Below are positions 1-64,000 of a DNA stretch of 64,000 nucleotides, one piece after another. The position numbers were made by a program, and so were the translations under genes. The first letter of the stretch is position 1; each line of letters opens with the position of its first letter. Under the pieces are notes generated by a model. That model was not told the origin of the DNA, did not search any database, and was given only the letters and a program-made list of their open reading frames with translations. The stretch is from an uncultured Chlorobiota bacterium (lineage in GTDB: Bacteria; Bacteroidota; Ignavibacteria; UBA10030; UBA6906), in contig CAADGV010000004.1 in assembly GCA_900696645.1 (NCBI GenBank), forward strand, positions 97,140 to 161,139, in the 5' to 3' direction.

Positions 1-833
1 CCGGATTCCACATGCTTAAAGCCCATCGCCTTTCCTCGTGTCCTGTACATCGCAAACTCATTGAGAGTCACGAAGCGGTCAACCGGAAGATGTTGTTTTG
101 TCGGCTGCAGGTATTGCCCGATTGTCATGATGTCGCAGCCCCATGAATGCAAATCCGACATCACCTGAAGAACTTCATCGGCAGTTTCGCCAAGTCCCAC
201 CATAATGCCGCTCTTCGTCACCATTCCTGCTTCCTTCGACCATTTGATTACTTGAAGCGACCGTTCATACTTCGCTTGAGGGCGAACCTTTCTGTACAGT
301 CGCGGAACCGTTTCGGTATTATGATTGAGAATGTCGGGCTTCCCGGCAAGTACAATATCGAGCGCCCATTTCTCTCCCTGAAAATCAGGAATCAGCACTT
401 CAATCGTGATTTCGGGATTGACAGCTCGCGCTTGCCGGATTGTTTCTGCAAAAATCTCCGCGCCACCATCGGAGAGTTCATCACGATTGACTGAAGTGAT
501 GACAGCGTGCTTGACGCCCATAATGCGGATCGCATCAGCAACACGGGCAGGTTCATCCTTGTCCAGCCACGTTGGCCGACCCGTCTTCACATTACAGAAC
601 CCGCACGAACGTGTACACACGTCTCCCAAAATCATAAAGGTAGCGGTTCCTGCGTTCCAACATTCCGACATGTTTGGACAGCGGGCTTCTTCGCACACCG
701 TGTGAAGATTGTGGCCAGTAATCAGATTCTTGAGACGTGCGTATTCCTCGCCGGAAGGAATCTTGATCTTCAACCAATCCGGACGTGAGGGCCGTTGCTG
801 CTGTTCCTGTGCCGGTATTTCTTGAATGATCAT
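1..833 (-). CDS. lipA: Lipoyl synthase, partial (C-terminus beyond the window)
   Basis: Radical-SAM enzyme that inserts two sulfurs into protein-bound octanoyl groups to form the lipoyl cofactor used by E2 proteins. The translation from the ATG at 833 gives about 277 residues before the window edge. It shows the auxiliary-cluster cysteines in CEEARCPNMSEC, then the radical-SAM motif CTRSCGFC, then the family stretches KPDILNHNTETV and SGIMVGLGE. Only the last few tens of residues should be missing, as LipA is usually around 290-330 residues. The start lies 2 nt after the E2 stop codon, so the two are probably co-translated. The context fits: LipA lipoylates the E2 encoded just upstream. The identification is secure. 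Confidence 0.95.
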   Translation of the reverse strand, partial: MIIQEIPAQEQQQRPSRPDWLKIKIPSGEEYARLKNLITGHNLHTVCEEARCPNMSECWNAGTATFMILGDVCTRSCGFCNVKTGRPTWLDKDEPARVADAIRIMGVKHAVITSVNRDELSDGGAEIFAETIRQARAVNPEITIEVLIPDFQGEKWALDIVLAGKPDILNHNTETVPRLYRKVRPQAKYERSLQVIKWSKEAGMVTKSGIMVGLGETADEVLQVMSDLHSWGCDIMTIGQYLQPTKQHLPVDRFVTLNEFAMYRTRGKAMGFKHVES

Positions 834-835
834 AT

Positions 836-2155
836 TCAGAATGAAAGACTCGTGTCGAAATTCTCCAACCCCTTCACAATCTCTTCGAGAAACATCCCTC
901 CGAGCGCCCCATCAACGATACGATGGTCGAAGGATAGCGTGAAGAACGCCATCGAGCGAATCGCAATCATATCATCAACAACCATCACACGTTTCTTGAT
1001 GGCGCCTGTTCCGAGAATCGCCACTTGCGGCTGGCTGATGATCGGTGTGCCGATGAGTGTTCCGAACACTCCGAAGTTGGAGATTGTGAATGTGCCGCCT
1101 TGAATATCGTCGGGTGTCAGCTTCTTGTTGCGAGTGCGTGTAGCAAGATCGTTGACGGCGCGGGCAAAACCGAGAAAATTCTTCTCTTCGGCATTCTTGA
1201 TGACGGGAACGATCAGTCCGTTCTCAGCCGCAACAGCGAGGCCGAGATTGATGAAGTTCTTCTTGATAATCTTATCCCCTTCAATCGACGTGTTGACGAG
1301 AGGATACTTTTTCAATGCATTCACTACCGCCTGCACAATGTACGGAGTGTATGTGAGCTTGAAGCCTTCCTTTGTCTCAAATGAGGCCGCGTGGGCTGCA
1401 CGATGTTTCACAACCTCCGTCATATCCACTTCGTGAATGGCAGCGACATGCGGAGAGGTATGCACACTCTTGACCATGTGCTCCGCCATTTTCTGCAGAA
1501 CATTACTCATCTGAATAATGTCGTGTTGCGGAGCCGGATACTTAGCCCGCAGTTCAGGCACATCAACTGTCTTGCCTGCAATCGCCATTGACGGTGCGGT
1601 GGGCGCTGTCTTTGCAGAAGTGGGCTTCGGCGTTGTGAGCGCGCCGCTTTTTTTTGCATTAACGTAAGTAAGAATATCTTTCTTTGAGACACGTCCTCCG
1701 TCGCCCGTACCCGGGATCAACTCCAATTCCTGCATCGCAATTCCTTCTTCACGCGCAATGTTCAACACGAGCGGAGAATAAAATCTTCCCGATGCTGGCG
1801 CTGACAGGGTCTGAGCGGCTGGTGCAGCAGCAACTGCAGGCGCGGGTGTTGACGCAACAGCTTGTGGTGCAGGAGCAGCGGGCTTCGGTTCTTCCGTAAC
1901 AGCAACCGCTCCGCCTTCTGTATCAAGAAACGCAATCACCGTTCTCACCGGAACTGTGGTTTGTTCCTGGACAACGATTTCCGTAAGCGTTCCTGATGCC
2001 GGCGAGGGAATTTCGGAATCCACTTTGTCGGTGGAGATTTCCAAAATCGTCTCGTCTTTCTTCACTTTGTCGCCGACCTTCTTGTGCCATTTCACAATGG
2101 TACCTTCGGCGATGCTCTCGCCCATCTGGGGCATGACGACTTCTACACGTGCCAT
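836..2155 (-). CDS. 2-oxoacid dehydrogenase E2 component (dihydrolipoamide acyltransferase)
   Basis: E2 core of a pyruvate or branched-chain 2-oxoacid dehydrogenase complex; it transfers the acyl group from lipoamide to CoA in the cytoplasm. The 439 residues contain one N-terminal lipoyl domain (about 1-78) with lipoyl-lysine K44 in ISTDKVDSE, an Ala/Pro-rich linker, a peripheral-subunit-binding domain (about 128-166, ending GDGGRVSKKDIL), a second linker and the catalytic acyltransferase domain (about 215-439). The active-site motif is SFDHRIVDG, with H411 and D415. An AGGAAG ribosome site lies 6 nt before the ATG. The first 13 codons occur a second time upstream at 3207-3247, beyond the TIR gene. 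Whether the substrate is pyruvate or branched-chain acids cannot be decided from sequence. Confidence 0.93.
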   Translation of the reverse strand: MARVEVVMPQMGESIAEGTIVKWHKKVGDKVKKDETILEISTDKVDSEIPSPASGTLTEIVVQEQTTVPVRTVIAFLDTEGGAVAVTEEPKPAAPAPQAVASTPAPAVAAAPAAQTLSAPASGRFYSPLVLNIAREEGIAMQELELIPGTGDGGRVSKKDILTYVNAKKSGALTTPKPTSAKTAPTAPSMAIAGKTVDVPELRAKYPAPQHDIIQMSNVLQKMAEHMVKSVHTSPHVAAIHEVDMTEVVKHRAAHAASFETKEGFKLTYTPYIVQAVVNALKKYPLVNTSIEGDKIIKKNFINLGLAVAAENGLIVPVIKNAEEKNFLGFARAVNDLATRTRNKKLTPDDIQGGTFTISNFGVFGTLIGTPIISQPQVAILGTGAIKKRVMVVDDMIAIRSMAFFTLSFDHRIVDGALGGMFLEEIVKGLENFDTSLSF

Positions 2156-2156
2156 A
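2116..2156. repeat. 41-bp direct repeat, copy A (5' end of the E2 gene)
   Basis: These 41 bases match 3207-3247 exactly. The copy covers the E2 start codon through codon 13, plus one base on each side. Just upstream on the minus strand the two copies are still loosely similar (both have an A/G-rich ribosome site), but the identity ends sharply inside codon 14. Confidence 0.95.
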
Positions 2157-2253
2157 GTTACTTCCTTTTATTCTTTTCCTTTTACTACTTGTATCCGATT
2201 CTCTCGTTTCCGCCGCGTGCGGCATATTTCCCTTCCGCCTACGTCGGCACCCT

Positions 2254-3162
2254 TTAGGGTTTCTTGTCGTGGCCCGGCTCTTCTGTCGGAGAGGGATTTA
2301 GCACTTGCGCACCAACCGTAACGGTTACCGCATCAGATGCGCTTCCAGTAGTGTTGCTACAAATAATATTGTAAGTGGCGGTATGAGTTAAGTTTCCAGT
2401 GGAGAAAGATCCGGACAGGGCACGACTGCCAGTCCAACCATTCGATCCACCGTAGCTAGAACAGGAAATGGCATTGCTGGATGACCAGCGAATGGTCGTA
2501 ACTCCATTATAAGGAACATAAGCATTGTCTGCAAAGATTTTGACAGACGGCTTTACACCTTCATCTTGGATAGACATTTTGTGAATAATCCACACCACCA
2601 CGAACACAGTCATACTCGCGAGCACAATAATCGTCAACACAAGTAGAACATTCTTCCAAGAAAATTCTTTTGACTGGCCGGGCAGCAGCCCAACTTCTGG
2701 TACAACAATGCGAGGCGGCTGCTCAGTCCGGAGCGCCATCTTAATCTGGTTGCATATCTCGAAGAGCGCTTTATCCTGTTGCCATTTTTCCATGCTCTCG
2801 AGCGGATTTTGCGGATCATGTGTTGCCTGATAATCAGTTAGCTCGGTTTCATCGAACATGCAATAGGAAATCGGGACCCAAATAATTTTCAGCCCTCGAC
2901 TTTCAGCGGCTTTGAGTAATTGCGGAATCTCTTGGGCAGTGACAAACTCCGACGCAAGAAAATTCTGGCTCACGAGCATCACTGCAATATCGGCTTTGTT
3001 GAGCTCCTTTTCGATTTCCTCTTTCCATTTCGCCCCAACGTGAATCTTAGTATCATCCCACGCGGAGATGAGATTATTGCGCAGAAGCGGCTTCAGCGTC
3101 TTTTGAAGGCGCTCAAGCCATTCCTTGTCTTGATGACAATAGCTGATGAACACATTAGGCAT
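2254..3162 (-). CDS. Membrane-anchored TIR-domain protein with C-terminal Ig-like domain
   Basis: The 302-residue protein begins with a TIR domain (about 1-145): strand A is VFISYCHQD, followed by WDDTKIHVGAKW, AVMLVSQNFLAS and the late segment YQATHDPQNPLESM. E78 in TAQEIPQLL sits where TIR NADases carry their catalytic glutamate (inference from spacing). A single transmembrane helix (about 172-193) follows, then an outside domain (about 200-290) with WSSSNAISC and ASDAVTVTVG, resembling the Ig-like repeats of Patescibacteria surface proteins. TIR should therefore be cytoplasmic and Ig extracytoplasmic. The gene splits a 2-oxoacid dehydrogenase operon and is bracketed by a 41-bp direct repeat. 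Its ribosome site is weak, and a 19-codon reading frame ending 24 nt upstream may couple translation. A role in defence or NAD+ metabolism is inferred only from the family. Confidence 0.85.
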   Translation of the reverse strand: MPNVFISYCHQDKEWLERLQKTLKPLLRNNLISAWDDTKIHVGAKWKEEIEKELNKADIAVMLVSQNFLASEFVTAQEIPQLLKAAESRGLKIIWVPISYCMFDETELTDYQATHDPQNPLESMEKWQQDKALFEICNQIKMALRTEQPPRIVVPEVGLLPGQSKEFSWKNVLLVLTIIVLASMTVFVVVWIIHKMSIQDEGVKPSVKIFADNAYVPYNGVTTIRWSSSNAISCSSYGGSNGWTGSRALSGSFSTGNLTHTATYNIICSNTTGSASDAVTVTVGAQVLNPSPTEEPGHDKKP

Positions 3163-3186
3163 CGCGCACCGTTTGCACTATACGAA

Positions 3187-3246
3187 TCAGTTTTCTCTCT
3201 CGAAGTTCTCGCCCATCTGGGGCATGACGACTTCTACACGTGCCAT
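3187..3246 (-). pseudogene. Relic of the E2 5' end (19 codons), possible leader for the TIR gene
   Basis: An ATG with an AAGGA ribosome site 8 nt upstream opens a frame identical to E2 codons 1-13 (MARVEVVMPQMGE), then continues NFEREN and stops at TGA. It lies 24 nt before the TIR start. It is best read as what remained of E2 when the TIR gene arrived. It may still be translated and act as a leader. Confidence 0.8.
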
Positions 3247-3247
3247 A
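3207..3247. repeat. 41-bp direct repeat, copy B
   Basis: Perfect match to 2116-2156 in the same orientation. The repeats bound a segment of about 1.09 kb that contains only the TIR gene and its flanks. Confidence 0.95.
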
Positions 3248-3280
3248 ATAACATTCCTTGATTCACATGATTTTTCAACA

Positions 3281-3339
3281 CGAAGACGCAAAGGCACACA
3301 AAGGTTCACGAAGGGAAACTTCGAGTCTTAGCGTCTTCG
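3281..3339. repeat. Intergenic inverted repeat (9-bp stem)
   Basis: CGAAGACGC at 3281-3289 pairs with GCGTCTTCG at 3331-3339, with a purine-rich inner loop. It lies between E1 beta and the E2 relic. Similar wording (cacgaag / cttcgtg) recurs in the longer inverted repeat at 38024-38095. It may be an attenuator, an RNA processing site or a dispersed hairpin element. Confidence 0.6.
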
Positions 3340-3350
3340 CGGTTTTCTTT

Positions 3351-4328
3351 CTAAAAATTTGCCAACTCTCTCAAAACCGTTACTACCTTCTGTGTATTCG
3401 GCAAAACAAAATCCTCCAGCGTCGGCGCAAACGGAACCGGAACATCCAACGCACCCAACCGCTTGATCGGTGCGTCGAGATATTGGAACACATTATCTGC
3501 AATCAGTGCAGCAACCTCAGCGCCGATTCCACCGGTCACGTTGTCCTCATGAACAATCAACACTTTGCCGGTCGCTTTCACGGCTGCGAAGATTGCCTCC
3601 TTGTCAAGCGGGGCGAGCGTTCGCAAATCCAATACCATCACATCAATACCATCCTCTTTGGCGAGAGTTTCGGCGGCCTCAAGTGATTGATGCACAGTAG
3701 AACCATATGTAATGATGGCAATGTCGCTGCCATTGCGTTTCACATCTGCTTTGCCAATCTCAACGATATGATCGCCTTCGGGAACTTCTCCTTTGATGCG
3801 GCGGTAGAGATACTTCGACTCCAGATAAAGCACGGGATTATTGTCCCGCACGGCCGCCTTCATCAGTCCTTTTGCATCAGCAGGAGTTGACGGCGCAACG
3901 ATTTTCAGTCCGGGGAAATGATGAAACCACGCCTCCGTGCTTGACGAATGATACGGCCCGCCGCGTATGTAACCGCCGTTCGGCAGACGAATCACCATCG
4001 GTGCAGGAAGATTCCAGCGATAGTGAATCTTCGCGCAGTTGGTGATAATTTGATTGAAGCCGCACGAGACGAAATCTGCAAATTGAATCTCAACAATCGG
4101 TCGCATGCCAACAACTGCCGCACCCGCCGCAGCGCCGATGATTGCGGCCTCCGAAAGAACGGAATCAATCACCCGTTCTTCGCCAAAATGCTTTTGAAAT
4201 CCCTTCGTTGCCTTGAACGCGCCGCCGTAGGCCCCAATGTCCTCGCCAATCAGGAAGACGGACTCGTCACGTTCCATCTCCTCCCACATGCCTCTGGAGA
4301 GGGCTTCGATGTAGGTCAGGGTTGGCAT
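3351..4328 (-). CDS. pdhB: 2-oxoacid dehydrogenase E1 component, beta subunit
   Basis: Beta subunit of the thiamine-diphosphate E1 heterotetramer that decarboxylates the 2-oxoacid and reductively acylates the lipoyl group of E2. It shows the transketolase-like pyrimidine domain (LIGEDIGAYGGAFKAT, SEAAIIGAAAGAAVVGMRP, EIQFADFV, GGYIRGGPYHSSS) and the C-terminal domain (IAIITYGSTVHQSLEAA, DLRTLAPLDKEAI, LIVHEDNVTGGIGAE). The start chosen is the ATG at 4328 (325 residues), the usual family start at MPTLTYIEAL. The frame stays open upstream to 4430, but that stretch overlaps the toxin gene. Only one base separates the toxin stop from this ATG, so translation is probably coupled. Pyruvate as substrate is likely but unproven. 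Confidence 0.92.
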   Translation of the reverse strand: MPTLTYIEALSRGMWEEMERDESVFLIGEDIGAYGGAFKATKGFQKHFGEERVIDSVLSEAAIIGAAAGAAVVGMRPIVEIQFADFVSCGFNQIITNCAKIHYRWNLPAPMVIRLPNGGYIRGGPYHSSSTEAWFHHFPGLKIVAPSTPADAKGLMKAAVRDNNPVLYLESKYLYRRIKGEVPEGDHIVEIGKADVKRNGSDIAIITYGSTVHQSLEAAETLAKEDGIDVMVLDLRTLAPLDKEAIFAAVKATGKVLIVHEDNVTGGIGAEVAALIADNVFQYLDAPIKRLGALDVPVPFAPTLEDFVLPNTQKVVTVLRELANF

Positions 4329-4329
4329 C

Positions 4330-4656
4330 TCATTTAATGATTGCTCTGAAAATGCTTCTGAACTTGCGAAGTTCCGATTTCGATAGTCTTCCAAGTGAGG
4401 TAATAACCGTGCTTTGTCGAAGCGTTGCAATCCGATCCACCTTCACGACTGATGGGACACGAAGTCCATTCGCCCGAGTTGGCTTAAGTATGAATTCGTT
4501 CTCGGATAACCTCGTTTCGATCACTGAACTCACCGCGCATACAATCACATCGTGATAACGATCCTGTGTGAGTCCAACGACAACAGCAGGACGTACTTTC
4601 CGCACCGGCACATCCGCGAACGGAAACGGGACTATGATGATGTCACCAGTCTTCAA
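4330..4656 (-). CDS. MazF/PemK-family toxin (type II endoribonuclease)
   Basis: 108 residues with the family start GDIIIVPFPFADVPVRKVRP, the conserved RPAVVVG segment, and the later VKVDRIATLRQS strand of the CcdB/MazF barrel. Known members cleave mRNA at short motifs and are neutralised by the partner encoded just before them. The start overlaps the stop of the upstream antitoxin gene by 4 nt (ATGA), as in typical modules. The stop lies one base before the E1 beta start, so the toxin gene is embedded in, and probably read with, the dehydrogenase operon. No disrupted core residue was noticed. Confidence 0.85.
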   Translation of the reverse strand: MKTGDIIIVPFPFADVPVRKVRPAVVVGLTQDRYHDVIVCAVSSVIETRLSENEFILKPTRANGLRVPSVVKVDRIATLRQSTVITSLGRLSKSELRKFRSIFRAIIK

Positions 4657-4865
4657 GACTTTCTTGCCAAAAGGTCCTGATAAATGTCCTCGCGTTCATC
4701 ATTCCAGAAAGAGAATGCCTCACTCTGGGATGTGAACGTCCGCATATCCTCATCGTCCTCGATTTCTTCCAAGAATGTGATGACGACTCTGTACTTCTTT
4801 TTCCCGGGAAGTTTTTCGAGTAAGCGAACGCGTTCGCCATCATAAATTCCTCTTACCGAAAGCAT
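4653..4865 (-). CDS. Putative antitoxin of the MazF-like module
   Basis: A 70-residue acidic protein starting MLSVRGIYDGERVRLLE, with an N-terminal beta-hairpin-like segment and an acidic tail (EEIEDDEDM). It resembles small antitoxins paired with PemK toxins. The frame is open from 4898, but the ATG at 4865 is preceded by a strong AAAGGAGG ribosome site at 7-nt spacing, which decides the start. It overlaps the toxin gene by 4 nt. The assignment rests mainly on position and size; no classic AbrB or RHH motif was recognised. Confidence 0.7.
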   Translation of the reverse strand: MLSVRGIYDGERVRLLEKLPGKKKYRVVITFLEEIEDDEDMRTFTSQSEAFSFWNDEREDIYQDLLARKS

Positions 4866-5070
4866 GATCGCCTCCTTTACTATATTCGATTTTGCCATTT
4901 CCTAATTATCCCCCGCATCTGGCTCTTTGTTAGCCTTCTCTCACTGCCCATTTCAACTTGACGCTCAAGATTGGGATAGCCGGATGCATGTAAGTGTCAG
5001 AATTCAGCGTCAGTATCCAATTACGAAATTTGATTCTTCTGCACTGAAAAGCAACACTCACATTGCCACA

Positions 5071-6027
5071 TCACTCCGCAAACACCCCCTCCACCGCCTG
5101 CTCTCCCGGCGGATACGGTTGCGCCACCGCATAGTCAACCGCCTCCTGAATCTCCGCAAGAATCTTCTCTTGCATTTCTTTCTTGAGTGAATCGGAGAGG
5201 ACGCTGGCTGACTTCAATTTCTTCTCATACAACTCAACGGGATCTTTCTTCCTCCATTCTTCGACCATCCCTTTCGGAACGTATGACGCGTCGTCGGAAA
5301 GCGAGTGACCGTGCATCCGCATCGTTACCGTCTCGATAAGGGTCGGGCCTTCACCCTTGCGCGCCCGTTCAACAGCTTGCTGGCACGTTGCGTACACAAG
5401 TTCGACATCTGTGCCGTCAATCGTGAAGCCGGGAATTCCGTACCCGACTGCACGGTCAGAAAGTTTCTTCGCCGCAAACTGTTTGTGATTGGGGGTGGAA
5501 TACGCAAACTGATTATTCTCGATGATCATGATGAACGGAAGTTTCATCACCGAGGCCATATTCATCCCGTCATGAAACTCGCCGAGGTTGCAGCCGCCGT
5601 CGCCGATGTAGTTGATCACAACAGCGTTTTCCTTTCGCATCTTCGACGCAAGCGCAACACCGCACGCCATCGGGATCATTGCGGCAAGGTGGCTCACGTT
5701 GCCGTAGATTCTTCTCGACGGATCGGCATAATGTCCAGTGCCGTCACGACCACGAGCAAGCCCCTCTCCTCTTCCAAGTTGCATCAGGAAGATGTTGCGT
5801 AACGTTTGTCCCTTCACAAGATGCGCCCCCAAATCACGATGCATCGGAAAGAGGTAATCCTGCTCTTCAAGCGCGAACGCGCTGCCGACCGCCGTCGCCT
5901 CGTTTCCGTATCCGGTGAACGCGCCGCCGACCATCTTCCCCTGTTTGTAGAGTTTGATGATGGCGTTGTCTACTTCGCGGGAGAGAAGAAGATAGCGGTA
6001 GAGGCGTATTCTGTTTTCAGCATTCAT
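5071..6027 (-). CDS. pdhA: 2-oxoacid dehydrogenase E1 component, alpha subunit
   Basis: Alpha subunit of E1, carrying the thiamine-diphosphate diphosphate-binding motif (GDGGCNLGEFHDGMN ... IIENNQFAYST). Other landmarks are HRDLGAHLVKG, GRDGTGHYADP and the phosphorylation-loop region TVTMRMHGHSLSDDASYV. The ATG at 6027 gives 318 residues. A TTG eight codons earlier also keeps the frame, but the ATG matches the family start (ENRIRLYRYLLLSREVD) and has a GGAG about 11 nt upstream. The partner beta subunit lies downstream, beyond the inserted toxin-antitoxin pair and a gap of about 205 nt with no other recognisable gene. Confidence 0.92.
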   Translation of the reverse strand: MNAENRIRLYRYLLLSREVDNAIIKLYKQGKMVGGAFTGYGNEATAVGSAFALEEQDYLFPMHRDLGAHLVKGQTLRNIFLMQLGRGEGLARGRDGTGHYADPSRRIYGNVSHLAAMIPMACGVALASKMRKENAVVINYIGDGGCNLGEFHDGMNMASVMKLPFIMIIENNQFAYSTPNHKQFAAKKLSDRAVGYGIPGFTIDGTDVELVYATCQQAVERARKGEGPTLIETVTMRMHGHSLSDDASYVPKGMVEEWRKKDPVELYEKKLKSASVLSDSLKKEMQEKILAEIQEAVDYAVAQPYPPGEQAVEGVFAE

Positions 6028-6056
6028 TGCGAAGTAAGCTCCGAATCGCAATTTCC

Positions 6057-6133
6057 AAGCTCCAAGGAAATTTCAAAATCAAAATTCCAAATAATCCTCC
6101 TCCCGGAAAATTGAATTTTGGCATTTGGAGCTT
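6057..6133. repeat. Nested intergenic inverted repeats
   Basis: AAGCTCCAA (6057-6065) pairs with TTGGAGCTT (6125-6133), and inside it CAAAATTC (6080-6087) pairs with GAATTTTG (6113-6120). The AT-rich element fills the gap between the fused E1 gene and E1 alpha. It could fold in the transcript and separate expression of the two E1 enzymes. Confidence 0.65.
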
Positions 6134-6171
6134 CTTTGGATTCTTAGAGCTTGAATATTGGAGTTTCAAAT

Positions 6172-8268
6172 CTAGTACTTAACTAACTCTTCCAGCGCCT
6201 TCACAATATCCGCCTCTTGCGGCAGCATTGCGTTTTCCAGTTCGGGTCCGTACGGGACGGGAGAATCCTTCGCCGCAACACGCTGAATCGGTGCATCAAG
6301 TCGCTCAAAAGCTTCGTTCGCGATGATGGCGGCAATCTCGGCACCGAAGCCGCTCGTAAGCGTGTCCTCGTGAACAATGAGAACCTTGCCGGTCTTTCGA
6401 ACCGAATTCAGGATCGTTTCTTTGTCAAGAGGAATGAGGGTTCTCAAGTCAATTACTTCAACACTTGCGCCTGTCTTTTCCTGAATCTTGTTCGCCGCAT
6501 CGAGTGAACGCTGCACCAACATCCCCCACGTGATAATTGTGATATCGTCGCCAGCACGTTTCACTTTTGCAAGGCCGAACGGAATCAGGTAATCCGCATC
6601 GGGTTCCGGCGATGATGCAAACCCTTGACGATACAGCCCTTTATGCTCACAGAAAATGACAGGATTATCTTCACGACATGCTGTCTTCAGCAATCCTTTC
6701 GCATCTGCAGCGTTTGATGGGAACACAACGTGGACTCCGGGAATGTGTGTGAAGAATCCGTCAATGGATTGGCTGTGATATAACCCGCCATGAATGTAGC
6801 CACCCACAGCAACGCGAATCACCATCGGGCATGCCCACTCGTTATAGGAACGGAAACGCAACATCGCCACTTCGTCGCGAATTTGCATGAACGCCGGCCA
6901 GATGTAGTCGCCGAACTGGATTTCAACAACGGGCTTGAAATCGCCACGAATCGCCAGGCCGAACGCCGTGCCGACAATGCTTGCCTCGGCCAGCGGAGAG
7001 TTGAAGACGCGATCCTCGCCAAACTTCGCCGTCAGTCCTTTTGTGGCCGTGAAGACACCGCCTTTGTTCCCTGCAACATCCTCTCCGTAAATCACCATCT
7101 TAGGATTGAATGCGAGTTCCTCTGCGAGAGCGTGGTTGATGGCGTCGACCAACACAATCTTGTTGCCTTTGTGCTCAGGTTCTGTAAAGCCGTCTTTCGG
7201 AACGACGACGCGGGGCGAGTACACGTACTTCTCCAAATCGTTCACGTCGGGGAGCGGTTGTTCTTCTGCCGATTCTGCTGCCTTGTCAATTCGTTCCTGA
7301 ATTTCCTTTTTGATTCGTTCGAAATCCGAATCCTTCAGAATCTTCATCTCCGCCAACAATTTCTCGAACCTCGGAATCGGGTCTTTCTTGCGATCTTCCT
7401 CCAACTCCTCGTTGCTCCGGTATTTCTTCTGATCGTCTGATGAAGAATGGGCAAGAAGGCGGACCGTGTCGGCCTCAATGACGCTGGGGCCTTGCCCGTT
7501 GCGCGCCTTCGAAACTGCGTCTGCAGCGACTTCATACATCTCTTTGAAATCGCATCCGTCGACGCGATAGCGGTTCAGTCCTTTGTATCCGGCAACCAGG
7601 CCGTACACGGATTCGCCCGCCATCTGATCCTTTATAGGGACTGAGATGGCAAACTTGTTATTCTGAATGAGAAAGATAACAGGGAACTTCCCCCGTGCAG
7701 CCCAGTTCACCGCTTCGTGAAACTCACCCTGACTCGTGGTCCCTTCGCCTGATGAAACGTAAACGACTTCATCCTTTCCATCTTTTACGGCACCCATCGC
7801 TGTTCCAACTGCTTCGAGAAATTGCGTGCCTGTCGGCGATGATTGCGCAATGATACGTTGCTTCTTGTGTCCGTAGTGGAACGGCATGGCAAAACCATTG
7901 CTGCTCGGCCCGCCTTTGCGGTGCAGCGCCTCAAGCATAATCTCTTCGATCGTGTAACCAAACTGCAACGAGAACGCAAGATCGCGATAGTACGGATACG
8001 CCCAGTCATAACCGGGCTTCATTGCAAGCGCCGTCGCCGTCTGCGCAACCTCATGCCCCGATCCGCCGATGTGGAAGAATACTTTGCCCTGCTTCAGCAA
8101 AACAAGAATTTTGTTGTCAAGCAAACGCGCAGCAACACAGTTCTTGTACGTGTTGGTAAGTTGGTCGTTTGTCAAGCTCGCCAGCGCGTTGCCCGCGACA
8201 ACTGCCGGACGGGAGCCGTTTGAGCCCTTGGGCGTTGTTTCAGTCTTAACATTCTTGATGGTTGACAC
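6172..8268 (-). CDS. Fused E1 alpha-beta 2-oxoacid dehydrogenase component
   Basis: About 698 residues joining both E1 subunits in one chain. The alpha half (about 1-355) has HIGGSGHEVAQ, YPYYRDLAFSLQFG and the thiamine-diphosphate motif GEGTTSQGEFHEAVNW ... IQNNKFAIS. The beta half (about 375 to the end) has VIYGEDVAGNKGGVFTATKG, EIQFGDYIWPAF, GGYIHGGLYHSQS and LIVHEDTLTSGFGAE. Such fusions in this phylum are usually annotated as branched-chain or pyruvate-type E1. A GTG at 8283 is possible, but the GTG at 8268 has AGGAAG about 7 nt upstream and was preferred. It shares E2 and E3 genes with the separate E1 alpha/beta pair in the same cluster, suggesting two substrate specificities. Confidence 0.92.
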   Translation of the reverse strand: MSTIKNVKTETTPKGSNGSRPAVVAGNALASLTNDQLTNTYKNCVAARLLDNKILVLLKQGKVFFHIGGSGHEVAQTATALAMKPGYDWAYPYYRDLAFSLQFGYTIEEIMLEALHRKGGPSSNGFAMPFHYGHKKQRIIAQSSPTGTQFLEAVGTAMGAVKDGKDEVVYVSSGEGTTSQGEFHEAVNWAARGKFPVIFLIQNNKFAISVPIKDQMAGESVYGLVAGYKGLNRYRVDGCDFKEMYEVAADAVSKARNGQGPSVIEADTVRLLAHSSSDDQKKYRSNEELEEDRKKDPIPRFEKLLAEMKILKDSDFERIKKEIQERIDKAAESAEEQPLPDVNDLEKYVYSPRVVVPKDGFTEPEHKGNKIVLVDAINHALAEELAFNPKMVIYGEDVAGNKGGVFTATKGLTAKFGEDRVFNSPLAEASIVGTAFGLAIRGDFKPVVEIQFGDYIWPAFMQIRDEVAMLRFRSYNEWACPMVIRVAVGGYIHGGLYHSQSIDGFFTHIPGVHVVFPSNAADAKGLLKTACREDNPVIFCEHKGLYRQGFASSPEPDADYLIPFGLAKVKRAGDDITIITWGMLVQRSLDAANKIQEKTGASVEVIDLRTLIPLDKETILNSVRKTGKVLIVHEDTLTSGFGAEIAAIIANEAFERLDAPIQRVAAKDSPVPYGPELENAMLPQEADIVKALEELVKY

Positions 8269-8316
8269 GAATCGCTTCCTCACATTTGAATATTAGGATT
8301 CTCTTCCGAACGGCAT

Positions 8317-9714
8317 TCAGATATTAATCGCTTCCCCATACGCCGCCGCCGCCGCTTCCATCACGGCTTCGCTCAACGTCGGATGGGCATGAATGGTATG
8401 GAAGATGGATTTTCCTGTTGCTTCGAGCTTCTTTGCAAGCGCCAGCTCCGCAATCATCTCGGTGGCTTCGCTGCCCATGATGTGTGCGCCGAGAAGCTCG
8501 CCGTATTTCGCGTCGAAAATCAGCTTCACCATTCCTTCTGTCTCGCCGATGGCAATTGCCTTGCCGAGCGGGCGGAACGGAAATTTGCCAATCTTCACTT
8601 CGTAGCCCTCGGCCCTTGCCTTTTCTTCAGTCATGCCGACGCTCGCGATTTGCGGTTGACAATAGGTACAACCGGGAATCGCTGAGTAATCAATCGGCTC
8701 GGGGTTCATTCCCTTGATTGCTTCCACGCAGTGAATGCCCTCCGCACTCGCAACATGCGCAAGCCACGGCGCGCCGATCACATCGCCGACGGCGTACACG
8801 CCGGGCACGTTTGTGCGGTAGTGTTGATCGACTTTGATGTGATTGCGTTCAACAGCAACGCCGACTTTTTCCAACCCAAATCCCTCAACGTTGCCCTGCA
8901 CGCCGATAGCCATCAACGCAACATCTCCCTTCAACTCTTTCTTCCCTTCCGGAGTGTTCACCACAACTGTTACGTCGGTGGGAGAATTCTTCACGCTTTC
9001 GACTTTGGTGTCGGTCAGGATTTCGATGCCCTGTTTTTTGAAACTCCGCTCCATCTCCTTCGTCAATTCTCGATCTTCAATCGGAAGAATGCCGGGCATC
9101 ATCTCAACAACGGTGACTTTTGTGCCGAGGGCATTGTAGAAGTAGGCAAACTCAATCCCGATGGCTCCGGCGCCGACCACGATCATGCTTCCCGGCTGCT
9201 CGCTGAGCGACATCGCTTCGGTACTCGTGATGATGCGTTTGCGGTCGATTGTCACGCCGGGAATCGAGCGGGCACGGGCTCCAGTCGCCACGATGATATG
9301 CCTTGAACTGACCTTGAATGCCGCCCCTTCTTTGGGCTTCACCTGAATTCCGCTGCTGCCTGCCAACGTTCCGTACCCGGACATGTAATCAATCTTGTTC
9401 TTCTTCATCAAGAACTCAACGCCTTTGGAGATTTTGTCCGAGATGCCGCGGCTGCGCTGGATGATCTTCCCGAAATCAAACTTCAAATTGTCATACGAAA
9501 TCCCCCACTCGCTCGCCTTCTTGAACTGATGAAGAATCTCTGCATTCTTCAACAACGCTTTCGTGGGAATACATCCCCAGTTGAGGCAGATGCCGCCGAG
9601 TTTCTCTGCCTCAATAATGCCGGTGTTGAATCCGAGTTGCGCGGCACGAATTGCCGCCGTGTACCCGCCGGGTCCTCCTCCTAGAACAACAACATCAAAT
9701 GATTTTTCTGCCAT
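8317..9714 (-). CDS. lpdA: Dihydrolipoyl dehydrogenase (E3)
   Basis: Flavoprotein that reoxidises dihydrolipoyl groups of E2 with NAD+. The 465 residues show the FAD dinucleotide fold (VVLGGGPGGYTAAIRA, residues 9-24), the redox disulfide C43/C48 in GGICLNWGCIPTK, the NAD-binding fold VVGAGAIGIEFAYF, the second FAD contact VYAVGDVIGAPWLAHVAS, and the dimer-interface active-site HAHPTLSEAV with H444 and E449. An AGAGGAA ribosome site precedes the ATG. It is the first gene of the minus-strand dehydrogenase cluster, 34-49 nt before the fused E1. Confidence 0.96.
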   Translation of the reverse strand: MAEKSFDVVVLGGGPGGYTAAIRAAQLGFNTGIIEAEKLGGICLNWGCIPTKALLKNAEILHQFKKASEWGISYDNLKFDFGKIIQRSRGISDKISKGVEFLMKKNKIDYMSGYGTLAGSSGIQVKPKEGAAFKVSSRHIIVATGARARSIPGVTIDRKRIITSTEAMSLSEQPGSMIVVGAGAIGIEFAYFYNALGTKVTVVEMMPGILPIEDRELTKEMERSFKKQGIEILTDTKVESVKNSPTDVTVVVNTPEGKKELKGDVALMAIGVQGNVEGFGLEKVGVAVERNHIKVDQHYRTNVPGVYAVGDVIGAPWLAHVASAEGIHCVEAIKGMNPEPIDYSAIPGCTYCQPQIASVGMTEEKARAEGYEVKIGKFPFRPLGKAIAIGETEGMVKLIFDAKYGELLGAHIMGSEATEMIAELALAKKLEATGKSIFHTIHAHPTLSEAVMEAAAAAYGEAINI

Positions 9715-9734
9715 AAGTTCCTCTAATCAGGGAA

Positions 9735-9756
9735 GCGATTTGACAAATCGCCCTAC
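9735..9756 (-). repeat. REP-like mini-hairpin (GTAG type)
   Basis: On the minus strand this reads GTAG, one G, then a 17-nt unit GCGATTT-GTC-AAATCGC with a perfect 7-bp stem and 3-nt loop. It matches the layout of the elements at 16362, 16397 and 48954. It lies just upstream of lpdA. Confidence 0.6.
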
Positions 9757-9996
9757 TCGTACACAACAAAAAAGGGAATTGCGGTTCCCTTCTTGATATC
9801 ACTGAAGATTGGTATAAGAACGAATCCCCAAATTGTCTCCTGTTCGATTGCTTATGGGAGAAATCACCATTACAGGAGAGAAATGACGTAACTTTCGGGG
9901 AACAAAGTGGCAAAAATATACCCAAAGCGGGCTTGAAAGTCAACGAAACTGCCGGGTTTGAGAATCCACGAACGAAGGAAAGTTAGTCTGACGGGT

Positions 9997-10030
9997 CAAA
10001 ACGGGACGCTATTGTTGGCGTCCCGATTTT
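9997..10030 (-). terminator. Intrinsic terminator downstream of the OmpA-like lipoprotein gene
   Basis: CGGGACGC (10002-10009) pairs with GCGTCCCG (10018-10025) across an 8-nt loop. A-rich and T-rich flanks give a T tract on the minus strand. It begins about 45 nt past the stop at 10075. The rest of 9757-9996 shows no convincing gene. Confidence 0.65.
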
Positions 10031-10074
10031 CTTATCTCAAAACGGAAAGGCTAAGCCGCGAGTACGAAATGTGT

Positions 10075-10515
10075 TTATTTCTTGACAATCTCGACGCGTC
10101 TGTTCTTTGCCCGCCCCTCTTCAGACTTGTTGTCAGCAATGGGCTTTTCCTGTCCCCAGCCTTTTGCCGAGAGCCGTGACTTGTCAATCCCTTTGGCGAT
10201 GATAGCATTCATCACCGATTTGGCGCGATTTTCGGAGAGGGTTTTGTTGGACGCGGCTGATCCGACATTGTCGGTATGGCCTTCGATGCTGACGTTCAAA
10301 GTTTCGTCATCGTTTAACAGCTCAACCACCTGATCAATAATGTACTGCGATTCGGGCTTGATATCTGCTTTGGCAGTTTCAAAATTGATCTGGAGGGTGA
10401 CAAAGCCCTTCGTTTCCATTTCATCCCTCAGTGTTTCCGAATCTGAGCAGGAAGAAAGGATGAGCATACAAAGCATCATACCGGCGATTGATAAGGAAAC
10501 GATTCTATGATTCAC
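10075..10515 (-). CDS. OmpA-family peptidoglycan-binding lipoprotein
   Basis: 146 residues: a hydrophobic signal with lipobox LILSSC (acylated cysteine at residue 23), a short linker, then an OmpA C-terminal domain. The domain shows INFETAKADIKPES, the peptidoglycan-contact region SIEGHTDNVGSAASNKTLSENRA, and GWGQEKPIADNKSEEGRAKNRRVEI. It probably tethers the outer membrane to diaminopimelate-containing peptidoglycan. The GTG at 10515 has AGGAG about 7 nt upstream and places the signal peptide correctly; the longer frame from 10629 adds 38 residues unlike a signal. It is a single-gene unit with its own terminator. Confidence 0.88.
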   Translation of the reverse strand: MNHRIVSLSIAGMMLCMLILSSCSDSETLRDEMETKGFVTLQINFETAKADIKPESQYIIDQVVELLNDDETLNVSIEGHTDNVGSAASNKTLSENRAKSVMNAIIAKGIDKSRLSAKGWGQEKPIADNKSEEGRAKNRRVEIVKK

Positions 10516-10659
10516 GGCCGACTCCTGTTGTAATGTTGAATGAATTGTTTGCAGAACCGGAAAGAGATACAGGGAAACCCTGCTCTGAGAATAGCAAATC
10601 ATGAAGTCAGTTGCAACACAAAACGGCAAGCGGTGTGTGCAGGAAATCCCGACAAGAAG

Positions 10660-10688
10660 AAATCCCGCCCTTTTGCAAGGCGGGATTT
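10660..10688 (-). terminator. Intrinsic terminator of the 999-residue secreted protein gene
   Basis: AAATCCCGCC (10660-10669) pairs with GGCGGGATTT (10679-10688), a perfect 10-bp stem around a 9-nt loop, about 20 nt past the stop at 10707. The T tract is short (TTTCTTCTT on the minus strand). Confidence 0.75.
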
Positions 10689-10706
10689 CTCAGGAAGTGA
10701 ATCAGC

Positions 10707-13706
10707 TTAGCGTATTAGCGTCAGTTTTCTTGTTTGAACCAGACTTCCTGAGTGAAGTCTGTAGAAATAGACTCCGCTGGCCAAATTCCTGGCGTCAAGA
10801 ACGGTTTCATATCTGCCGGCATTCAAGTGCCCGTCCACCAGCGTCTGCACTTCCCTGCCGAGAATGTCGTACACTGACAGTCGTGTGTGACCCGCAACCG
10901 GAAGTGAAAACGTTATCGTTGTTGTAGGATTGAACGGATTGGGATAATTCTGCATGAGGGAAAATTCCTCAGGAACATCAAATCCCCAACTGATGGCCAT
11001 GCTTTCTCCCTTGTACAAGATGTTACCGGGCGGAATGATGCCCGAATTGATCTTGACTTTGTTGTTCACCTTCATTGCGAGGTCACGGGCAAGAGCATCA
11101 TTGGATGCTATGCCGTCGGTGACAAGAATCGAAATATACGTCAAAACATCACCCGCCGTCCGATTGTCTTTCGTTACGATTGTATGCTGCCCGATTTTCA
11201 ACGAAACAAAGTTCATTACAAGGGCTGCAAGCTGCTTCTTCGCCTTGTCGAGCATCGACGGATGTCGGCGAAGACTCAACACATCATCCCAATCATCTAT
11301 TGCCAACAGGTTTGCAAACACATCGAAATGCGGAGTGTAGTGCTGGTGTACAGCTGCTATGTAGGAATTCAATTGAATGAGCGTCTCATCCCATCGATGG
11401 CGACGGCAGCGATGCTCATCGAACTGATGCTTCCAATACCCGACACTTCGTGCCCGGTTTGCGATGACGGCTGCAGTCAACGTGAAGTTAACTGTGACGG
11501 AACCTCCGGCAGGAAGCGAAAACGCTTGCGGATTTGCATCGACCGCATAGCCGAGCGGCTCGATGATTATCACTTGGTAGTCGATACCGGAAGGTACATC
11601 TGTGAACGCATATCCTCCCGAAGCATCCGACATCACAGCGGGGAAATCCTCAATCGAGGCACCGTCAGCATCGAGCAGTTTCACGGTTACATTCGCCATA
11701 CCTCCGCCGGTCGATTTGCTGATGACACCTGAAATCGTCCCGTTCGGAACAGACGCGATCGAAACTGCAAGACTGCTCGAAGCTCCGGTGAAGCAGTTGT
11801 TGCGAGGCGTGACGCTGACATCTCCTGAAACAGCACCCCAATTAACTGTGATCGATGTTGTTCCTTGTCCTGATGCAATGCTCGCTCCCAACGGGATAGT
11901 CCACTCATATTCTTGCGCGCCTGCCACATCGGCAATCGAGTAGCCGAGGCCAAGTTGTCCCGATGTTACAGTTGTCGGACCGGAGATGGAGCCTGCCGCA
12001 GCTACGTTGGGAATGACTGTCACAGCCAGCGTGCCGGAGGCTGCGCTGTTTCCTTTAGCGTCTGTCACAGTCACGGAGTAACTTCCATCTCCGGAGACGG
12101 CAATTGATTGTGTTGTCGCGCCGGTTGACCACAAATAAGTTGCAGCCGAGCTCGATGTAAGCGTTACAACTCCACCTTCACAGAGTGTAGTCGAGCCGCT
12201 TGCGGTAATTGTCGGACTTGCGGCATTGTTTCTCAGCAGTACATCGTCGAGCCGGTATGCACCGCTGGCAGAACTTCGGAATCTGATTCTCAGATTGGAA
12301 GCAGCAGGAATTGTGCCGCTTGCCGTTCTGTAGTACCACCCGGTTGAACCGGACACAGTTGGTAGTCCGGTGAATGTCAATCCTGAATAGCTCAAGCCAT
12401 CGGTGCTTACTTCCGCAATGAAGTCCGAGCCGTCCAACGAAAGGGCGTCTTTTCGAATTCCGAAAGAGAGTTCGAGATCATTCAACCCTACAGTATTGAT
12501 TCCGGAAATCTCAAACGACGCGTTGGCACCTGAGGCGAAAAACACATTTGCGCCTCCCGATGCTCCTGAATAGCCCGTCGAGAAAGAGGAAATCCGAAGG
12601 TCTGACGTACCGCTGAATGAGAGGTTGTCGTTATCAAAACCACCCGCAGAGACATGCGCGGCTATCGAAGTGTTTGCCGATACACTCCCCATCGTTTCAT
12701 GAAATACAACTTGGAAGGGAATAGGCATCACGCCTGTCCCGCTAACAGGAATGTTCTGTGTTGCCGCGCCTGTGCTTGCACACGAGATGTTGCCGGAGAA
12801 CGGACCTTCGAGTGCAGGCGAGAAGCGCACCTCGATTGCTGTTGCGCTGACAACAACCCCCGAGCGCGCAAGAACAATCGGGCTTGACGAGAATGGATCA
12901 ACGCCGGTTCGGATTTCAAATCCGGCGGACGGCGTTATCGTAATATCATCTATCAGTTCAGTTCCGCTAACAACAAAACTCGATGAGGGAGATGACCCGC
13001 CAACCGATGCGCTGCCGAAACTTCCACTGAACGATGATGTGTTTAAAAGAATGGTTGCACCACCGGTCAACTCAAACGTTCCGATGATTGTAATGTTTCC
13101 CTGCAACCCTCCGGTACCTCCCGTTCCTTCGGCGTTGAATCCGTACAGCCTGAATTCGGCAGTGCCGGTGAGTTCCTCGTACTCGACACCGAGTCCGAGA
13201 ACATTGCCCGTCCAATTGACATCTGTGTCAGGTGTGGTCAGAATTCCGGATGAATGTGTCAGCCCTGCATTCAACACTGTGAAGTTGGTAAGTGGATTGG
13301 TGTACCCGTCATCGCTTCCCCGCCATTGCCATTGTCTCGGGCCGGTTGCGCTGCGGCCAATTCCAAATGAAATCGATGTGACGGTAAACTTGTATCCCGG
13401 GACTGCCGTTACGGTTACGCCGATGTACTTGGCAAGGTCAACAGAGCCTGTAAAGAGATCACTGCCGTTTGTTGCACCTGTCGGCCAGTTACTTCCTCTG
13501 AAGTTCCCGGAGCTGGAGGAACTTGATATGCCTTCCTTTACAAGACTTCCCGCCGAAATGCCTGCATACGAAGTCCCGTTGTAGGCAAACGAGGTTACAT
13601 TGTTTCCGTCGCCCGCAAGATTGTATGTTGCGGTGAACGGCGTTTGTCCCCTTGCCAATCCCATCCCCAACAATAAAGCAAGTGTGGCCCAAGCGATCTT
13701 TTGCAT
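10707..13706 (-). CDS. Large secreted protein with carboxypeptidase-regulatory-like domain and C-terminal sorting domain
   Basis: The 999 residues start with a clear signal peptide (MQKIAWATLALLLGMGLARG). A GGAGG site 4 nt before the ATG at 13706 fixes the start, although the frame is open to 13814. Several beta-rich segments follow, including repeated choice-of-anchor-like strands and a PKD/SprB-like stretch around TITASGSTTLCEGGVVTLTS. A carboxypeptidase-regulatory fold (GTISGVISKSTGGGMANVTV) comes next. A charged helical insert around VGYWKHQFDEHRC precedes the end and is unlike the rest. The C-terminal sorting domain carries MQNYPNPFNPTTTITF and ends SLVQTRKLTLIR. Export through a type IX-like system is inferred from this tail. 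The biological function is unknown. Confidence 0.85.
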   Translation of the reverse strand: MQKIAWATLALLLGMGLARGQTPFTATYNLAGDGNNVTSFAYNGTSYAGISAGSLVKEGISSSSSSGNFRGSNWPTGATNGSDLFTGSVDLAKYIGVTVTAVPGYKFTVTSISFGIGRSATGPRQWQWRGSDDGYTNPLTNFTVLNAGLTHSSGILTTPDTDVNWTGNVLGLGVEYEELTGTAEFRLYGFNAEGTGGTGGLQGNITIIGTFELTGGATILLNTSSFSGSFGSASVGGSSPSSSFVVSGTELIDDITITPSAGFEIRTGVDPFSSSPIVLARSGVVVSATAIEVRFSPALEGPFSGNISCASTGAATQNIPVSGTGVMPIPFQVVFHETMGSVSANTSIAAHVSAGGFDNDNLSFSGTSDLRISSFSTGYSGASGGANVFFASGANASFEISGINTVGLNDLELSFGIRKDALSLDGSDFIAEVSTDGLSYSGLTFTGLPTVSGSTGWYYRTASGTIPAASNLRIRFRSSASGAYRLDDVLLRNNAASPTITASGSTTLCEGGVVTLTSSSAATYLWSTGATTQSIAVSGDGSYSVTVTDAKGNSAASGTLAVTVIPNVAAAGSISGPTTVTSGQLGLGYSIADVAGAQEYEWTIPLGASIASGQGTTSITVNWGAVSGDVSVTPRNNCFTGASSSLAVSIASVPNGTISGVISKSTGGGMANVTVKLLDADGASIEDFPAVMSDASGGYAFTDVPSGIDYQVIIIEPLGYAVDANPQAFSLPAGGSVTVNFTLTAAVIANRARSVGYWKHQFDEHRCRRHRWDETLIQLNSYIAAVHQHYTPHFDVFANLLAIDDWDDVLSLRRHPSMLDKAKKQLAALVMNFVSLKIGQHTIVTKDNRTAGDVLTYISILVTDGIASNDALARDLAMKVNNKVKINSGIIPPGNILYKGESMAISWGFDVPEEFSLMQNYPNPFNPTTTITFSLPVAGHTRLSVYDILGREVQTLVDGHLNAGRYETVLDARNLASGVYFYRLHSGSLVQTRKLTLIR

Positions 13707-14142
13707 ATACCCTCCGTGAAGATTTGTGAGAAATAGTGGATTGTAGTGGAACCGTTGTGGTATAAGATCGAATGCAATCTGATTGTCAAGAGAATCCAGA
13801 ACGTGAAGGCGCATTACGCCGCCAGCTTGAACGACTCTGATCGCCTGACAAACAGCTTAACAGCAAACAGAATGTATGGATGCAGCGGGTTCAGCTACCC
13901 CGGGCAAACGACAATTGATTGACAAACGTGAGTTGTGAAAAGGAAGAAAGAAGAAAGGCTCGATCAGAAGGCGCATCGCCATCGAGTAGAGAACATCTGA
14001 AGAATGTGAAGAACGGCAACATGTTGACAAGTTCGCAGGTCGTGGACAATGTCAGAACTACATGCTGCCGTTAATATAAAAACGGCCGGACAAATGTCAA
14101 GCGGCAAGTTCATTTTTTTCTCTGACTTGCCGCCGGAATCCG
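13707..14142. other. 436-nt intergenic region
   Basis: It lies between two minus-strand secreted-protein genes and must hold the promoter of the 999-residue protein gene. No convincing reading frame or RNA gene was found. Near its left end, GCGGCAAGT (14101-14109) pairs with ACTTGCCGC (14125-14133) just past the stop of the BNR protein gene. This may be its terminator, although no T tract follows on the minus strand. Confidence 0.5.
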
Positions 14143-16233
14143 CTATTTCAACAAGATCATCGTTTTGGTCTGCCGGCGCCCGGCCGCGTCGAGAGTATAG
14201 TAGTACACGCCGCTTGCCAGACCCGTGGCATTGAAGACTGCTTCGTATCGGCCGGCCGGCAGCATTTCGTCCACCAACGTGGCAACTTCGCTGCCGAGCA
14301 GATTGTACACCCGCAGGGATGTATAGCCACGCATCTCAACAAAGAATCTGATCGTCGTAGTCGGATTGAACGGATTGGGATAGTTCTGCTCAACCGCAAA
14401 ACGGCCGGGAACGTTTACTCCCATTTCTTTGACTGATGTCAATTGCGAAAAGGGCCTTCGCCATGCCCCGTTGCCGTTCGTCCCTGTCATCAAATCGCTT
14501 CCGCTGATTATAAGCGATTGAATTGACGTGTTAGTAAGTCCGGTGTTTGCAGGAGCCCAGTTTGCCCCCGTATTTGTGGAAACGAAAACACCGAGCGACG
14601 TGCCCGCAACAATTGTTGAGCCCGATGCCAAAAGAGTCCGGACATTTGTTCCCGTCAGTCCTGAATTTGATGAAGCCCAGTTTGTTCCGCTGTTTGTGGA
14701 AATGAAGACTCCGCCATTCGAAGTTCCCGCAAAGATTGCCGTGCCGTTTGATGCAAGAGTCTGCACAACTAACGATGTCAATCCGGTATTCGAGACAGCC
14801 CAGTTCTGACCGGTGTTTGATGAAATGAAGATTCCTCCGTTTGTTCCCGCAAGAACGTTCGAACCGGCAAGAAGCAATGCGCTGACAGTCGCGTTCGTCA
14901 AACCCGAATTCGATGCAGCCCAGTTTGCTCCGCCGTTCGTTGAACGGTAAATGCCGCTACTCTGACTGATCCCGGCAATGATCGTCGTGCCCGTTACCGC
15001 CAATGCTCGTACGTCTCCTGAAAATGCAAGGCCTGTTCCCGAGAAGCTCCACGTTGCGCCACCATCGGTCGAGCGATGCACACCTCCTGCCGATGTAACA
15101 GTTCCGAGAAGCATGTCGGTCCCGTTTTGCGCCAAGGAAAAGACTCCTCCTCCAAAATTCTTCACCGGAAGCCACATTGTTCCGTTGTTCGTGGTTCGAT
15201 ATAACGCCCCGTCCGAATTGCCAGCAAAGAGGTTTGGCCCGTTTACAAGAAATGCATTTACAAATGTATTGATATAACCATCGTTCCTCTCAACCCAATT
15301 TGCACCGAGATCAGTCGAACGATAGATGCCGGCTTTGTCTCCGTTGTTTCCCATCCCCACAACAAGAGTTGTTCCAAGAACACCAAGCGAGCGCGTGTTG
15401 TTTGTTGGCGGGATGCCGGCATTCGCGCTGTTCCACGTTAAGCCCGCATCAGTTGAACGCATTACGCCGCCGAGTGTCGCTTGAAATGCATCGGTGCCGA
15501 TGACAGCAAGAGCAAGAGTAATGTCAATTCCTCCTCCGCTCCAATTCGCCCCATCGTTCGTCGAACGGAATACGCCGCCACCTTGAGTGCCTGCAAGGAG
15601 AACCCCGTTTACAACGGCAAGAGTATTGATAAGCGGACTTGTTAAACCGGCATTCGACTGCGTCCATGTGGTGCCGTTGTTTGTTGATCGATAAACTCCT
15701 CCCGAACTCGTTCCAGCGAAGAGGATGGATCCGATGGACGCGAATGATGAAATACCGAAAGCGTTGTTCCCCAAACCCGCGGTGTCAAGCTGCCAGCCCG
15801 TCCCTGCATCCGTCGAACGGTAAAGTCCGAAGCCGGTACCGGCAAACACTGACCCATTAAACACGAAAACTGCGGGCACGGAGCTGTTCACCATTCCGGT
15901 TGCGGATAATGACCACGAATTTCCGTCATTTGTTGATTTGTAGACGCGCGAAGATGTACCTGCGTAAAGATTCGCTCCGTCGGTGGCCAATGACCGCACT
16001 TGTGTGCCCATCGGCAAACCCGATCCCGACCATACCCAATTATCGCCGTTGTTCGTTGACTTGAATACTCCACCTGCAAAGGATCCAGCATAAATTGTCG
16101 AGCCGACAGAAACGAACGACATCGGGTAGCCTCCTTCGGGGCCGGAGGTTTGAACCCATTGCGCCCCGGCTGATTTGACGAGGAGAGAGAATGCAAACAG
16201 CAACGCAGCGCGTATTGCAGAATGCTTCGACAT
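14143..16233 (-). CDS. Secreted BNR/Ycf48-like beta-propeller protein with sorting domain
   Basis: 696 residues with a signal peptide ending AGAQ, then about thirteen repeats of roughly 45 residues. Each carries the signature (V/I/L)(F/Y)xSTNxGxxW, for example VFKSTNNGDNW, VYRSTNNGTTW and VFVSTNTGANW, typical of BNR/sortilin-type or photosystem-assembly propellers. Thirteen units suggest two stacked propellers. The end is the sorting domain with EQNYPNPFNPTTTIRF, ending RQTKTMILLK. AAGGAG lies 6 nt before the ATG. It is probably a surface-bound or released protein; enzymatic sialidase residues were not seen. The gene follows the HK/RR pair on the same strand but is separated from it by a REP-like doublet. 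Confidence 0.88.
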   Translation of the reverse strand: MSKHSAIRAALLFAFSLLVKSAGAQWVQTSGPEGGYPMSFVSVGSTIYAGSFAGGVFKSTNNGDNWVWSGSGLPMGTQVRSLATDGANLYAGTSSRVYKSTNDGNSWSLSATGMVNSSVPAVFVFNGSVFAGTGFGLYRSTDAGTGWQLDTAGLGNNAFGISSFASIGSILFAGTSSGGVYRSTNNGTTWTQSNAGLTSPLINTLAVVNGVLLAGTQGGGVFRSTNDGANWSGGGIDITLALAVIGTDAFQATLGGVMRSTDAGLTWNSANAGIPPTNNTRSLGVLGTTLVVGMGNNGDKAGIYRSTDLGANWVERNDGYINTFVNAFLVNGPNLFAGNSDGALYRTTNNGTMWLPVKNFGGGVFSLAQNGTDMLLGTVTSAGGVHRSTDGGATWSFSGTGLAFSGDVRALAVTGTTIIAGISQSSGIYRSTNGGANWAASNSGLTNATVSALLLAGSNVLAGTNGGIFISSNTGQNWAVSNTGLTSLVVQTLASNGTAIFAGTSNGGVFISTNSGTNWASSNSGLTGTNVRTLLASGSTIVAGTSLGVFVSTNTGANWAPANTGLTNTSIQSLIISGSDLMTGTNGNGAWRRPFSQLTSVKEMGVNVPGRFAVEQNYPNPFNPTTTIRFFVEMRGYTSLRVYNLLGSEVATLVDEMLPAGRYEAVFNATGLASGVYYYTLDAAGRRQTKTMILLK

Positions 16234-16361
16234 GTGATACTCCTTAAATGTGAATGAAGGGATGGGATTCTGATTGGAAGAAATGTATTACGAAACGGAG
16301 GGTTGGTTCAATGACTCAAGTGAGTCATTCTTGCATTGTGGAATTTGACGGAGGGTAATTT

Positions 16362-16418
16362 GTAGAACGAATCTCCAATTCGTTCAGACAAGGATGGCGA
16401 GACGGAGTCTCGCGCTAC
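16362..16418. repeat. Head-to-head pair of REP-like hairpins (REPIN-like)
   Basis: The left unit (plus strand, 16362-16383) is GTAG, A, ACGAATC-TCC-AATTCGT, with one mismatch at the loop edge. The right unit (minus strand, 16397-16418) is GTAG, C, GCGAGAC-TCC-GTCTCGC, perfect. They face each other across 13 nt. The TAG of the right GTAG is also the stop codon of the response regulator gene ending at 16415. Confidence 0.65.
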
Positions 16419-17047
16419 ACAAGGCCCTGCTTAATCGCCTTGGCGACAGCTTGCGACTTCGAGTGAACGTGAAGCTTTTCGTAGATGTGCTTGATGTGAT
16501 TGCGGACGGTTTCGGGGCTGATGAACAGCTTGTCGCCAATCTCGCGGCTGTCTAAACCAAGAACAAGCTGCTGAAGGATTTCCGATTCCCGCTTCGTCAG
16601 CGAGTAATTCTCCTTACCGCTTGGCGCAAAGTGCTTGAACAGTTCGATAACACGGCGCGCAATGTAGGGCGTCATCGGAGTCCCGCCTGCAGCAGCATCC
16701 TGAATTGCGCTCAAAACCTGAGTTGGCGGAGTCTTTTTCAGAATGTAGCCGTCGGCGCCGTTCACGATTGCACGAAACACATTTTCGTCATCATCAAACA
16801 CCGTGAGCATGATGATGTAGGCGGAAGGCATGAGATGCTTCAATTCCGCGATGCCCTCTGTGCCCGACCTCCCCGGCAAATGAATATCCAGCAGAAGTAC
16901 ATCCGCTCCGGGCAAATCCGCAGCCGCTTCTTCGACGCTGGAAAACGACCCTGCACATGTGAATCCCTCAGTGAAATTGAGAACGTGAACGAGTCCCTCG
17001 CGGAAATCGTCATGATCCTCTATGATTGCTACCCTGATCGGCGTCAT
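16415..17047 (-). CDS. NarL/FixJ-family response regulator
   Basis: 210 residues from the ATG at 17047 (MTPIRVAIIEDH). The receiver domain has acidic pocket E10/D11, phospho-acceptor D54 in LLLDIHLPG, the T in MLTVFDDD and K in GYILKKTPP. The C-terminal LuxR-type helix-turn-helix has LTKRESEILQQLVLG and ISPETVRNHIKHIYEKLHVH. It is the cognate partner of the propeller histidine kinase 55 nt upstream and should bind DNA when phosphorylated. The frame is open to 17089, but the extra residues do not resemble a receiver start. Targets are unknown; the neighbouring secreted-protein genes are candidates. Confidence 0.93.
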   Translation of the reverse strand: MTPIRVAIIEDHDDFREGLVHVLNFTEGFTCAGSFSSVEEAAADLPGADVLLLDIHLPGRSGTEGIAELKHLMPSAYIIMLTVFDDDENVFRAIVNGADGYILKKTPPTQVLSAIQDAAAGGTPMTPYIARRVIELFKHFAPSGKENYSLTKRESEILQQLVLGLDSREIGDKLFISPETVRNHIKHIYEKLHVHSKSQAVAKAIKQGLV

Positions 17048-17102
17048 GATGGTTGGATAGAAATTCGCAAAACGTGAGCGCGCATTCAATGACCCGTTTG
17101 AG

Positions 17103-20100
17103 TCATTCCTTCTTGCCTGTCGTTGACCCGGCTCGTTGAGCGGGCAGGCACCCCTTCAGCCTCACAATCGTTCCCGACGGGTTTGCCTGTTCGAAGAAAA
17201 GTTCTGCGTGAACTTCATCCGCCCTTTTCGTCATATTGCGCAAGCCGTGCCCGCGTTTTGTCAGAGTTAAAGATTCTTCAGGCGAAGGCATTCCCTTTCC
17301 ATTGTCAGCAATGGCCAGTTCGTAACAACTGTCGGTCACAGCAAATTCAACGCGGATAGCTGAGGCGCCGGCATGTCGCACGGCATTCGACAACGCTTCT
17401 TTGAAGATGAGATAGATGTTCCGCCGAACATCTTCGGCCAGTGTGAAGCTTTCTACGTTTTCGGCAAGAGCAACCTCATATTTGATTTGGTTTGTCCTGC
17501 AGAGATCGGCGGTGGTCAGACGTATGCGGGCAAGCAGACTTTCAAGTGTGTCGTGCTTCGGCGAAACCGACCACACGATGTCGCTCATTGCTTCCTCCGC
17601 TTCCGTCAGAAGAGAACTCGTTTTGTCGAGAAATTCTTTCGATTGTGCCGGAATATCCTTGAGTTGCCCCTTTACCGATTCAATAAAGAAACCGGCGCTA
17701 CCGACAGTGGAGGCAAGATCATCATGTAAATCGCGGGCAATACGCTCACGTGTCCGCAGGCGTTCTTCCTGGATCTCCTTCTCCCGCTCAAGCTGGCGGA
17801 TTCGTTTTTTCAGCTTCTGCGTCGAGATGAAGCGAACTGTTCCGCCAAACGTGACGACGCCCAAACCGGCCATCAATCCAATAAACCAACCGGTTCGCCA
17901 AAACGGGGGGACAATCGTGACATTGATCGATGTTGCTGCCTCATTCCATACACCATCGTTGTTACACACCTTCACCCGAAACACATACTCACCCGGGTCG
18001 AGATTTGTGTAACGCGCCTCCCTCCGTTTTCCGCAGAACACCCATCCCTTGTCGAACCCTTCCATCATGTACGCGTACCGGTTCTCCTGCGGATTGGTAA
18101 ACTCGAGCCCGGCAAACTCGAACGAGAAAACCGATTCGTCGTACGACAAACTGACGTCTTCGGCTACCGAGATATCCTCATCGAGGTGTGCGGGCTGGTC
18201 GAATTTCTTGAAGCGTGTAAGCACGACTTTCGGCAGAACAGGATTATCCCTTACACTATCAGGAAAGAACGCATTGAAGCCATTCACGCCGCCGAAGAAC
18301 ATCTCTCCTTCCGGAGTCTGAAAAAAAGTGTTGGTATTGAATTCGGAGGATTGTAACCCGTCATGCACAGCATAGTTGCGGAACCGGGGGTTTTCAGGAT
18401 CAGCGGCTGCCATCCTGGAGAGGCCTCGATTTGTGCTGATCCACAAATTCCGGTGATGGTCCATCAACACACCATAAACAAAATCATTCGGCAATCCGTC
18501 CGCACTCCCGTACCGTCGCCATGATTCCTTGATGGGGTCAAACCGGTTCAACCCATCTTCCGTCCCGATCCAAAGAATACCATCAGGGTCAATGCAGATC
18601 GTTTTCACGGAATTGTGTGAGATGGAATTTGCATTGCGGGGATGAGATTTGTACTGCTTGACAAGGTGTCCCTCCGGGGAAAACCTCAACAGTCCGATTC
18701 CCAGCGACCCGCACCAAATGCCGTTCCGGTCGGCGGCAAAACACAGCGCGCTCGGCGCAACGTAGGATGTATCTATACGATCGAGTGTAAGCACGTTTTC
18801 GACAACATCGCGTTTGCGATCATAGCGAAGCACGCTGGTGGCCGAGCCAATCCACACATCTCCCGACGAATCTTCACAGAAGGCAGTGATAATCCGGCCT
18901 CTTGTATCATCGCGAGTAATGCCGCGAAACTCATACTTTCTGAACCGATTCGTTGAAGCGTCAGAACGATACAGCCCTTTCATCGTTCCGATCCACACGA
19001 ACCCGCGACTGTCTTCAAACAGCGCGAAGACACTATTGGCGCTACCTTCTCCTGAACCTGAGAATTCGTCGTAGAACCGTTTGACGTTTCCGTTTCTTCG
19101 GTCAAGAACAGCAACACCCTGATTGTACATTCCGAGCCACACACGATTGTTCCGGTCGACCATCAGAGCTTTGAAGAAGTTGTCTCCCGTATCCTTCCTT
19201 CGTGATGGAGGGAGAAGAATGTGTTTGAACTTGTTGCGGTGAGGATCAATCTTGACAACCCCGGCCCCGTCATATCCAACCCAAATCAAACCGGAACGAT
19301 CGCGGTAGATCGAAGCAACTTTGTCATAGAACGTATTTGTTGGAGAATGCGGAACAACCCGCGTGAACTCATCTCTTTTCTCGTCAAAAACATTCAGTCC
19401 GCCAGAAGTTGTACCAACCCACAATCTGCCTTCTTCGTCAGCACACAACGTTTTTATGAAATCGCTGCTTACAGAACGGGGATTCTTCGGATCGTGCATC
19501 CATCGCCGCCACGAATTGTTGGCCTTTGAGTACGCATACAGGCCCGTTGCCGCAGCAGCACTTCCCAGCCAGACTACGCCGGAGCCATCGACATAGAGAG
19601 TTGGTGATGCTGTAGGGTACCTCTCAGGAAAAGGAATCTTCACAAAACGTTTTGTTGAATACTCGTATTGCATCAGCAGATCGGAACAGGTAAGCCACAC
19701 ATTTCCAGCTTCATCTGCACAATGTGCCCGCAACGCCAGGCCCTCGTCCTTCCGCCCGAAATCAGCAGCACGGTATTCACGAAATGTGTCCGTCGATGGA
19801 TTGAGCACTGTCAATCTCCTGCTTGAAGTTACCCAGATCTTGCCGTCGCCATCTTCAGCAAGAGAATAGATGAGGGTATTGAGACGGGCTGAACGATAGG
19901 AGGGATCGTCGGGGAGGTACGTGAACGTTTCCGTCCGACGGTCAAAGCGGTGAAGTCCCTCCAGCGTACCGACCCAGATCGTTCCGTGTCGATCTTCAAG
20001 CAATGACCAGACAGTATTGCTTCTCAGTGACGTGGAATCGCTCGCATCGTGCCGGTAGACTTTGAATGTGTATCCGTCAAACCGGTTCAGCCCGTCGGCA

Positions 20101-20285
20101 GTACCGAACCACATGAACCCTTGACTATCCTGCATGATGCACCAGATGGAGCTTTGCGAGAGGCCGTCTTCGACGGAGTAGGTTTGGATTCGGTGGTCGC
20201 GAATGTTGAATTGGGCTAATGTTTCTTGACGCGTAAAGAGAACGCCAACAAGCAGACTCGCCCGTGCAACCAGTGCCAGCGCCAT
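17103..20285 (-). CDS. Two-component propeller sensor histidine kinase (Reg_prop, Y_Y_Y, HisKA_3)
   Basis: About 1060 residues. After a signal/anchor segment (ALVARASLLVGVLF) come many Reg_prop repeats with WFGTADGLNRFD, WVGTLEGLHRFD and WIGTEDGLNRFD signatures, forming a periplasmic double propeller. A Y_Y_Y domain (near NRYAYMMEGFDKGWVF) and one transmembrane helix (WFIGLMAGLGVVTFGG) follow, then a coiled coil, the HisKA_3 dimerisation box RIARDLHDDLAS with the phospho-histidine around residue 850, and an HATPase domain (KEALSNAVRHA, DNGKGM, GHGLRNM). The chosen ATG at 20285 has GGAG close upstream; a GTG at 20408 would add 41 unlikely residues. Such sensors often detect polysaccharide fragments in Bacteroidota. 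There is no fused DNA-binding domain; the separate regulator downstream supplies it. Confidence 0.92.
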   Translation of the reverse strand: MALALVARASLLVGVLFTRQETLAQFNIRDHRIQTYSVEDGLSQSSIWCIMQDSQGFMWFGTADGLNRFDGYTFKVYRHDASDSTSLRSNTVWSLLEDRHGTIWVGTLEGLHRFDRRTETFTYLPDDPSYRSARLNTLIYSLAEDGDGKIWVTSSRRLTVLNPSTDTFREYRAADFGRKDEGLALRAHCADEAGNVWLTCSDLLMQYEYSTKRFVKIPFPERYPTASPTLYVDGSGVVWLGSAAAATGLYAYSKANNSWRRWMHDPKNPRSVSSDFIKTLCADEEGRLWVGTTSGGLNVFDEKRDEFTRVVPHSPTNTFYDKVASIYRDRSGLIWVGYDGAGVVKIDPHRNKFKHILLPPSRRKDTGDNFFKALMVDRNNRVWLGMYNQGVAVLDRRNGNVKRFYDEFSGSGEGSANSVFALFEDSRGFVWIGTMKGLYRSDASTNRFRKYEFRGITRDDTRGRIITAFCEDSSGDVWIGSATSVLRYDRKRDVVENVLTLDRIDTSYVAPSALCFAADRNGIWCGSLGIGLLRFSPEGHLVKQYKSHPRNANSISHNSVKTICIDPDGILWIGTEDGLNRFDPIKESWRRYGSADGLPNDFVYGVLMDHHRNLWISTNRGLSRMAAADPENPRFRNYAVHDGLQSSEFNTNTFFQTPEGEMFFGGVNGFNAFFPDSVRDNPVLPKVVLTRFKKFDQPAHLDEDISVAEDVSLSYDESVFSFEFAGLEFTNPQENRYAYMMEGFDKGWVFCGKRREARYTNLDPGEYVFRVKVCNNDGVWNEAATSINVTIVPPFWRTGWFIGLMAGLGVVTFGGTVRFISTQKLKKRIRQLEREKEIQEERLRTRERIARDLHDDLASTVGSAGFFIESVKGQLKDIPAQSKEFLDKTSSLLTEAEEAMSDIVWSVSPKHDTLESLLARIRLTTADLCRTNQIKYEVALAENVESFTLAEDVRRNIYLIFKEALSNAVRHAGASAIRVEFAVTDSCYELAIADNGKGMPSPEESLTLTKRGHGLRNMTKRADEVHAELFFEQANPSGTIVRLKGCLPAQRAGSTTGKKE

Positions 20286-20554
20286 GCGCTCCGAATCCGA
20301 GTTGAGTTGGGTAAAAGGTGGAAAGTGCGGAGCTAAAGTAGGGAGAGAAGCGAGCAAATGCAAGAACTGCCTTCTCGGCAGAATCCCCCGGTAACGATGA
20401 GGATTCACATCTTGGGGTCACTTTTTCCCTCAGCAAGGTCAGATTTACCCGGTCAGAACCAAGGCTTGCCAAAAGCGACATATTCTTGAAAGCAAAACAA
20501 TGGCACGGTGTGGGAGTAGTCGATGGTCGGGAACACTCAGGAGGAAACCACTAA

Positions 20555-20743
20555 ATGAAACGTAGTGAAAAAGCACTTCTTGCGCTTCTCTGCACAATTC
20601 TCTTGCTTGCCATTTTTTCGACACGAGTCTCGGGAACAACTACTCAGAACGATGCGCCGTCGAAGACAGTATTGGAATCTGAAAAGCGCGATGATAGTCC
20701 TCACCGTCATTCAAAAATGAAGGCGAATACTCTGTTTCCTTGA
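20555..20743 (+). CDS. Possible small exported peptide (62 aa)
   Basis: An ATG with an AGGAGG ribosome site about 9 nt upstream opens a 62-residue frame. It has a basic N-terminus (MKRSEK), a hydrophobic core (LLALLCTILLLAIFS) and a polar, charged tail rich in D, K, S and H. It looks like a signal peptide or a single-helix membrane peptide. It lies on the opposite strand between two sensor-regulator pairs and ends 8 nt from the convergent regulator gene. No family was recognised. The strong ribosome site and sensible composition support it, but short length leaves doubt. Confidence 0.5.
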   Translation: MKRSEKALLALLCTILLLAIFSTRVSGTTTQNDAPSKTVLESEKRDDSPHRHSKMKANTLFP

Positions 20744-20750
20744 TCCGGCG

Positions 20751-21428
20751 CTACACCAACCCCCGGTCGAGCGCCACTCGAACTGCAAGCGCGCGCGAAT
20801 GTACGTGCAGCTTCTTGTAGATATTCTTGATGTGAGTCTTGACGGTATGAGGTGAGATGAAGAGCTTCTTTGCAAGAGTTTGATAGGTTTCGCCGTGAAC
20901 GAGTCCCTGCAACAATTCAAGTTCACGTTCGGATAGGTCGAACTCAACCGGCGCGGGCGCGGGAATGCTTACTTTTGAATTGCCTACAGATTTCTCGCGA
21001 AGAAACGACAATACTGTACGGGCAATTGATTGCGACATGGGCGCGCCGCCTGCATGCAATTCCCTGATGGCATCAACAACCTTCTCAATCGGGTCGTCTT
21101 TCAACAAATAACCGGCGGCACCGGCCTGGATTGCATGGAAGATTTTTACTTCGTCTTCAAATACGGTAAACATCATGATCTCTGCTTCGGGGAATAACTC
21201 TTTGGCGGCTATTGTGGTTTCGATGCCGCTCATTCCCGGAAGCTCGATGTCCATAAGAACGATGTCGGGAATCTGGCTGGGAGGCAGTTTGCGCAATCCT
21301 GAGAGCGCCCCCTCCCCTGACGCGTAAGTCGCAACAAGCTTGATGTCTTCGAAGAACTCGAACTGTTCTTCGAAGCGTTTCCGCAATGATGAATTATCCT
21401 CAACAAATGCAACTTTTATGATATTCAT
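20751..21428 (-). CDS. NarL/FixJ-family response regulator
   Basis: 225 residues: the receiver domain has E10/D11, phospho-acceptor D60 in VLMDIELPGMSG, MFTVFEDE and K in GYLLKDDP. The C-terminal LuxR helix-turn-helix has LSERELELLQGLVHG and ISPHTVKTHIKNIYKKLHVH. It lies 70 nt after the propeller kinase gene at 21499-24540 and is its likely partner. It is a clear paralogue of the regulator at 16415-17047, with near-identical recognition-helix wording, so the two pairs may have arisen by duplication and may cross-talk. Confidence 0.93.
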   Translation of the reverse strand: MNIIKVAFVEDNSSLRKRFEEQFEFFEDIKLVATYASGEGALSGLRKLPPSQIPDIVLMDIELPGMSGIETTIAAKELFPEAEIMMFTVFEDEVKIFHAIQAGAAGYLLKDDPIEKVVDAIRELHAGGAPMSQSIARTVLSFLREKSVGNSKVSIPAPAPVEFDLSERELELLQGLVHGETYQTLAKKLFISPHTVKTHIKNIYKKLHVHSRALAVRVALDRGLV

Positions 21429-21498
21429 AGTGATTGAAGTTGCTGATTCATCAAAAAACCTTCAATACCCCAAAGGCGGTATTTCCGGTACGACTTGC

Positions 21499-24400
21499 TC
21501 ACCTCGCAACGCCTTCGTCGGGAACACGAACGGGGATTTCGAATTTCGCCTCCGTGCCTCGTCCGCTTGACTCAACCGAAAACGAGCCACCCAATTCTTC
21601 CGCCCGCCTGCGCATATTGGTTACGCCGTTCCCTTCGAGTGAACCACCTGTCGTCCGTTGCATGCCGGTACCATTATCCTTCACTGAAATACAGAATCTG
21701 TCGGGACTTGAGGAATTCAATGTCACGGATATGTACGATGCACGCGCATGCTTCATGCAGTTCGTCAGTGCTTCCTGCACAAAGCGGAAACAATTGAGAG
21801 CCTGTGTCGGGCTCAGTTCAATCGCTGGATTGCTCGAGAATTCAAAATTCAGTTCTGTCGCATCCTGCAATTCCATTTGCCTGCGTGAGTATGCTTCGAC
21901 TTCGGAAGCAAACCGGTCGAGAGTCATTGACTGGGTTTTCATTGCCCAGATTGTTTCGCGGAGTTGCAGCATACTTGATCGGGCATCCTGTTGCAGAGCT
22001 TTCAGCAGACGCTGTGCACGGGTTTCCGTGGGGGGCGAGTATTTTCCCACAAGATCAAGTCCTGAAATAATATTCACAAGCTGAGCCCCGACATGATCAT
22101 GCAGGTCTCTGGAAATTCTCTCGCGTTCTTCCTGAATTGCCCGCTCACGTTCCAATTCCTCCACCTTCTTCCTCAATTTTCTGACCGAAACATACCGGAC
22201 AATCCCTCCAAATGTTCCGGCCGCGAGAAGAACCATTGAACCAATAAACCACCACCGCTTCCAGAAAGGAGGCAGAATAGTGAACGAAATAGTCGCCGGA
22301 GAAGCCGAGATAACATTGTTGCCGTTGATTGCCAGAACGGAGAATGTATACTCGCCGTCATTCAAGTTGCGGTAACGAACCTCCCGGTCTTTTGTTAGCC
22401 GCGACCAATCCTCTTCGAGCGGTTCAAGCCTGAAACGATAGCGAACATCTTCCTCATCCAGATAGCTCAACCCGGCGAAACTGACGCTGATGTTGTTCTG
22501 GTAATGTTCGAGATGTATCGGCTGAGGATGCGGAAGTGTCCGAGTGAGCATATGAGAAAATACCCGCAACGTGTCATTCAGTAATCCTGTGATTCGGACA
22601 CGGGGCGGAATCGTGTTCTGCTCGAGTTGGTCAAGGTCGATTTTAGAAACACCTCCCGTCGTTGCGATCCACAGCGAATTGTCCGAGGAACGATAGTCGG
22701 CTTGCGTAATGCTGGCGGCAGGAGTGGGCCGCAGCATTGACGAACCGAAGGATATCAACTCGCCTTCGCGGAGTTGGTGAAGCGAGCTTTCCGTCAGTAT
22801 CCAGAGCGCATCGTTCAACCCTTTGACCTTTCCCATCCACAACACGGAGTTGCCCTGCAGCCCGGATTTTTCGTTAATCACAGCAACTCTTCCTTTGTGC
22901 ATTCGTGCCAATCCTTTGCCTGTACCGAACCAGATTGTTTCCTCCTCCTCCAACACCGAGTAGATCTCGTGGGATGGAAGTCCCTGTTCCACGGAGAACT
23001 TCTCAAACACCCCATCCCGCAGACGCGAAGCGCCATTGTCGCGAGAAAGAAACCAAAGCGAGTTGTAGCCCTGAACAATTCCCTCGATCATCTGCGATGG
23101 CATCCCATCAGCTACGTCGAGACGACGCGTCCGGCCATTGGTCATGCGATACGTACCCGACCCATACGAACCGCTCCAGCGCACGCCGGCTGAGTCGAAG
23201 CAAATAGCAGAAACTCCGCCGCCGACCCTTAGCCCGTCCTCGCGTCGAAGAATTCTTCGAAACACATCACGCTCATAAGGCCCGTAGAGAAACTCAAAAG
23301 TCCCCACCAGAATTTTGCCTTGCGGGTTTTCGGCAATGGCCCGGACTTCGGCGAACGAACTGTTGCGCAACGAAAGCCGTCCCTCGCGATCCAGCATTCC
23401 CAGAAAGCTGTTGCCGCCAAGCCAGACGTTCTGTTTGGAATCACAAAACACAGCGGAGATGTTTGCGGTGGGAAGTCCCGATTCAATTGTGAAGAAACTG
23501 ATATGATCGTGTGAAAGCCTTTTTGCGCCACCGCCGAAGGTTCCAAGCCACAACGAACCTTCATGATCACGAAGCATTGCCTGCAGGAATTCCGGGACAA
23601 TTCCCTCTTCTTTCTTGTACAAACGCATCGAATCGCCGGAGATTCGGAAAAGCCCGATCCGCGTTGCAGCCCAGATTGTCGAGTCATTTTCTTCGGACAT
23701 GCCGTACACAGTTGGCAGTGAGCCGGGAAGAGAGATGGTCTTTTTCAATCTGACGGAAGCCCCTTTGCCTTCTATCTCAATCACGCCTATGGAATTGAGT
23801 CCGCCCAACCATACCTCGCCGCCTTCCCGAACCAGAACACTTGAGGTGTTTCGACTAAAATGGTGGGAAGCTTGCGGGGGGACTTCAATTGAGTGGGATT
23901 CAATGTGATGATTGTTGGTCGGTGTAATGCGGGTCAACTTTCCTTCACCGACATAGTAGATCACGCCATTGTGCAGAAAAAGAAGCCCGGCATCGCCCGA
24001 TGAACCTGTACTGTCCACTGAGACACTGTCTCCAAAGAGAACGCTCACGCCGCTTTGACTCTGAAGATAAATTCTCCCGAACTTGTCTTCTGTAATTCTG
24101 GAAACAACAGAATCAGGGAGACCATGTTGTGTGGAATACGTTCTGAATTGCCTTCCGTCGAAACTGCAAGCCCCTCCCTTGTAGGTGCCGAACCACATCG
24201 TTCCGTCGGAAGATTGAAAAATGCTGTATATCAGATTTGCCGACAGTCCGTCGAACGTGGAGTAGTTCTTGAAATGATGTCCGTCGTACACCGAAACGCC
24301 GCGATCAGTGCCGAACCACATGAACCCGTCACGATCCTGATACATCGAGAAGATGTAGTTGCTGGCAAGACCAGTTGCTCTGTTGTATGTTCTGAGAGCA

Positions 24401-24540
24401 AGCTGTTGCGGGAAGGAAAGGCTCGGCAAGACAAGATTCAAGAGAACAGCAGCAAGCAAGATACCTTTGTGCCTCTTCGGCCTGTATACGCGACCATCAT
24501 ACGGCCGCAGGGCTTCGTTTGCAGACCTATGCCTCAGCAA
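21499..24540 (-). CDS. Two-component propeller sensor histidine kinase (Reg_prop, Y_Y_Y, HisKA_3)
   Basis: About 1013 residues with an N-terminal hydrophobic signal (ILLAAVLLNLVLPSLSF) and Reg_prop repeats (MWFGTDRGVSVYDG, MWFGTYKGGACSFDG, LWLGTFGGGAKRL, IWFGTGKGLARM). A Y_Y_Y domain (YRFRLEPLEEDWSRL) is followed by one transmembrane helix (WWFIGSMVLLAAGTFGG) and a kinase core: ERISRDLHDHVGAQLVNI (phospho-histidine near residue 815), QEALTNCMKHA, DNGTGM and GNGVTNMRRRAEELGG. No in-frame ATG precedes the signal; a TTG at 24540 is the most usable start seen, so the exact N-terminus is uncertain. It forms a pair with the regulator just downstream. The ligand is unknown. Confidence 0.9.
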   Translation of the reverse strand: MLRHRSANEALRPYDGRVYRPKRHKGILLAAVLLNLVLPSLSFPQQLALRTYNRATGLASNYIFSMYQDRDGFMWFGTDRGVSVYDGHHFKNYSTFDGLSANLIYSIFQSSDGTMWFGTYKGGACSFDGRQFRTYSTQHGLPDSVVSRITEDKFGRIYLQSQSGVSVLFGDSVSVDSTGSSGDAGLLFLHNGVIYYVGEGKLTRITPTNNHHIESHSIEVPPQASHHFSRNTSSVLVREGGEVWLGGLNSIGVIEIEGKGASVRLKKTISLPGSLPTVYGMSEENDSTIWAATRIGLFRISGDSMRLYKKEEGIVPEFLQAMLRDHEGSLWLGTFGGGAKRLSHDHISFFTIESGLPTANISAVFCDSKQNVWLGGNSFLGMLDREGRLSLRNSSFAEVRAIAENPQGKILVGTFEFLYGPYERDVFRRILRREDGLRVGGGVSAICFDSAGVRWSGSYGSGTYRMTNGRTRRLDVADGMPSQMIEGIVQGYNSLWFLSRDNGASRLRDGVFEKFSVEQGLPSHEIYSVLEEEETIWFGTGKGLARMHKGRVAVINEKSGLQGNSVLWMGKVKGLNDALWILTESSLHQLREGELISFGSSMLRPTPAASITQADYRSSDNSLWIATTGGVSKIDLDQLEQNTIPPRVRITGLLNDTLRVFSHMLTRTLPHPQPIHLEHYQNNISVSFAGLSYLDEEDVRYRFRLEPLEEDWSRLTKDREVRYRNLNDGEYTFSVLAINGNNVISASPATISFTILPPFWKRWWFIGSMVLLAAGTFGGIVRYVSVRKLRKKVEELERERAIQEERERISRDLHDHVGAQLVNIISGLDLVGKYSPPTETRAQRLLKALQQDARSSMLQLRETIWAMKTQSMTLDRFASEVEAYSRRQMELQDATELNFEFSSNPAIELSPTQALNCFRFVQEALTNCMKHARASYISVTLNSSSPDRFCISVKDNGTGMQRTTGGSLEGNGVTNMRRRAEELGGSFSVESSGRGTEAKFEIPVRVPDEGVAR

Positions 24541-24698
24541 AATAGACCATGTTGTGTGAAACAGATGAATCCCCCCAAGGAGAGATGATAGCTACACCAA
24601 TTAATTGCTAACCGGTTTGAATTGCAAGAAACAGGATTGAAAAGTCGGCAATTCTGTTCTATCTTGACAAAGGAAAACGAACAGTTCAGAGGATAAGA

Positions 24699-25118
24699 AT
24701 GGAAATCAGAACCGAACAATTCTCCGTCTCCACGAAAGGCGGCTCGGAAGTGCTCGACATAACGCAACACGTCGGGAAGATACTCCTCCGGCACAAGATG
24801 CAGGAAGGAAATGTCACGGTTTTCGTTGTCGGATCGACGGCCTCGATTACGACAACGGAATTCGAGCCCGGCTTGAGAAAAGACATTCCCGAAGCCCTCG
24901 ACAAGCTTGCGCCCAAGAACCACCGCTACCATCACGATGATACGTGGCACGACGGCAACGGGCATTCGCATGTTCGTGCTGCAATGATGGGCTGCTCGAT
25001 CACCATCCCTTTTGTGAATGGAACACTGATGCTCGGAACGTGGCAGCAAATTGTTCTCATCGATCACGACAACAGGCCGCGGGAGCGAACAATCGTCGTT
25101 CAGGCAATCGGACACTAA
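24699..25118 (+). CDS. YjbQ/UPF0047 family protein
   Basis: 139 residues covering the whole compact YjbQ fold. The conserved histidine/acid motif is HHDDTWHDGNGHSHVRA, followed by MLGTWQQIVLIDHD and RERTIVVQ. E. coli YjbQ has a weak secondary thiamin-phosphate synthase activity; the physiological role in the family is unclear. The ATG has AGAGGA about 5 nt upstream. The gene is convergent with the membrane-protein gene ending 2 nt away at 25120 and divergent from the kinase gene at 24540. Confidence 0.9.
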   Translation: MEIRTEQFSVSTKGGSEVLDITQHVGKILLRHKMQEGNVTVFVVGSTASITTTEFEPGLRKDIPEALDKLAPKNHRYHHDDTWHDGNGHSHVRAAMMGCSITIPFVNGTLMLGTWQQIVLIDHDNRPRERTIVVQAIGH

Positions 25119-25119
25119 C

Positions 25120-25923
25120 TTACTCGGGTAACTCTCCGTAGTCCAACTCCGAGCCGAAGAGGCTGTGCGGTATCAGAAAGACAATCAACGTTATCATCGC
25201 CGCCGCAAACACCCATGTCTTTGGTTGTTTGGATTTGAAGAGCGCAATTGCAGCAACAATCCACGCAACAAAAGCAATCAGAGTCTTGTTGTCGGTCAGA
25301 TCAGTCCCGAAGGGAATGCCCGTCCAATATTCGCCGAAAGCGTACTTCTGAACAATCGGGCCGAGTATCATCCCCCCGACCGTCATCAGGCCGAGCGTCC
25401 AGAACGTAAGTCCCTTCAGGCTTGGCTTGCTGCTGAAGAATTCAATGCCTGCCCGGTTTGAAAACAGCATCGCTGCAAACATTGCTATCACGTGAGGAAT
25501 GAGCGCACCCCCCGGCACATCCCCCTTGAAGCGAATTATTACAGTGCCGGACGAGGGGATCTGTGCGTGTGCCGAACCCTTCGTCAGATGCAGCTTGTAT
25601 TCGAGTTTGCCTGCCGGAGGCTGGTGCGGAAGTTCTGCCACGAGTTCATTCGCCGTTCTTGTCATCGGCACCTCGGTCCATTCGTCCTTCGTTTTGAACC
25701 GCTTCCACTGCAACACTCCGGCTATTGATTCATCCGGCACAGGGATACTCACGAGGGCGTTGCCATCCCCGCCGTGACTCCGTAGCAAGTCGTATGTAAC
25801 TGTGCGGCCGTCAATAACAACCTTTCCCGAAAGTGGATACGTCGGGCCGGTTGTCCGCTGGTAGTATGCGGCCGCGAGGGTTATGACTAACGATATGATC
25901 CAGAACAGTAGCGAGCGTGACAT
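25120..25923 (-). CDS. Membrane protein of unknown function
   Basis: 267 residues. One N-terminal hydrophobic segment (LLFWIISLVITLAAAYY) is followed by an exported beta-rich region of about 110 residues (VVIDGRTVTYDLLRSHGGDG ... AQIPSSGTVIIRFKG). Then come four hydrophobic helices (HVIAMFAAMLF, LTFWTLGLMTVGGMILG, TLIAFVAWIVAAIALF, WVFAAAMITLIVFLI) and a short acidic tail. The pattern suggests an inner-membrane protein with a periplasmic domain between the first and second helices. No family name was recognised. The frame is well supported by length and composition. The gene stands alone between the convergent YjbQ gene and tRNA-Ser. Confidence 0.8.
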   Translation of the reverse strand: MSRSLLFWIISLVITLAAAYYQRTTGPTYPLSGKVVIDGRTVTYDLLRSHGGDGNALVSIPVPDESIAGVLQWKRFKTKDEWTEVPMTRTANELVAELPHQPPAGKLEYKLHLTKGSAHAQIPSSGTVIIRFKGDVPGGALIPHVIAMFAAMLFSNRAGIEFFSSKPSLKGLTFWTLGLMTVGGMILGPIVQKYAFGEYWTGIPFGTDLTDNKTLIAFVAWIVAAIALFKSKQPKTWVFAAAMITLIVFLIPHSLFGSELDYGELPE

Positions 25924-26162
25924 AAGAAACTGTGTTTTTTTTTGTTATCAGAATGCGGGATTGATTCATCTCTTAAAGAAAGGTAAGAAAAACCTGATTG
26001 GGGAGGAAGGGGAGATTGATCGGGGCAACTCCATTGACTGATGCGAAGAGCCCGAGGATTCTCCGCCAAAGGTCGACGACTCGACTCGTCGAGCGGATGA
26101 GCCTCCGGCTCAGAACCTCGAACCTGTGGTGGGGAAAATTCTATAAACTTATCTGGAAGGTG
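25924..26162. other. Intergenic region with a 20-nt palindrome
   Basis: TCGACGA (26073-26079) pairs with TCGTCGA (26086-26092) across 6 nt, downstream of the minus-strand tRNA. No gene is supported here. A long minus-strand frame running through this region also crosses the tRNA and is not credible. Confidence 0.45.
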
Positions 26163-26245
26163 CGGAGAGCCGAGGATTCGAACCTCGAAGCCCTTGCGGG
26201 CGCCAGTTTTCAAGACTGGTGCAATAGCCGTTCTGCCAGCTCTCC
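26163..26245 (-). tRNA. tRNA-Ser (anticodon TGA)
   Basis: The minus strand folds as a class II tRNA. The acceptor stem is GGAGAGC/GCTCTCC, the anticodon stem CCAGT/ACTGG presents the loop CTTGAAA (anticodon TGA), a long variable arm CGCCCGCAAGGGC follows, and the T arm is CGAGG-TTCGAAT-CCTCG. The discriminator base is G, and CCA is not encoded. The long variable arm and anticodon together indicate serine. Confidence 0.93.
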
Positions 26246-26723
26246 AAAAATCTGAACCAAATCTACTCAATTGGGAGGCTCGTTTCAAGAAGAAAATTGT
26301 GTTTTGCGTGGCATACGTCACGAACATCGTTTGTGGATTTCGTACGTTTGGTCTGACTCTTTCATCCCTCGTTGTACAAAGGTTCAATGCAGGCCTTCGA
26401 TTTCTGCTGAACACAGAGAGAGCCGTTCCGGCAAAAAAAAAGACTTCAGGTTCTTTAAAATAGGGAGAATGCAAGTTTCCTTCTGTGCTTCGCCGCGCGC
26501 AACACGAGTTTCGACGATCCTCCGCAAGAAGGCAAGTTTGTATTCTCCCGACCCATTTCATACCCGCTTCCAAGAAGTTCTTCCGCCAAAATAATCACAG
26601 ATCTCACCACCTGTATACGATGTCCGCTCACTCTCACTTGATGCATGTCAAGTAATGCTATGGTTTTTGCCGATATATTGATGATAGGGGCTCGTCTCAT
26701 CACGTAATCGCGAAACAAAGGAC
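26246..26723. other. 478-nt intergenic region before the polysaccharide locus
   Basis: It separates the minus-strand tRNA from the plus-strand glycosyltransferase and must hold promoters for both. It is AT-richer than its neighbours and contains an A9 run near 26435. No supported gene or strong hairpin was seen. Confidence 0.5.
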
Positions 26724-27680
26724 ATGAATATTCAATCTCCCCTGCCATTAGTCAGTATCGGACTGCCGGTGCATAACGGGGAGCGGTTTCTTGCATCCGC
26801 TATCGAGTCTATTCTCTCCCAAACCTATTCCCACCTTGAATTGATTATCTCCGACAATGCGTCGACGGATGGTACGCAGGCAATTTGCAGGGCATTTGCA
26901 GCTTTGGATAACCGCGTACACTATGTTCGGAACAAAACAAACGTCGGCGCGGCGAGAAACTACAACGCAACAATCGAGCGCGCAACGGGAACGTACTTCA
27001 AGTGGGCGGCGCACGACGATCTCTGCAAGCCAACGCTCATTCAACGGTGTGTTGACCTTCTCGAAACACATCCCGAAGTAGTGCTGGCGTATGCGAAAAC
27101 GACCATCATCGATGAATCCGGTAAAGTGATTAATGATCGATTTGAAGATCTATACAATCTTCGCTGGAAGAGAGCCTCGCGACGCTACAAAGCATTTACG
27201 AAAACTCCGTTGGATTGCAATCCCGTGTTCGGGGTTATGCGGTTGAGCGCCCTGAGAAAAACTCCGGGCATCGGCCCGTACGAATCGTCGGACCGGGTGT
27301 TGTTAGGCGAACTCGCATTGTTGGGCGAGATTGCAGAAGTACCCGAACGGCTCTTCCTCCGGCGCTATCATTCGGATGTCTCGACTTTTGCCTGCAAATC
27401 AAAAAAGGAAATTGCCGCGTGGTTTGACCCCGAATCTAAAGGACGGTTCACAAGGCTGCGTCGATTCCGCGAGTACATCCGGTCCCTCTATCGAGTACCG
27501 CTTTCAATCGGGGAACGGTTTGTGTGCCTTGCGTATCTGATTCTGTTTTATGCACGGACTTACACACAACCTGCCCGGTGGGGCCGGATCGTGAGACAAG
27601 AGAATGCAAAATTCTCCCTTGCAACATATCTGCAGCACAATCCCGCAAAAACCGTGCATGAAAAAGAGGAAATCTATTGA
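26724..27680 (+). CDS. Family 2 glycosyltransferase
   Basis: 318 residues of a GT-A type glycosyltransferase. It shows the nucleotide-sugar start VSIGLPVHNGERFLASAIES, ISDNASTDGTQ, and the acidic metal motif in KWAAHDDLCKP. A C-terminal part (RRFREYIRSLYRVPLSIGER ... CLAYLILFYART) is hydrophobic and probably membrane-associated. It likely adds a sugar to a lipid-linked surface glycan at the cytoplasmic face of the inner membrane. It is the first gene of a plus-strand locus, and its stop overlaps the next gene's TTG start. Donor and acceptor are unknown. Confidence 0.88.
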   Translation: MNIQSPLPLVSIGLPVHNGERFLASAIESILSQTYSHLELIISDNASTDGTQAICRAFAALDNRVHYVRNKTNVGAARNYNATIERATGTYFKWAAHDDLCKPTLIQRCVDLLETHPEVVLAYAKTTIIDESGKVINDRFEDLYNLRWKRASRRYKAFTKTPLDCNPVFGVMRLSALRKTPGIGPYESSDRVLLGELALLGEIAEVPERLFLRRYHSDVSTFACKSKKEIAAWFDPESKGRFTRLRRFREYIRSLYRVPLSIGERFVCLAYLILFYARTYTQPARWGRIVRQENAKFSLATYLQHNPAKTVHEKEEIY

Positions 27681-28450
27681 AAGTGGGAATCCTCGCAGGC
27701 GGAGTCGGGAGCAGGCTTGCCGAAGAAACCGAAATAAAGCCCAAACCGATGGTGGAAATTGGCGGCAGGCCGATTCTGTGGCACATCATGATGCATTACT
27801 CGTACTACGGTTTCAATGACTTCGTCATTGCTGTCGGTTACAAAGGCGAGCAGATCAAGAAATATGTTGTTGACTACTCATCTCTCACCGGAAACTTGAA
27901 AGTGAGTGTCCGAACACGGCACGTTGAGACGAGCGGGGGGTATCGGCCCGACTGGAACGTCGACCTCGTTGACACAGGAATCGCTACGCTGACCGGCGGA
28001 CGGATTAAACGTCTGGCACCGTACTTCGACAACGAAACATTCATGCTGACGTGGGGCGATGGAGTCTCCGACGTGAATCTGAACAAGCTCATCGATTTTC
28101 ACAAGAGTCACGGAAAACTCGCAACGCTGACTGCCGTCCGACCCCCTGCGCGGTTTGGCCATCTTCAGTTCGAGGGCAACCGGGTTTCCTCGTTCGAGGA
28201 AAAGCCGCAAACATCCGAAGGTTGGATCAACGGCGCCTTCTTCGTCCTTGAGCCCGGCATCTTCGACTATATTGACGGAGACGATACTCAATGGGAAGGC
28301 GAACCGATGAAACGCCTCGCTGCCGACGGGCAACTCATGGCCTACAAACACGAATCGTTCTGGCAGTGCATGGATACACTGCGCGACAAGCGAATGCTGG
28401 ATGAACTCTGGCGCCGTAACCAAGCCCCATGGAAGATCTGGAATGATTAG
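27677..28450 (+). CDS. rfbF: Glucose-1-phosphate cytidylyltransferase
   Basis: 257 residues matching RfbF throughout. The nucleotidyltransferase loop is GILAGGVGSRLAEETEIKPKPM, then VEIGGRPILWHIM, the metal-binding TWGDGVSDVN, HGKLATLTAVRPPARFG, the sugar-binding FEEKPQ ... GWINGAFFV, and the end FWQCMDTLRDKRMLDELW. It makes CDP-glucose from CTP and glucose 1-phosphate, the first step to CDP-linked deoxysugars. The start is a TTG overlapping the previous stop (TTGA), with GAGGA upstream, which implies translational coupling. The following epimerase and C-methyltransferase suggest a branched or methylated deoxysugar. Confidence 0.93.
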   Translation: MKVGILAGGVGSRLAEETEIKPKPMVEIGGRPILWHIMMHYSYYGFNDFVIAVGYKGEQIKKYVVDYSSLTGNLKVSVRTRHVETSGGYRPDWNVDLVDTGIATLTGGRIKRLAPYFDNETFMLTWGDGVSDVNLNKLIDFHKSHGKLATLTAVRPPARFGHLQFEGNRVSSFEEKPQTSEGWINGAFFVLEPGIFDYIDGDDTQWEGEPMKRLAADGQLMAYKHESFWQCMDTLRDKRMLDELWRRNQAPWKIWND

Positions 28451-28462
28451 AGGGCACTGTTG

Positions 28463-29506
28463 ATGCGGGTATTAGTAACAGGACATCTCGGTTACATCGG
28501 AACAGTACTCGTTCCGAAGCTCCTTGAGCAGGGACATGAAGTTGTCGGCCTTGACAGCAACCTGTTCAGGCGTTGCACGTTCTGTGAGGGAATTCGTGAC
28601 ATTCCGGAATTGCTGAAGGATGTGCGAGATATTCAACCGGAAAATCTCGACGGATTTGATGCAGTCATACATCTTGCAGCTCTCTCGAACGATCCGTTGG
28701 GAGATTTGAATCCCGAACTGACGCTCGACATTAATTATCGGGCTTCGGTTCGTCTTGCAGAGATGGCAAAAGAAGCTGGCGTGAAGCGTTTCATCTTCTC
28801 ATCATCGTGCAGCAACTACGGAGCAAGCGACGGGCATTTGCTCGACGAGACATCTCCCGCAAATCCTGTTACTCCCTACGGCCGTTCGAAGGTTCTCGTC
28901 GAGCATGATGTCTCTCAACTTGCCGACGCCGCATTCAGCCCGACGTTTCTCCGCAATGCAACAGCCTACGGAATCTCGCCCCGCCTGCGGTTTGATCTCG
29001 TTCTGAACAACCTTGTTGCCTGGGCATTCACAACCGGAAAAGTCCTCATCAAAAGCGATGGCACACCGTGGCGCCCGATCATTCACGTTGAGGATATTGC
29101 AAGAGCATTTGTCGCCGTGTTGCAAGCCCCTGCGGATGTTGTTCACAATCAGGCGTTTAATATCTGCTGTACTGAAGAGAATTACCATGTAAGCGAGCTG
29201 GCTGAGATTGTACGTGAGATTGTTCCGAACTGTGAGATTGAATATGCGTCGGGTGGCGGGCCGGACTTACGCAACTACCGCGTTGACGGAACCAAGATCA
29301 AGAATGCAATTCCCGCATTCACTCCATTATGGGATGCACGCAAAGGCGTTGAACAACTTTACAGCACATACAAGAACATAGGATTGGAACTTGAGGATTT
29401 TGAAGGCCCGAGATTCAAGCGAATCGATCATATTCATTATCTCATCAAAACAGGGATGTTGGACGAAACGCTGAGATGGAATCATGAACAGCTTGTCACA
29501 ATCTGA
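28463..29506 (+). CDS. NAD-dependent sugar epimerase/dehydratase (extended SDR)
   Basis: 347 residues with the Rossmann motif TGHLGYIG (G7, G10, G13), the NAD contact HLAALSNDP, the serine strand [11 protein letters not shown], the active-site Y-x3-K in TPYGRSK, and the substrate region [17 protein letters not shown]. It probably acts on a nucleotide sugar made by the cytidylyltransferase upstream. Whether it is a 4,6-dehydratase, an epimerase or a reductase cannot be fixed from sequence. The ATG at 28463 was chosen because AGAGGG lies 8 nt upstream; a TTG one codon earlier also opens the frame. It overlaps the next gene by 23 nt. Confidence 0.88.
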
Positions 29507-30791
29507 GATGATGATACACGACTTAACAGGCTGTCTTTCGTGCGGCCATGGAAATCTGCAACCGATCATCAACTTTGGCGAAACCCCGCTGGCCGATGCT
29601 CTGATACGCGAGGAAGATCTGGATAAGCAGGAAATTTTGGCGAAACTTGAGCTTGTGTTTTGCCCGGCATGTTCCCTCGTCCAGATAAACCAGGTAGTCT
29701 CGCCTGAAGTTCTTTTTTGTCGAGATTATCCTTACTACTCGTCGGTTTCCCCATCGTTGATGAAGCATTTTCGAGATAGCGCATACCGCATCATTGCATC
29801 ACGCAATCTCAATTCAAACAGCCTCGTCATCGAAGCAGCCAGCAACGACGGATACATGCTAAGGACATTTTCGGATGCCGGAATTCAGGTAATCGGTATC
29901 GACCCTGCGGAAGGTCCTGCAACAATAGCCCAACGTAGAGGCATTTATACACTCAACACGTTCTTCTGCCGCGCTCTTGCACAAGAATTTGCTCGATACG
30001 GCAAGCGTGCGGATGTCTTTCTGGCAAATAACGTTCTGGCACATGTCCCGGAGTTGAATGATTTCGTTGAGGGAATTCGGATCGTTCTTAAGGATACAGG
30101 AATTGCGGTGATCGAAGTCCCCTACGTTGTCGATCTCGTTGATCATGTGGAATTCGATACAATCTACCATCAACATCTCTGCTATTTTTCGGTAACGGCG
30201 CTCGACAACCTGTTCCGGCGCCATTCGCTTTTCCTCAATCACGTAGAGCGCACGACAATTCATGGCGGCTCGTTGAGGCTTTTTGTAGAATTGCGGGAGA
30301 ATGTAGGCCCATCGGTTTCCGATGTGCTTGCGTCCGAGCGTGAGCGAAAAGTGAGCGGTATTGAGTTCTATCAGGATTTCGCGGCAAAGGTGCAGAATGT
30401 CCGTGACGAACTCCGGGAAATGCTTACAACACTCAAGTCTGCCGGACACAGTATAGCAGGATACGGGGCCGCCGCAAAAGCGACTACCATGATGGCTTAC
30501 GTAGGCATTGACAGGTCACATCTCGATTTCATTGCCGACCTGAGCCCTGCCAAGCACTTCAAGTACATGGGCGGGAACAGGATTCCGATTGTGCCGCCAT
30601 CGGAGATCATGGAAAGAATGCCGGACTACGTTCTTATTCTGGCATGGAATTTCGGAAGAGAGATCATGCAGCAACTGCGCAAGTATGCAGAACAAGGCGG
30701 AAAGTTCATCATTCCCCTTCCCGAACCGACCGTAGTTGAGTATGATGAGATGACTAAGGATTTTGCATTACTGGCCGATAACCGAACATAG
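29484..30791 (+). CDS. Sugar C-methyltransferase (TylC3/TcaB9-like)
   Basis: 435 residues in three parts. A zinc-binding N-terminal domain has cysteines C17, C20, C60 and C63 (CLSCGHG ... FCPACSLVQ). A SAM-binding Rossmann domain has [12 protein letters not shown] and GIDPAEGPA. The C-terminal domain has [21 protein letters not shown] and the second Rossmann-like motif [13 protein letters not shown]. This is the architecture of enzymes that C-methylate nucleotide deoxyhexuloses. With the CDP-sugar genes just upstream it suggests a branched-chain deoxysugar on a surface glycan. Later in-frame ATGs at 29508 and 29511 are also possible starts. Confidence 0.88.
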
Positions 30792-30849
30792 GGGGGGGTA
30801 CTTGGAAACCACCACATTTACATCTAATTCGTAACCTGGGGGACAATAT

Positions 30850-32175
30850 ATGAAACAAGGAGTACTTCTGTCGTTGGCGTTACTTGCTGTGCTTGTGATG
30901 GCATTCACTCACCCGGCACAGGGACAGGGAATTCGATCGAGCGAGTTTGACGGAGCCGTTCCGGACACATTCTGGACATTCGTCGATCCGCGGGGTGGCT
31001 GTACACTGACGATGACCGGAACACATGCGAACATCAGCATCCCTGCAGGGCTTTCACGAGATCCCGTCTCTTATGGTCAAGGAGGAAACAGGGCTCCCAG
31101 GCTTGTCCAACGGGTCGGGCCTCCCGGTTCGGATGTAGGCGATTTCGGGCTCATCGCAAAGTTTGATGGCGTTCAAACTCGTCAATACCAGATTCAAGGC
31201 ATCCTTGCGATTCAGGACGAATACAATTATGTCCGGTCCGAGTTCTTTAGCGACACTTCCGGCATCAACGCATTACTCTTCACGTTTGATAACGACGGTC
31301 AGTACGTTGCACAAAAAAGGCATTTGTTGCCCGATCTTCCGAGCGGTTGTGTTCCTCTCCTTCTCCGCCTCGATCGCTGGGAGAATATCTTCACGCAATA
31401 CTACTCCACCGATGGTGGCGGAAGTTGGATTCGAGTCGATTCGGTTATGCACACAATCAACGTCGATTCGATTGCTGTGTATGCTGCAAGTTCCGACTCT
31501 GTTCAAGTGCCTCGCGACCCCGACATTCACGCCCCGGCATTCGAAGGATTCGTCGACTATTTGAGATTTGTCCCCATTCTTCCCGTTCAATTGGCAAGCT
31601 TCACGGCTACAGCTCAGGGCCTTGATAATGTCGTCCTCAACTGGATGACGATTTCCGAAACGAATAACTACGGATTCAATGTTCAGAAGGCTCTCGACGC
31701 CCCGACAGGTTTCCAAACAGTGCCGAACAGCTTCGTGCCGGGTCATGGTACAACGCTTGAACCGCGACACTACACGTACACCGACAGGGGCGTATCCGCA
31801 GGTAACTGGTACTACAGGTTGCAACAAATCGACTTGAACGGAACGATCCATTATTCGGAACCGGTTCACACAAATCTGCTGACAGGCGTCGGCGAGCCTC
31901 AGCTCCAGCCGACACGACTTGCGCTCGGGCAGAACTATCCGAACCCGTTCAACCCGTCAACGGCAATAGCCTATGAAGTGCCGCAGGAGGGTCGTGTTAC
32001 ACTTGAAGTGTTCAACCTGATCGGTCAGAAGGTAGCAACCGTCCTCGATGAAGTGAAGCCGGCGGGTTTCTACTCGCTTGAGTTCGGCGCCACGCAACTG
32101 ACAAGCGGCGTGTATATGTACAAGCTCACGGCAGGAAACTCCTCTATCGTGAGGAAAATGGTTTTGTTGAAATAA
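30850..32175 (+). CDS. Secreted concanavalin-like protein with sorting domain
   Basis: 441 residues: a signal peptide (VLLSLALLAVLVMAF ... AQGQ), a domain of about 215 residues resembling DUF1349/LamG-type beta sandwiches (SEFDGAVPDTFWTFVDPRG, YVRSEFFS, RWENIFTQYYSTDGGGSW), a fibronectin-like linker (VQLASFTATAQGLDNVVLNW, SETNNYGFNVQK), and a C-terminal sorting domain with GQNYPNPFNPSTAIAY, ending IVRKMVLLK. It probably binds or trims extracellular carbohydrate. The linker and tail are closely related to those of the next gene. A strong terminator follows. Confidence 0.85.
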   Translation: MKQGVLLSLALLAVLVMAFTHPAQGQGIRSSEFDGAVPDTFWTFVDPRGGCTLTMTGTHANISIPAGLSRDPVSYGQGGNRAPRLVQRVGPPGSDVGDFGLIAKFDGVQTRQYQIQGILAIQDEYNYVRSEFFSDTSGINALLFTFDNDGQYVAQKRHLLPDLPSGCVPLLLRLDRWENIFTQYYSTDGGGSWIRVDSVMHTINVDSIAVYAASSDSVQVPRDPDIHAPAFEGFVDYLRFVPILPVQLASFTATAQGLDNVVLNWMTISETNNYGFNVQKALDAPTGFQTVPNSFVPGHGTTLEPRHYTYTDRGVSAGNWYYRLQQIDLNGTIHYSEPVHTNLLTGVGEPQLQPTRLALGQNYPNPFNPSTAIAYEVPQEGRVTLEVFNLIGQKVATVLDEVKPAGFYSLEFGATQLTSGVYMYKLTAGNSSIVRKMVLLK

Positions 32176-32212
32176 GGACATTTGTCCTGCTCGCGTAGAT
32201 TCATTTGCGGCT

Positions 32213-32247
32213 TGCCCCGTTCACTCAACGGGGCAGCCTGCTTTTTT
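32213..32247 (+). terminator. Intrinsic terminator
   Basis: TGCCCCGTT (32213-32221) pairs perfectly with AACGGGGCA (32227-32235) across a 5-nt loop and is followed by TTTTTT at 32242-32247. It lies about 38 nt past the stop at 32175. Any start of the next gene before this hairpin is therefore unlikely. Confidence 0.88.
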
Positions 32248-32312
32248 GGACTCGACACGGGACCCGAAGAAATTGCTCTGCGATGATTGATTTTCTGAAG
32301 ACGAGATCGTAC

Positions 32313-33935
32313 ATGAAAGGAATTCTTGCCGCCTCATGCCTTTTGTTTGCGACAGGCATCGCATCTGCATCGGGTCCGACAATCACAATTTGGTCGGGAC
32401 TGAATCAATCATTCGGGCAGATCGGAAATCCGCAAGCCGCCATAAACATACTCGGAAATGTCACCGACGCGAATGGTGTAACGGATCTCTCCTACACACT
32501 GAATGGCGGATCATCTGTTCAGCTCTCACAAGGGCCGGATACGCGAAGGCTTCTCGCCGCCGGCGACTTCAATATCGACATCAACATAAGCCTGTTGAAC
32601 GCCGGCTCAAACACTATTGTCATTACTGCTCGTAACGGCCTCGATCAACTCTCAACCGAAACGGTAAACGTCCAATACACACCAGGCCAGACATGGCCGC
32701 TACCCTACACCATCGACTGGAACACAGCAGGGTCAATCGAAAACGTCGCGCAAATCGTTGACGGGCATTGGACTCTTGACAGCGGAAGAATCTACAGCAC
32801 GTACTTGGGCTACGACCGGCTGGTAGCAATCGGCGACACAGCGTGGACAGACTATGAAGTGACCGTTCCGATCACAATCTGCAGCCTCGACTCATCCGGC
32901 TTCAACAATGTGAGTCAAACACCGGGAGTCGGGTTGCTTTTCAGGTGGACAGGACATACCGACTATCCGATTTCGGGAATGCAGCCGAAATCCGGCTATC
33001 TCCCCCTCGGCGCCATTGGCTGGTACAGTTGGGAGTATATGAACCCCGCAAATGTCAGACTGAATATTGTTGGGAACAACCTTCACGTTCTGCAAACAGA
33101 CTATAGCGGTTTCCATCTCACATTTGGTGTGTCGTATTATTTCAAGATGAGGGTTGAGACAATTCCGAACGTCGGTGGCCGCTACAGACTGAAGGTGTGG
33201 CAGGTCGGAGATGCGGAACCTTTCGAATGGAGGTTGGAAGGACAACAATCCTTAAGCGACCCGCAAAAAGGAAGCGTCCTTCTTCTCTCGCATCACGTCG
33301 ATGCACGATTCGGCAATGTTGTAATCACGCCGGTACCCGACCCTGTTCCGGTGCAACTATCAAGCTTCACAGCAACATTGCAGGAAGGAAATACTGTTCG
33401 ACTGAATTGGTCAACGATCTCCGAAACAAACAACTACGGCTTTGAAGTGCAGAAATCCGGCAACGGAACTCCGTTCGCAACACTGCCGAACAGCTTCATT
33501 CCCGGCCACGGAACCACACTCGAGCCTCGCTACTACAGCTTCGTTGACTCCTCTACTGCTGCCGGTGATTGGAGCTATCGTCTCAAACAAATCGATCTTG
33601 ACGGGACGTTTCATTTCACCGATCCTGTTCACATCAGCGTAACAACGGGAGTTGATGAATCACGCAACCCAGGAGAATTCGCTTTGCATCAGAATTATCC
33701 GAATCCGTTCAATCCATCTACTATCATTATGTATGATGTTCCAGCGGATAGTCGCGTACGACTGGATGTATTCAACACTCTCGGACAGCATATCGCATTA
33801 CTTGTTGATGACACGGTTTCCAAGGGTCGCCACACAACAACGTTCGACGCATCTTCTTTAACAACCGGCGTGTACATCTGCCGCCTCACAACATCGCGTT
33901 CATCCATCTCCCGGCGGATGATGGTCGTGAAGTAG
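32313..33935 (+). CDS. Secreted protein with beta-sandwich domains and sorting domain
   Basis: About 540 residues. A signal peptide (MKGILAASCLLFATGIASA) is followed by an Ig-like segment (GNVTDANGVTDLSYTLNGG), a concanavalin-like domain (PLPYTIDWNTAGSIENVA, VDGHWTLDSGRIYST ... YYFKMRVETIPNVGGRYRLKVW), a fibronectin-like linker (VQLSSFTATLQEGNTVRLNW, SETNNYGFEVQK), and the sorting domain with HQNYPNPFNPSTIIMY. It is a partial paralogue of the preceding gene. ATG 32283 is an alternative start; the frame also runs to 32205 but that would overlap the upstream terminator. Function unknown; carbohydrate binding is plausible. Confidence 0.85.
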   Translation: MKGILAASCLLFATGIASASGPTITIWSGLNQSFGQIGNPQAAINILGNVTDANGVTDLSYTLNGGSSVQLSQGPDTRRLLAAGDFNIDINISLLNAGSNTIVITARNGLDQLSTETVNVQYTPGQTWPLPYTIDWNTAGSIENVAQIVDGHWTLDSGRIYSTYLGYDRLVAIGDTAWTDYEVTVPITICSLDSSGFNNVSQTPGVGLLFRWTGHTDYPISGMQPKSGYLPLGAIGWYSWEYMNPANVRLNIVGNNLHVLQTDYSGFHLTFGVSYYFKMRVETIPNVGGRYRLKVWQVGDAEPFEWRLEGQQSLSDPQKGSVLLLSHHVDARFGNVVITPVPDPVPVQLSSFTATLQEGNTVRLNWSTISETNNYGFEVQKSGNGTPFATLPNSFIPGHGTTLEPRYYSFVDSSTAAGDWSYRLKQIDLDGTFHFTDPVHISVTTGVDESRNPGEFALHQNYPNPFNPSTIIMYDVPADSRVRLDVFNTLGQHIALLVDDTVSKGRHTTTFDASSLTTGVYICRLTTSRSSISRRMMVVK

Positions 33936-33956
33936 TTTCTTCAACCTAAAGATCAC

Positions 33957-33987
33957 AAACGGCAGGCGAGCCTGTCGTTTTCTTTTT
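33957..33987 (+). terminator. Intrinsic terminator
   Basis: AAACGGCAGG (33957-33966) pairs with CCTGTCGTTT (33971-33980), one G-U pair, with a tight loop and a following TCTTTTT tract. It lies about 20 nt after the stop at 33935. Confidence 0.82.
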
Positions 33988-34043
33988 GTGACGGAAACTA
34001 CCGTGCATTCTTCGCCAAAATCACTATATTCGGGCACGAATTC

Positions 34044-35243
34044 ATGCACACGGAAGACACCATAGCGCCCTGCCAATGTCCGGCTTGCTTCGCAAACGGA
34101 ATGCAAGTCTTCTACGAAGCGGCAAACGTACCGGTTCACAGCGTACTTCTAATGCGGTCGCGTGAGGAGGCTCTCGCCTATCCGAAAGGTACGATACGGC
34201 TCGGCTTCTGCAATTCGTGCGGGTTCATTTCCAACACATCCTTCGATGCCTCGCTGCATGAATATTCCTCACAGTATGAAGAAACTCAAAGCTACTCTCC
34301 CACCTTCAACGAATTTCATACGTCGTTGGCTCAACGACTCATTAACACATACAACCTGCACGGGAAGATTATTATCGAGATCGGCTGCGGCAAGGGCGAG
34401 TTCTTGATGATGCTGTGCGAGATGGGAAACAACCGCGGCGTTGGCGTTGACCCTGCTTATGTTCCGGAGCGGAATTCAAGCCCGGCAAAGGATCGTGTTA
34501 CGTTCATCAACGATTTGTATTCCGAGAAGTACACATATTTGAACGGTGATTTCTTCATCTGCAAAATGACGCTCGAACACATTCATTCCGTGAACGAATT
34601 CGTCGGCATGATTCGAAGATCCATCGGAACGCAGAAGGATGCCGTTGTCTTCTTTCAGATTCCCAACGTTGCGTATGTTCTCCGTGACGTTGCCTTCTGG
34701 GATATTTACTACGAGCATTGCTCATATTTCAGCGCGGGTTCCGTTACCCGGCTGTTGCGACGATGCGGGTTTGATATTCTCTCACTTTCAACAGCATATA
34801 ACGATCAGTATCTTACCATCGAGGCAAAACCATCCGCAGGCAGGGTCCAATCTGCGCTTCCGGAAGAAAACGATCTTGACGAAATGCGCAGTCTCCTTCA
34901 GCGCTTTACCACTGAATACCCGAAGCGTTTGAAAGTCTGGAACGGGATGTTGCAGGAGATTGTCGATTCGCGAAAGAAGTCTGTCATTTGGGGAGCCGGA
35001 TCGAAAGGTGTTTCATTTCTGACAAAACTCAACGTGCAGTTCGAAACAATGCCATACGCGGTTGATGTCAATCCGTACAAACGTGGAACATTCATGGCGG
35101 GTACCGGCCAGCAAATTGTAGCGCCGGAATTTTTGAGAGAATACCAACCCGACACGATTATCATCATGAACCCGATCTACAAAGACGAAATTCGGGAAAC
35201 ACTCGACACGCTCGGCGTCCGTTCTGAATTGGTGACAATGTGA
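34044..35243 (+). CDS. SAM-dependent methyltransferase (C-methyltransferase-like)
   Basis: 399 residues. The N-terminal zinc-type cysteines are CQCPAC and FCNSCGF; the SAM site is IIEIGCGKGEFLMML; a central motif is YYEHCSYFSAG; the C-terminal Rossmann-like domain has VIWGAGSKGVSFL and DTIIIMNPIYKDE. It resembles the sugar C-methyltransferase family but carries EHCSYFS where the enzyme at 29484 has HQHLCYFS. It opens a three-gene operon; its TGA overlaps the GTG of the VanZ/LamG gene (GTGA). A close paralogue lies two genes downstream. The acceptor is unknown, presumably a glycan building block. Confidence 0.85.
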   Translation: MHTEDTIAPCQCPACFANGMQVFYEAANVPVHSVLLMRSREEALAYPKGTIRLGFCNSCGFISNTSFDASLHEYSSQYEETQSYSPTFNEFHTSLAQRLINTYNLHGKIIIEIGCGKGEFLMMLCEMGNNRGVGVDPAYVPERNSSPAKDRVTFINDLYSEKYTYLNGDFFICKMTLEHIHSVNEFVGMIRRSIGTQKDAVVFFQIPNVAYVLRDVAFWDIYYEHCSYFSAGSVTRLLRRCGFDILSLSTAYNDQYLTIEAKPSAGRVQSALPEENDLDEMRSLLQRFTTEYPKRLKVWNGMLQEIVDSRKKSVIWGAGSKGVSFLTKLNVQFETMPYAVDVNPYKRGTFMAGTGQQIVAPEFLREYQPDTIIIMNPIYKDEIRETLDTLGVRSELVTM

Positions 35244-36856
35244 ATCGTAGTCCCGTCATCTTGCCTCAGGCTCCGGAGAATCGGCTGCTCTCCGAACTAA
35301 AGGTAAGACATCTTGCCAACGTGTTCATTATTGCCAGCGTGTTTGTCGTGCTGGGAACAACATTGTATCCCTTTGATTTTACCTTTGATGAATTCCAGGA
35401 ACGGCTCGAACATTTTCTCAACCAGGATTACAGGTATGTTCGCGGCCACAGAAATGATATCATCACAAACATCATTCTCTTCCTTCCTATCGGTTTCAGC
35501 TTCGGGATTCTCGCAACGCGCACGATGGCGGGTTTCCTTCGGGGATTGTTCGGAGTGACAGTTGCCGGAGGATTACTGTCCCTCACCGTTGAATTATTGC
35601 AATTGTTTCTTCCGTTTCGCTTTTCGTCAATACTAGATATCACTGCCAATGCTGCGGGCTCGGCCTTCGGGTACATTGGCTACAAGATTGTTGCGCGAAC
35701 TGCCTACCGCTCCCTCACTTCAGCAATTGAAAAAATCAATAAAGGACACAAAGTCGGTTGGTTGGCCGCAATGTACCTCCTGTATGTTGCCTGTTTGCTT
35801 TTGGGATCGTGGCCGTTGCAGGTCTCATCGTTCATTGCCGAATTTAATCCTTCATTCCCGTTGCTTGTCGGTAACGAGCCCAGCGGTACGTGTCCGTGGA
35901 ATGGCTCGATCAACGAGTTGCTTGTTGCGAAATACCCGTTCTCCGTTCAGGGTGTGGAGGAGTATCTGGCCGGACGTGAATTAAATACAGATGATCGGAA
36001 GGATGTAATTGCTCACTACACCTTCGAGGGCAACGCGCCGTATCACGACAAATTGAATCTCAACCCGCCGTTGGAATGGAAAGGCAGCCTCTCCGAAGCT
36101 ACAGACCCGGAGGAAAACGCCCGAATTGTACCCGACAGATGGCTACAGACGAACGATGCCGCATCTGCGCTTTCTTATTCAATAATGCGGACGCTTCGTT
36201 ACACGGTTTGCTTCACGGTTTCGAGCAAGGATGCGAAGCATCAGCATATTGCGCGCATGATTGCCGTCGCATCCGATCCGTACCGGCAGAATTTTTCCAT
36301 CGTGCAGATTCGCGATGATCTTGGCATACGCTTCCGTTCAATGACTACAGGCGTCAACGGCACAAATCCACAATTCATGGTTAATGGCGTATTTGCAGAT
36401 ACGATGACGCACCGCATTGTCGTATCTGTCAGCCCAGCTCAGGTTCGAGTGTTCGTTGACAGCCTTGAGAATGCCTACGCAATCGAGCTCGGTCCCGGCT
36501 TTGCAATGCTCAACAAGTTCTTCCCGAACAACGGCAAGCTCTCCATTACCTCACCGATGAAAAATTTTCACCGGGTACTTTTTGCCGTCGTGGTGTTTGT
36601 TCCCCTCGGATACCTGCTTGCGTTGCTTGTGAACGAGATACAACGGGGAGTCGTTTTCCGGGCCCTCGTTGCCTGCATCGGCATTGCCGTGCCGCCGTAC
36701 TTGCTTGAGCGGATGCTTTGTTATATGGTTGGGAGAGAAATCAGTTGGGCGAATCTTGCAATCGGGCTTGCGTTGATATTCGGGACTCTCCTCATTACAC
36801 TCAGTTCAAAACTCTACAGCGTGAAATCGGCTGCAGCCATCAAAGAACCGCGATGA
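35240..36856 (+). CDS. VanZ-like membrane protein with an inserted LamG/concanavalin domain
   Basis: 538 residues. The N-terminal part has about five membrane helices with VanZ features (ANVFIIASVFVVLGTTLYPF, NIILFLPIGFSFG, LSLTVELLQLFLPFR, SSILDITANAAGSAFGY). A soluble region (about 200-420) looks like a LamG/concanavalin sandwich (DVIAHYTFEGNAPYHD, YTVCFTVSSKDAKHQ, HRIVVSVSPAQVRVFVD). Two or three more helices follow (VLFAVVVFVPLGYLLALLV, RALVACIGIAVPPYLLE, LAIGLALIFGTLLIT). It starts with GTG, overlapping the upstream stop, and its TGA overlaps the next ATG, so the three genes are coupled. A role in surface glycan handling is inferred from context only. Confidence 0.8.
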   Translation: MNRSPVILPQAPENRLLSELKVRHLANVFIIASVFVVLGTTLYPFDFTFDEFQERLEHFLNQDYRYVRGHRNDIITNIILFLPIGFSFGILATRTMAGFLRGLFGVTVAGGLLSLTVELLQLFLPFRFSSILDITANAAGSAFGYIGYKIVARTAYRSLTSAIEKINKGHKVGWLAAMYLLYVACLLLGSWPLQVSSFIAEFNPSFPLLVGNEPSGTCPWNGSINELLVAKYPFSVQGVEEYLAGRELNTDDRKDVIAHYTFEGNAPYHDKLNLNPPLEWKGSLSEATDPEENARIVPDRWLQTNDAASALSYSIMRTLRYTVCFTVSSKDAKHQHIARMIAVASDPYRQNFSIVQIRDDLGIRFRSMTTGVNGTNPQFMVNGVFADTMTHRIVVSVSPAQVRVFVDSLENAYAIELGPGFAMLNKFFPNNGKLSITSPMKNFHRVLFAVVVFVPLGYLLALLVNEIQRGVVFRALVACIGIAVPPYLLERMLCYMVGREISWANLAIGLALIFGTLLITLSSKLYSVKSAAAIKEPR

Positions 36857-38010
36857 CACCTTCCCTGAACGCCTGCCCTGTGTGCGGAGAGAACAGCATT
36901 GAGATGTTCTTTGAAATGCAGAACATTCCCGTCCACTGCAATGTCTTGCACAACTCACGGGAGTCTGCAACAGGCATTCGCAAAGGCGATCTGCAACTCG
37001 GGTTCTGCAGGGTGTGTGGACACATCTACAACTATGCTTTTGAGAAGTCACTCGTTACCTACACTCAGGCATACGAAAACTCCCTCCACTTCTCCCCCCG
37101 TTTCCAACGTTACGCGGAAGAGTTGTCAAACGATCTGATCGACAGATACAATTTGCACAACAAAACAATCATCGAGATCGGTTGCGGCAAGGGAGATTTC
37201 TTGAAGATGATGTGTGAGATTGGCGGCAACCAAGGCATCGGATTTGACGAGAGTTTCCAGCCGGATTTGATTGAAGAGAAAAGTGAACTTGTCACTGTCA
37301 TTCAGGACTTCTATTCCGACAAATATCTCAAGTACAAACCGGATTTTGTCTGCTGCCGTCACGTACTTGAACACATTCCGTTGCCAGCAGCGTTTCTGAA
37401 AAATATTCACAAGCTGATACCGCCCGAATGCTCGCTCTACTTTGAAGTCCCGAATACGCTCTTCACCCTGAAAGATCTCTCCATTTGGGATTTGATCTAC
37501 GAACACTGTTCGTACTTCACGCCGCAATCGCTGGAATACCTCTTTACCTCGTGTGGTTTCGAAGTAATGAGATTGGAAGAGAAATACAACCGACAATTCC
37601 TCGGCATCGAGGCCAAAGCTGTAAGGCGGATCTCCCGATTCGCCAACTCAAGAGATACCGCAACGCTCTCTCAGCTCGTAACATCCTTCTCCGATAACTA
37701 CAAAAGAAAGATTCAAGAATGGTCGCAGCGCATACAGGAATGGAAACAAAAACGCATCGTTGTTTGGGGCAGCGGTTCGAAAGGCGTTACGTTCCTCAAC
37801 GTGCTGCATCCCGACGCTGAATATGTTGTTGATGTGAATACGCGCAAGCAGGGAATGTTCGTCGCCGGAACAGGCCAGCGCATTGTTGCGCCGGACTTCC
37901 TGATTGAATACAAACCCGACGTCGTCATCGTCATGAACTCGATTTACCAAGAGGAGATTGCGGGGCAACTCCGGCAGATGGGAACAAGAGCAACGATTGT
38001 TGTTGCCTGA
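36853..38010 (+). CDS. SAM-dependent methyltransferase, paralogue of the gene at 34044
   Basis: 385 residues from the ATG that overlaps the VanZ/LamG stop (ATGA). A longer frame from 36718 lies inside the upstream gene and is rejected. It shows ACPVCGENS and FCRVCGH cysteines, IIEIGCGKGDFLKMM, CCRHVLEHIP, LIYEHCSYFTPQSLEYLF and the C-terminal VVWGSGSKGVTFL ... DVVIVMNSIYQEE. The pattern matches the first operon gene closely along its length. The two probably methylate different positions or substrates, or form a heteromer. A 16-bp inverted repeat follows and probably ends transcription from both sides. Confidence 0.87.
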   Translation: MTPSLNACPVCGENSIEMFFEMQNIPVHCNVLHNSRESATGIRKGDLQLGFCRVCGHIYNYAFEKSLVTYTQAYENSLHFSPRFQRYAEELSNDLIDRYNLHNKTIIEIGCGKGDFLKMMCEIGGNQGIGFDESFQPDLIEEKSELVTVIQDFYSDKYLKYKPDFVCCRHVLEHIPLPAAFLKNIHKLIPPECSLYFEVPNTLFTLKDLSIWDLIYEHCSYFTPQSLEYLFTSCGFEVMRLEEKYNRQFLGIEAKAVRRISRFANSRDTATLSQLVTSFSDNYKRKIQEWSQRIQEWKQKRIVVWGSGSKGVTFLNVLHPDAEYVVDVNTRKQGMFVAGTGQRIVAPDFLIEYKPDVVIVMNSIYQEEIAGQLRQMGTRATIVVA

Positions 38011-38023
38011 TTTTCGTCTTATT

Positions 38024-38095
38024 ATCCACTAAGGGCACGAAGAACACGAATGAGAAAACGGAGAACTCTTCGTGGCCTCCGTGCCCTTAGTGGAT
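38024..38095. terminator. Long inverted repeat between convergent genes (bidirectional terminator-like)
   Basis: ATCCACTAAGGGCACG (38024-38039) pairs perfectly with CGTGCCCTTAGTGGAT (38080-38095). Inner bases (gaagaacacgaa / ctcttcgtgg) extend the pairing imperfectly. It sits between the plus-strand gene ending at 38010 and the minus-strand gene ending at 38109. No clean T tract is present, so it may be a dispersed hairpin element serving as a terminator. Confidence 0.65.
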
Positions 38096-38108
38096 GAACA
38101 TTCTTTCC

Positions 38109-38726
38109 CTACCTCCTTAGCACTTTGAACGCGATTCCCCGACCTAATCCTGTACCATAGGCGAGACTACTCCACAAAGCAGCGGCGTTCTCAATAAGCT
38201 GTTCCTTGTCCATCCCGCCGATATCATATACTACAAAGCCGCATTCTTCGGCAAGACGTTGTGTGACGGATTTGTCCGCGGCGTAGTTGCCGCAAAGAAT
38301 CATATCCGCCGCGACGTTGCCGTACATTGGGTTCTCGATGTTCTCGGCACCGATCCAATTGAAGCACTTTACAATATGATCGTTACCGGAGGCGGCAACA
38401 ATTGCTTCGCTCGTTCTCGTGTAAGGCTCCGGCTTACGGAAAACGGCGTTCATTGCATCAATGATGATTCTTCCCTTGATATCGCCAAGTTCCTGCACCG
38501 CGTTGAATGCAGCGGAAGCCGGCACCGAAATGAGAATTGCCTCGGCGTGTTGCGCCGCCTCCCGAGGCGAGTGTGCTGTTATGCGCTCAGGAGAAGTACG
38601 CATTAGTGCGACAATTTTCTCCTCTGCCGGATTCCTTGTCCCGACGAGAATGCGATGCCCCTTCGCCGCCCACACGCGGGCCAGCCTGCCGCCGATGTTC
38701 CCTGCACCAACAACTGCAATGTTCAT
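38109..38726 (-). CDS. NADP-binding reductase (F420-dependent NADP reductase-like)
   Basis: 205 residues beginning with a dinucleotide-binding loop MNIAVVGAGNIGGRLARVWA, followed by ILVGTRNP (an NADP-type second strand), AEAILISVPASAAF, IIIDAMNAVF and KCFNWIGAENIENPMYG. This is the short F420H2:NADP/NADPH-binding family that in non-F420 organisms often has undefined substrates. It lies 28 nt downstream of the DJ-1-like gene on the same strand and is probably co-transcribed with it. A catalytic role in redox detoxification is plausible from context only. Confidence 0.83.
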   Translation of the reverse strand: MNIAVVGAGNIGGRLARVWAAKGHRILVGTRNPAEEKIVALMRTSPERITAHSPREAAQHAEAILISVPASAAFNAVQELGDIKGRIIIDAMNAVFRKPEPYTRTSEAIVAASGNDHIVKCFNWIGAENIENPMYGNVAADMILCGNYAADKSVTQRLAEECGFVVYDIGGMDKEQLIENAAALWSSLAYGTGLGRGIAFKVLRR

Positions 38727-38754
38727 ACGTATTCCTTCGCGTATACTTCGTGAA

Positions 38755-39543
38755 TCAGTTCTTTGTCAGCGCCTTCAGCACAAGTCTTGCTGCTTCGGTG
38801 CCGGAATTCTGCTGCTGCCCCGTAATCAGATTTCCATCTGCAATAGCAAACGGGGTGAACGCCGGCTTCACGAGAAAATTCGTCTTCTTCATCTTACGCG
38901 CTTCCTCTTCTATCCAAAACGGCTGAATGCGCTTGCCGACAAAGTTATCCGCGAACTGCTCTTCTGCATCGGCAAAACCAGTCCACTTCTTTCCTTCAAC
39001 AAGATATTTGCCGTTGGGCAGCTTCGCATCCAGCAAGATGCAGGTCGAGTGACACACCAACGCCGTCGGTTTCCCCGTGAGATAGAAATTCACGACAAAA
39101 TCCATCAGTTGTTTGTTGCCCCGGAATGTGTACATCGGGCTCTGTCCGCCGACGAGAAATATTGCCTTGTATTCAGCCGGATTGACATCAGCGAGCTTTC
39201 TCGTGCTGGCAATCATTTCCATATGCTTTATTGAGTTCAGCCAGCCAAGCGAGAGCAAGTCGTCTGCAGAGTAGCCGCTCGGGTCGGTGGGATTGCTGTA
39301 TCCGTCGAATTCGAGCTTACCGCCGTCGGGACTCACGATCTCAACTTCGTAACCGGCGTGCGTGAACTCCCAATACGGGTGCGTCAGTTCCGCCGCCCAA
39401 CAGCCGATAGGCCAACCGGTGGTTTCCGACACCGACGGATTGGCGGCAATCATCAGGATCTTTCCGTTCGACGCTCCGCCGTGTTGGGCTTCGGCCAGGA
39501 ATGTTGTGAGAGAAATAAGGAACGCAACGATGAACGTTCTCAT
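38755..39543 (-). CDS. Exported DJ-1/PfpI (Hsp31-like) family protein
   Basis: 262 residues. The ATG at 39543 has AGGAGG about 5 nt upstream and gives a signal peptide (MRTFIVAFLISLTTFLAEAQ); the frame to 39624 is therefore not used. The mature part shows GKILMIAANPSVSE, GYEVEIVSPDGGKLEFDG, the family segment YKAIFLVGGQSPMYTF, and the nucleophile elbow TALVCHSTCILLDA with the reactive cysteine. Homologues act as chaperones, glyoxalases or deglycases; export to the periplasm is unusual but known in this phylum. It pairs with the reductase downstream and is divergent from an HxlR regulator, which probably controls it. Confidence 0.87.
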   Translation of the reverse strand: MRTFIVAFLISLTTFLAEAQHGGASNGKILMIAANPSVSETTGWPIGCWAAELTHPYWEFTHAGYEVEIVSPDGGKLEFDGYSNPTDPSGYSADDLLSLGWLNSIKHMEMIASTRKLADVNPAEYKAIFLVGGQSPMYTFRGNKQLMDFVVNFYLTGKPTALVCHSTCILLDAKLPNGKYLVEGKKWTGFADAEEQFADNFVGKRIQPFWIEEEARKMKKTNFLVKPAFTPFAIADGNLITGQQQNSGTEAARLVLKALTKN

Positions 39544-39635
39544 GATACCTCCTGTATTTATATTGAGAGTTGATTCAGTTTTGTCTAAATTTATGCAGTT
39601 GCATCGCGCAGCACAAGAACGCACGGTTTAGTCAG

Positions 39636-39657
39636 ATACTTCCCTGCAGGTGAGTAT
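39636..39657. promoter_or_regulatory. Candidate HxlR operator (22-bp imperfect palindrome)
   Basis: ATACTTCCCTG at 39636-39646 mirrors CAGGTGAGTAT at 39647-39657 with 9 of 11 matching positions. It lies in the divergent intergenic region between the DJ-1-like gene (start 39543) and the HxlR gene (start 39717). Its TACT...AGTA edges resemble operators of YodB/HypR-type HxlR proteins. Confidence 0.45.
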
Positions 39658-39716
39658 TGCGGTGTGCGGCGCAAAAAGTCCGAAACTCATCTCAAAAAAA
39701 TCAACCCGAATCCAAC

Positions 39717-40079
39717 ATGCCGGAGTTCAAACACAACGGAAAATCATACAACAACGGTGTTGAACTTGCCCTTGATCTTATTGGTGGAAAGTGGAAAATG
39801 CCGATTCTCTGGCGGATCAAAGAGAAACCGAAACGCTACGGGGAGATCAAGCGATCTCTGCCGCGGACTTCCCACAAGATGCTTGCGCAGCAATTGCAGG
39901 AATTGGAGAAGGAAGGGTTCATCAAGAGGAAAGTGTTTCCGACTGTTCCTCCCGCCGTTGAGTATTCGATTACCGCGAAAGGGCAGCAGACTATTCCCGT
40001 GATTGAAGCACTGCGTGATTTCGGGGAAAAGATACGCAAGGGAGGCAATCGAAAAGGTACGGATGAGAAGAAGACATGA
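39717..40079 (+). CDS. HxlR-family winged-helix transcriptional regulator
   Basis: 120 residues from the ATG at 39717. It shows the whole HxlR core: ELALDLIGGKWKMPILWRI, RYGEIKRSLPRTSHKMLAQQ (recognition helix), LEKEGFIKRKVFPTVPPAVEYS (wing) and ITAKGQQTIPVIEALRDFG. The frame opens earlier, at 39657, but those residues look unnatural. Family members commonly sense electrophiles or aldehydes through cysteines; no cysteine was seen in this one, so another signal or ligand is likely. Its stop overlaps the SDR start (ATGA). It probably controls itself and the divergent DJ-1/reductase pair. Confidence 0.92.
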   Translation: MPEFKHNGKSYNNGVELALDLIGGKWKMPILWRIKEKPKRYGEIKRSLPRTSHKMLAQQLQELEKEGFIKRKVFPTVPPAVEYSITAKGQQTIPVIEALRDFGEKIRKGGNRKGTDEKKT

Positions 40080-41020
40080 ACCAACGCATCGTCATCATCA
40101 CCGGGGCGAACTCGGGAATCGGCAAAGTAGCGGCGACAAAGTTCGCAGCCGAGGGTCATCACGTTGTTATGGCGTGCCGCAATCTTGAACGAAGCCGGAA
40201 GGCGCTGGACGACATCCGCCTACAGACAGAGTCCGATCAAGTCGAACTGATGCAAGTGGATGTTTCTTCATTTGCTTCCATTCGCCGGTTCTGTCCGGAG
40301 TTTCGGGAGAAGCATGCCAGGCTGGATATCCTGATTCACAACGCAGCGTATTTTGAGTACGGAAAGAAAGAATATCAACTCAGCCCGGACGGCATCGAAC
40401 TGACATTCGCAACCAACGCATTCGGCCCGTTTCTGATGACGCATCTTCTGAGAGATAGTCTGAAGAAATCGGATGACGCGAGAATCCTGAACGCCTGCAC
40501 AGATAACGTGATGCACTTTCTCGATCCGAAGCGGAAGATCGAGTTCGACAATCTCAGGGGCGAACATAGAGACAACAGACCGTACAGTGTCTATAAAATG
40601 TACGGCGATTCGAAAATGGCCCTGCTGCTGCTGACATTCAAACTGGCCGAGGAATACCGTACCGACGGGATCAAAATCAACGCAATTATCATTCCCGGCG
40701 TGAAACTCTCGACGGAAACACGAAAGAAACTCAGCTTCCGCTACCGTTTTATCGCCACTATAATGAACCCGTTCTGGCTGCCGGTTAAAGTTATGGCAAA
40801 CAACTATGTTCATATCTGCACAGATGACGGGTTCCGCTCTGTTACCGGACAGGCAATCGGCAAGAAGAACAGCATCCTCCCTCCAGCCCGACAGCAAAGC
40901 GCTTCCGACAAAATCCGTGAATTCATAACGTTCGGATATGTGCCGAAGTACGCACACGATCCCGGGAATGTTGAGACGATATGGAAGATGGCGACGGAAT
41001 TGATCGATAAACCGACTTGA
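40076..41020 (+). CDS. Short-chain dehydrogenase/reductase (retinol dehydrogenase-like)
   Basis: 314 residues: the cofactor loop TGANSGIGKVAATKFA, MACRNLERSRKAL (an NADP-favouring Arg after strand 2), DILIHNAAYFEYG, NAFGPFLMTHLL, then the active-site YGDSK. The usual NVSS strand that carries the catalytic serine reads ILNACTDN here, so threonine or cysteine takes its place. An extended C-terminal region is present. It is in an operon with the HxlR regulator (4-nt overlap) and the transporter gene downstream (TTGA overlap). Substrate unknown; carbonyl reduction fits the neighbouring detoxification-type genes. Confidence 0.87.
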   Translation: MNQRIVIITGANSGIGKVAATKFAAEGHHVVMACRNLERSRKALDDIRLQTESDQVELMQVDVSSFASIRRFCPEFREKHARLDILIHNAAYFEYGKKEYQLSPDGIELTFATNAFGPFLMTHLLRDSLKKSDDARILNACTDNVMHFLDPKRKIEFDNLRGEHRDNRPYSVYKMYGDSKMALLLLTFKLAEEYRTDGIKINAIIIPGVKLSTETRKKLSFRYRFIATIMNPFWLPVKVMANNYVHICTDDGFRSVTGQAIGKKNSILPPARQQSASDKIREFITFGYVPKYAHDPGNVETIWKMATELIDKPT

Positions 41021-42195
41021 CAATCTTCTCTAAAAGCATGAAGAACCCCTTCAACAACTCGACACGTTCATTGCGCTTCGATCGCAACGAACTCTCGGGA
41101 AGCTTCGGCGATATCGGAACGGACTTTCCGCTCATTGCGGGAATGATCATCGCCTGCGGACTCGATACAGCCAGCACACTGGTGATGTTCGGCGTAATGC
41201 AAATTGCCACAGGGCTTCTCTACGGACTGCCGATGCCCGTGCAACCGCTGAAGGCAATGGCAGTGTTGATGATCGCCCAGAAGTTGGATGGCAGTATTCT
41301 GTACGGCGGCGGACTTGCCATCGGTATTATGATGATGTTGTTGACTGTGACAGGCCTTTTGGAATGGCTGGCGAAGTTGATTCCCAAAACCGTTGTTCGG
41401 GGTATTCAATTCGGCCTCGGCCTGTCTCTCGCTTCGCTTGCCCTTAAGAATTACATCGTTGCGGATGCCACAGCAGGCTACATCCTGGCGGCGGTCGGCT
41501 TCATCATTTCTCTCTTCTTGATCGGAAACAGAAAATATCCGGCTGCGTTGTTCATCATTTTGATGGGCTTTGCGTACGCGTTCTTCTTCACCATCGACTT
41601 CCCGGCTATTGCCGGTGGCATCGGGCTTGCATTGCCGGAAATACATACTCCGACAATGAGTGACATTCTTCAAGGATTTCTGTTGCTTGCGCTTCCGCAA
41701 CTTCCGCTTTCACTTTCGAATTCCGTCATAGCAACACGGCAAACCGTTGCCGATTTCTTTCCTGAACGGCCGCTGACCATCAAGAAAATCGGTTTGACGT
41801 ATTCGACGATGAATCTCGTTCTCCCCTTCTTCGGCGGTATCCCGAACTGTCACGGCGCCGGCGGATTGGCAGGCCACTATACATTCGGCGCGAGAACAGG
41901 CGGCTCGGTGATCATCTACGGTTCGCTGTATCTTGTTCTCGGACTTTTCTTCAGCGATAGTTTTACCGAAGTGCTGAAAGCGTTTCCGCTACCAATTCTC
42001 GGTGTAATTCTTCTGTTTGAAAGTCTCTCATTGATGGTATTGATGAAGGATATAGCGGCCTCGAAATCCGACCTCTTTATTGGTCTGCTCGTGGCTCTTG
42101 CAGCTTTCGGCTTGCCGCACGGATATGTGATCGGGCTTGTCATGGGAACGGCCGTGTGGTATTTAGTACGGAAAGGAATTCTTTGGAAAGAATGA
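41017..42195 (+). CDS. MOT1-type sulfate/molybdate transporter
   Basis: About 392 residues with roughly ten hydrophobic helices. It carries the MOT1 signatures FGDIGTDFPLIAGM near the N-terminus, MPVQPLKAMAVLM, and the second half-repeat PNCHGAGGLAGHYTFGARTG. These motifs define the molybdate transporter group related to SulP but lacking a STAS domain, and no STAS domain is present. The TTG at 41017 overlaps the SDR stop; an ATG at 41038 is an alternative start seven codons later. It probably imports molybdate or a related oxyanion. No molybdenum-cofactor genes lie nearby in the window. Confidence 0.85.
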   Translation: MTIFSKSMKNPFNNSTRSLRFDRNELSGSFGDIGTDFPLIAGMIIACGLDTASTLVMFGVMQIATGLLYGLPMPVQPLKAMAVLMIAQKLDGSILYGGGLAIGIMMMLLTVTGLLEWLAKLIPKTVVRGIQFGLGLSLASLALKNYIVADATAGYILAAVGFIISLFLIGNRKYPAALFIILMGFAYAFFFTIDFPAIAGGIGLALPEIHTPTMSDILQGFLLLALPQLPLSLSNSVIATRQTVADFFPERPLTIKKIGLTYSTMNLVLPFFGGIPNCHGAGGLAGHYTFGARTGGSVIIYGSLYLVLGLFFSDSFTEVLKAFPLPILGVILLFESLSLMVLMKDIAASKSDLFIGLLVALAAFGLPHGYVIGLVMGTAVWYLVRKGILWKE

Positions 42196-42276
42196 AAGGC
42201 CGAAGGTGTGGAAGTGAATTGTTTTCGAATTCAAAAATGGGTAACCTTTAGCGCAAACATCCGGAAGGAAGCCAAA

Positions 42277-42504
42277 ATGCAGAAGATCCATCAATTCACT
42301 GCTGTTATCGAGCGGGAAGACAACATGTACGTTGCACTCTGCCCGGAACTTGACATCGCCAGTCAGGGGGATACAGTAGAAGAGGCCCGCGGCAACCTTA
42401 AAGAGGCTATTGAGTTGTTTTTTGAGACGGCATCCCGGGAGGAAATCCGGGAACGTCTGCACGACGAGGTTTTCGTCACTCGTCTTGAGGTCGTCGTTGG
42501 GTAG
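42277..42504 (+). CDS. hicB: HicB-family antitoxin
   Basis: 75 residues from an ATG with GGAAGGA about 7 nt upstream. The sequence FTAVIEREDNMYVALCPELDIASQGDTVEEARGNLKEAIELF is the partial RNase H fold typical of HicB. The short C-terminal tail (EVFVTRLEVVVG) lacks an obvious helix-turn-helix, as in the compact type that relies on the toxin complex. The frame upstream to 42208 is not used. The partner hicA overlaps the stop codon but is frameshifted. Confidence 0.9.
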   Translation: MQKIHQFTAVIEREDNMYVALCPELDIASQGDTVEEARGNLKEAIELFFETASREEIRERLHDEVFVTRLEVVVG

Positions 42505-42717
42505 GCTGCATAGATTGTCGGGCAAGATGTTTGCATGATATTGGCCCGACACGGCTTTGAGAACGTGAGACAACGAGGAAGCCATATTATCATGCAGAAG
42601 AAGACACCTGCCTCAACGATAGCAGTGCCTGTCCCCAATCATAAAGAACTCAAATTTGGGACCTTGCGGTCGATTATCAGGCAATCGCAGGTTCCGTCGG
42701 CAGAATTTGAGGCATGA
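42497..42717 (+). pseudogene. hicA: HicA-family toxin gene with a one-base frameshift
   Basis: The N-terminal family sequence GRLHRLSGK is read in one frame from the TTG at 42497, then hits a stop at MFA. The continuation DVCMILARHGFENVRQRGSH is in the next frame, up to the stop at 42717. One missing base near 42523-42527 (CAAGA where CAAAGA would be expected) explains this. The catalytic histidine in RGSHIIM and the tail KFGTLRSIIRQS are intact. An ATG at 42535 could still make a 60-residue N-truncated product. A sequencing or assembly error in the short A run is an alternative explanation. Confidence 0.75.
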
Positions 42718-42747
42718 CTTGTCACCTCTTTCTTCCATCCATCATCT

Positions 42748-43374
42748 ATGTTTCAATTGAAGAGATTCTTCGCGAGTGCGCTCCTCATCTGCTCCTTCGG
42801 AAGATCAGGAAATGCTCAAGAGTTTACATCGTCAATCGACAGGCAGTGGAGCGTAAAGCAACTCGTCGAACATCACATCGCAACCAAAAAGAATCTCGCC
42901 GTTCAGGATGTGTACAAGATGCTCTATCATGCACACTTCGGAGTCGAGCATCTTCTCACGGATACGGCAGGCGTCCGTTCGTACCTTCTGCGGGAATTGG
43001 CCTCAATGCCTGCAACGCCGGAGAACGAGCCCCTTGTTGAACGGATCTCGACGACCAACACAATGGTGCGCATCAATCTCCGCCCCTTCAAAGCGCAGAA
43101 TCTCGACCCTGAAGCGCTCTTGCAGGCAATGTTTGCTTCAGCGGCTGAAACGAAACCCGATACATTCCAGTTTGGGCGGGAATGGAATATGTTCGTTGAC
43201 CTTGTGCGATACGGTTTCCTCCACTTTCCGATGAACGAGGTGAATGAATTCAACCGCCTGATCGAGGGAAAGGGGATCGTCCCCGTCCATCACAGCGAGG
43301 CATACAAGGAGGCAAATCACCCGGCCTACAGGGTTGTACAACGCGGTGTGTTTGAGCGGCTCTTCAGCAGGTAA
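42748..43374 (+). CDS. Exported protein of unknown function
   Basis: 208 residues with a signal peptide (MFQLKRFFASALLICSFGRSGNA). The mature part is mainly helical and carries VQDVYKMLYHAHFGVEHLL, NTMVRINLRPFKAQ, FVDLVRYGFLHFP and VPVHHSEAYKEANHPAYRVV, which look conserved and histidine-rich but match no family I can name. It is probably periplasmic. The gene stands between the HicBA remnant and the first subtilase gene with no coupling. The frame is supported by length, signal peptide and composition. Confidence 0.75.
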   Translation: MFQLKRFFASALLICSFGRSGNAQEFTSSIDRQWSVKQLVEHHIATKKNLAVQDVYKMLYHAHFGVEHLLTDTAGVRSYLLRELASMPATPENEPLVERISTTNTMVRINLRPFKAQNLDPEALLQAMFASAAETKPDTFQFGREWNMFVDLVRYGFLHFPMNEVNEFNRLIEGKGIVPVHHSEAYKEANHPAYRVVQRGVFERLFSR

Positions 43375-43428
43375 CCAAGCCGCAAAGGTTATTATTGCAT
43401 CTCTCTTTTGTCCTCTGTAATTTTGATT

Positions 43429-45195
43429 ATGAAACGGTTCTTGACATCCGTTCTCCTTCTCTCCTCATCAAGCCTTTTGGCGGGCAGCAAAACTGACGCC
43501 CGCCTTGCAGAAGTTCTTCAATTTCTTCAACCAAACGAACCGATTGTTGCGTGGGTTTTCTTCACGGACAAAGGTTCACAGGAAACTTACAAATCCGCTG
43601 TTCCCCGTTCGGTTGTTTCTCCCCGATCCTTTTTGAGAAGATTGAAGGCCCGCCCGGCAGAATCGGCAGTTGACTACACAGACCTTCCGGTCGAGCAGCG
43701 CTATGTTGAACAACTGGCTTCTCATGTCATTTCAATTCGTCAGACCTCAAAGTGGTTCAACGGCGCAAGCGTACGAGCAACGAAGGAACAGCTTGCCCAA
43801 ATTGAAACTCTTCCCTTCGTTCGGAGTATAGAGCTGCTTGCACGGTTCAAAAGGGATCGCATTGAAGAACAGCCGGAAATATCAACTCCACTATCAACCC
43901 AAAAATCAGCGTTGGGTTCGGTAACGAATTTTGACTACGGATTGTCGTTCGGCCAGTTGAATCAGATTAATGTCCCGGCTGTTCACAACATGGGTAACTA
44001 CGGGCAGGGAGTCATCATCGGTTCGTTCGACAACGGGTTCCGTCTTTTGAATCACGAGGCGTTCGATACGCTGCGCACACGCATAGTCGCCACCTACGAT
44101 TTTGTTGACAATAAAGAGAGTGTCGTTCCGAACAATCCCGATCCGTCATTCGGCTCTCACGGCATTGTGACACTTTCGGCACTTGCCGGGTTCAAACCGG
44201 GCGAGTTGATCGGGCCAGCGTTCGGGGCAAGCTTCATTCTCGCCCGCACGGAAAACGACAGCAGCGAAACGCCGATCGAAGAAGACTACTGGGTTGCCGC
44301 AATCGAGTGGGCGGATAGTATCGGCGTGGACGTCACATCGACTTCGCTCGGATATCTCACTTACGATCCGCCCTATACAAGCTGGACGTGGGAAGATATG
44401 GATGGCAACACGACGGTGATTACTCGTGCCGCCGACATGGCTGTGAGCAAGGGCATCGTCGTGTGCAACTCGGCGGGAAACAACGGATTCAATGCATCGC
44501 GCAATACGTTGAACGCCCCCGCAGATGGCGACAGCGTGCTTTCGATTGGAGCAGTAAACTCCGACGGAAGCCGCACGAGCTTTAGCTCCGTCGGGCCGAC
44601 GACCAGCAATCCTCCCCGCATCAAACCTGATGTCATGGCGCAGGGCTCCAACGTGCGATGCGCCAGCGCCACCGACCCGACTACATATATTTACTCAGGC
44701 GGCACTTCGCTCTCGTGTCCGCTTGCAGCCGGCGTCGCCGCGCTGTTGATTCGTGCAAAGCCGACTGCAGGCCCGCTCGAAATCATGAACGCAATGAAGG
44801 AAACCGCCAGCAACGCAAGCTCCCCGAACAATGAGATGGGCTGGGGAATTCTGAATGCCCTTCGGGCAGTCACCGGCGTCAGTGGTTCCGGCAACGTGCC
44901 CGGAACGTTTGCGTTGTATCAGAACTATCCCAATCCGTTCAATTCGGGAACAACAATCAAGTATGAAGTGGGAGAATCGAGCCGCGTCACGCTGACCGTG
45001 TACAACCTTCTCGGTCAGCAGATCAAATCCCTGGTAAACAACACTCAAACGGAAGGCGTGAAGGCGGCGTTCTGGGACGGAACAAACAATAACGGTATTA
45101 CCGCAGCAACCGGAACGTACTTCTACAGGCTCACGGCAACTTCGCCTTCAGGAAGAACCTACGTTGAAACACGTAACCTTGTTTTGCTCAGATGA
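43429..45195 (+). CDS. Secreted subtilisin-like (S8) serine protease with sorting domain
   Basis: 588 residues: signal peptide (MKRFLTSVLLLSSSSLLAG), a propeptide with WVFFTDKGSQ and LPFVRSIELLARF, then the S8 catalytic domain. The triad is the aspartate in IIGSFDNGF (about residue 200), the histidine in GSHGIV (about 244) and the serine in GGTSLSCPLAAGVAALL (about 426); the oxyanion asparagine is in CNSAGNNG. A sorting domain follows with YQNYPNPFNSGTTIKY, ending YVETRNLVLLR. This tail uses NSG where the others use NPT or NPS. The chosen ATG follows the longer frame at 43408 by seven codons. No ribosome site is evident. A close paralogue lies next to it. Confidence 0.92.
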   Translation: MKRFLTSVLLLSSSSLLAGSKTDARLAEVLQFLQPNEPIVAWVFFTDKGSQETYKSAVPRSVVSPRSFLRRLKARPAESAVDYTDLPVEQRYVEQLASHVISIRQTSKWFNGASVRATKEQLAQIETLPFVRSIELLARFKRDRIEEQPEISTPLSTQKSALGSVTNFDYGLSFGQLNQINVPAVHNMGNYGQGVIIGSFDNGFRLLNHEAFDTLRTRIVATYDFVDNKESVVPNNPDPSFGSHGIVTLSALAGFKPGELIGPAFGASFILARTENDSSETPIEEDYWVAAIEWADSIGVDVTSTSLGYLTYDPPYTSWTWEDMDGNTTVITRAADMAVSKGIVVCNSAGNNGFNASRNTLNAPADGDSVLSIGAVNSDGSRTSFSSVGPTTSNPPRIKPDVMAQGSNVRCASATDPTTYIYSGGTSLSCPLAAGVAALLIRAKPTAGPLEIMNAMKETASNASSPNNEMGWGILNALRAVTGVSGSGNVPGTFALYQNYPNPFNSGTTIKYEVGESSRVTLTVYNLLGQQIKSLVNNTQTEGVKAAFWDGTNNNGITAATGTYFYRLTATSPSGRTYVETRNLVLLR

Positions 45196-45305
45196 TTTTT
45201 TCAGCAATTCAGCAACGCTGCTTCCTTGATTCTCAATTATAGCTTGAGTATACTCAACGCATTCAAAACTCTCTCATCCATTTACAAAACAGGAAAGGAG
45301 CAATG

Positions 45306-47072
45306 ATGAAGGTTGCTCGCCTATTAGCATCTTTTGTGTGTGTCGTGTTGTTCTCCCTGCCAGGGTTTTCTGCGGACAAAACGGGCCCGAAGCTCACGGC
45401 GGCATTCACCGCCCTTAATGATAACGATCAGGTTCTTGCCTGGGTGTTTTTTACGGATAAGGGATCGCGGGAACATCTCCGGTCAGCCGTGCCGCTCGAT
45501 GTTGTCTCGGCCCGTTCAATTCAGCGTCGCCTGAAAGTCAGGGCTGCGAACAACGTGGTGGATTACACGGATCTTCCCGTTGAGCGGCAATACGTTGAGC
45601 AGATAGCTCAACATGTACTTCTGGTCCGGCAGCAATCAAAGTGGTTCAATGGCGTGAGCGTGCTTGCAACAAAGGCACAACTCAGAACCGTTGAAACACT
45701 TCCCTTCGTCAGCAGCCTCGAATTGCTGTACCGCGCAAAAACCAACCGTGAACTCGAGCAGGAAATCCCCGATACCGATTCGCCAGAAGGTCATGGCGGT
45801 GGAGGCGGAAATCAGATTTACAGCTTCAACTATGGAACGTCCCTCAACCAGAATCAGCAAATTAATGTCCCTGCTTTGCATGACTTGGGGAATTTTGCCC
45901 AGGGTGTGATCGTCGGAGTGTTTGATAACGGATTCCGGTTGCTCACGCATCAGGCGTTCGACACGCTGCGCCCGCGTATCATCGCAACATACGATTACGT
46001 CGACAAGAAAGTCAGCGTTGTCCCCAATGATCCAAGATCGAACTTCGGCGGACATGGCGTCAACACACTCTCAACAATAGGCGGATTCAGAGAAGGGCAA
46101 CTTATTGGCCCGGCGTTCGGAGCAACGTATATTCTTGCCAGAACAGAAAATGACAGCAGCGAAACTCCGTTTGAAGAGGACAACTGGGCTGCCGCAATAG
46201 AATGGGCGGATAGCCTCGGCGTTGAAGTCACCAGCACGTCACTCGGTTACAACACTTACGATGCGCCATACCCCAGTTGGACATGGCAGGATATGAACGG
46301 CAACACAACCGTTATTACCCGCGCCGCGGATATGGCAGTCAGCAAAGGAATTGTCGTGCTGAACTCCGCCGGTAACTCCAGCAGCTCAAGCGTCAACACG
46401 CTTGGCGCCCCGGCGGATGGCGACAGCGTTCTTGCAATCGGCGCGGTGACAGCGAGCGGAATCAGGTCGAGCTTCAGTTCGGTGGGGCCGACGACGAGTG
46501 TACCGCCGCGCATCAAGCCCGATGTGATGGCTCAAGGGTCGAGCGTCCGGGTTGCAAGCGCAACGAATACGACGGGGTACGGAAGTTCATCAGGAACATC
46601 CTTCTCCTGCCCGCTCGCGGCCGGTGTTGCTGCCCTGATCGTAAAGGCCCGCCCGAACGCTACGCCGGTACAAATTGGCGACGCAATGCGTTCGACGGCA
46701 AGCAATGCTTCATCTCCCAACAATCTGATGGGCTGGGGGATTGTCAATGCGGTTGCTGCAATCAATGCCCTGCCGCTGACAAGTGTCGACAACCGGGAAG
46801 CGCAACCGGAGGGCTTCATGCTGGAACAAAATTATCCGAATCCGTTCAACCCGACAACAACAATCCGCTTCACGCTTCCTGCAAACGGCTTCACAACGCT
46901 GAAAGTGTTTGATGTGCTTGGTCGTGAAGTTGCCACGCTTCTGAACAATGACATGCAGGCGGGAAATCACCAGCTTACACTCGATGCGAGCAATTTTTCC
47001 ACAGGCACATACTTCTACAAGCTACAGTCCGGCAGCAACATTGCTGTTAAGAAACTCATGGTCGTGAAATAA
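45306..47072 (+). CDS. Secreted subtilisin-like (S8) serine protease, paralogue
   Basis: 588 residues with signal peptide (LLASFVCVVLFSLPGFS), propeptide (WVFFTDKGSREHLRSAVP) and S8 domain: aspartate in IVGVFDNGF, histidine in GGHGVNTL, serine in SGTSFSCPLAAG, oxyanion region LNSAGNSS. A glycine-rich insert GHGGGGGN sits at the propeptide junction. The sorting domain has EQNYPNPFNPTTTIRF, ending VKKLMVVK. Two adjacent ATGs (45303, 45306) follow AAAGGAGC; the second has the better spacing. It is a tandem duplicate of the preceding gene with most divergence at the propeptide end and tail. Likely roles are nutrient proteolysis or processing of other secreted proteins. Confidence 0.92.
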   Translation: MKVARLLASFVCVVLFSLPGFSADKTGPKLTAAFTALNDNDQVLAWVFFTDKGSREHLRSAVPLDVVSARSIQRRLKVRAANNVVDYTDLPVERQYVEQIAQHVLLVRQQSKWFNGVSVLATKAQLRTVETLPFVSSLELLYRAKTNRELEQEIPDTDSPEGHGGGGGNQIYSFNYGTSLNQNQQINVPALHDLGNFAQGVIVGVFDNGFRLLTHQAFDTLRPRIIATYDYVDKKVSVVPNDPRSNFGGHGVNTLSTIGGFREGQLIGPAFGATYILARTENDSSETPFEEDNWAAAIEWADSLGVEVTSTSLGYNTYDAPYPSWTWQDMNGNTTVITRAADMAVSKGIVVLNSAGNSSSSSVNTLGAPADGDSVLAIGAVTASGIRSSFSSVGPTTSVPPRIKPDVMAQGSSVRVASATNTTGYGSSSGTSFSCPLAAGVAALIVKARPNATPVQIGDAMRSTASNASSPNNLMGWGIVNAVAAINALPLTSVDNREAQPEGFMLEQNYPNPFNPTTTIRFTLPANGFTTLKVFDVLGREVATLLNNDMQAGNHQLTLDASNFSTGTYFYKLQSGSNIAVKKLMVVK

Positions 47073-47083
47073 CCTTCTGACGA

Positions 47084-47109
47084 GGTGTCCCGTTTTCGGA
47101 CGGGACACC
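47084..47109 (+). terminator. Intrinsic terminator
   Basis: GGTGTCCCGT (47084-47093) pairs perfectly with ACGGGACACC (47100-47109) around TTTCGG, followed by a pyrimidine-rich CCTTCTTCT tract. It lies 12 nt after the protease stop. Confidence 0.83.
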
Positions 47110-47186
47110 CCTTCTTCTAACCAATTCTACTGCTTTTTCTCATACACATCTTCTTTCGCCCCTACGTTTATCAATGGAGGTTTACT

Positions 47187-48950
47187 ATGCGTACATGCTC
47201 CTTTGCTTTGACGACTCTTCTTCTTGTCGTTTGTCTGTCTGCGTACAGTCAAACAACATTCACGGATGTGACCACAACTGCGGGAACCGGCTTGGGGGAT
47301 GGCACTGCACGCGGATTCAGTTGGGTGGATTTTGACAATGACGGCCTGCTCGACCTGTTCATCCCGACAGCGGGAAACGTTCCGAACAAAGTCTACAAAA
47401 ACAACGGCGACGGCACGTTCTCGGAAATCGCCGCCGCTCTCGGTCTGAACGATATGGTAAACACCATCACCTGTTCGTGGGCTGATTTTGATAATGACGG
47501 CGACCTTGATTTGATCACAACCGCAACGGCAGCGGCAACCGTATTATGGCGGAACAATTTCTTTCCCGGCGGGGACACTTCATTCACCAACATTACGGCA
47601 AGTTCCGGTATTGCAATGACCGGGGCACAAATGCCTGCATGGACTGATTACAACTTGGATGGATTTCTTGATGTGTATTCTTCCATCTCAAACTCCTCGG
47701 TCTCATCAGATGCGTTGTATCGGAACAACGGCAACGCCACATTCACGAATATGGCCGACAGCGCAGGAGTCAATCACCAGGTTTCCGGAATCCTCGAGCA
47801 GGCAGTCCATTGGGGAGATTACAATAAGGACGGCTACCCCGATTTGTTCATCGGAAACCTCCAGACGGGCGGACCCAGCTTCTTTCATCATAACAATGGC
47901 GACGGCACATTCACGGAAATTGCTGCTTCGCTCGGTTTTCAAGGCGCGGCACGGGGCTCGCAGTGGGTTGATTACAATAATGATGGCTTGTGGGATTATT
48001 CAGTTGCAGGATATGCGGGCGGCACGAATGCAGTTCCCGTTAAACTGTACCGCAACAACGGCAACGGAACATTCACGGATGTTGCCGCGCAAGCCGGCAT
48101 TACAGACGCAGTCATCTCCTGGGGAGTGACATGGGCCGATTTCAATAATGACGGGTATGAAGATTTCTTTGTTGCCGTATCGGGTCAAAGTACATCGTGC
48201 CTCCTTTACAAGAACAACGGCGACGGCACGTTCACGAATGTTACATCGCAAGCCGGACTTCCTGCATTTGCCCAACTCAGCGCAGCGTGGGGCGATTATG
48301 ATAATGACGGCGATATGGACTTGTACACATCGGGTGCAGCCTCGGCGGGCAACCATCTCTTCAGAAATAATTCAGACACGACAAACAAATGGCTCAAGGT
48401 GAATCTCGTCGGATCCATCGCCAACAGGTTTGGCGTTGGAGCCCGGATTGAAGTGTATGCCGGCTCGCTTCGTATGATGCGTGAAGTGAACACGGCAATC
48501 GGATATCGTTCACAGAATATGTTGACAGCCCACTTCGGACTTGCAGGCAATACGCTCGTTGATTCCATCGTTGTACGATGGCCGAACCGGCAACAAACCG
48601 GAACTGTTCTGCGAAATGTCGGTGCCAATCAAGTCCTTGCCCTGACAGAAATCCCCGGCCAGTATGTTGAAGAACTGAACAGCCCGGGAACGTGGCGGCT
48701 TGAACAAAATTATCCCAATCCCTTCAATCCCGCAACGGTAATCACGTTTACTGTGCCTGTAGCGGGCAGTGTTCGATTGAGTGTTTTCGACATTCTTGGA
48801 AAAGAAGTGGCGGTATTGGTTCATGAAACGAGGGCAGCAGGAACCTATACAGTTTCATGGAACGCGGAACGAATCGGATCAGGCGTGTATTTCTACCGAT
48901 TGGAGGCTGACGGAATAAGGCTTGCAAGAAAAATGCAATTGCTGAAATAA
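47187..48950 (+). CDS. Secreted FG-GAP/VCBS repeat protein with ASPIC/UnbV domain and sorting domain
   Basis: 587 residues with signal peptide (FALTTLLLVVCLSAYSQ). At least seven FG-GAP repeats carry calcium-loop motifs such as DFDNDGLLDLF, DFDNDGDLDLI, DYNKDGYPDLF and DYDNDGDMDLY, predicting an integrin-alpha-like propeller. An ASPIC/UnbV domain follows (GVGARIEVYAGS, TAHFGLAG, DSIVVRWPNRQQ), then the sorting domain with EQNYPNPFNPATVITF, ending LARKMQLLK. GGAGG lies 7 nt before the ATG. It is probably a calcium-stabilised adhesion or matrix protein at the cell surface. It is an independent transcription unit with a REP-like hairpin immediately after its stop. Confidence 0.92.
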   Translation: MRTCSFALTTLLLVVCLSAYSQTTFTDVTTTAGTGLGDGTARGFSWVDFDNDGLLDLFIPTAGNVPNKVYKNNGDGTFSEIAAALGLNDMVNTITCSWADFDNDGDLDLITTATAAATVLWRNNFFPGGDTSFTNITASSGIAMTGAQMPAWTDYNLDGFLDVYSSISNSSVSSDALYRNNGNATFTNMADSAGVNHQVSGILEQAVHWGDYNKDGYPDLFIGNLQTGGPSFFHHNNGDGTFTEIAASLGFQGAARGSQWVDYNNDGLWDYSVAGYAGGTNAVPVKLYRNNGNGTFTDVAAQAGITDAVISWGVTWADFNNDGYEDFFVAVSGQSTSCLLYKNNGDGTFTNVTSQAGLPAFAQLSAAWGDYDNDGDMDLYTSGAASAGNHLFRNNSDTTNKWLKVNLVGSIANRFGVGARIEVYAGSLRMMREVNTAIGYRSQNMLTAHFGLAGNTLVDSIVVRWPNRQQTGTVLRNVGANQVLALTEIPGQYVEELNSPGTWRLEQNYPNPFNPATVITFTVPVAGSVRLSVFDILGKEVAVLVHETRAAGTYTVSWNAERIGSGVYFYRLEADGIRLARKMQLLK

Positions 48951-48953
48951 GAA

Positions 48954-48975
48954 GTTGACATTGCAGTCTGCAATG
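48954..48975 (+). repeat. REP-like mini-hairpin (GTTG type)
   Basis: GTTG, one A, then CATTGCA-GTC-TGCAATG: a perfect 7-bp stem with a 3-nt loop, starting 4 nt after the stop at 48950. The layout matches the elements at 9735 and 16362-16418 although the stem sequence differs. The remaining 48976-49212 holds no visible gene. Confidence 0.55.
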
Positions 48976-49212
48976 TGCATATTCATGTAGTATCCTCTGC
49001 CTCTATCGGATAGCCGCGTAGTCGCCTTGGGGACATCGGTCTGGTTTCTCCACTCGGGTCATTATCACAACATCCTTGAGTATTCCATCAGCGTGGAACT
49101 TTGCGCAACAGAAGAGCAACGTGTGCAACCCACACTTTGCCTGCTACGGAATCATCATTTCATCTTCACTCTCACAATCACCCTAACCATTCACCAAATC
49201 TAAGGAGGCTTC

Positions 49213-52200
49213 ATGTCTCGTAGGTTGCTATTTTCTTGGTGCATCGTTCTCAGCTTTGTTGTACTGGGAACATCGTTCGCGCAGGATTATTCCGCAATGT
49301 GGAATAATGCAAAGCGAGCGAAACTCGGTCTTGATGCATCACCAGCCCGTCCGATTCAGTCCGAGGGACAGGCAACAATGAACCCGCTCAGTCCGCCGAA
49401 CACGCCGGACATCCAGGTGTTCAATCCATCGAACTTCTGGCAGAGCGAAAATTCCATCGGCATTAACTACTCGAATCCGAACCAGTTGATGGTTTCGACC
49501 AATGGCCAGATTCCGGGCTCGAATCCGGTTGTTCAACAGCCGTGGGCGTTCAGTACCGATGGCGGTGTAACATGGCCTGCATCAATGCAGAGCGAGAGCA
49601 TACCGCCGGGCATTGTCGATTGTTTCGGCGATCCGGTCGCATACTTCGACGTAAGTGGCAGGGCATATTACTCCACTCTCGGGTCACCCAGCGGAATCTA
49701 TTTCGTGACCACGACAAACTTCGGCGCCACTTGGAGCGCCCGCTCGAATGCTGACAACCTTAACAGCACCGGCGACGACAAGCAACATGCGACGGCAGAT
49801 TTCTCCGGCACATTCCCGAACAACGTGTATACCGCGTGGACGGATTTCAACGTGACCGGTACGCCTATCCAATTTGCGCGTTCAACTAATCAGGGTACGT
49901 CATGGTTACCGCGAGTTGCGCTTCCTATTGGCTCGAACCGCGGACAGGGCGTACATATTGCGACCGGCCCGAATGGTGAAGTGTATGTAATGTGGGCTCA
50001 CTACACAACCGGCACCGCCGAAGTCGGTATCGGCTGGGCAAAATCCACCGATGGCGGCGCAACGTTCACGACGCCCGCAATCGCCTTCCCGATTAATGGC
50101 GTGAGAATTTCGAACGGCGGTATCGCTGCAATCAATAACGTGCGTACAGCAAGCTTCCCGTATCATGATGTCGATCGCTCCAACGGCGCCCGTCGCGGAT
50201 GGGTGTATGTTGTTGTGCCGGAACTTGATGTTGCAAACACCGGGCAGGCGGACATCTATTTCTACCGCTCAACCAATGGCGGAACAACATGGAGTTCGCG
50301 CATGAAGGTCAACGGACCCGACGTGCAGGCGGGCAAATGGCAATTCATGCCATCCATTGCAGTTGACCCGACAACAGGCGGCATTTCCATCAGCTACTAC
50401 AGCATGGATTCCACGGGCAGCAATTTTATGACAAACCGCTATATGGCATACTCAGTCGATGGCGGCGACACGTGGGATAATTTCGTCATCAGTGATGTGC
50501 GTGCCTTGTGGGCACCCCAAGGAACGCCCAGTACAAACACAACGTACAATGGCGACTACTACGAAACTGTTGCAATGAACGGTAAAGCCTGGGCAACATG
50601 GACCGACCGGCGCCTTGGTGCCTCAGGAACATTCAATAGAGCCTATGTCGGCATCGTCACCTACGCCGAGAACTTCGGATGGGTTCGCGGAACTGTATCG
50701 AACCTTAGCGGCGGCACTCCGTTGCAAGGAGTAGCCATTGATTTTGTACAGAACGTTTTGCAGCAAGGAGCAACAACTGCCGCAAACGGCTCATATCTTG
50801 CGGGGGCGCAAGTTGATACTCCAGGAACAACGGCAAACCTGACCCTACGGGGACGCAAGTTCGGGTTTGTTGACACCACAGTCGCTGTAACGCTTACACG
50901 ATTCGACACGTTGACACGCAACTTCTCGATGCGTCCCGCACCGAGCGGAACGCTGAGTGTGCACTCGCGCCACCCCGGCGGAAATCTTCGTTCATACGTG
51001 GAAGTGAAGTTCGGGGCACTTGTTGTTGCAAGCGATTCGACAAACGCAACAACCGGATTGTTCTCGACAACTCTCCCGACGGGAACGTACAGCGTCAAGG
51101 TGGACGCTCCGCCTCCGTACCGTACTCTCAACTTCCCGAGTGTTGCAATAACACAAGGCGCGACAACGAACGTGGACGCCCTTACACGAGCAGTGTTCGA
51201 GTTTACGCCTACGGCGGTTCGCGATACACTCCCCGTTGGCGGCTCCCGAGTCAAGAATTTGACAATTGCGAATACGACACCCGATACCGTACAGTATCGA
51301 ATTACCGACGACAACGCATTGCGCATTCAAACCCGGACAATCGACTACAGCTTGCCGTCAGTGAAACGGAGTATGGAACTGCAGAACACTTCGGTTACGC
51401 CAAAAGGTCAGGCTGATCCGATTTCTCCGGTAACCGATTCTCCCGATGGCCGCGGTGGACCGGATGCTTTCGGATATCAGTGGGTTGATTCCGATGAGCC
51501 GGATGGTCCGGTTTTCGACTGGTTCGATATTTCGACAATCGGCACGCAAATCACGGTAATGACTTCGGGAACATTGGATGATGGTTTTGCGACCATTCCG
51601 TTCCCGGCATCATTCCCTCTGTATGGCAACACGTATTCTTCAATTAACGTCGGCACGAACGGTTTCGTGAACTTCGGAACCGGATCGACATCGCTTTCCA
51701 ACGGAGCCATCCCCTCGGTAGCCGCACCCAACAACGCGATCTACGGCTTCTGGGATGACCTTGATTTCCGCACGAGCGGTAAGCTCCTGTACTATCATGA
51801 TGTCGCAACCGGTCGCTTCATAGTTCAATATGATAAGGCACCACGGTTTGGCTCAGCCTCTGTTGATACGCTGACATTCCAGATTATCATGAAGCCGAGC
51901 GGCGAAGTATTGATTCAATTCCTCCGCGTCGTCGGAACTGTACTAAATTCAGGAACAATCGGCGTCGAGAATTCATCAGGAACCGTTGCGCTGCAGGTTG
52001 TCAACAACGCAGCGTATGTGCACAACAATCTGGCGATTCGTATTTACCTGCCTGATGCTCCCTGGATTAGTGAGAACCCGTCATTTGGCGCTATTCCACC
52101 GAACAGTAACCAGATAATTCAATGTGCGTTCAATGCGACAGGGCTTCTTGCAGGAACGCTCTATAACGCGAACATTTTTGTCGAGGCAACACATCCCGAC

Positions 52201-55200
52201 GTGGCGGTGCCGTTCGTTGTTCCTGCAAGTCTGAAGGTGAACGCGGCAGATTCTGCAGTGATGAACCTCAGCAAAACCAGCATCACCTATCCTGCAACGC
52301 AGGTGAACACCAGCCGTGCGGACAGTCTCTATGCACGCAATGGCGGTGCGCTCCCACTGGTCATCAGTTCCATCACCAGCAACAGTGCCCGCTACGTGGT
52401 AACGCCGGCAAGCGCGAACGTTTCTCCGGGCGATTCGGTAAAGATCCGGGTTACGTACACGCCAATTGCAGTTGGCACTGATACGGGTCGCGTGATCATT
52501 CTGAGCAACTCGCAAGGCACACCGCGACGCGATGTAATGCTGAGCGGATCAGGTATCGGCGCTCCGTCAATCGTCGTGAGTGTTACCACAATTGCAGATA
52601 CGCTTCAAGTCGGGCAGACAAACACCAAGCAGTTCACGATTACCAACTCCACAGCTCCGCCCGTTTCTCCGTTGTATGTCAGCATTACCGATAGCGGAGC
52701 GTGGGTCAATGTGACACCGGCGCTCGATACTCTTGCAGGAAGCCAGACGAAGAACTATGCCACTGCTTTCAATGCAACGGGCCTTACTGTTGGCACCTAT
52801 ACCACAAACATCCGCATTGCGAGCAACGATCCGGCAAACCCGCTGAAGATTGTTGTAGCGACGTTGCGGGTTATCGGTGGACCGGTGATCAGCGTCAGGC
52901 CTGATTCAGTGGTTCGCACGCTTGCCGCAGGTGCAAGCGGAACCGACACGCTGACCATTCGCAATACAGGTGTCTCGGCACTCAACTGGTCTATGTCCGA
53001 AGCACCGGGTGAGCCGGCTGATATGAGCAACGCCATAAAGAAATACCATGCGGCATTGCCTCCTGTTCCGAAGGGCGTGGACTTCCCCATGACCGACAGC
53101 CCTGATACATCGGGCGGCCCGGATGCGTTTGGCTATCGTTGGATTGACAGCGATTCACCGGGAGGACCGACGTTCAGCTGGATTGATATTTCCACGACAG
53201 GTGCTTCGCTTGACTCGGCGAGCGACTGGGTCCCGACCGGCACAAACCGGAAGGGCGATGAGGGTTACTTTGCTGTACGAATGCCATTCTCCTTCAACTA
53301 TTACGGGGTGGCATACGATACACTCTTCATCGGAACGAACGGAAACGTGATGTTCCAGCGCCCGACGGCGGACATCTTCACAAACGCCATCTTCCCGACG
53401 GCCGGCGGCCCGATTGATAATCACATCGGAGTCTTCTGGGATGATCTGGAAGTGCGTGCCGGTGCCCGTGTGTATTATGGCGCAAGCGCCGGGAAGTTCG
53501 TCGTTCAGTATCAAGGAATGGCGCGCTTTGCAGGCACGGTGCCGAACTACACCTTCCAAGTCATTCTTTCGCCGACTGGCGAGATTCTGACACAATATCT
53601 CGCAATGTCAATAAGCGGCGGTGTTCTGAACTCGGCATCTATCGGTATTGAAAATGCCAACGGTACGGTCGGTTTGGGTGTGTTGTTTAATGCAGCTCCC
53701 CCCGGCTACATGCACAACAACCTCGCTATTCTCTTCTCACGAGGAGTTTCCTGGCTGGAGGAATCACCCACCAGTGGAGCCATCAATCCGGGCGACAGCG
53801 CAAAGGTTGTGTTGACATACAATACCACAGGTTTGACGGCGGGATTGTATCGCGCCATCCTTTCGATCACCAGTAACGACTTCAGCAACAATCCGAAGAA
53901 CGTGCCGGTACGATTGACGGTAACCGGAGGAGCAACCAGCATTACGGTTACCTCCCCGAACGGCGGCGAGCAATGGAATATCGGACAGGCCTACAGCGTC
54001 ACGTGGAACCAGAACGGCGTTGATTCGGTAACCATCTCCTACTCCACCACAGGCCGGACCGGAACGTATACCACTATCGCCTCTGTACCTGCACGTCCTG
54101 ATATGTGGAAACATCCAAAATCATTCGCACGGCCGATGGCGGGCGGTGAGTTTGATGATCCGCTCGGAACCTTCGCTTGGACAATTCCGAATACGCCATC
54201 AACAAACTGCTTCGTTCGTATCGTAAGAAAATCAACCGGAACGCCGGGCGACACCAGCGATGCGGCGTTTACGATCCAGACAGCACCGGTACCCGGTGAC
54301 ACAAGCTGGGTTGTACAGCCCAGCGGCTCGACATCAACGTTCTATGCTGTAAAAGCAATCAACAACAATGTTGCCTGGGTTGCCGGAATAGGAGGCGTTG
54401 TTCTGCGCACAACAAATGCCGGAGCCAACTGGACACCTGTTGGCGGCGGAGCAATTGGAACTGCCGATATCTACTCGATTGAAGCACTTGACGCAAACAC
54501 TGCCTTCGTCACCACATCACCCTCTGCGACGTTCATTTATAGAACAACCAACGGCGGCGCAAGCTGGACGCAAGTTTACACACTAGCTGGCGGATTCATC
54601 AACGGCATGATCATGGTGAGTCCAACTACCGGCTTCGCAGTCGGAGATCCTGTTGGAGGAAAGTGGACAGTCCTCGCTACGACCGATGGCGGAGCAACGT
54701 GGGCAAGAATGCCGACAGAGCCCAATCAAGTCGGCACCGAGGCCGGATGGAACAACTCCTTTGTGATCGCTGGAAACAACGCGTGGTTTGGGACGAATAG
54801 CACGAAGGTCTATCGTACAACAGACGTCGGCTTAACCTGGACTTCTTCTGCGACAACCACGCTGAACAGTTACGGCCTGCACTTTAACGACGTCACGAAC
54901 GGAGCATTAGTAGGCTCTGCTGGTGCGACAAACTACTCCACTAATGGTGGTACATCGTGGGCGGCGGGTGGTGCAGCTGGCACAGGACAAGGTAGTGGCG
55001 TATCAGGTGTGAACGGATCCGAATTCTGGGCAACTGTTGGCACCAGCGTCTACTATACCACAAATGGCGGTGTTACATGGTCGAATGCAGCCAAGAACGG
55101 ATATCCGGGAACAGCTGCATTGTGGGCATTAGACATCACAAGCGCAGCGGGTGGTACCTATGGCTGGGCGGCGGGAGCCACCGGAACAATTGTCCGGTAC

Positions 55201-55539
55201 AGGAGAACTGTCACCGAAGTAGCGAACGGACCCGCTGCCGTTCCGACGGTATATGCGTTGGATCAGAACTTCCCGAATCCATTCAATCCTTCGACAACAA
55301 TTCGCTTCTCATTGCCTGAGCAGGCAACGGTCAGCTTGAAGATCTTCAACATGCTCGGACAGGAAGTGGCGACATTGGCTGAAGGTGATAGGTCCGCCGC
55401 ATTCCATGAGGTTGTGTGGAATGGACGCAACAGCACCGGCGCACAAGTTGCAAGCGGCATGTATTTCTACCGCATTGAAGCAACAGGCGTTTCCGGAGCG
55501 AACTTCACGAACATGAAGAAGCTGATTCTCCTCAAGTAA
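49213..55539 (+). CDS. Giant multidomain secreted protein (BNR, Ig-like, duplicated modules, propeller, sorting domain)
   Basis: 2108 residues. Order: signal peptide (LFSWCIVLSFVVLGTSFA); a BNR/sialidase-like propeller (about 60-475; AFSTDGGVTW, FYRSTNGGTTW); a carboxypeptidase-regulatory fold (about 486-575); a first module near 736-950 (TDSPDGRGGPDAFGYQW); Ig/ASH-like domains with FNATGLLAGTLYNANI; a second module near 1291-1530 (TDSPDTSGGPDAFGYRW); a Ser-Thr-rich-type Ig domain (VTSPNGGEQWNIGQAYSV, near 1580); a Ycf48-like propeller (about 1696-2000; YRTTNGGASW); and the sorting domain with DQNFPNPFNPSTTIRF. AAGGAGG precedes the ATG. It is probably a long surface fibre or adhesin; no catalytic site was identified. 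Confidence 0.9.
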   Translation: MSRRLLFSWCIVLSFVVLGTSFAQDYSAMWNNAKRAKLGLDASPARPIQSEGQATMNPLSPPNTPDIQVFNPSNFWQSENSIGINYSNPNQLMVSTNGQIPGSNPVVQQPWAFSTDGGVTWPASMQSESIPPGIVDCFGDPVAYFDVSGRAYYSTLGSPSGIYFVTTTNFGATWSARSNADNLNSTGDDKQHATADFSGTFPNNVYTAWTDFNVTGTPIQFARSTNQGTSWLPRVALPIGSNRGQGVHIATGPNGEVYVMWAHYTTGTAEVGIGWAKSTDGGATFTTPAIAFPINGVRISNGGIAAINNVRTASFPYHDVDRSNGARRGWVYVVVPELDVANTGQADIYFYRSTNGGTTWSSRMKVNGPDVQAGKWQFMPSIAVDPTTGGISISYYSMDSTGSNFMTNRYMAYSVDGGDTWDNFVISDVRALWAPQGTPSTNTTYNGDYYETVAMNGKAWATWTDRRLGASGTFNRAYVGIVTYAENFGWVRGTVSNLSGGTPLQGVAIDFVQNVLQQGATTAANGSYLAGAQVDTPGTTANLTLRGRKFGFVDTTVAVTLTRFDTLTRNFSMRPAPSGTLSVHSRHPGGNLRSYVEVKFGALVVASDSTNATTGLFSTTLPTGTYSVKVDAPPPYRTLNFPSVAITQGATTNVDALTRAVFEFTPTAVRDTLPVGGSRVKNLTIANTTPDTVQYRITDDNALRIQTRTIDYSLPSVKRSMELQNTSVTPKGQADPISPVTDSPDGRGGPDAFGYQWVDSDEPDGPVFDWFDISTIGTQITVMTSGTLDDGFATIPFPASFPLYGNTYSSINVGTNGFVNFGTGSTSLSNGAIPSVAAPNNAIYGFWDDLDFRTSGKLLYYHDVATGRFIVQYDKAPRFGSASVDTLTFQIIMKPSGEVLIQFLRVVGTVLNSGTIGVENSSGTVALQVVNNAAYVHNNLAIRIYLPDAPWISENPSFGAIPPNSNQIIQCAFNATGLLAGTLYNANIFVEATHPDVAVPFVVPASLKVNAADSAVMNLSKTSITYPATQVNTSRADSLYARNGGALPLVISSITSNSARYVVTPASANVSPGDSVKIRVTYTPIAVGTDTGRVIILSNSQGTPRRDVMLSGSGIGAPSIVVSVTTIADTLQVGQTNTKQFTITNSTAPPVSPLYVSITDSGAWVNVTPALDTLAGSQTKNYATAFNATGLTVGTYTTNIRIASNDPANPLKIVVATLRVIGGPVISVRPDSVVRTLAAGASGTDTLTIRNTGVSALNWSMSEAPGEPADMSNAIKKYHAALPPVPKGVDFPMTDSPDTSGGPDAFGYRWIDSDSPGGPTFSWIDISTTGASLDSASDWVPTGTNRKGDEGYFAVRMPFSFNYYGVAYDTLFIGTNGNVMFQRPTADIFTNAIFPTAGGPIDNHIGVFWDDLEVRAGARVYYGASAGKFVVQYQGMARFAGTVPNYTFQVILSPTGEILTQYLAMSISGGVLNSASIGIENANGTVGLGVLFNAAPPGYMHNNLAILFSRGVSWLEESPTSGAINPGDSAKVVLTYNTTGLTAGLYRAILSITSNDFSNNPKNVPVRLTVTGGATSITVTSPNGGEQWNIGQAYSVTWNQNGVDSVTISYSTTGRTGTYTTIASVPARPDMWKHPKSFARPMAGGEFDDPLGTFAWTIPNTPSTNCFVRIVRKSTGTPGDTSDAAFTIQTAPVPGDTSWVVQPSGSTSTFYAVKAINNNVAWVAGIGGVVLRTTNAGANWTPVGGGAIGTADIYSIEALDANTAFVTTSPSATFIYRTTNGGASWTQVYTLAGGFINGMIMVSPTTGFAVGDPVGGKWTVLATTDGGATWARMPTEPNQVGTEAGWNNSFVIAGNNAWFGTNSTKVYRTTDVGLTWTSSATTTLNSYGLHFNDVTNGALVGSAGATNYSTNGGTSWAAGGAAGTGQGSGVSGVNGSEFWATVGTSVYYTTNGGVTWSNAAKNGYPGTAALWALDITSAAGGTYGWAAGATGTIVRYRRTVTEVANGPAAVPTVYALDQNFPNPFNPSTTIRFSLPEQATVSLKIFNMLGQEVATLAEGDRSAAFHEVVWNGRNSTGAQVASGMYFYRIEATGVSGANFTNMKKLILLK

Positions 55540-55582
55540 TTCTCGAATCAACGAGAGTTCGTTCTGTTCGTTGTTTGATTTA

Positions 55583-55626
55583 CCGAAGGCCCGTTCCTGA
55601 GAAGGAGCGGGCCTTCCGGTTTTTTT
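55583..55626 (+). terminator. Intrinsic terminator
   Basis: CCGAAGGCCCG (55583-55593) pairs with CGGGCCTTCCGG (55608-55619, one bulged C) with further pairing inside, followed by a 7-T run (55620-55626). It lies 44 nt after the stop of the giant protein gene. Confidence 0.88.
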
Positions 55627-56004
55627 GAGATTGTCCGGGCTGTTTGCTCGCTCTCATGCACAATTCGCATACAGCTACAACCCCGTTCCAGACCTGATCC
55701 AACCTCTTCCAACCACCAAATCTTTACGGAAATTGACTTGACATTGTGTTGTCCGATGATTAAGTTCAAGTGGTTACTCAAGCGAGAAATTTCTTCTACC
55801 TCGCCCGGGGGGATTCTTTCCAAGAGTTTTTCTACTCTACGTTCTCTGTCAAGTTGGTTCGTGCGATGATGAATGAATAATGCATTCAGAAACACCGTAT
55901 TGTCTTTGTTCCAATCAAGCAGTAACGATCAACTAAAACTGACCTGTTTATTTAGTAATACACTCTCACAACACAATCCAATCACCCTTCCTTTAGGAGG
56001 AATC
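55627..56004. other. 378-nt intergenic region
   Basis: It lies between the terminator and the next secreted-protein gene and should contain that gene's promoter. A minus-strand frame covering much of it crosses the terminator and is not convincing. The only clear element is the TAGGAGG ribosome site at its right end. Confidence 0.5.
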
Positions 56005-59000
56005 ATGCGGCGACCTTCAACTATTTTGTTGCTCGCAGTTGCGCTCCTTGTTGCAACCGCAACATCGTTTGCCCAGCTGACAGGGACAAAAACCATTCCC
56101 GGCGACTACGCGACTATCGCGGCAGCCATCGCGGATCTGAACACCAATGGTGTGGGTTCGGGCGGCGTCACGTTTAATGTTGCATCCGGGTATACTGAAA
56201 CAATAACAGCTACCCTTTCGCTCACCGCAACAGGAACGGCGGCAAACCCCATTACGTTTCAGAAGAGCGGTGGCGGCGCAAACCCCTTGATTACTGCATA
56301 TACCGGGGGCACCGGAACACCTGCTACCGCAGTGCAGGACGGTATCTGGCAGTTAGTGGGATCCGACTATGTAACGATAGACGGGATTGACTTGCAGGAC
56401 AACCCGGCAAACGTCGCGAATCCTGAAACGATGGAATTCGGCTACGCCCTCTACAAGGCGAGCGAAACGAATGGCTCCCAGAATGTTACGATTAGGAACT
56501 GTACGATCACGCTGAACCGGGTGAACAATATCTTAGGTTCAGGTCCGGCCGTTGACGGTTCACGGGGTATCAACGTTGTCAATGCAATTCCCACGGCAGC
56601 CACGACGAATCTCACCATTACAGACGCCGCCGGCTCCAACTCCAACAACAAATTCTACTCAAACACAATCCAGAACTGCAATATTGGTGTTGCGTTGATT
56701 GGCTTTGCCGACGTCACGCCGTTTACCTTTGCAGATCAGGGTAATGATGTGGGCGGCGCCTCGCTTGCAACAGGTAACACAATCAGGAACTACGGCGGCG
56801 GCGGAACAACAAGCCCGGCAGCTGCGGTGCGTACGCTGGCCCAGTACGGAGTGAATATTTCGTACAACACCATCAACAATAATGATGGTGCCGGCGTCAA
56901 TCATGCAACCACGTTGCGCGGTATCTATACCAATACAGCAACGAGCGCAAGCGGTACAATCAACAATAATGCAATAACTCTCAAAGGAGGCGGGACAACC
57001 ACCGCTTGGACGGCTATAGAGAACGTTGCAGGCTCGACTGCAGCCGGCAATACGATTACCATCAACAACAATACTATCACCGGCGACTATCTGACTGCCA
57101 CGACAGGTTTGCTGTATGGCATTTTCAACAGTGCTACACCTGCCACAGTGAATATCCAGAACAACACGGTTACCGGAATCAACTACAGCGGGCTTGCTCT
57201 AACGGGAACCGGTGTCGTGTATGGTATTTTCAACTCCGGCGCAGCGACCAACGTCAATATTCGCGGCAATACGGTGAGCAACATAGCTCGCTTGGGCACC
57301 ACGGGAGGTACGACAATCGGTATTTATGCGAGTAACGGCGCAAATCAGACCGTCAAGCAGAACACCGTGAACAACCTGAGCATTGATGGGACCGGCACGA
57401 CAAGCACGATGTACGGTATTCAGACTTCGACGGGCACTATCGTTGTGGACAGCAATATTGTCACCAACCTGAATGTCATCAAGACGACCGGCACCAGTGC
57501 TTTGTACGGCATCTACAATATTGCATCTCCTACGAACGAGAACTACAACTACAACCAGGTGTACAACATCACTCACAGCGGAACAGGAACGACGTACGGC
57601 ATCTACGCGTTCACGACCACCGGCGTGAGAACTGTTTCCAATAATCTCGTACACACACTCAGCACAGGCGGAACGACAATCGCAGGCATCAACCAGTCAA
57701 GCAGCTCGCCTTCTATTTTCAAGAATAAGATTTACAACCTCCAAAGCAATTCCACGGGCGCGCCTACCGTTGCAGGTATCGGCCTCACGAGCGTGGGTAC
57801 TGCCGGTTCTGCAAAGATCTACAATAATTTGATCGGCGACCTGAAGGCACCAAACGCCAGCACCTCTGCTGCAACTGCACCGACACTTCGTGGTATCAAC
57901 ATTACTTCAACAACCGCCACGTCAACGGTGGAAATCTCGTATAACACGGTGTATCTGAACGGATCCTCTACGGGAACAAATTTCGGAACGACCGCTCTCT
58001 GGGCTACCACATCGGCCACTGCAACTTCGGCGGCCCTGACGCTTCGCAATAATATCTTCGTCAACACTTCGACACCTGCCGGGACAGGATTTACTTCGGC
58101 ATACCAACGATCAAGCACGGCACTTGCCAACTACACCGATGCTTCAAACAACAACCTGTTCTATGCGGGAACACCCGGAGCGGCAAACCTGATTTTCTTT
58201 GACGGCACGAACGCGGATCAGACTCTTGCTGATTTCAAGACAAGAGTCGCCCCGAAAGAAGCGGCCTCCGTCTCTGAAAACCCGGCATTTCTCAGCACAA
58301 CGGGTGCGGATGCGACATTCCTGCACATGAATACAACAATCCCCACTCAAATTGAAAGCGGCGGTATCCCGGTTGCAGGCATCACCGATGACTTCGACGG
58401 CGACACGCGAAACGTCACGACTCCTGATATCGGTGCGGACGAATTTGCCGGTATTGGTATCGATCTTTCGCCGCCGGCTATTGCATACTCACCTCTGCTC
58501 AATACAAGCAGTCTGACAGCACGGACGCTTACTGCCACAATCACTGACGTGTCGGGTGTGCCGACTGCGGGTATCGGGCTTCCGGTTCTCTATTGGCGAA
58601 TCAATTCAGGAAGCTATGCAGCGGCAACAGCTACCTCGCTCGGCAGTAATCAGTATCAATTCAGTTTCGGCGGCGGCGTGGCGCAGGGTGACACCGTCCG
58701 TTACTACGTTGTGGCTCAAGACAACGCTACAACGCCCAACGTTGGTGCATTTCCGTCTGCAGGTGCGGGAGGCTTCACGGCCAATCCACCGGCAGCGGCA
58801 ACCCCGCCGACAAATCCAAGCAGCTATCTCATTGTCCAGCCGCCGCTGGCAGCGGGAGACTACACAGTTGGTCTGACGCTCTTCGAGAAAGCTGTCGGCA
58901 AGAAATTTACAACGGAGACATTCACGAGACGTGTCATGAGGGAAGTGCCTGTTGGTCCTGAAATTGACCATAAGGCAAACGGAGGAAATGAGCAGACAAG

Positions 59001-62000
59001 TTTAATGACTCCATACACGCAAACAGAACTTCGCGAGGTTGAAGAAACTTACTCTGTTTTGATGGAAAATGGACTGCCGTATGCCGGTCCGACGAGAGTA
59101 TTGCTCGATAATGCCCAGAGAGCGGGACTTGGATTGTCGGCAGAAGTGCTGGCGGTCTATCCCACAATCACGGCTGCGGTAAACGACCTTAACCTCAGAG
59201 GCGTCAGTGGCTCAATCCGTTTCTTGTTGGTTGACGCTGCATACCCGACAGAGACGTTCCCGATTACCATTAGTGTAGTCAGTGACAGTGTGCCGACAGC
59301 GTCGAAAACAGTGACAATCAAACCCTCAACGGGCGTGAATGCAACTGTGTCCGGAGCGTCTGCAGCCGGTCCGATCTTCAGAATACTCGGAACAAACTAC
59401 ATCACGATTGATGGGTCGAACACCGTTGGTGGCACAACACGCAATCTGACGATAGAAAACACCAGCATAACGACTCCTCAGGTGGTCTTGTTTGCGTCGG
59501 TCGGAACAACCCCGATCACCAACGGAACACTGAAGAACACGGTTATTATTAATGGTGTGGTGACTTCCAGCGCAGTTGTGATCTCGGATGGCGCAACCGC
59601 CGGAAATCCGGGCTATTTCAACAACATGCTTGTTCAGAACAACCATATCAGGAAGGCTTACATCGGCGTGTACTCCAACGGAGGTACGGCACCGCAGGGT
59701 GGCACAAACCTTACCTACGAGAACAACTCGCTTGCTGCCACGGAGACTGACTCAATCCGTTATGTGGGTCTCTACATGCAAGGCGTAAATGGCGCCACCG
59801 TCCGGGGCAACCTGATGAGTAGTTTCAGCGGAGTGTCCAACGAGGATGACAAGGGCATGTGGCTGGCAAGCGGCACGACCAATGCGGTTGTGGAGCGGAA
59901 CACCATTCGTGACCTTGTCTACTACGGCACCGGCGGATACGGCGGCCACGGCATTTACGTCTCGACCGGTCTGTCGCCGGCTAATGTCGCCGTTATTAAC
60001 AACATGATCTCCAATTTGGCAGGTGATGGCTGGAGCCACACATCCATACCGACAGATAACACCATCGGTATCGTGTTTACGGGAACCCAAACAGCTCTCG
60101 GTGCATATTATAACTCGATTCACCTGTTTGGAAACAGGCTGAATCAGACTGGCGCACTGTCCATGGGTATCTACCTCGGCGCGGGCAGCGTGGCAGACAT
60201 CAGAAACAATATCATCGTTAACAAGCTGGGTCTTCTTGCAGCCACCGGGTACGGTGCGACCGGCATTTATGCCGTAACGAGTAATGCGCAGTTCTCGGCA
60301 ATCAATTACAACAATTACGTCACCGACGCTGCTGCACCCACGCTGAATATCATCGGAAAGATCGGTACGTCTGACTACACCACGCTTGCTACTTGGGCGG
60401 CTGCGTCGGGAGGTGATGCGAACTCGATTAATAGCAATGTGAACTTCGTCGCTCCGACAGATCTTCATATCGTTACGACAGCCCCGTCGCCTGTCGACAG
60501 CGCAGCAACTCCCATCGCTGGCATCACCAATGATTTCGATGGGCAGTTGCGCAACGCAACGCATCCCGACATTGGCGCCGACGAGTTCACATACGTTGCT
60601 CCCACGCCTCCCGTGGTGAGCAGCATTGCGAGGTCGACGCGAGTACCCGCTGCAGGCGATACAGTTGTAGTGACGTGTACCATTACCGATGTTGTTGGAA
60701 TCGCATCGGCGAACCTGATCTACAACGTCAATGGCGCGCCGAACTCGGTTCCGATGGCACTGACAGGCGGCACACCGCTGAATGGCACGTACCGCGGAGT
60801 GGTTCCGGGAAGCGCAAATCAGGATGGCAACCGCATCGAGCTTCAGATTGAAGCGAACAGCTCAAGCTCGCTGACAACAACAACGCCGATTGCTGCTGCA
60901 CGCAGCTACTACGCGGGCATTAGCACACTTTCACTGACGGGTCCGAGGAGAATGCATCCAAACGGCAGAGTGATGGATAGCCTCTACTACGCACGGGTCA
61001 CGGGTACGGTTAACGGCCCGAACTTCCAGACAACGAATCTCGGCTATCACTTCCAGGATGCACAGGGCGGCATTCAGTTGTTCGGATTCGGGATTCTTAT
61101 TCCGCCGCTAAATCTTGGCGACTCGATTATTGTCACCGGAAGGATTGCACAGTTCCGCGGCTTGACGGAAATCATTCCCGACACGCAATCCGTGGACATT
61201 CAGGTTGTTGCAACGGGTCGTACAGTTACGCCAATTACGGTTACTGTTCCCGACTTTCAAGCAAACCCTGAACTGTACGAATCACGGTTGTTGCGCATGA
61301 CAAGCCTGAACCGTCGCGATGCCACCCCACCCTGGCCGGCCGCCGGTGGAAGTGCAAACATCGTGATGTACCAGGGTGTCGTTACCGATACTATCATCAT
61401 GCGTATCGACAGTGATACGCAACTTCCGGGCACGCCCGAGCCGGCATACCCGACAAACGTAACGGGTGTTGTCAGTCAGTTCTCGTCTGCGACGAGCGTG
61501 TACAACAACGGTTACCAGACTCAGCCCCGATACTTGACAGACTTCACCTCCTCGACGCCGGGTCTTGCCGGAACGTACACGATTGGAACAGGCGGAAATT
61601 ATGCAAATCTGAAGGCCTTCTTTGATGCCATCAACGCCGACTCTGTTGCCGGCAATATAACGGGCAACATTATCAGCGATGTGACAGAAACTGCAACGGC
61701 CGTGTTGAATGCAGTTCACTATGTCAACGGCGGCCCGTGGACGATCACGATCCGGCCTTCGGGCGGAGCCCGGACGGTTTCAGGCGGTATCGCAGGTCCG
61801 CTCGTTGATCTGGACGGCGCAGCAAACGTGGTGTTTAACGGAGATATCGGTAGCGTCAAGAGCCTGACACTCCGCAATACCACGTCGGGCACAACGGCAG
61901 CGGTCGTTCGCATGATCAATAATGCAAACAATAACAGCATCATGAATTGCATTTTGGAGGGAGCCGGAACATCGGTATTGACAGGCGGAGTTATTGCTTT

Positions 62001-64000
62001 CAGTACGTCCGCAACCGATACCATCGGCAACAGTAACAATACGATCTCCAACAATAACATTCGTGATGTCTCCACGACGGGTAGCCGGCCCTCGGCAGGT
62101 ATTTCGTCGAACGGTACTGCTACGGCCCGCAACCGCAACAATACAATTTCGAACAACAATATCTTTAACTTCGTCACGAACGGAGTCAACGTCAGCGCCA
62201 CGGGCAACGGCCCCGGCTGGGTGGTTTCGGGCAATAGCTTCTATTACAACAGCGATACTATTCCTACTGCTGCCCAGACGGCATTGAACTTCAACCCGGG
62301 CCTCCTTGCGGGCAATCACTGGATCTACGGTAACTATGTTGGCGGTTCTGCGCCGATGGCAGGTGGCTCGCCTTGGACAAACAACGGAAACGTCCAGATC
62401 GCGGGTATCTTCGTTACGGTAGATACAACATCTCAATCTACTATAATCAGAAAGAACACTGTCAGAAACATCGTCAAGGCCGGAACCGGAGCGGGAGGTG
62501 TATTCCCGATCGCGCTGATCAATGGCTCGGCGATTGTTGACAGTAATACGATTGGTGGTCAGATTGTGCTGTCGCAACCGGTTGTTGTGCCGATTCCGGC
62601 AATCAGGCCTGCCACAAACACCGAGTTGAACAGGTCTGGCACTATGGCAGCGGGAGTTGAGTTCGACATTCCGTCAGAACACACGTTTGCTTCCGCATCG
62701 CCTGAAGAAGGTTACACAAATGACGGTCCGTCAGTTCCTACAGTCCCGTTTGTTGTGAACGGTCCTTGGAGCATCATTAATGGCGGAACCGGCGTCACAA
62801 CCGGAATCCAGAATCAAGCAGCCGGCGTCGTGGCAATCAGGCACAATGAAGTATCGCACATGTTGAACACGTGGATTGGTTCAACAAGCGGCGCACGCGG
62901 CATCAACAATGGAGGCACTGCAGCTTCAAGGACGACAGTTGCCAACAACGTTGTTCATGACATTGATTCGTACACTACAGGCACATTGACTACACCTGCG
63001 GCAGGAGGAATCACATGGTTCCCGGCCAGCTTTACCGGACCCGGCAACGGAGCAACCGGTAATGTGGTGTATGCAATCAGCGCCCGCGACTCCGGTACAG
63101 TTGCCTCGAATGCAATGGGAATACTCGTGACCAACAACACGGCATCCGTAACCCGGAACCTGATCTACGACGTACGGAATGCCTCGACGGGGACAACGGC
63201 CACTGCGCCGCCGACGGCAACAGGTATCTACATGCGAGCGCAAAGCGCCTCTCTCATTGCCAACAACATGGTATCTATTGGCAGCGATCAAAGTTCGAAT
63301 ACGGTGTTCTCGGCATTTTGGAATGGCTCCGGAACTCTTAACACCGGGTTCCTGTACCACAATTCCGGTCTTGTCGCAGGCGCTGCATCGGGTGGTTCGC
63401 TCGGGTCATGGTCGTTCCTCCGTGGAAACCACACCGCAACATCGGTTTTCACGAACTGGACTCTGCGCAACAATATCTTCGTGAACACCCGCACAGGAGG
63501 TTCGGGAAAACACTATGCCATCGGCAACCAGGGTACACGCCCGGATTCAATGTGGTTGTCCACAACATCCGACTACAACGTCTTTAACAGCGCCAGTGCA
63601 GCTACAATCGGCCTGTGGGGAACAGACGACCAAACTCTGGCTCAATGGCAGGCAACATCAACGGGTGATGCCATGACGGTTGAAGGAGATCCCGGTTTCA
63701 TCAGCAATACCGACCTTCATATTGATCCGGCATCACAACTCCCAAGCAATAATGGAACACCGATCGCTGAAGTTCTTGATGATTTCGACGGTGACACACG
63801 AAGTGCGACAACTCCTGATCGCGGTGCAGATGAGTACACTGCCCTGCCCCCCGGTCCGCTTCTCTTCGAGAACTTCGAGAGCGGCGTCTTCCCGCCGGCA
63901 GGTTGGTCGACGTATATTGCAGCAGGCGACAGCGGCTGGCGTTCATCGACGGTGGCGCCGTTCAGCCCCGTGACGCATGCGTTCAACCGGTATCAGCCTG
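56005..64000 (+). CDS. Giant secreted beta-helix protein, partial (runs off the window)
   Basis: At least 2665 residues, open to the window edge. A TAGGAGG site 4 nt before the ATG and a signal peptide (ILLLAVALLVATATSFAQ) fix the start. Three long right-handed beta-helix regions (about 22-800, 1050-1520, 1855-2610) are rich in N-x-I and NNTI-type turns. Each opens with a related segment (DYATIAAAIADLN, VYPTITAAVNDLN, NYANLKAFFDAIN), and each closes with a DDFDGDTR...PDxGADEF-type cap, seen at about 58400, 60530 and 63780. Between them lie Ig-like segments and a region near residues 1650-1850 (YYARVTGTVNGPNFQ, GRIAQFRGLTEI) that looks OB-fold-like. The last visible residues start a choice-of-anchor-J domain (LLFENFESGVFPPAGW). 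A sorting domain is expected past the edge but is not seen. Confidence 0.88.
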   Translation, partial: MRRPSTILLLAVALLVATATSFAQLTGTKTIPGDYATIAAAIADLNTNGVGSGGVTFNVASGYTETITATLSLTATGTAANPITFQKSGGGANPLITAYTGGTGTPATAVQDGIWQLVGSDYVTIDGIDLQDNPANVANPETMEFGYALYKASETNGSQNVTIRNCTITLNRVNNILGSGPAVDGSRGINVVNAIPTAATTNLTITDAAGSNSNNKFYSNTIQNCNIGVALIGFADVTPFTFADQGNDVGGASLATGNTIRNYGGGGTTSPAAAVRTLAQYGVNISYNTINNNDGAGVNHATTLRGIYTNTATSASGTINNNAITLKGGGTTTAWTAIENVAGSTAAGNTITINNNTITGDYLTATTGLLYGIFNSATPATVNIQNNTVTGINYSGLALTGTGVVYGIFNSGAATNVNIRGNTVSNIARLGTTGGTTIGIYASNGANQTVKQNTVNNLSIDGTGTTSTMYGIQTSTGTIVVDSNIVTNLNVIKTTGTSALYGIYNIASPTNENYNYNQVYNITHSGTGTTYGIYAFTTTGVRTVSNNLVHTLSTGGTTIAGINQSSSSPSIFKNKIYNLQSNSTGAPTVAGIGLTSVGTAGSAKIYNNLIGDLKAPNASTSAATAPTLRGINITSTTATSTVEISYNTVYLNGSSTGTNFGTTALWATTSATATSAALTLRNNIFVNTSTPAGTGFTSAYQRSSTALANYTDASNNNLFYAGTPGAANLIFFDGTNADQTLADFKTRVAPKEAASVSENPAFLSTTGADATFLHMNTTIPTQIESGGIPVAGITDDFDGDTRNVTTPDIGADEFAGIGIDLSPPAIAYSPLLNTSSLTARTLTATITDVSGVPTAGIGLPVLYWRINSGSYAAATATSLGSNQYQFSFGGGVAQGDTVRYYVVAQDNATTPNVGAFPSAGAGGFTANPPAAATPPTNPSSYLIVQPPLAAGDYTVGLTLFEKAVGKKFTTETFTRRVMREVPVGPEIDHKANGGNEQTSLMTPYTQTELREVEETYSVLMENGLPYAGPTRVLLDNAQRAGLGLSAEVLAVYPTITAAVNDLNLRGVSGSIRFLLVDAAYPTETFPITISVVSDSVPTASKTVTIKPSTGVNATVSGASAAGPIFRILGTNYITIDGSNTVGGTTRNLTIENTSITTPQVVLFASVGTTPITNGTLKNTVIINGVVTSSAVVISDGATAGNPGYFNNMLVQNNHIRKAYIGVYSNGGTAPQGGTNLTYENNSLAATETDSIRYVGLYMQGVNGATVRGNLMSSFSGVSNEDDKGMWLASGTTNAVVERNTIRDLVYYGTGGYGGHGIYVSTGLSPANVAVINNMISNLAGDGWSHTSIPTDNTIGIVFTGTQTALGAYYNSIHLFGNRLNQTGALSMGIYLGAGSVADIRNNIIVNKLGLLAATGYGATGIYAVTSNAQFSAINYNNYVTDAAAPTLNIIGKIGTSDYTTLATWAAASGGDANSINSNVNFVAPTDLHIVTTAPSPVDSAATPIAGITNDFDGQLRNATHPDIGADEFTYVAPTPPVVSSIARSTRVPAAGDTVVVTCTITDVVGIASANLIYNVNGAPNSVPMALTGGTPLNGTYRGVVPGSANQDGNRIELQIEANSSSSLTTTTPIAAARSYYAGISTLSLTGPRRMHPNGRVMDSLYYARVTGTVNGPNFQTTNLGYHFQDAQGGIQLFGFGILIPPLNLGDSIIVTGRIAQFRGLTEIIPDTQSVDIQVVATGRTVTPITVTVPDFQANPELYESRLLRMTSLNRRDATPPWPAAGGSANIVMYQGVVTDTIIMRIDSDTQLPGTPEPAYPTNVTGVVSQFSSATSVYNNGYQTQPRYLTDFTSSTPGLAGTYTIGTGGNYANLKAFFDAINADSVAGNITGNIISDVTETATAVLNAVHYVNGGPWTITIRPSGGARTVSGGIAGPLVDLDGAANVVFNGDIGSVKSLTLRNTTSGTTAAVVRMINNANNNSIMNCILEGAGTSVLTGGVIAFSTSATDTIGNSNNTISNNNIRDVSTTGSRPSAGISSNGTATARNRNNTISNNNIFNFVTNGVNVSATGNGPGWVVSGNSFYYNSDTIPTAAQTALNFNPGLLAGNHWIYGNYVGGSAPMAGGSPWTNNGNVQIAGIFVTVDTTSQSTIIRKNTVRNIVKAGTGAGGVFPIALINGSAIVDSNTIGGQIVLSQPVVVPIPAIRPATNTELNRSGTMAAGVEFDIPSEHTFASASPEEGYTNDGPSVPTVPFVVNGPWSIINGGTGVTTGIQNQAAGVVAIRHNEVSHMLNTWIGSTSGARGINNGGTAASRTTVANNVVHDIDSYTTGTLTTPAAGGITWFPASFTGPGNGATGNVVYAISARDSGTVASNAMGILVTNNTASVTRNLIYDVRNASTGTTATAPPTATGIYMRAQSASLIANNMVSIGSDQSSNTVFSAFWNGSGTLNTGFLYHNSGLVAGAASGGSLGSWSFLRGNHTATSVFTNWTLRNNIFVNTRTGGSGKHYAIGNQGTRPDSMWLSTTSDYNVFNSASAATIGLWGTDDQTLAQWQATSTGDAMTVEGDPGFISNTDLHIDPASQLPSNNGTPIAEVLDDFDGDTRSATTPDRGADEYTALPPGPLLFENFESGVFPPAGWSTYIAAGDSGWRSSTVAPFSPVTHAFNRYQP

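What the first reader, a model, noticed from the sequence alone, without database searches (positions are those of the whole stretch)
2116..3247. TIR gene insertion bracketed by a 41-bp duplication that rebuilds the interrupted E2 gene
The segment between E1 beta and E2 carries a TIR-domain gene, and its two boundaries are identical 41-bp direct repeats covering E2 codons 1-13. The upstream copy now reads into NFEREN and stops; the downstream copy starts the intact E2. Such damage-free entry into an essential operon is how integrating elements that duplicate a gene end behave, but no integrase, transposase or second cargo gene is present in the 1.1 kb. It may be a minimal mobile defence cassette, a product of recombination, or a designed link placing an NAD-acting TIR protein under dehydrogenase-operon control. 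The 19-codon relic may also serve as a translational leader for the TIR gene.
Basis: partly seen in the sequence, partly recalled or inferred. Interest (0 to 1): 0.85.

Follow-up and report, generated by a model that had tools for sequence, protein, structure and literature searches.

The report
TIR gene bracketed by E2 starts
In two related bacteria a single immune-type (TIR) gene lies between two genes of a central metabolic enzyme, bracketed by two copies of the start of the next gene, and its silent DNA positions differ less between the two species than those of the genes around it, so it likely moved as a small unit that would use the copied gene start and the cell's own recombination to enter without breaking the enzyme gene.

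Summary
Window 2116-2156 and 3207-3247 are identical 41-bp repeats covering E2 codons 1-13, and they bracket one TIR gene. It is no assembly artefact: a second species of the genus (G001) has the same TIR gene (74% identical protein) at the same junction, with its own E2-start copy (42 of 45 nt). Of 30 E1beta-E2 junctions examined, both carriers included, 26 are 177 nt or shorter. At fourfold-degenerate (silent) sites TIR differs between the two species at 25 of 96, six surrounding operon genes at 561 of 1126, and 87 genes elsewhere at 4582 of 13213. A third species indicates that the two operon versions split long before the species did; the TIR unit did not. In the window genome both repeat copies share silent changes seen in neither relative. 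So the unit was most likely put into, or kept in, a different operon version by host recombination at the repeats. No recombinase, phage or close plasmid relative was found. Excision, transfer and TIR function are untested; a leader role of the relic has no support beyond its arrangement. New variant of a known kind: a recombinase-less unit that duplicates a gene's 5' end.

The parts
2116..2156 (-). downstream repeat copy, start of the working E2 gene
   Evidence: 41/41 identical to 3207-3247
3207..3247 (-). upstream repeat copy (E2-start relic)
   Evidence: equivalent copy in G001, 42/45 to its own E2
3187..3246 (-). relic ORF, 19 codons plus TGA; same frame as the TIR gene, with a second in-frame stop (TAG) before the TIR start
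   Evidence: 19 codons and both stops also in G001
3163..3201 (-). 39-nt linker after the E2 codon 15 equivalent, up to the TIR start
   Evidence: 5 of 39 differences from G001
2254..3162 (-). TIR gene: TIR domain, one predicted long helix (169-197, read as membrane-spanning), low-confidence C-terminal part
2157..2253 (-). new upstream region of E2 (IG2), part of the unit; one match in its own genome, 80% identical in G001
836..2155 (-). E2, dihydrolipoyl acyltransferase
3351..4322 (-). E1 beta
3248..3350 (-). E1beta-relic spacer (IG1): hairpin-forming, contains dispersed repeat sequence, not alignable with G001; only a weak score (z 3.3) with G002

Best explanation
A 1,091-bp unit (E2-start copy, linker, TIR gene, new E2 upstream region) sits between E1beta and E2 in the window's genome, and its 1,084-bp counterpart at the same place in a second species, and it most likely got onto at least one of the two operon versions by the cell's own recombination inside the copied E2 start, since no recombinase gene was found in it. 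Shown: the same unit, with the same internal joint, at the same site in both species; at silent sites the unit is much less diverged than the operon genes on both sides; in the window genome both repeat copies carry the same local sequence. Inferred: the joint between E2 codon 15 and the linker arose once (one illegitimate join); later the two copies of the E2 start served as short homology arms, either inserting the unit into another E2 allele or letting a foreign operon version replace both flanks while the unit stayed. Either way E2 keeps a complete 5' end. Predicted: recombination between the repeats would also excise the unit and leave a clean E1beta-E2 junction. The TIR protein is predicted to be membrane-anchored with an NAD-cleaving-type TIR domain inside the cell; what triggers it is unknown.
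For: Same unit in G001, parts in the same order. Fourfold-site difference G000-G001: TIR 25/96 (0.26); six operon genes lipA-E3 561/1126 (0.50); 87 genes outside the surrounding 21-kb block 4582/13213 (0.35); TIR against operon p=6e-6. dS is 0.42 for TIR against 1.06-1.49 for E2, E1beta, E1alpha and the fused E1. Of 90 genes with at least 60 sites E2 ranks 90th and TIR 10th. The operon's excess looks like an old split and not one fast lineage: amino-acid differences G000-G001 divided by the mean distance to G002 are 0.11-0.34 for seven genes beyond lipA, but 0.52 (lipA), 0.79 (E2), 0.47 (E1beta), 0.80 (E1alpha), with similar distances from both to G002. Silent divergence is high again next to the unit: E2 codons 16-60 13/19, E1beta last 60 codons 12/26. 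Relic and E2 of G000 share third bases at codons 3, 7 and 9 that G001 and G002 lack. No recombinase match in the unit; no phage match; no relative confirmed in viral contigs; 38 plasmid records match, all under 60% identity. One ComEC-type competence gene in each genome.
Against: Only two genomes carry the unit, so direction and number of events cannot be read. At the protein level TIR is more diverged than its neighbours (74% against 86-94% identity; dN 0.148 against 0.034-0.083); only silent sites make it young. It has 96 usable sites, its middle part is at 6 of 13, and against the 87 outside genes the difference is not significant (p=0.08). The last 30 codons of E1beta are at 4 of 12, so the edge on that side is not sharp by this measure. 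A 41-45 bp repeat is short for homologous recombination. In G001 relic and E2 differ at 3 of 45 sites, hardly fewer than between species (4), so sequence sharing is clear in G000 only. No empty site within either species and no excised form could be sought. Which species had its operon replaced is unknown.
Confidence: 0.5

Rival explanations
1. One ancestral insertion, inherited vertically and never moved; local gene conversion kept relic and E2 alike in G000, and the low silent divergence of TIR is only rate variation, or the operon around it was exchanged piecewise.
For: TIR divergence (0.26) is not significantly below the genes outside the block (0.35, p=0.08); the joint is the same in both species.
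Against: The operon versions on both sides look far older than the unit; keeping the unit through replacement of both flanks already needs breakpoints near the unit's edges.
Confidence: 0.27
2. A non-autonomous site-specific element: an integrase encoded elsewhere recognises the E2 start and moves the unit, as in islands that integrate in dusA and supply its 5' end.
For: Bracketing by a gene's 5' end and a replaced 5' region are what dusA islands do (PMC4482086); 6 and 4 tyrosine-recombinase matches exist in G000 and G001.
Against: No larger element bracketed by E2 starts was seen: among 98 genomes of the order the only same-contig motif pairs are G000 and G001 and ten pairs 333-387 bp apart (38 of the 98 had no motif match and are uninformative). 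The repeats are longer than the 19-28 bp sites reported for dus islands.
Confidence: 0.13
3. The relic is kept by selection as a translational leader: ribosomes start at the old E2 start site, stop, and restart at the TIR gene 27 nt after the relic's last sense codon, tying TIR to dehydrogenase expression.
For: 19-codon length, frame and both stops are the same in two species.
Against: No RNA structure signal. Relic codons 14-19 differ in four of six codons, all amino-acid-changing. Shared third-base states in G000 point to recombination and not to selection on the peptide.
Confidence: 0.07
4. The relic is the leftover of a tandem lipoyl-domain duplication in E2, split by the TIR gene.
For: Ten genomes of the order have two E2 motif copies 333-387 bp apart, all multiples of three, as in-frame double lipoyl domains would give (only G006 was seen as one open frame).
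Against: The pieces of G002, G009, G011 and G014 examined show one motif copy each; the copies here are 1,091 and 1,084 bp apart, not multiples of three, and only 41-45 bp is duplicated.
Confidence: 0.03

Closest known systems
dusA-associated genomic islands (PMC4482086; passages and section 15 read)
   Same: Insertion in the 5' end of a coding gene; direct repeats there; the gene gets a new 5' end and is restored on excision
   Different: Those carry an integrase and varied cargo, with 19-28 bp sites; here one gene, no integrase, 41-45 bp
E. coli H47 genomic island (PMC5426353; abstract and introduction read)
   Same: Flanked by direct repeats, no recombinase of its own; excision reported by PCR, RecA-independent
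   Different: 13 kb, extensive imperfect repeats, microcin genes; excision untested here
Homology-facilitated illegitimate recombination (PMC3240628: start of abstract in the search listing; PMC5361080: passages)
   Same: One homologous anchor plus one illegitimate join can add a gene and leave a gene fragment
   Different: Explains how the joint arose once, not why the unit is on two operon versions
Cis-mobilizable elements, att-flanked and recombinase-less (definition recalled; only search listing)
   Same: Cargo between direct repeats without its own recombination module
   Different: They derive from integrative elements whose integrase acts on them (recalled); none found here

Membership tests
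Integrase-driven genomic island in a gene's 5' end (dusA type) | direct repeats inside the 5' end of the target gene | tested here: met
Integrase-driven genomic island in a gene's 5' end (dusA type) | encodes an integrase | tested here: not met
   TIR ORF and five other overlapping ORFs of 60 aa or more have no integrase match in Pfam or PHROGs
Recombinase-less island moved by host functions (H47 type) | flanking direct repeats and no recombinase gene | tested here: met
Recombinase-less island moved by host functions (H47 type) | excised circle and rejoined junction detected | not testable with these tools
   needs PCR or reads
Recombinase-less island moved by host functions (H47 type) | history separate from its immediate surroundings | tested here: met
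   silent sites against operon p=6e-6; two genomes only, and not significant against the wider contig (p=0.08)
TIR NADase defence proteins | TIR domain with a glutamate at the catalytic position | tested here: met
   TIR_2 hit; Glu78 invariant in all 37 aligned sequences (37 of 49 hits) and paired with a Glu of 7uxr in a weak alignment (E 0.002); that this Glu is catalytic is recalled; top fold matches are plant-receptor, SPARTA and SARM1 TIRs
TIR NADase defence proteins | NAD cleavage or protection against phage | not testable with these tools
   needs an assay
Thoeris | ThsA partner gene beside a ThsB TIR gene | tested here: inconclusive
   a PADLOC ThsB profile matches (E 2.3e-19) but only over profile positions 1-143 of 319, the TIR part; none of the six other operon proteins scanned has a ThsA-like Pfam domain; the rest of the genome was not searched
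Integron cassette | attC site next to the gene | not tested
   no tool call made

The most novel reading that the evidence does not exclude
A self-guiding gene cassette without any enzyme of its own: by carrying a copy of the start of an essential gene at its edge, a single TIR gene can be inserted by ordinary host recombination into any relative's copy of that gene, restores the gene as it enters, leaves cleanly, and so spreads between species on unrelated operon versions.
Probability: 0.33. Interest if true: 0.8.

Novelty: new variant of a known kind. Interest (0 to 1): 0.62.

Why it matters
How lone defence-type genes with no mobility genes spread between chromosomes is an open question. 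Here a one-gene unit has a copied gene start as its only visible mobility feature, and at silent sites its history is separate from the operon it sits in. If the repeats are what carries it, scanning genomes for genes bracketed by copies of a neighbour's start would reveal a class of mobile genes that searches for integrases and transposases miss.

Tried and rejected
Artefact of assembly: rejected, because the same arrangement with diverged sequence exists in G001. TIR genes elsewhere bracketed the same way: 17 TIR loci besides G000 and G001 (18 entries, as L003 and L041 are one gene) were searched for exact repeats of 14 nt or more shared by the two sides within 3 kb; several loci held less flank than that. 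The longest was 16 nt; the short ones were not examined further. Gene-start copies at other insertions of the operon: only imperfect pairs of 16-18 nt, 78-88% alike. A wider motif search (294 genomes, 255 with a match) had its match list cut, so it is not used for a count; the same-contig pairs listed were roughly 290-430 bp apart. RNA-level attenuator in the relic: no signal.

Rows dropped: seven of 107 gene pairs had under 40 fourfold sites and are in no group total, and six further genes of the 21-kb block are counted only in the block (1180/2570; TIR against block p=1e-4). The pairs are mechanical ORF matches, and some short ones may not be genes. In one search the fused-E1 row hit a paralogue in G002 and is left out; the same caution applies to that row. 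One flanking gene (C4:95235) has a stop in the G002 piece, set to X, and another (C4:92111) has only 58 columns. Junction lengths cover 30 of the 57 genomes with an E2 match (those given loci); two more pieces, G007 and G019, gave 30 and 20 nt; in G010 and G016 the gene before E2 is the fused E1.

Literature: two searches for TIR genes with pyruvate dehydrogenase or lipoyl operons found 0 papers and 1 irrelevant paper. A search for small integrase-less defence insertions (12 papers, 8 listed) showed one related title, lateral transduction of chromosomal defence genes (PMC12829572, listing only), which is another possible carrier and was not followed up. This does not show that nothing is in print.

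Full report
OBSERVATION. The two 41-bp repeats are present and identical at 2116-2156 and 3207-3247. On the minus strand they run from one base before the E2 start codon through codon 13 and the first base of codon 14. The order on the minus strand is E1beta (4322-3351), a 104-nt spacer, the relic ORF (19 codons), the TIR gene (3162-2254), a 98-nt spacer and E2 (2155-836), with Pfam domains as expected. Five other ORFs of 60 aa or more that overlap the segment have no Pfam or PHROG match. In the 161-kb contig that holds the window this is the only exact direct repeat of 24 nt or more with copies 100 bp to 8 kb apart.

RELATIVES. Of 60 genomes searched, own included, 9 have a TIR match, and only G001, of the same genus, has a near full-length relative (74% identity). 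A search of 5.8 billion proteins, limited to relatives sharing short exact words, returned 49 hits; two are alike over the whole length, the window's own and the G001 protein, which NCBI lists under a Bacteroidetes MAG. The G001 gene lies at the same E1beta-E2 junction and has its own E2-start copy, MARAEVVMPQMGESIKRED, followed by the same two in-frame stops. There the copies match at 42 of 45 nt, through codon 15; in G000 codons 14 and 15 of the relic each differ from E2 by one base. The third species of the genus, G002, has a 106-nt junction without the gene, and a different TIR gene on another contig (54% over the TIR part). Of 30 junction loci examined, 26 have 177 nt or less between E1beta and E2, two have the TIR unit (1,195 and 1,199 nt) and two hold other small ORFs (609 and 725 nt). 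In 98 genomes of the order a motif search found the E2-start motif in 60; only G000 and G001 have two copies 1,091 and 1,084 bp apart, and ten others have pairs 333-387 bp apart, all multiples of three, which fits double lipoyl domains.

HISTORY OF THE UNIT. I compared 107 ORF pairs between the window's contig and the matching G001 contig. At fourfold-degenerate sites TIR differs at 25 of 96, six genes of the operon (lipA, E2, E1beta, E1alpha, the fused E1 and a lipoamide-dehydrogenase-like gene named by its motif from memory) at 561 of 1126, and 87 genes with at least 40 sites outside the surrounding 21-kb block at 4582 of 13213. Fisher tests give p=6e-6 against the operon, 1e-4 against the whole block (12 genes, 1180/2570) and 0.08 against the 87 outside genes. 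So TIR fits the age of the species split, while its neighbours are among the most diverged genes at silent sites (E2 ranks 90 of 90, E1alpha 89, lipA 88; TIR 10). At the protein level the order is reversed: TIR is 74% identical and its neighbours 86-94%, so TIR evolves fast in sequence but young in silent sites (dN/dS 0.148/0.42 against 0.034-0.083/1.06-1.49). Base composition does not explain the silent-site result (correlation of fourfold GC with divergence -0.02 over 90 genes). G002 as a yardstick suggests that the operon's excess is age: amino-acid differences between G000 and G001 are 0.11-0.34 of their mean distance to G002 for seven flanking genes, but 0.47-0.80 for lipA, E2, E1beta and E1alpha, with similar distances of G000 and G001 to G002; silent sites show the same pattern. 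One species therefore seems to carry an operon version from a more distant relative, yet both versions carry the same younger unit at the same place. The 39-nt linker (5 differences) and the spacer behind TIR (80% identical) belong to the unit; the spacer before the relic does not align between the two species.

THE REPEATS. In G000 the relic and E2 share third-base states at codons 3, 7 and 9 that neither G001 nor G002 has. Two of these (codons 3 and 7) are derived if G002 is the yardstick. Sharing of silent changes between a relic and a gene 1.1 kb away points to recombination between them, or to a recent insertion into that E2 allele. In G001 the pair is less alike (3 differences in 45, against 4 between species), so there the evidence is neutral.

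MECHANISM. The joint after E2 codon 15 is alike in both species, so I infer that it arose once. Its presence on two old operon versions then needs a second step, for which the E2-start copies are the only sequence found at both edges. I commit to host recombination at these copies, at 0.5. The unit has no recombinase match. Both genomes have a ComEC-type competence gene and tyrosine recombinases elsewhere (6 and 4 matches), so a trans-acting integrase is not excluded. No carrier was found: no phage match, no relative confirmed among 140 candidate stretches of viral contigs, and plasmid matches under 60% identity in 38 records. Lateral transduction (PMC12829572, listing only) is a further possible route.

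THE PROTEIN. The TIR domain (residues 1-145) is modelled with high confidence, followed by a helix at 169-197 and a low-confidence C-terminal part (mean pLDDT 72.8). Top fold matches are TIR domains of plant immune receptors, SPARTA and SARM1, over the domain only. Glu78 is invariant in 37 aligned sequences. A PADLOC ThsB profile matches its TIR part (E 2.3e-19). The C-terminal part matches stretches of long frames in two relatives (36% and 39% identity, E 3e-4 to 4e-4), and I read it as Ig-like by eye only. NAD cleavage, defence and control by the dehydrogenase operon are predictions, not results.

KNOWN SYSTEMS. dusA-associated islands show that inserting in a gene's 5' end and supplying a new one is a known strategy, with an integrase (PMC4482086, passages and section 15). 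The H47 island is reported as an island without a recombinase that excises through repeats, independent of RecA (PMC5426353, abstract and introduction). The present unit combines both features in 1.1 kb. I file it as a new variant of a known kind, since movement itself has not been observed.

Noticed in passing
window 4330-4898; L043 1600-2135: A PemK-type toxin gene and a small partner gene lie between E1alpha and E1beta in the window, and relatives of both (67% and 72%) at the same junction in G011 of another genus; no match to either in the G001 and G002 pieces.
   Followed up: partly
L039 7351-8460 and 9558-9998; L059 8987-9589; L032 788-1316: Other small ORFs at junctions of the same operon: a response regulator, a protein with below-cut-off RAMA/DUF2924 matches and a DUF6036 nucleotidyltransferase in G001; an ORF with a below-cut-off nucleotidyltransferase match in G027; a DUF2283 protein in G023. 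The operon's gaps seem to collect such genes.
   Followed up: partly
window 1-21430 approximately (G000 C4:97094-118567): About 21 kb around the operon is more diverged at silent sites between G000 and G001 than most of the contig, as if exchanged as a block. Only the operon part was tested against G002.
   Followed up: partly
window 3248-3350; L039 6230-6344; L040 6862-6967: The spacer after E1beta forms a strong hairpin in all three species (z -3.2, -4.5, -3.4) although the sequences are largely unrelated; in G000 it contains dispersed repeat sequence (15 matches in the genome, itself included).
   Followed up: partly
L070 (G001 C5 about 47700-50000): Many copies of a repeat of about 37-43 bp that look like a CRISPR array.
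   Followed up: no
L041 6522-7373: G002 has a different TIR gene about 160 bp from the end of its contig, possibly because a repeat follows it.
   Followed up: no
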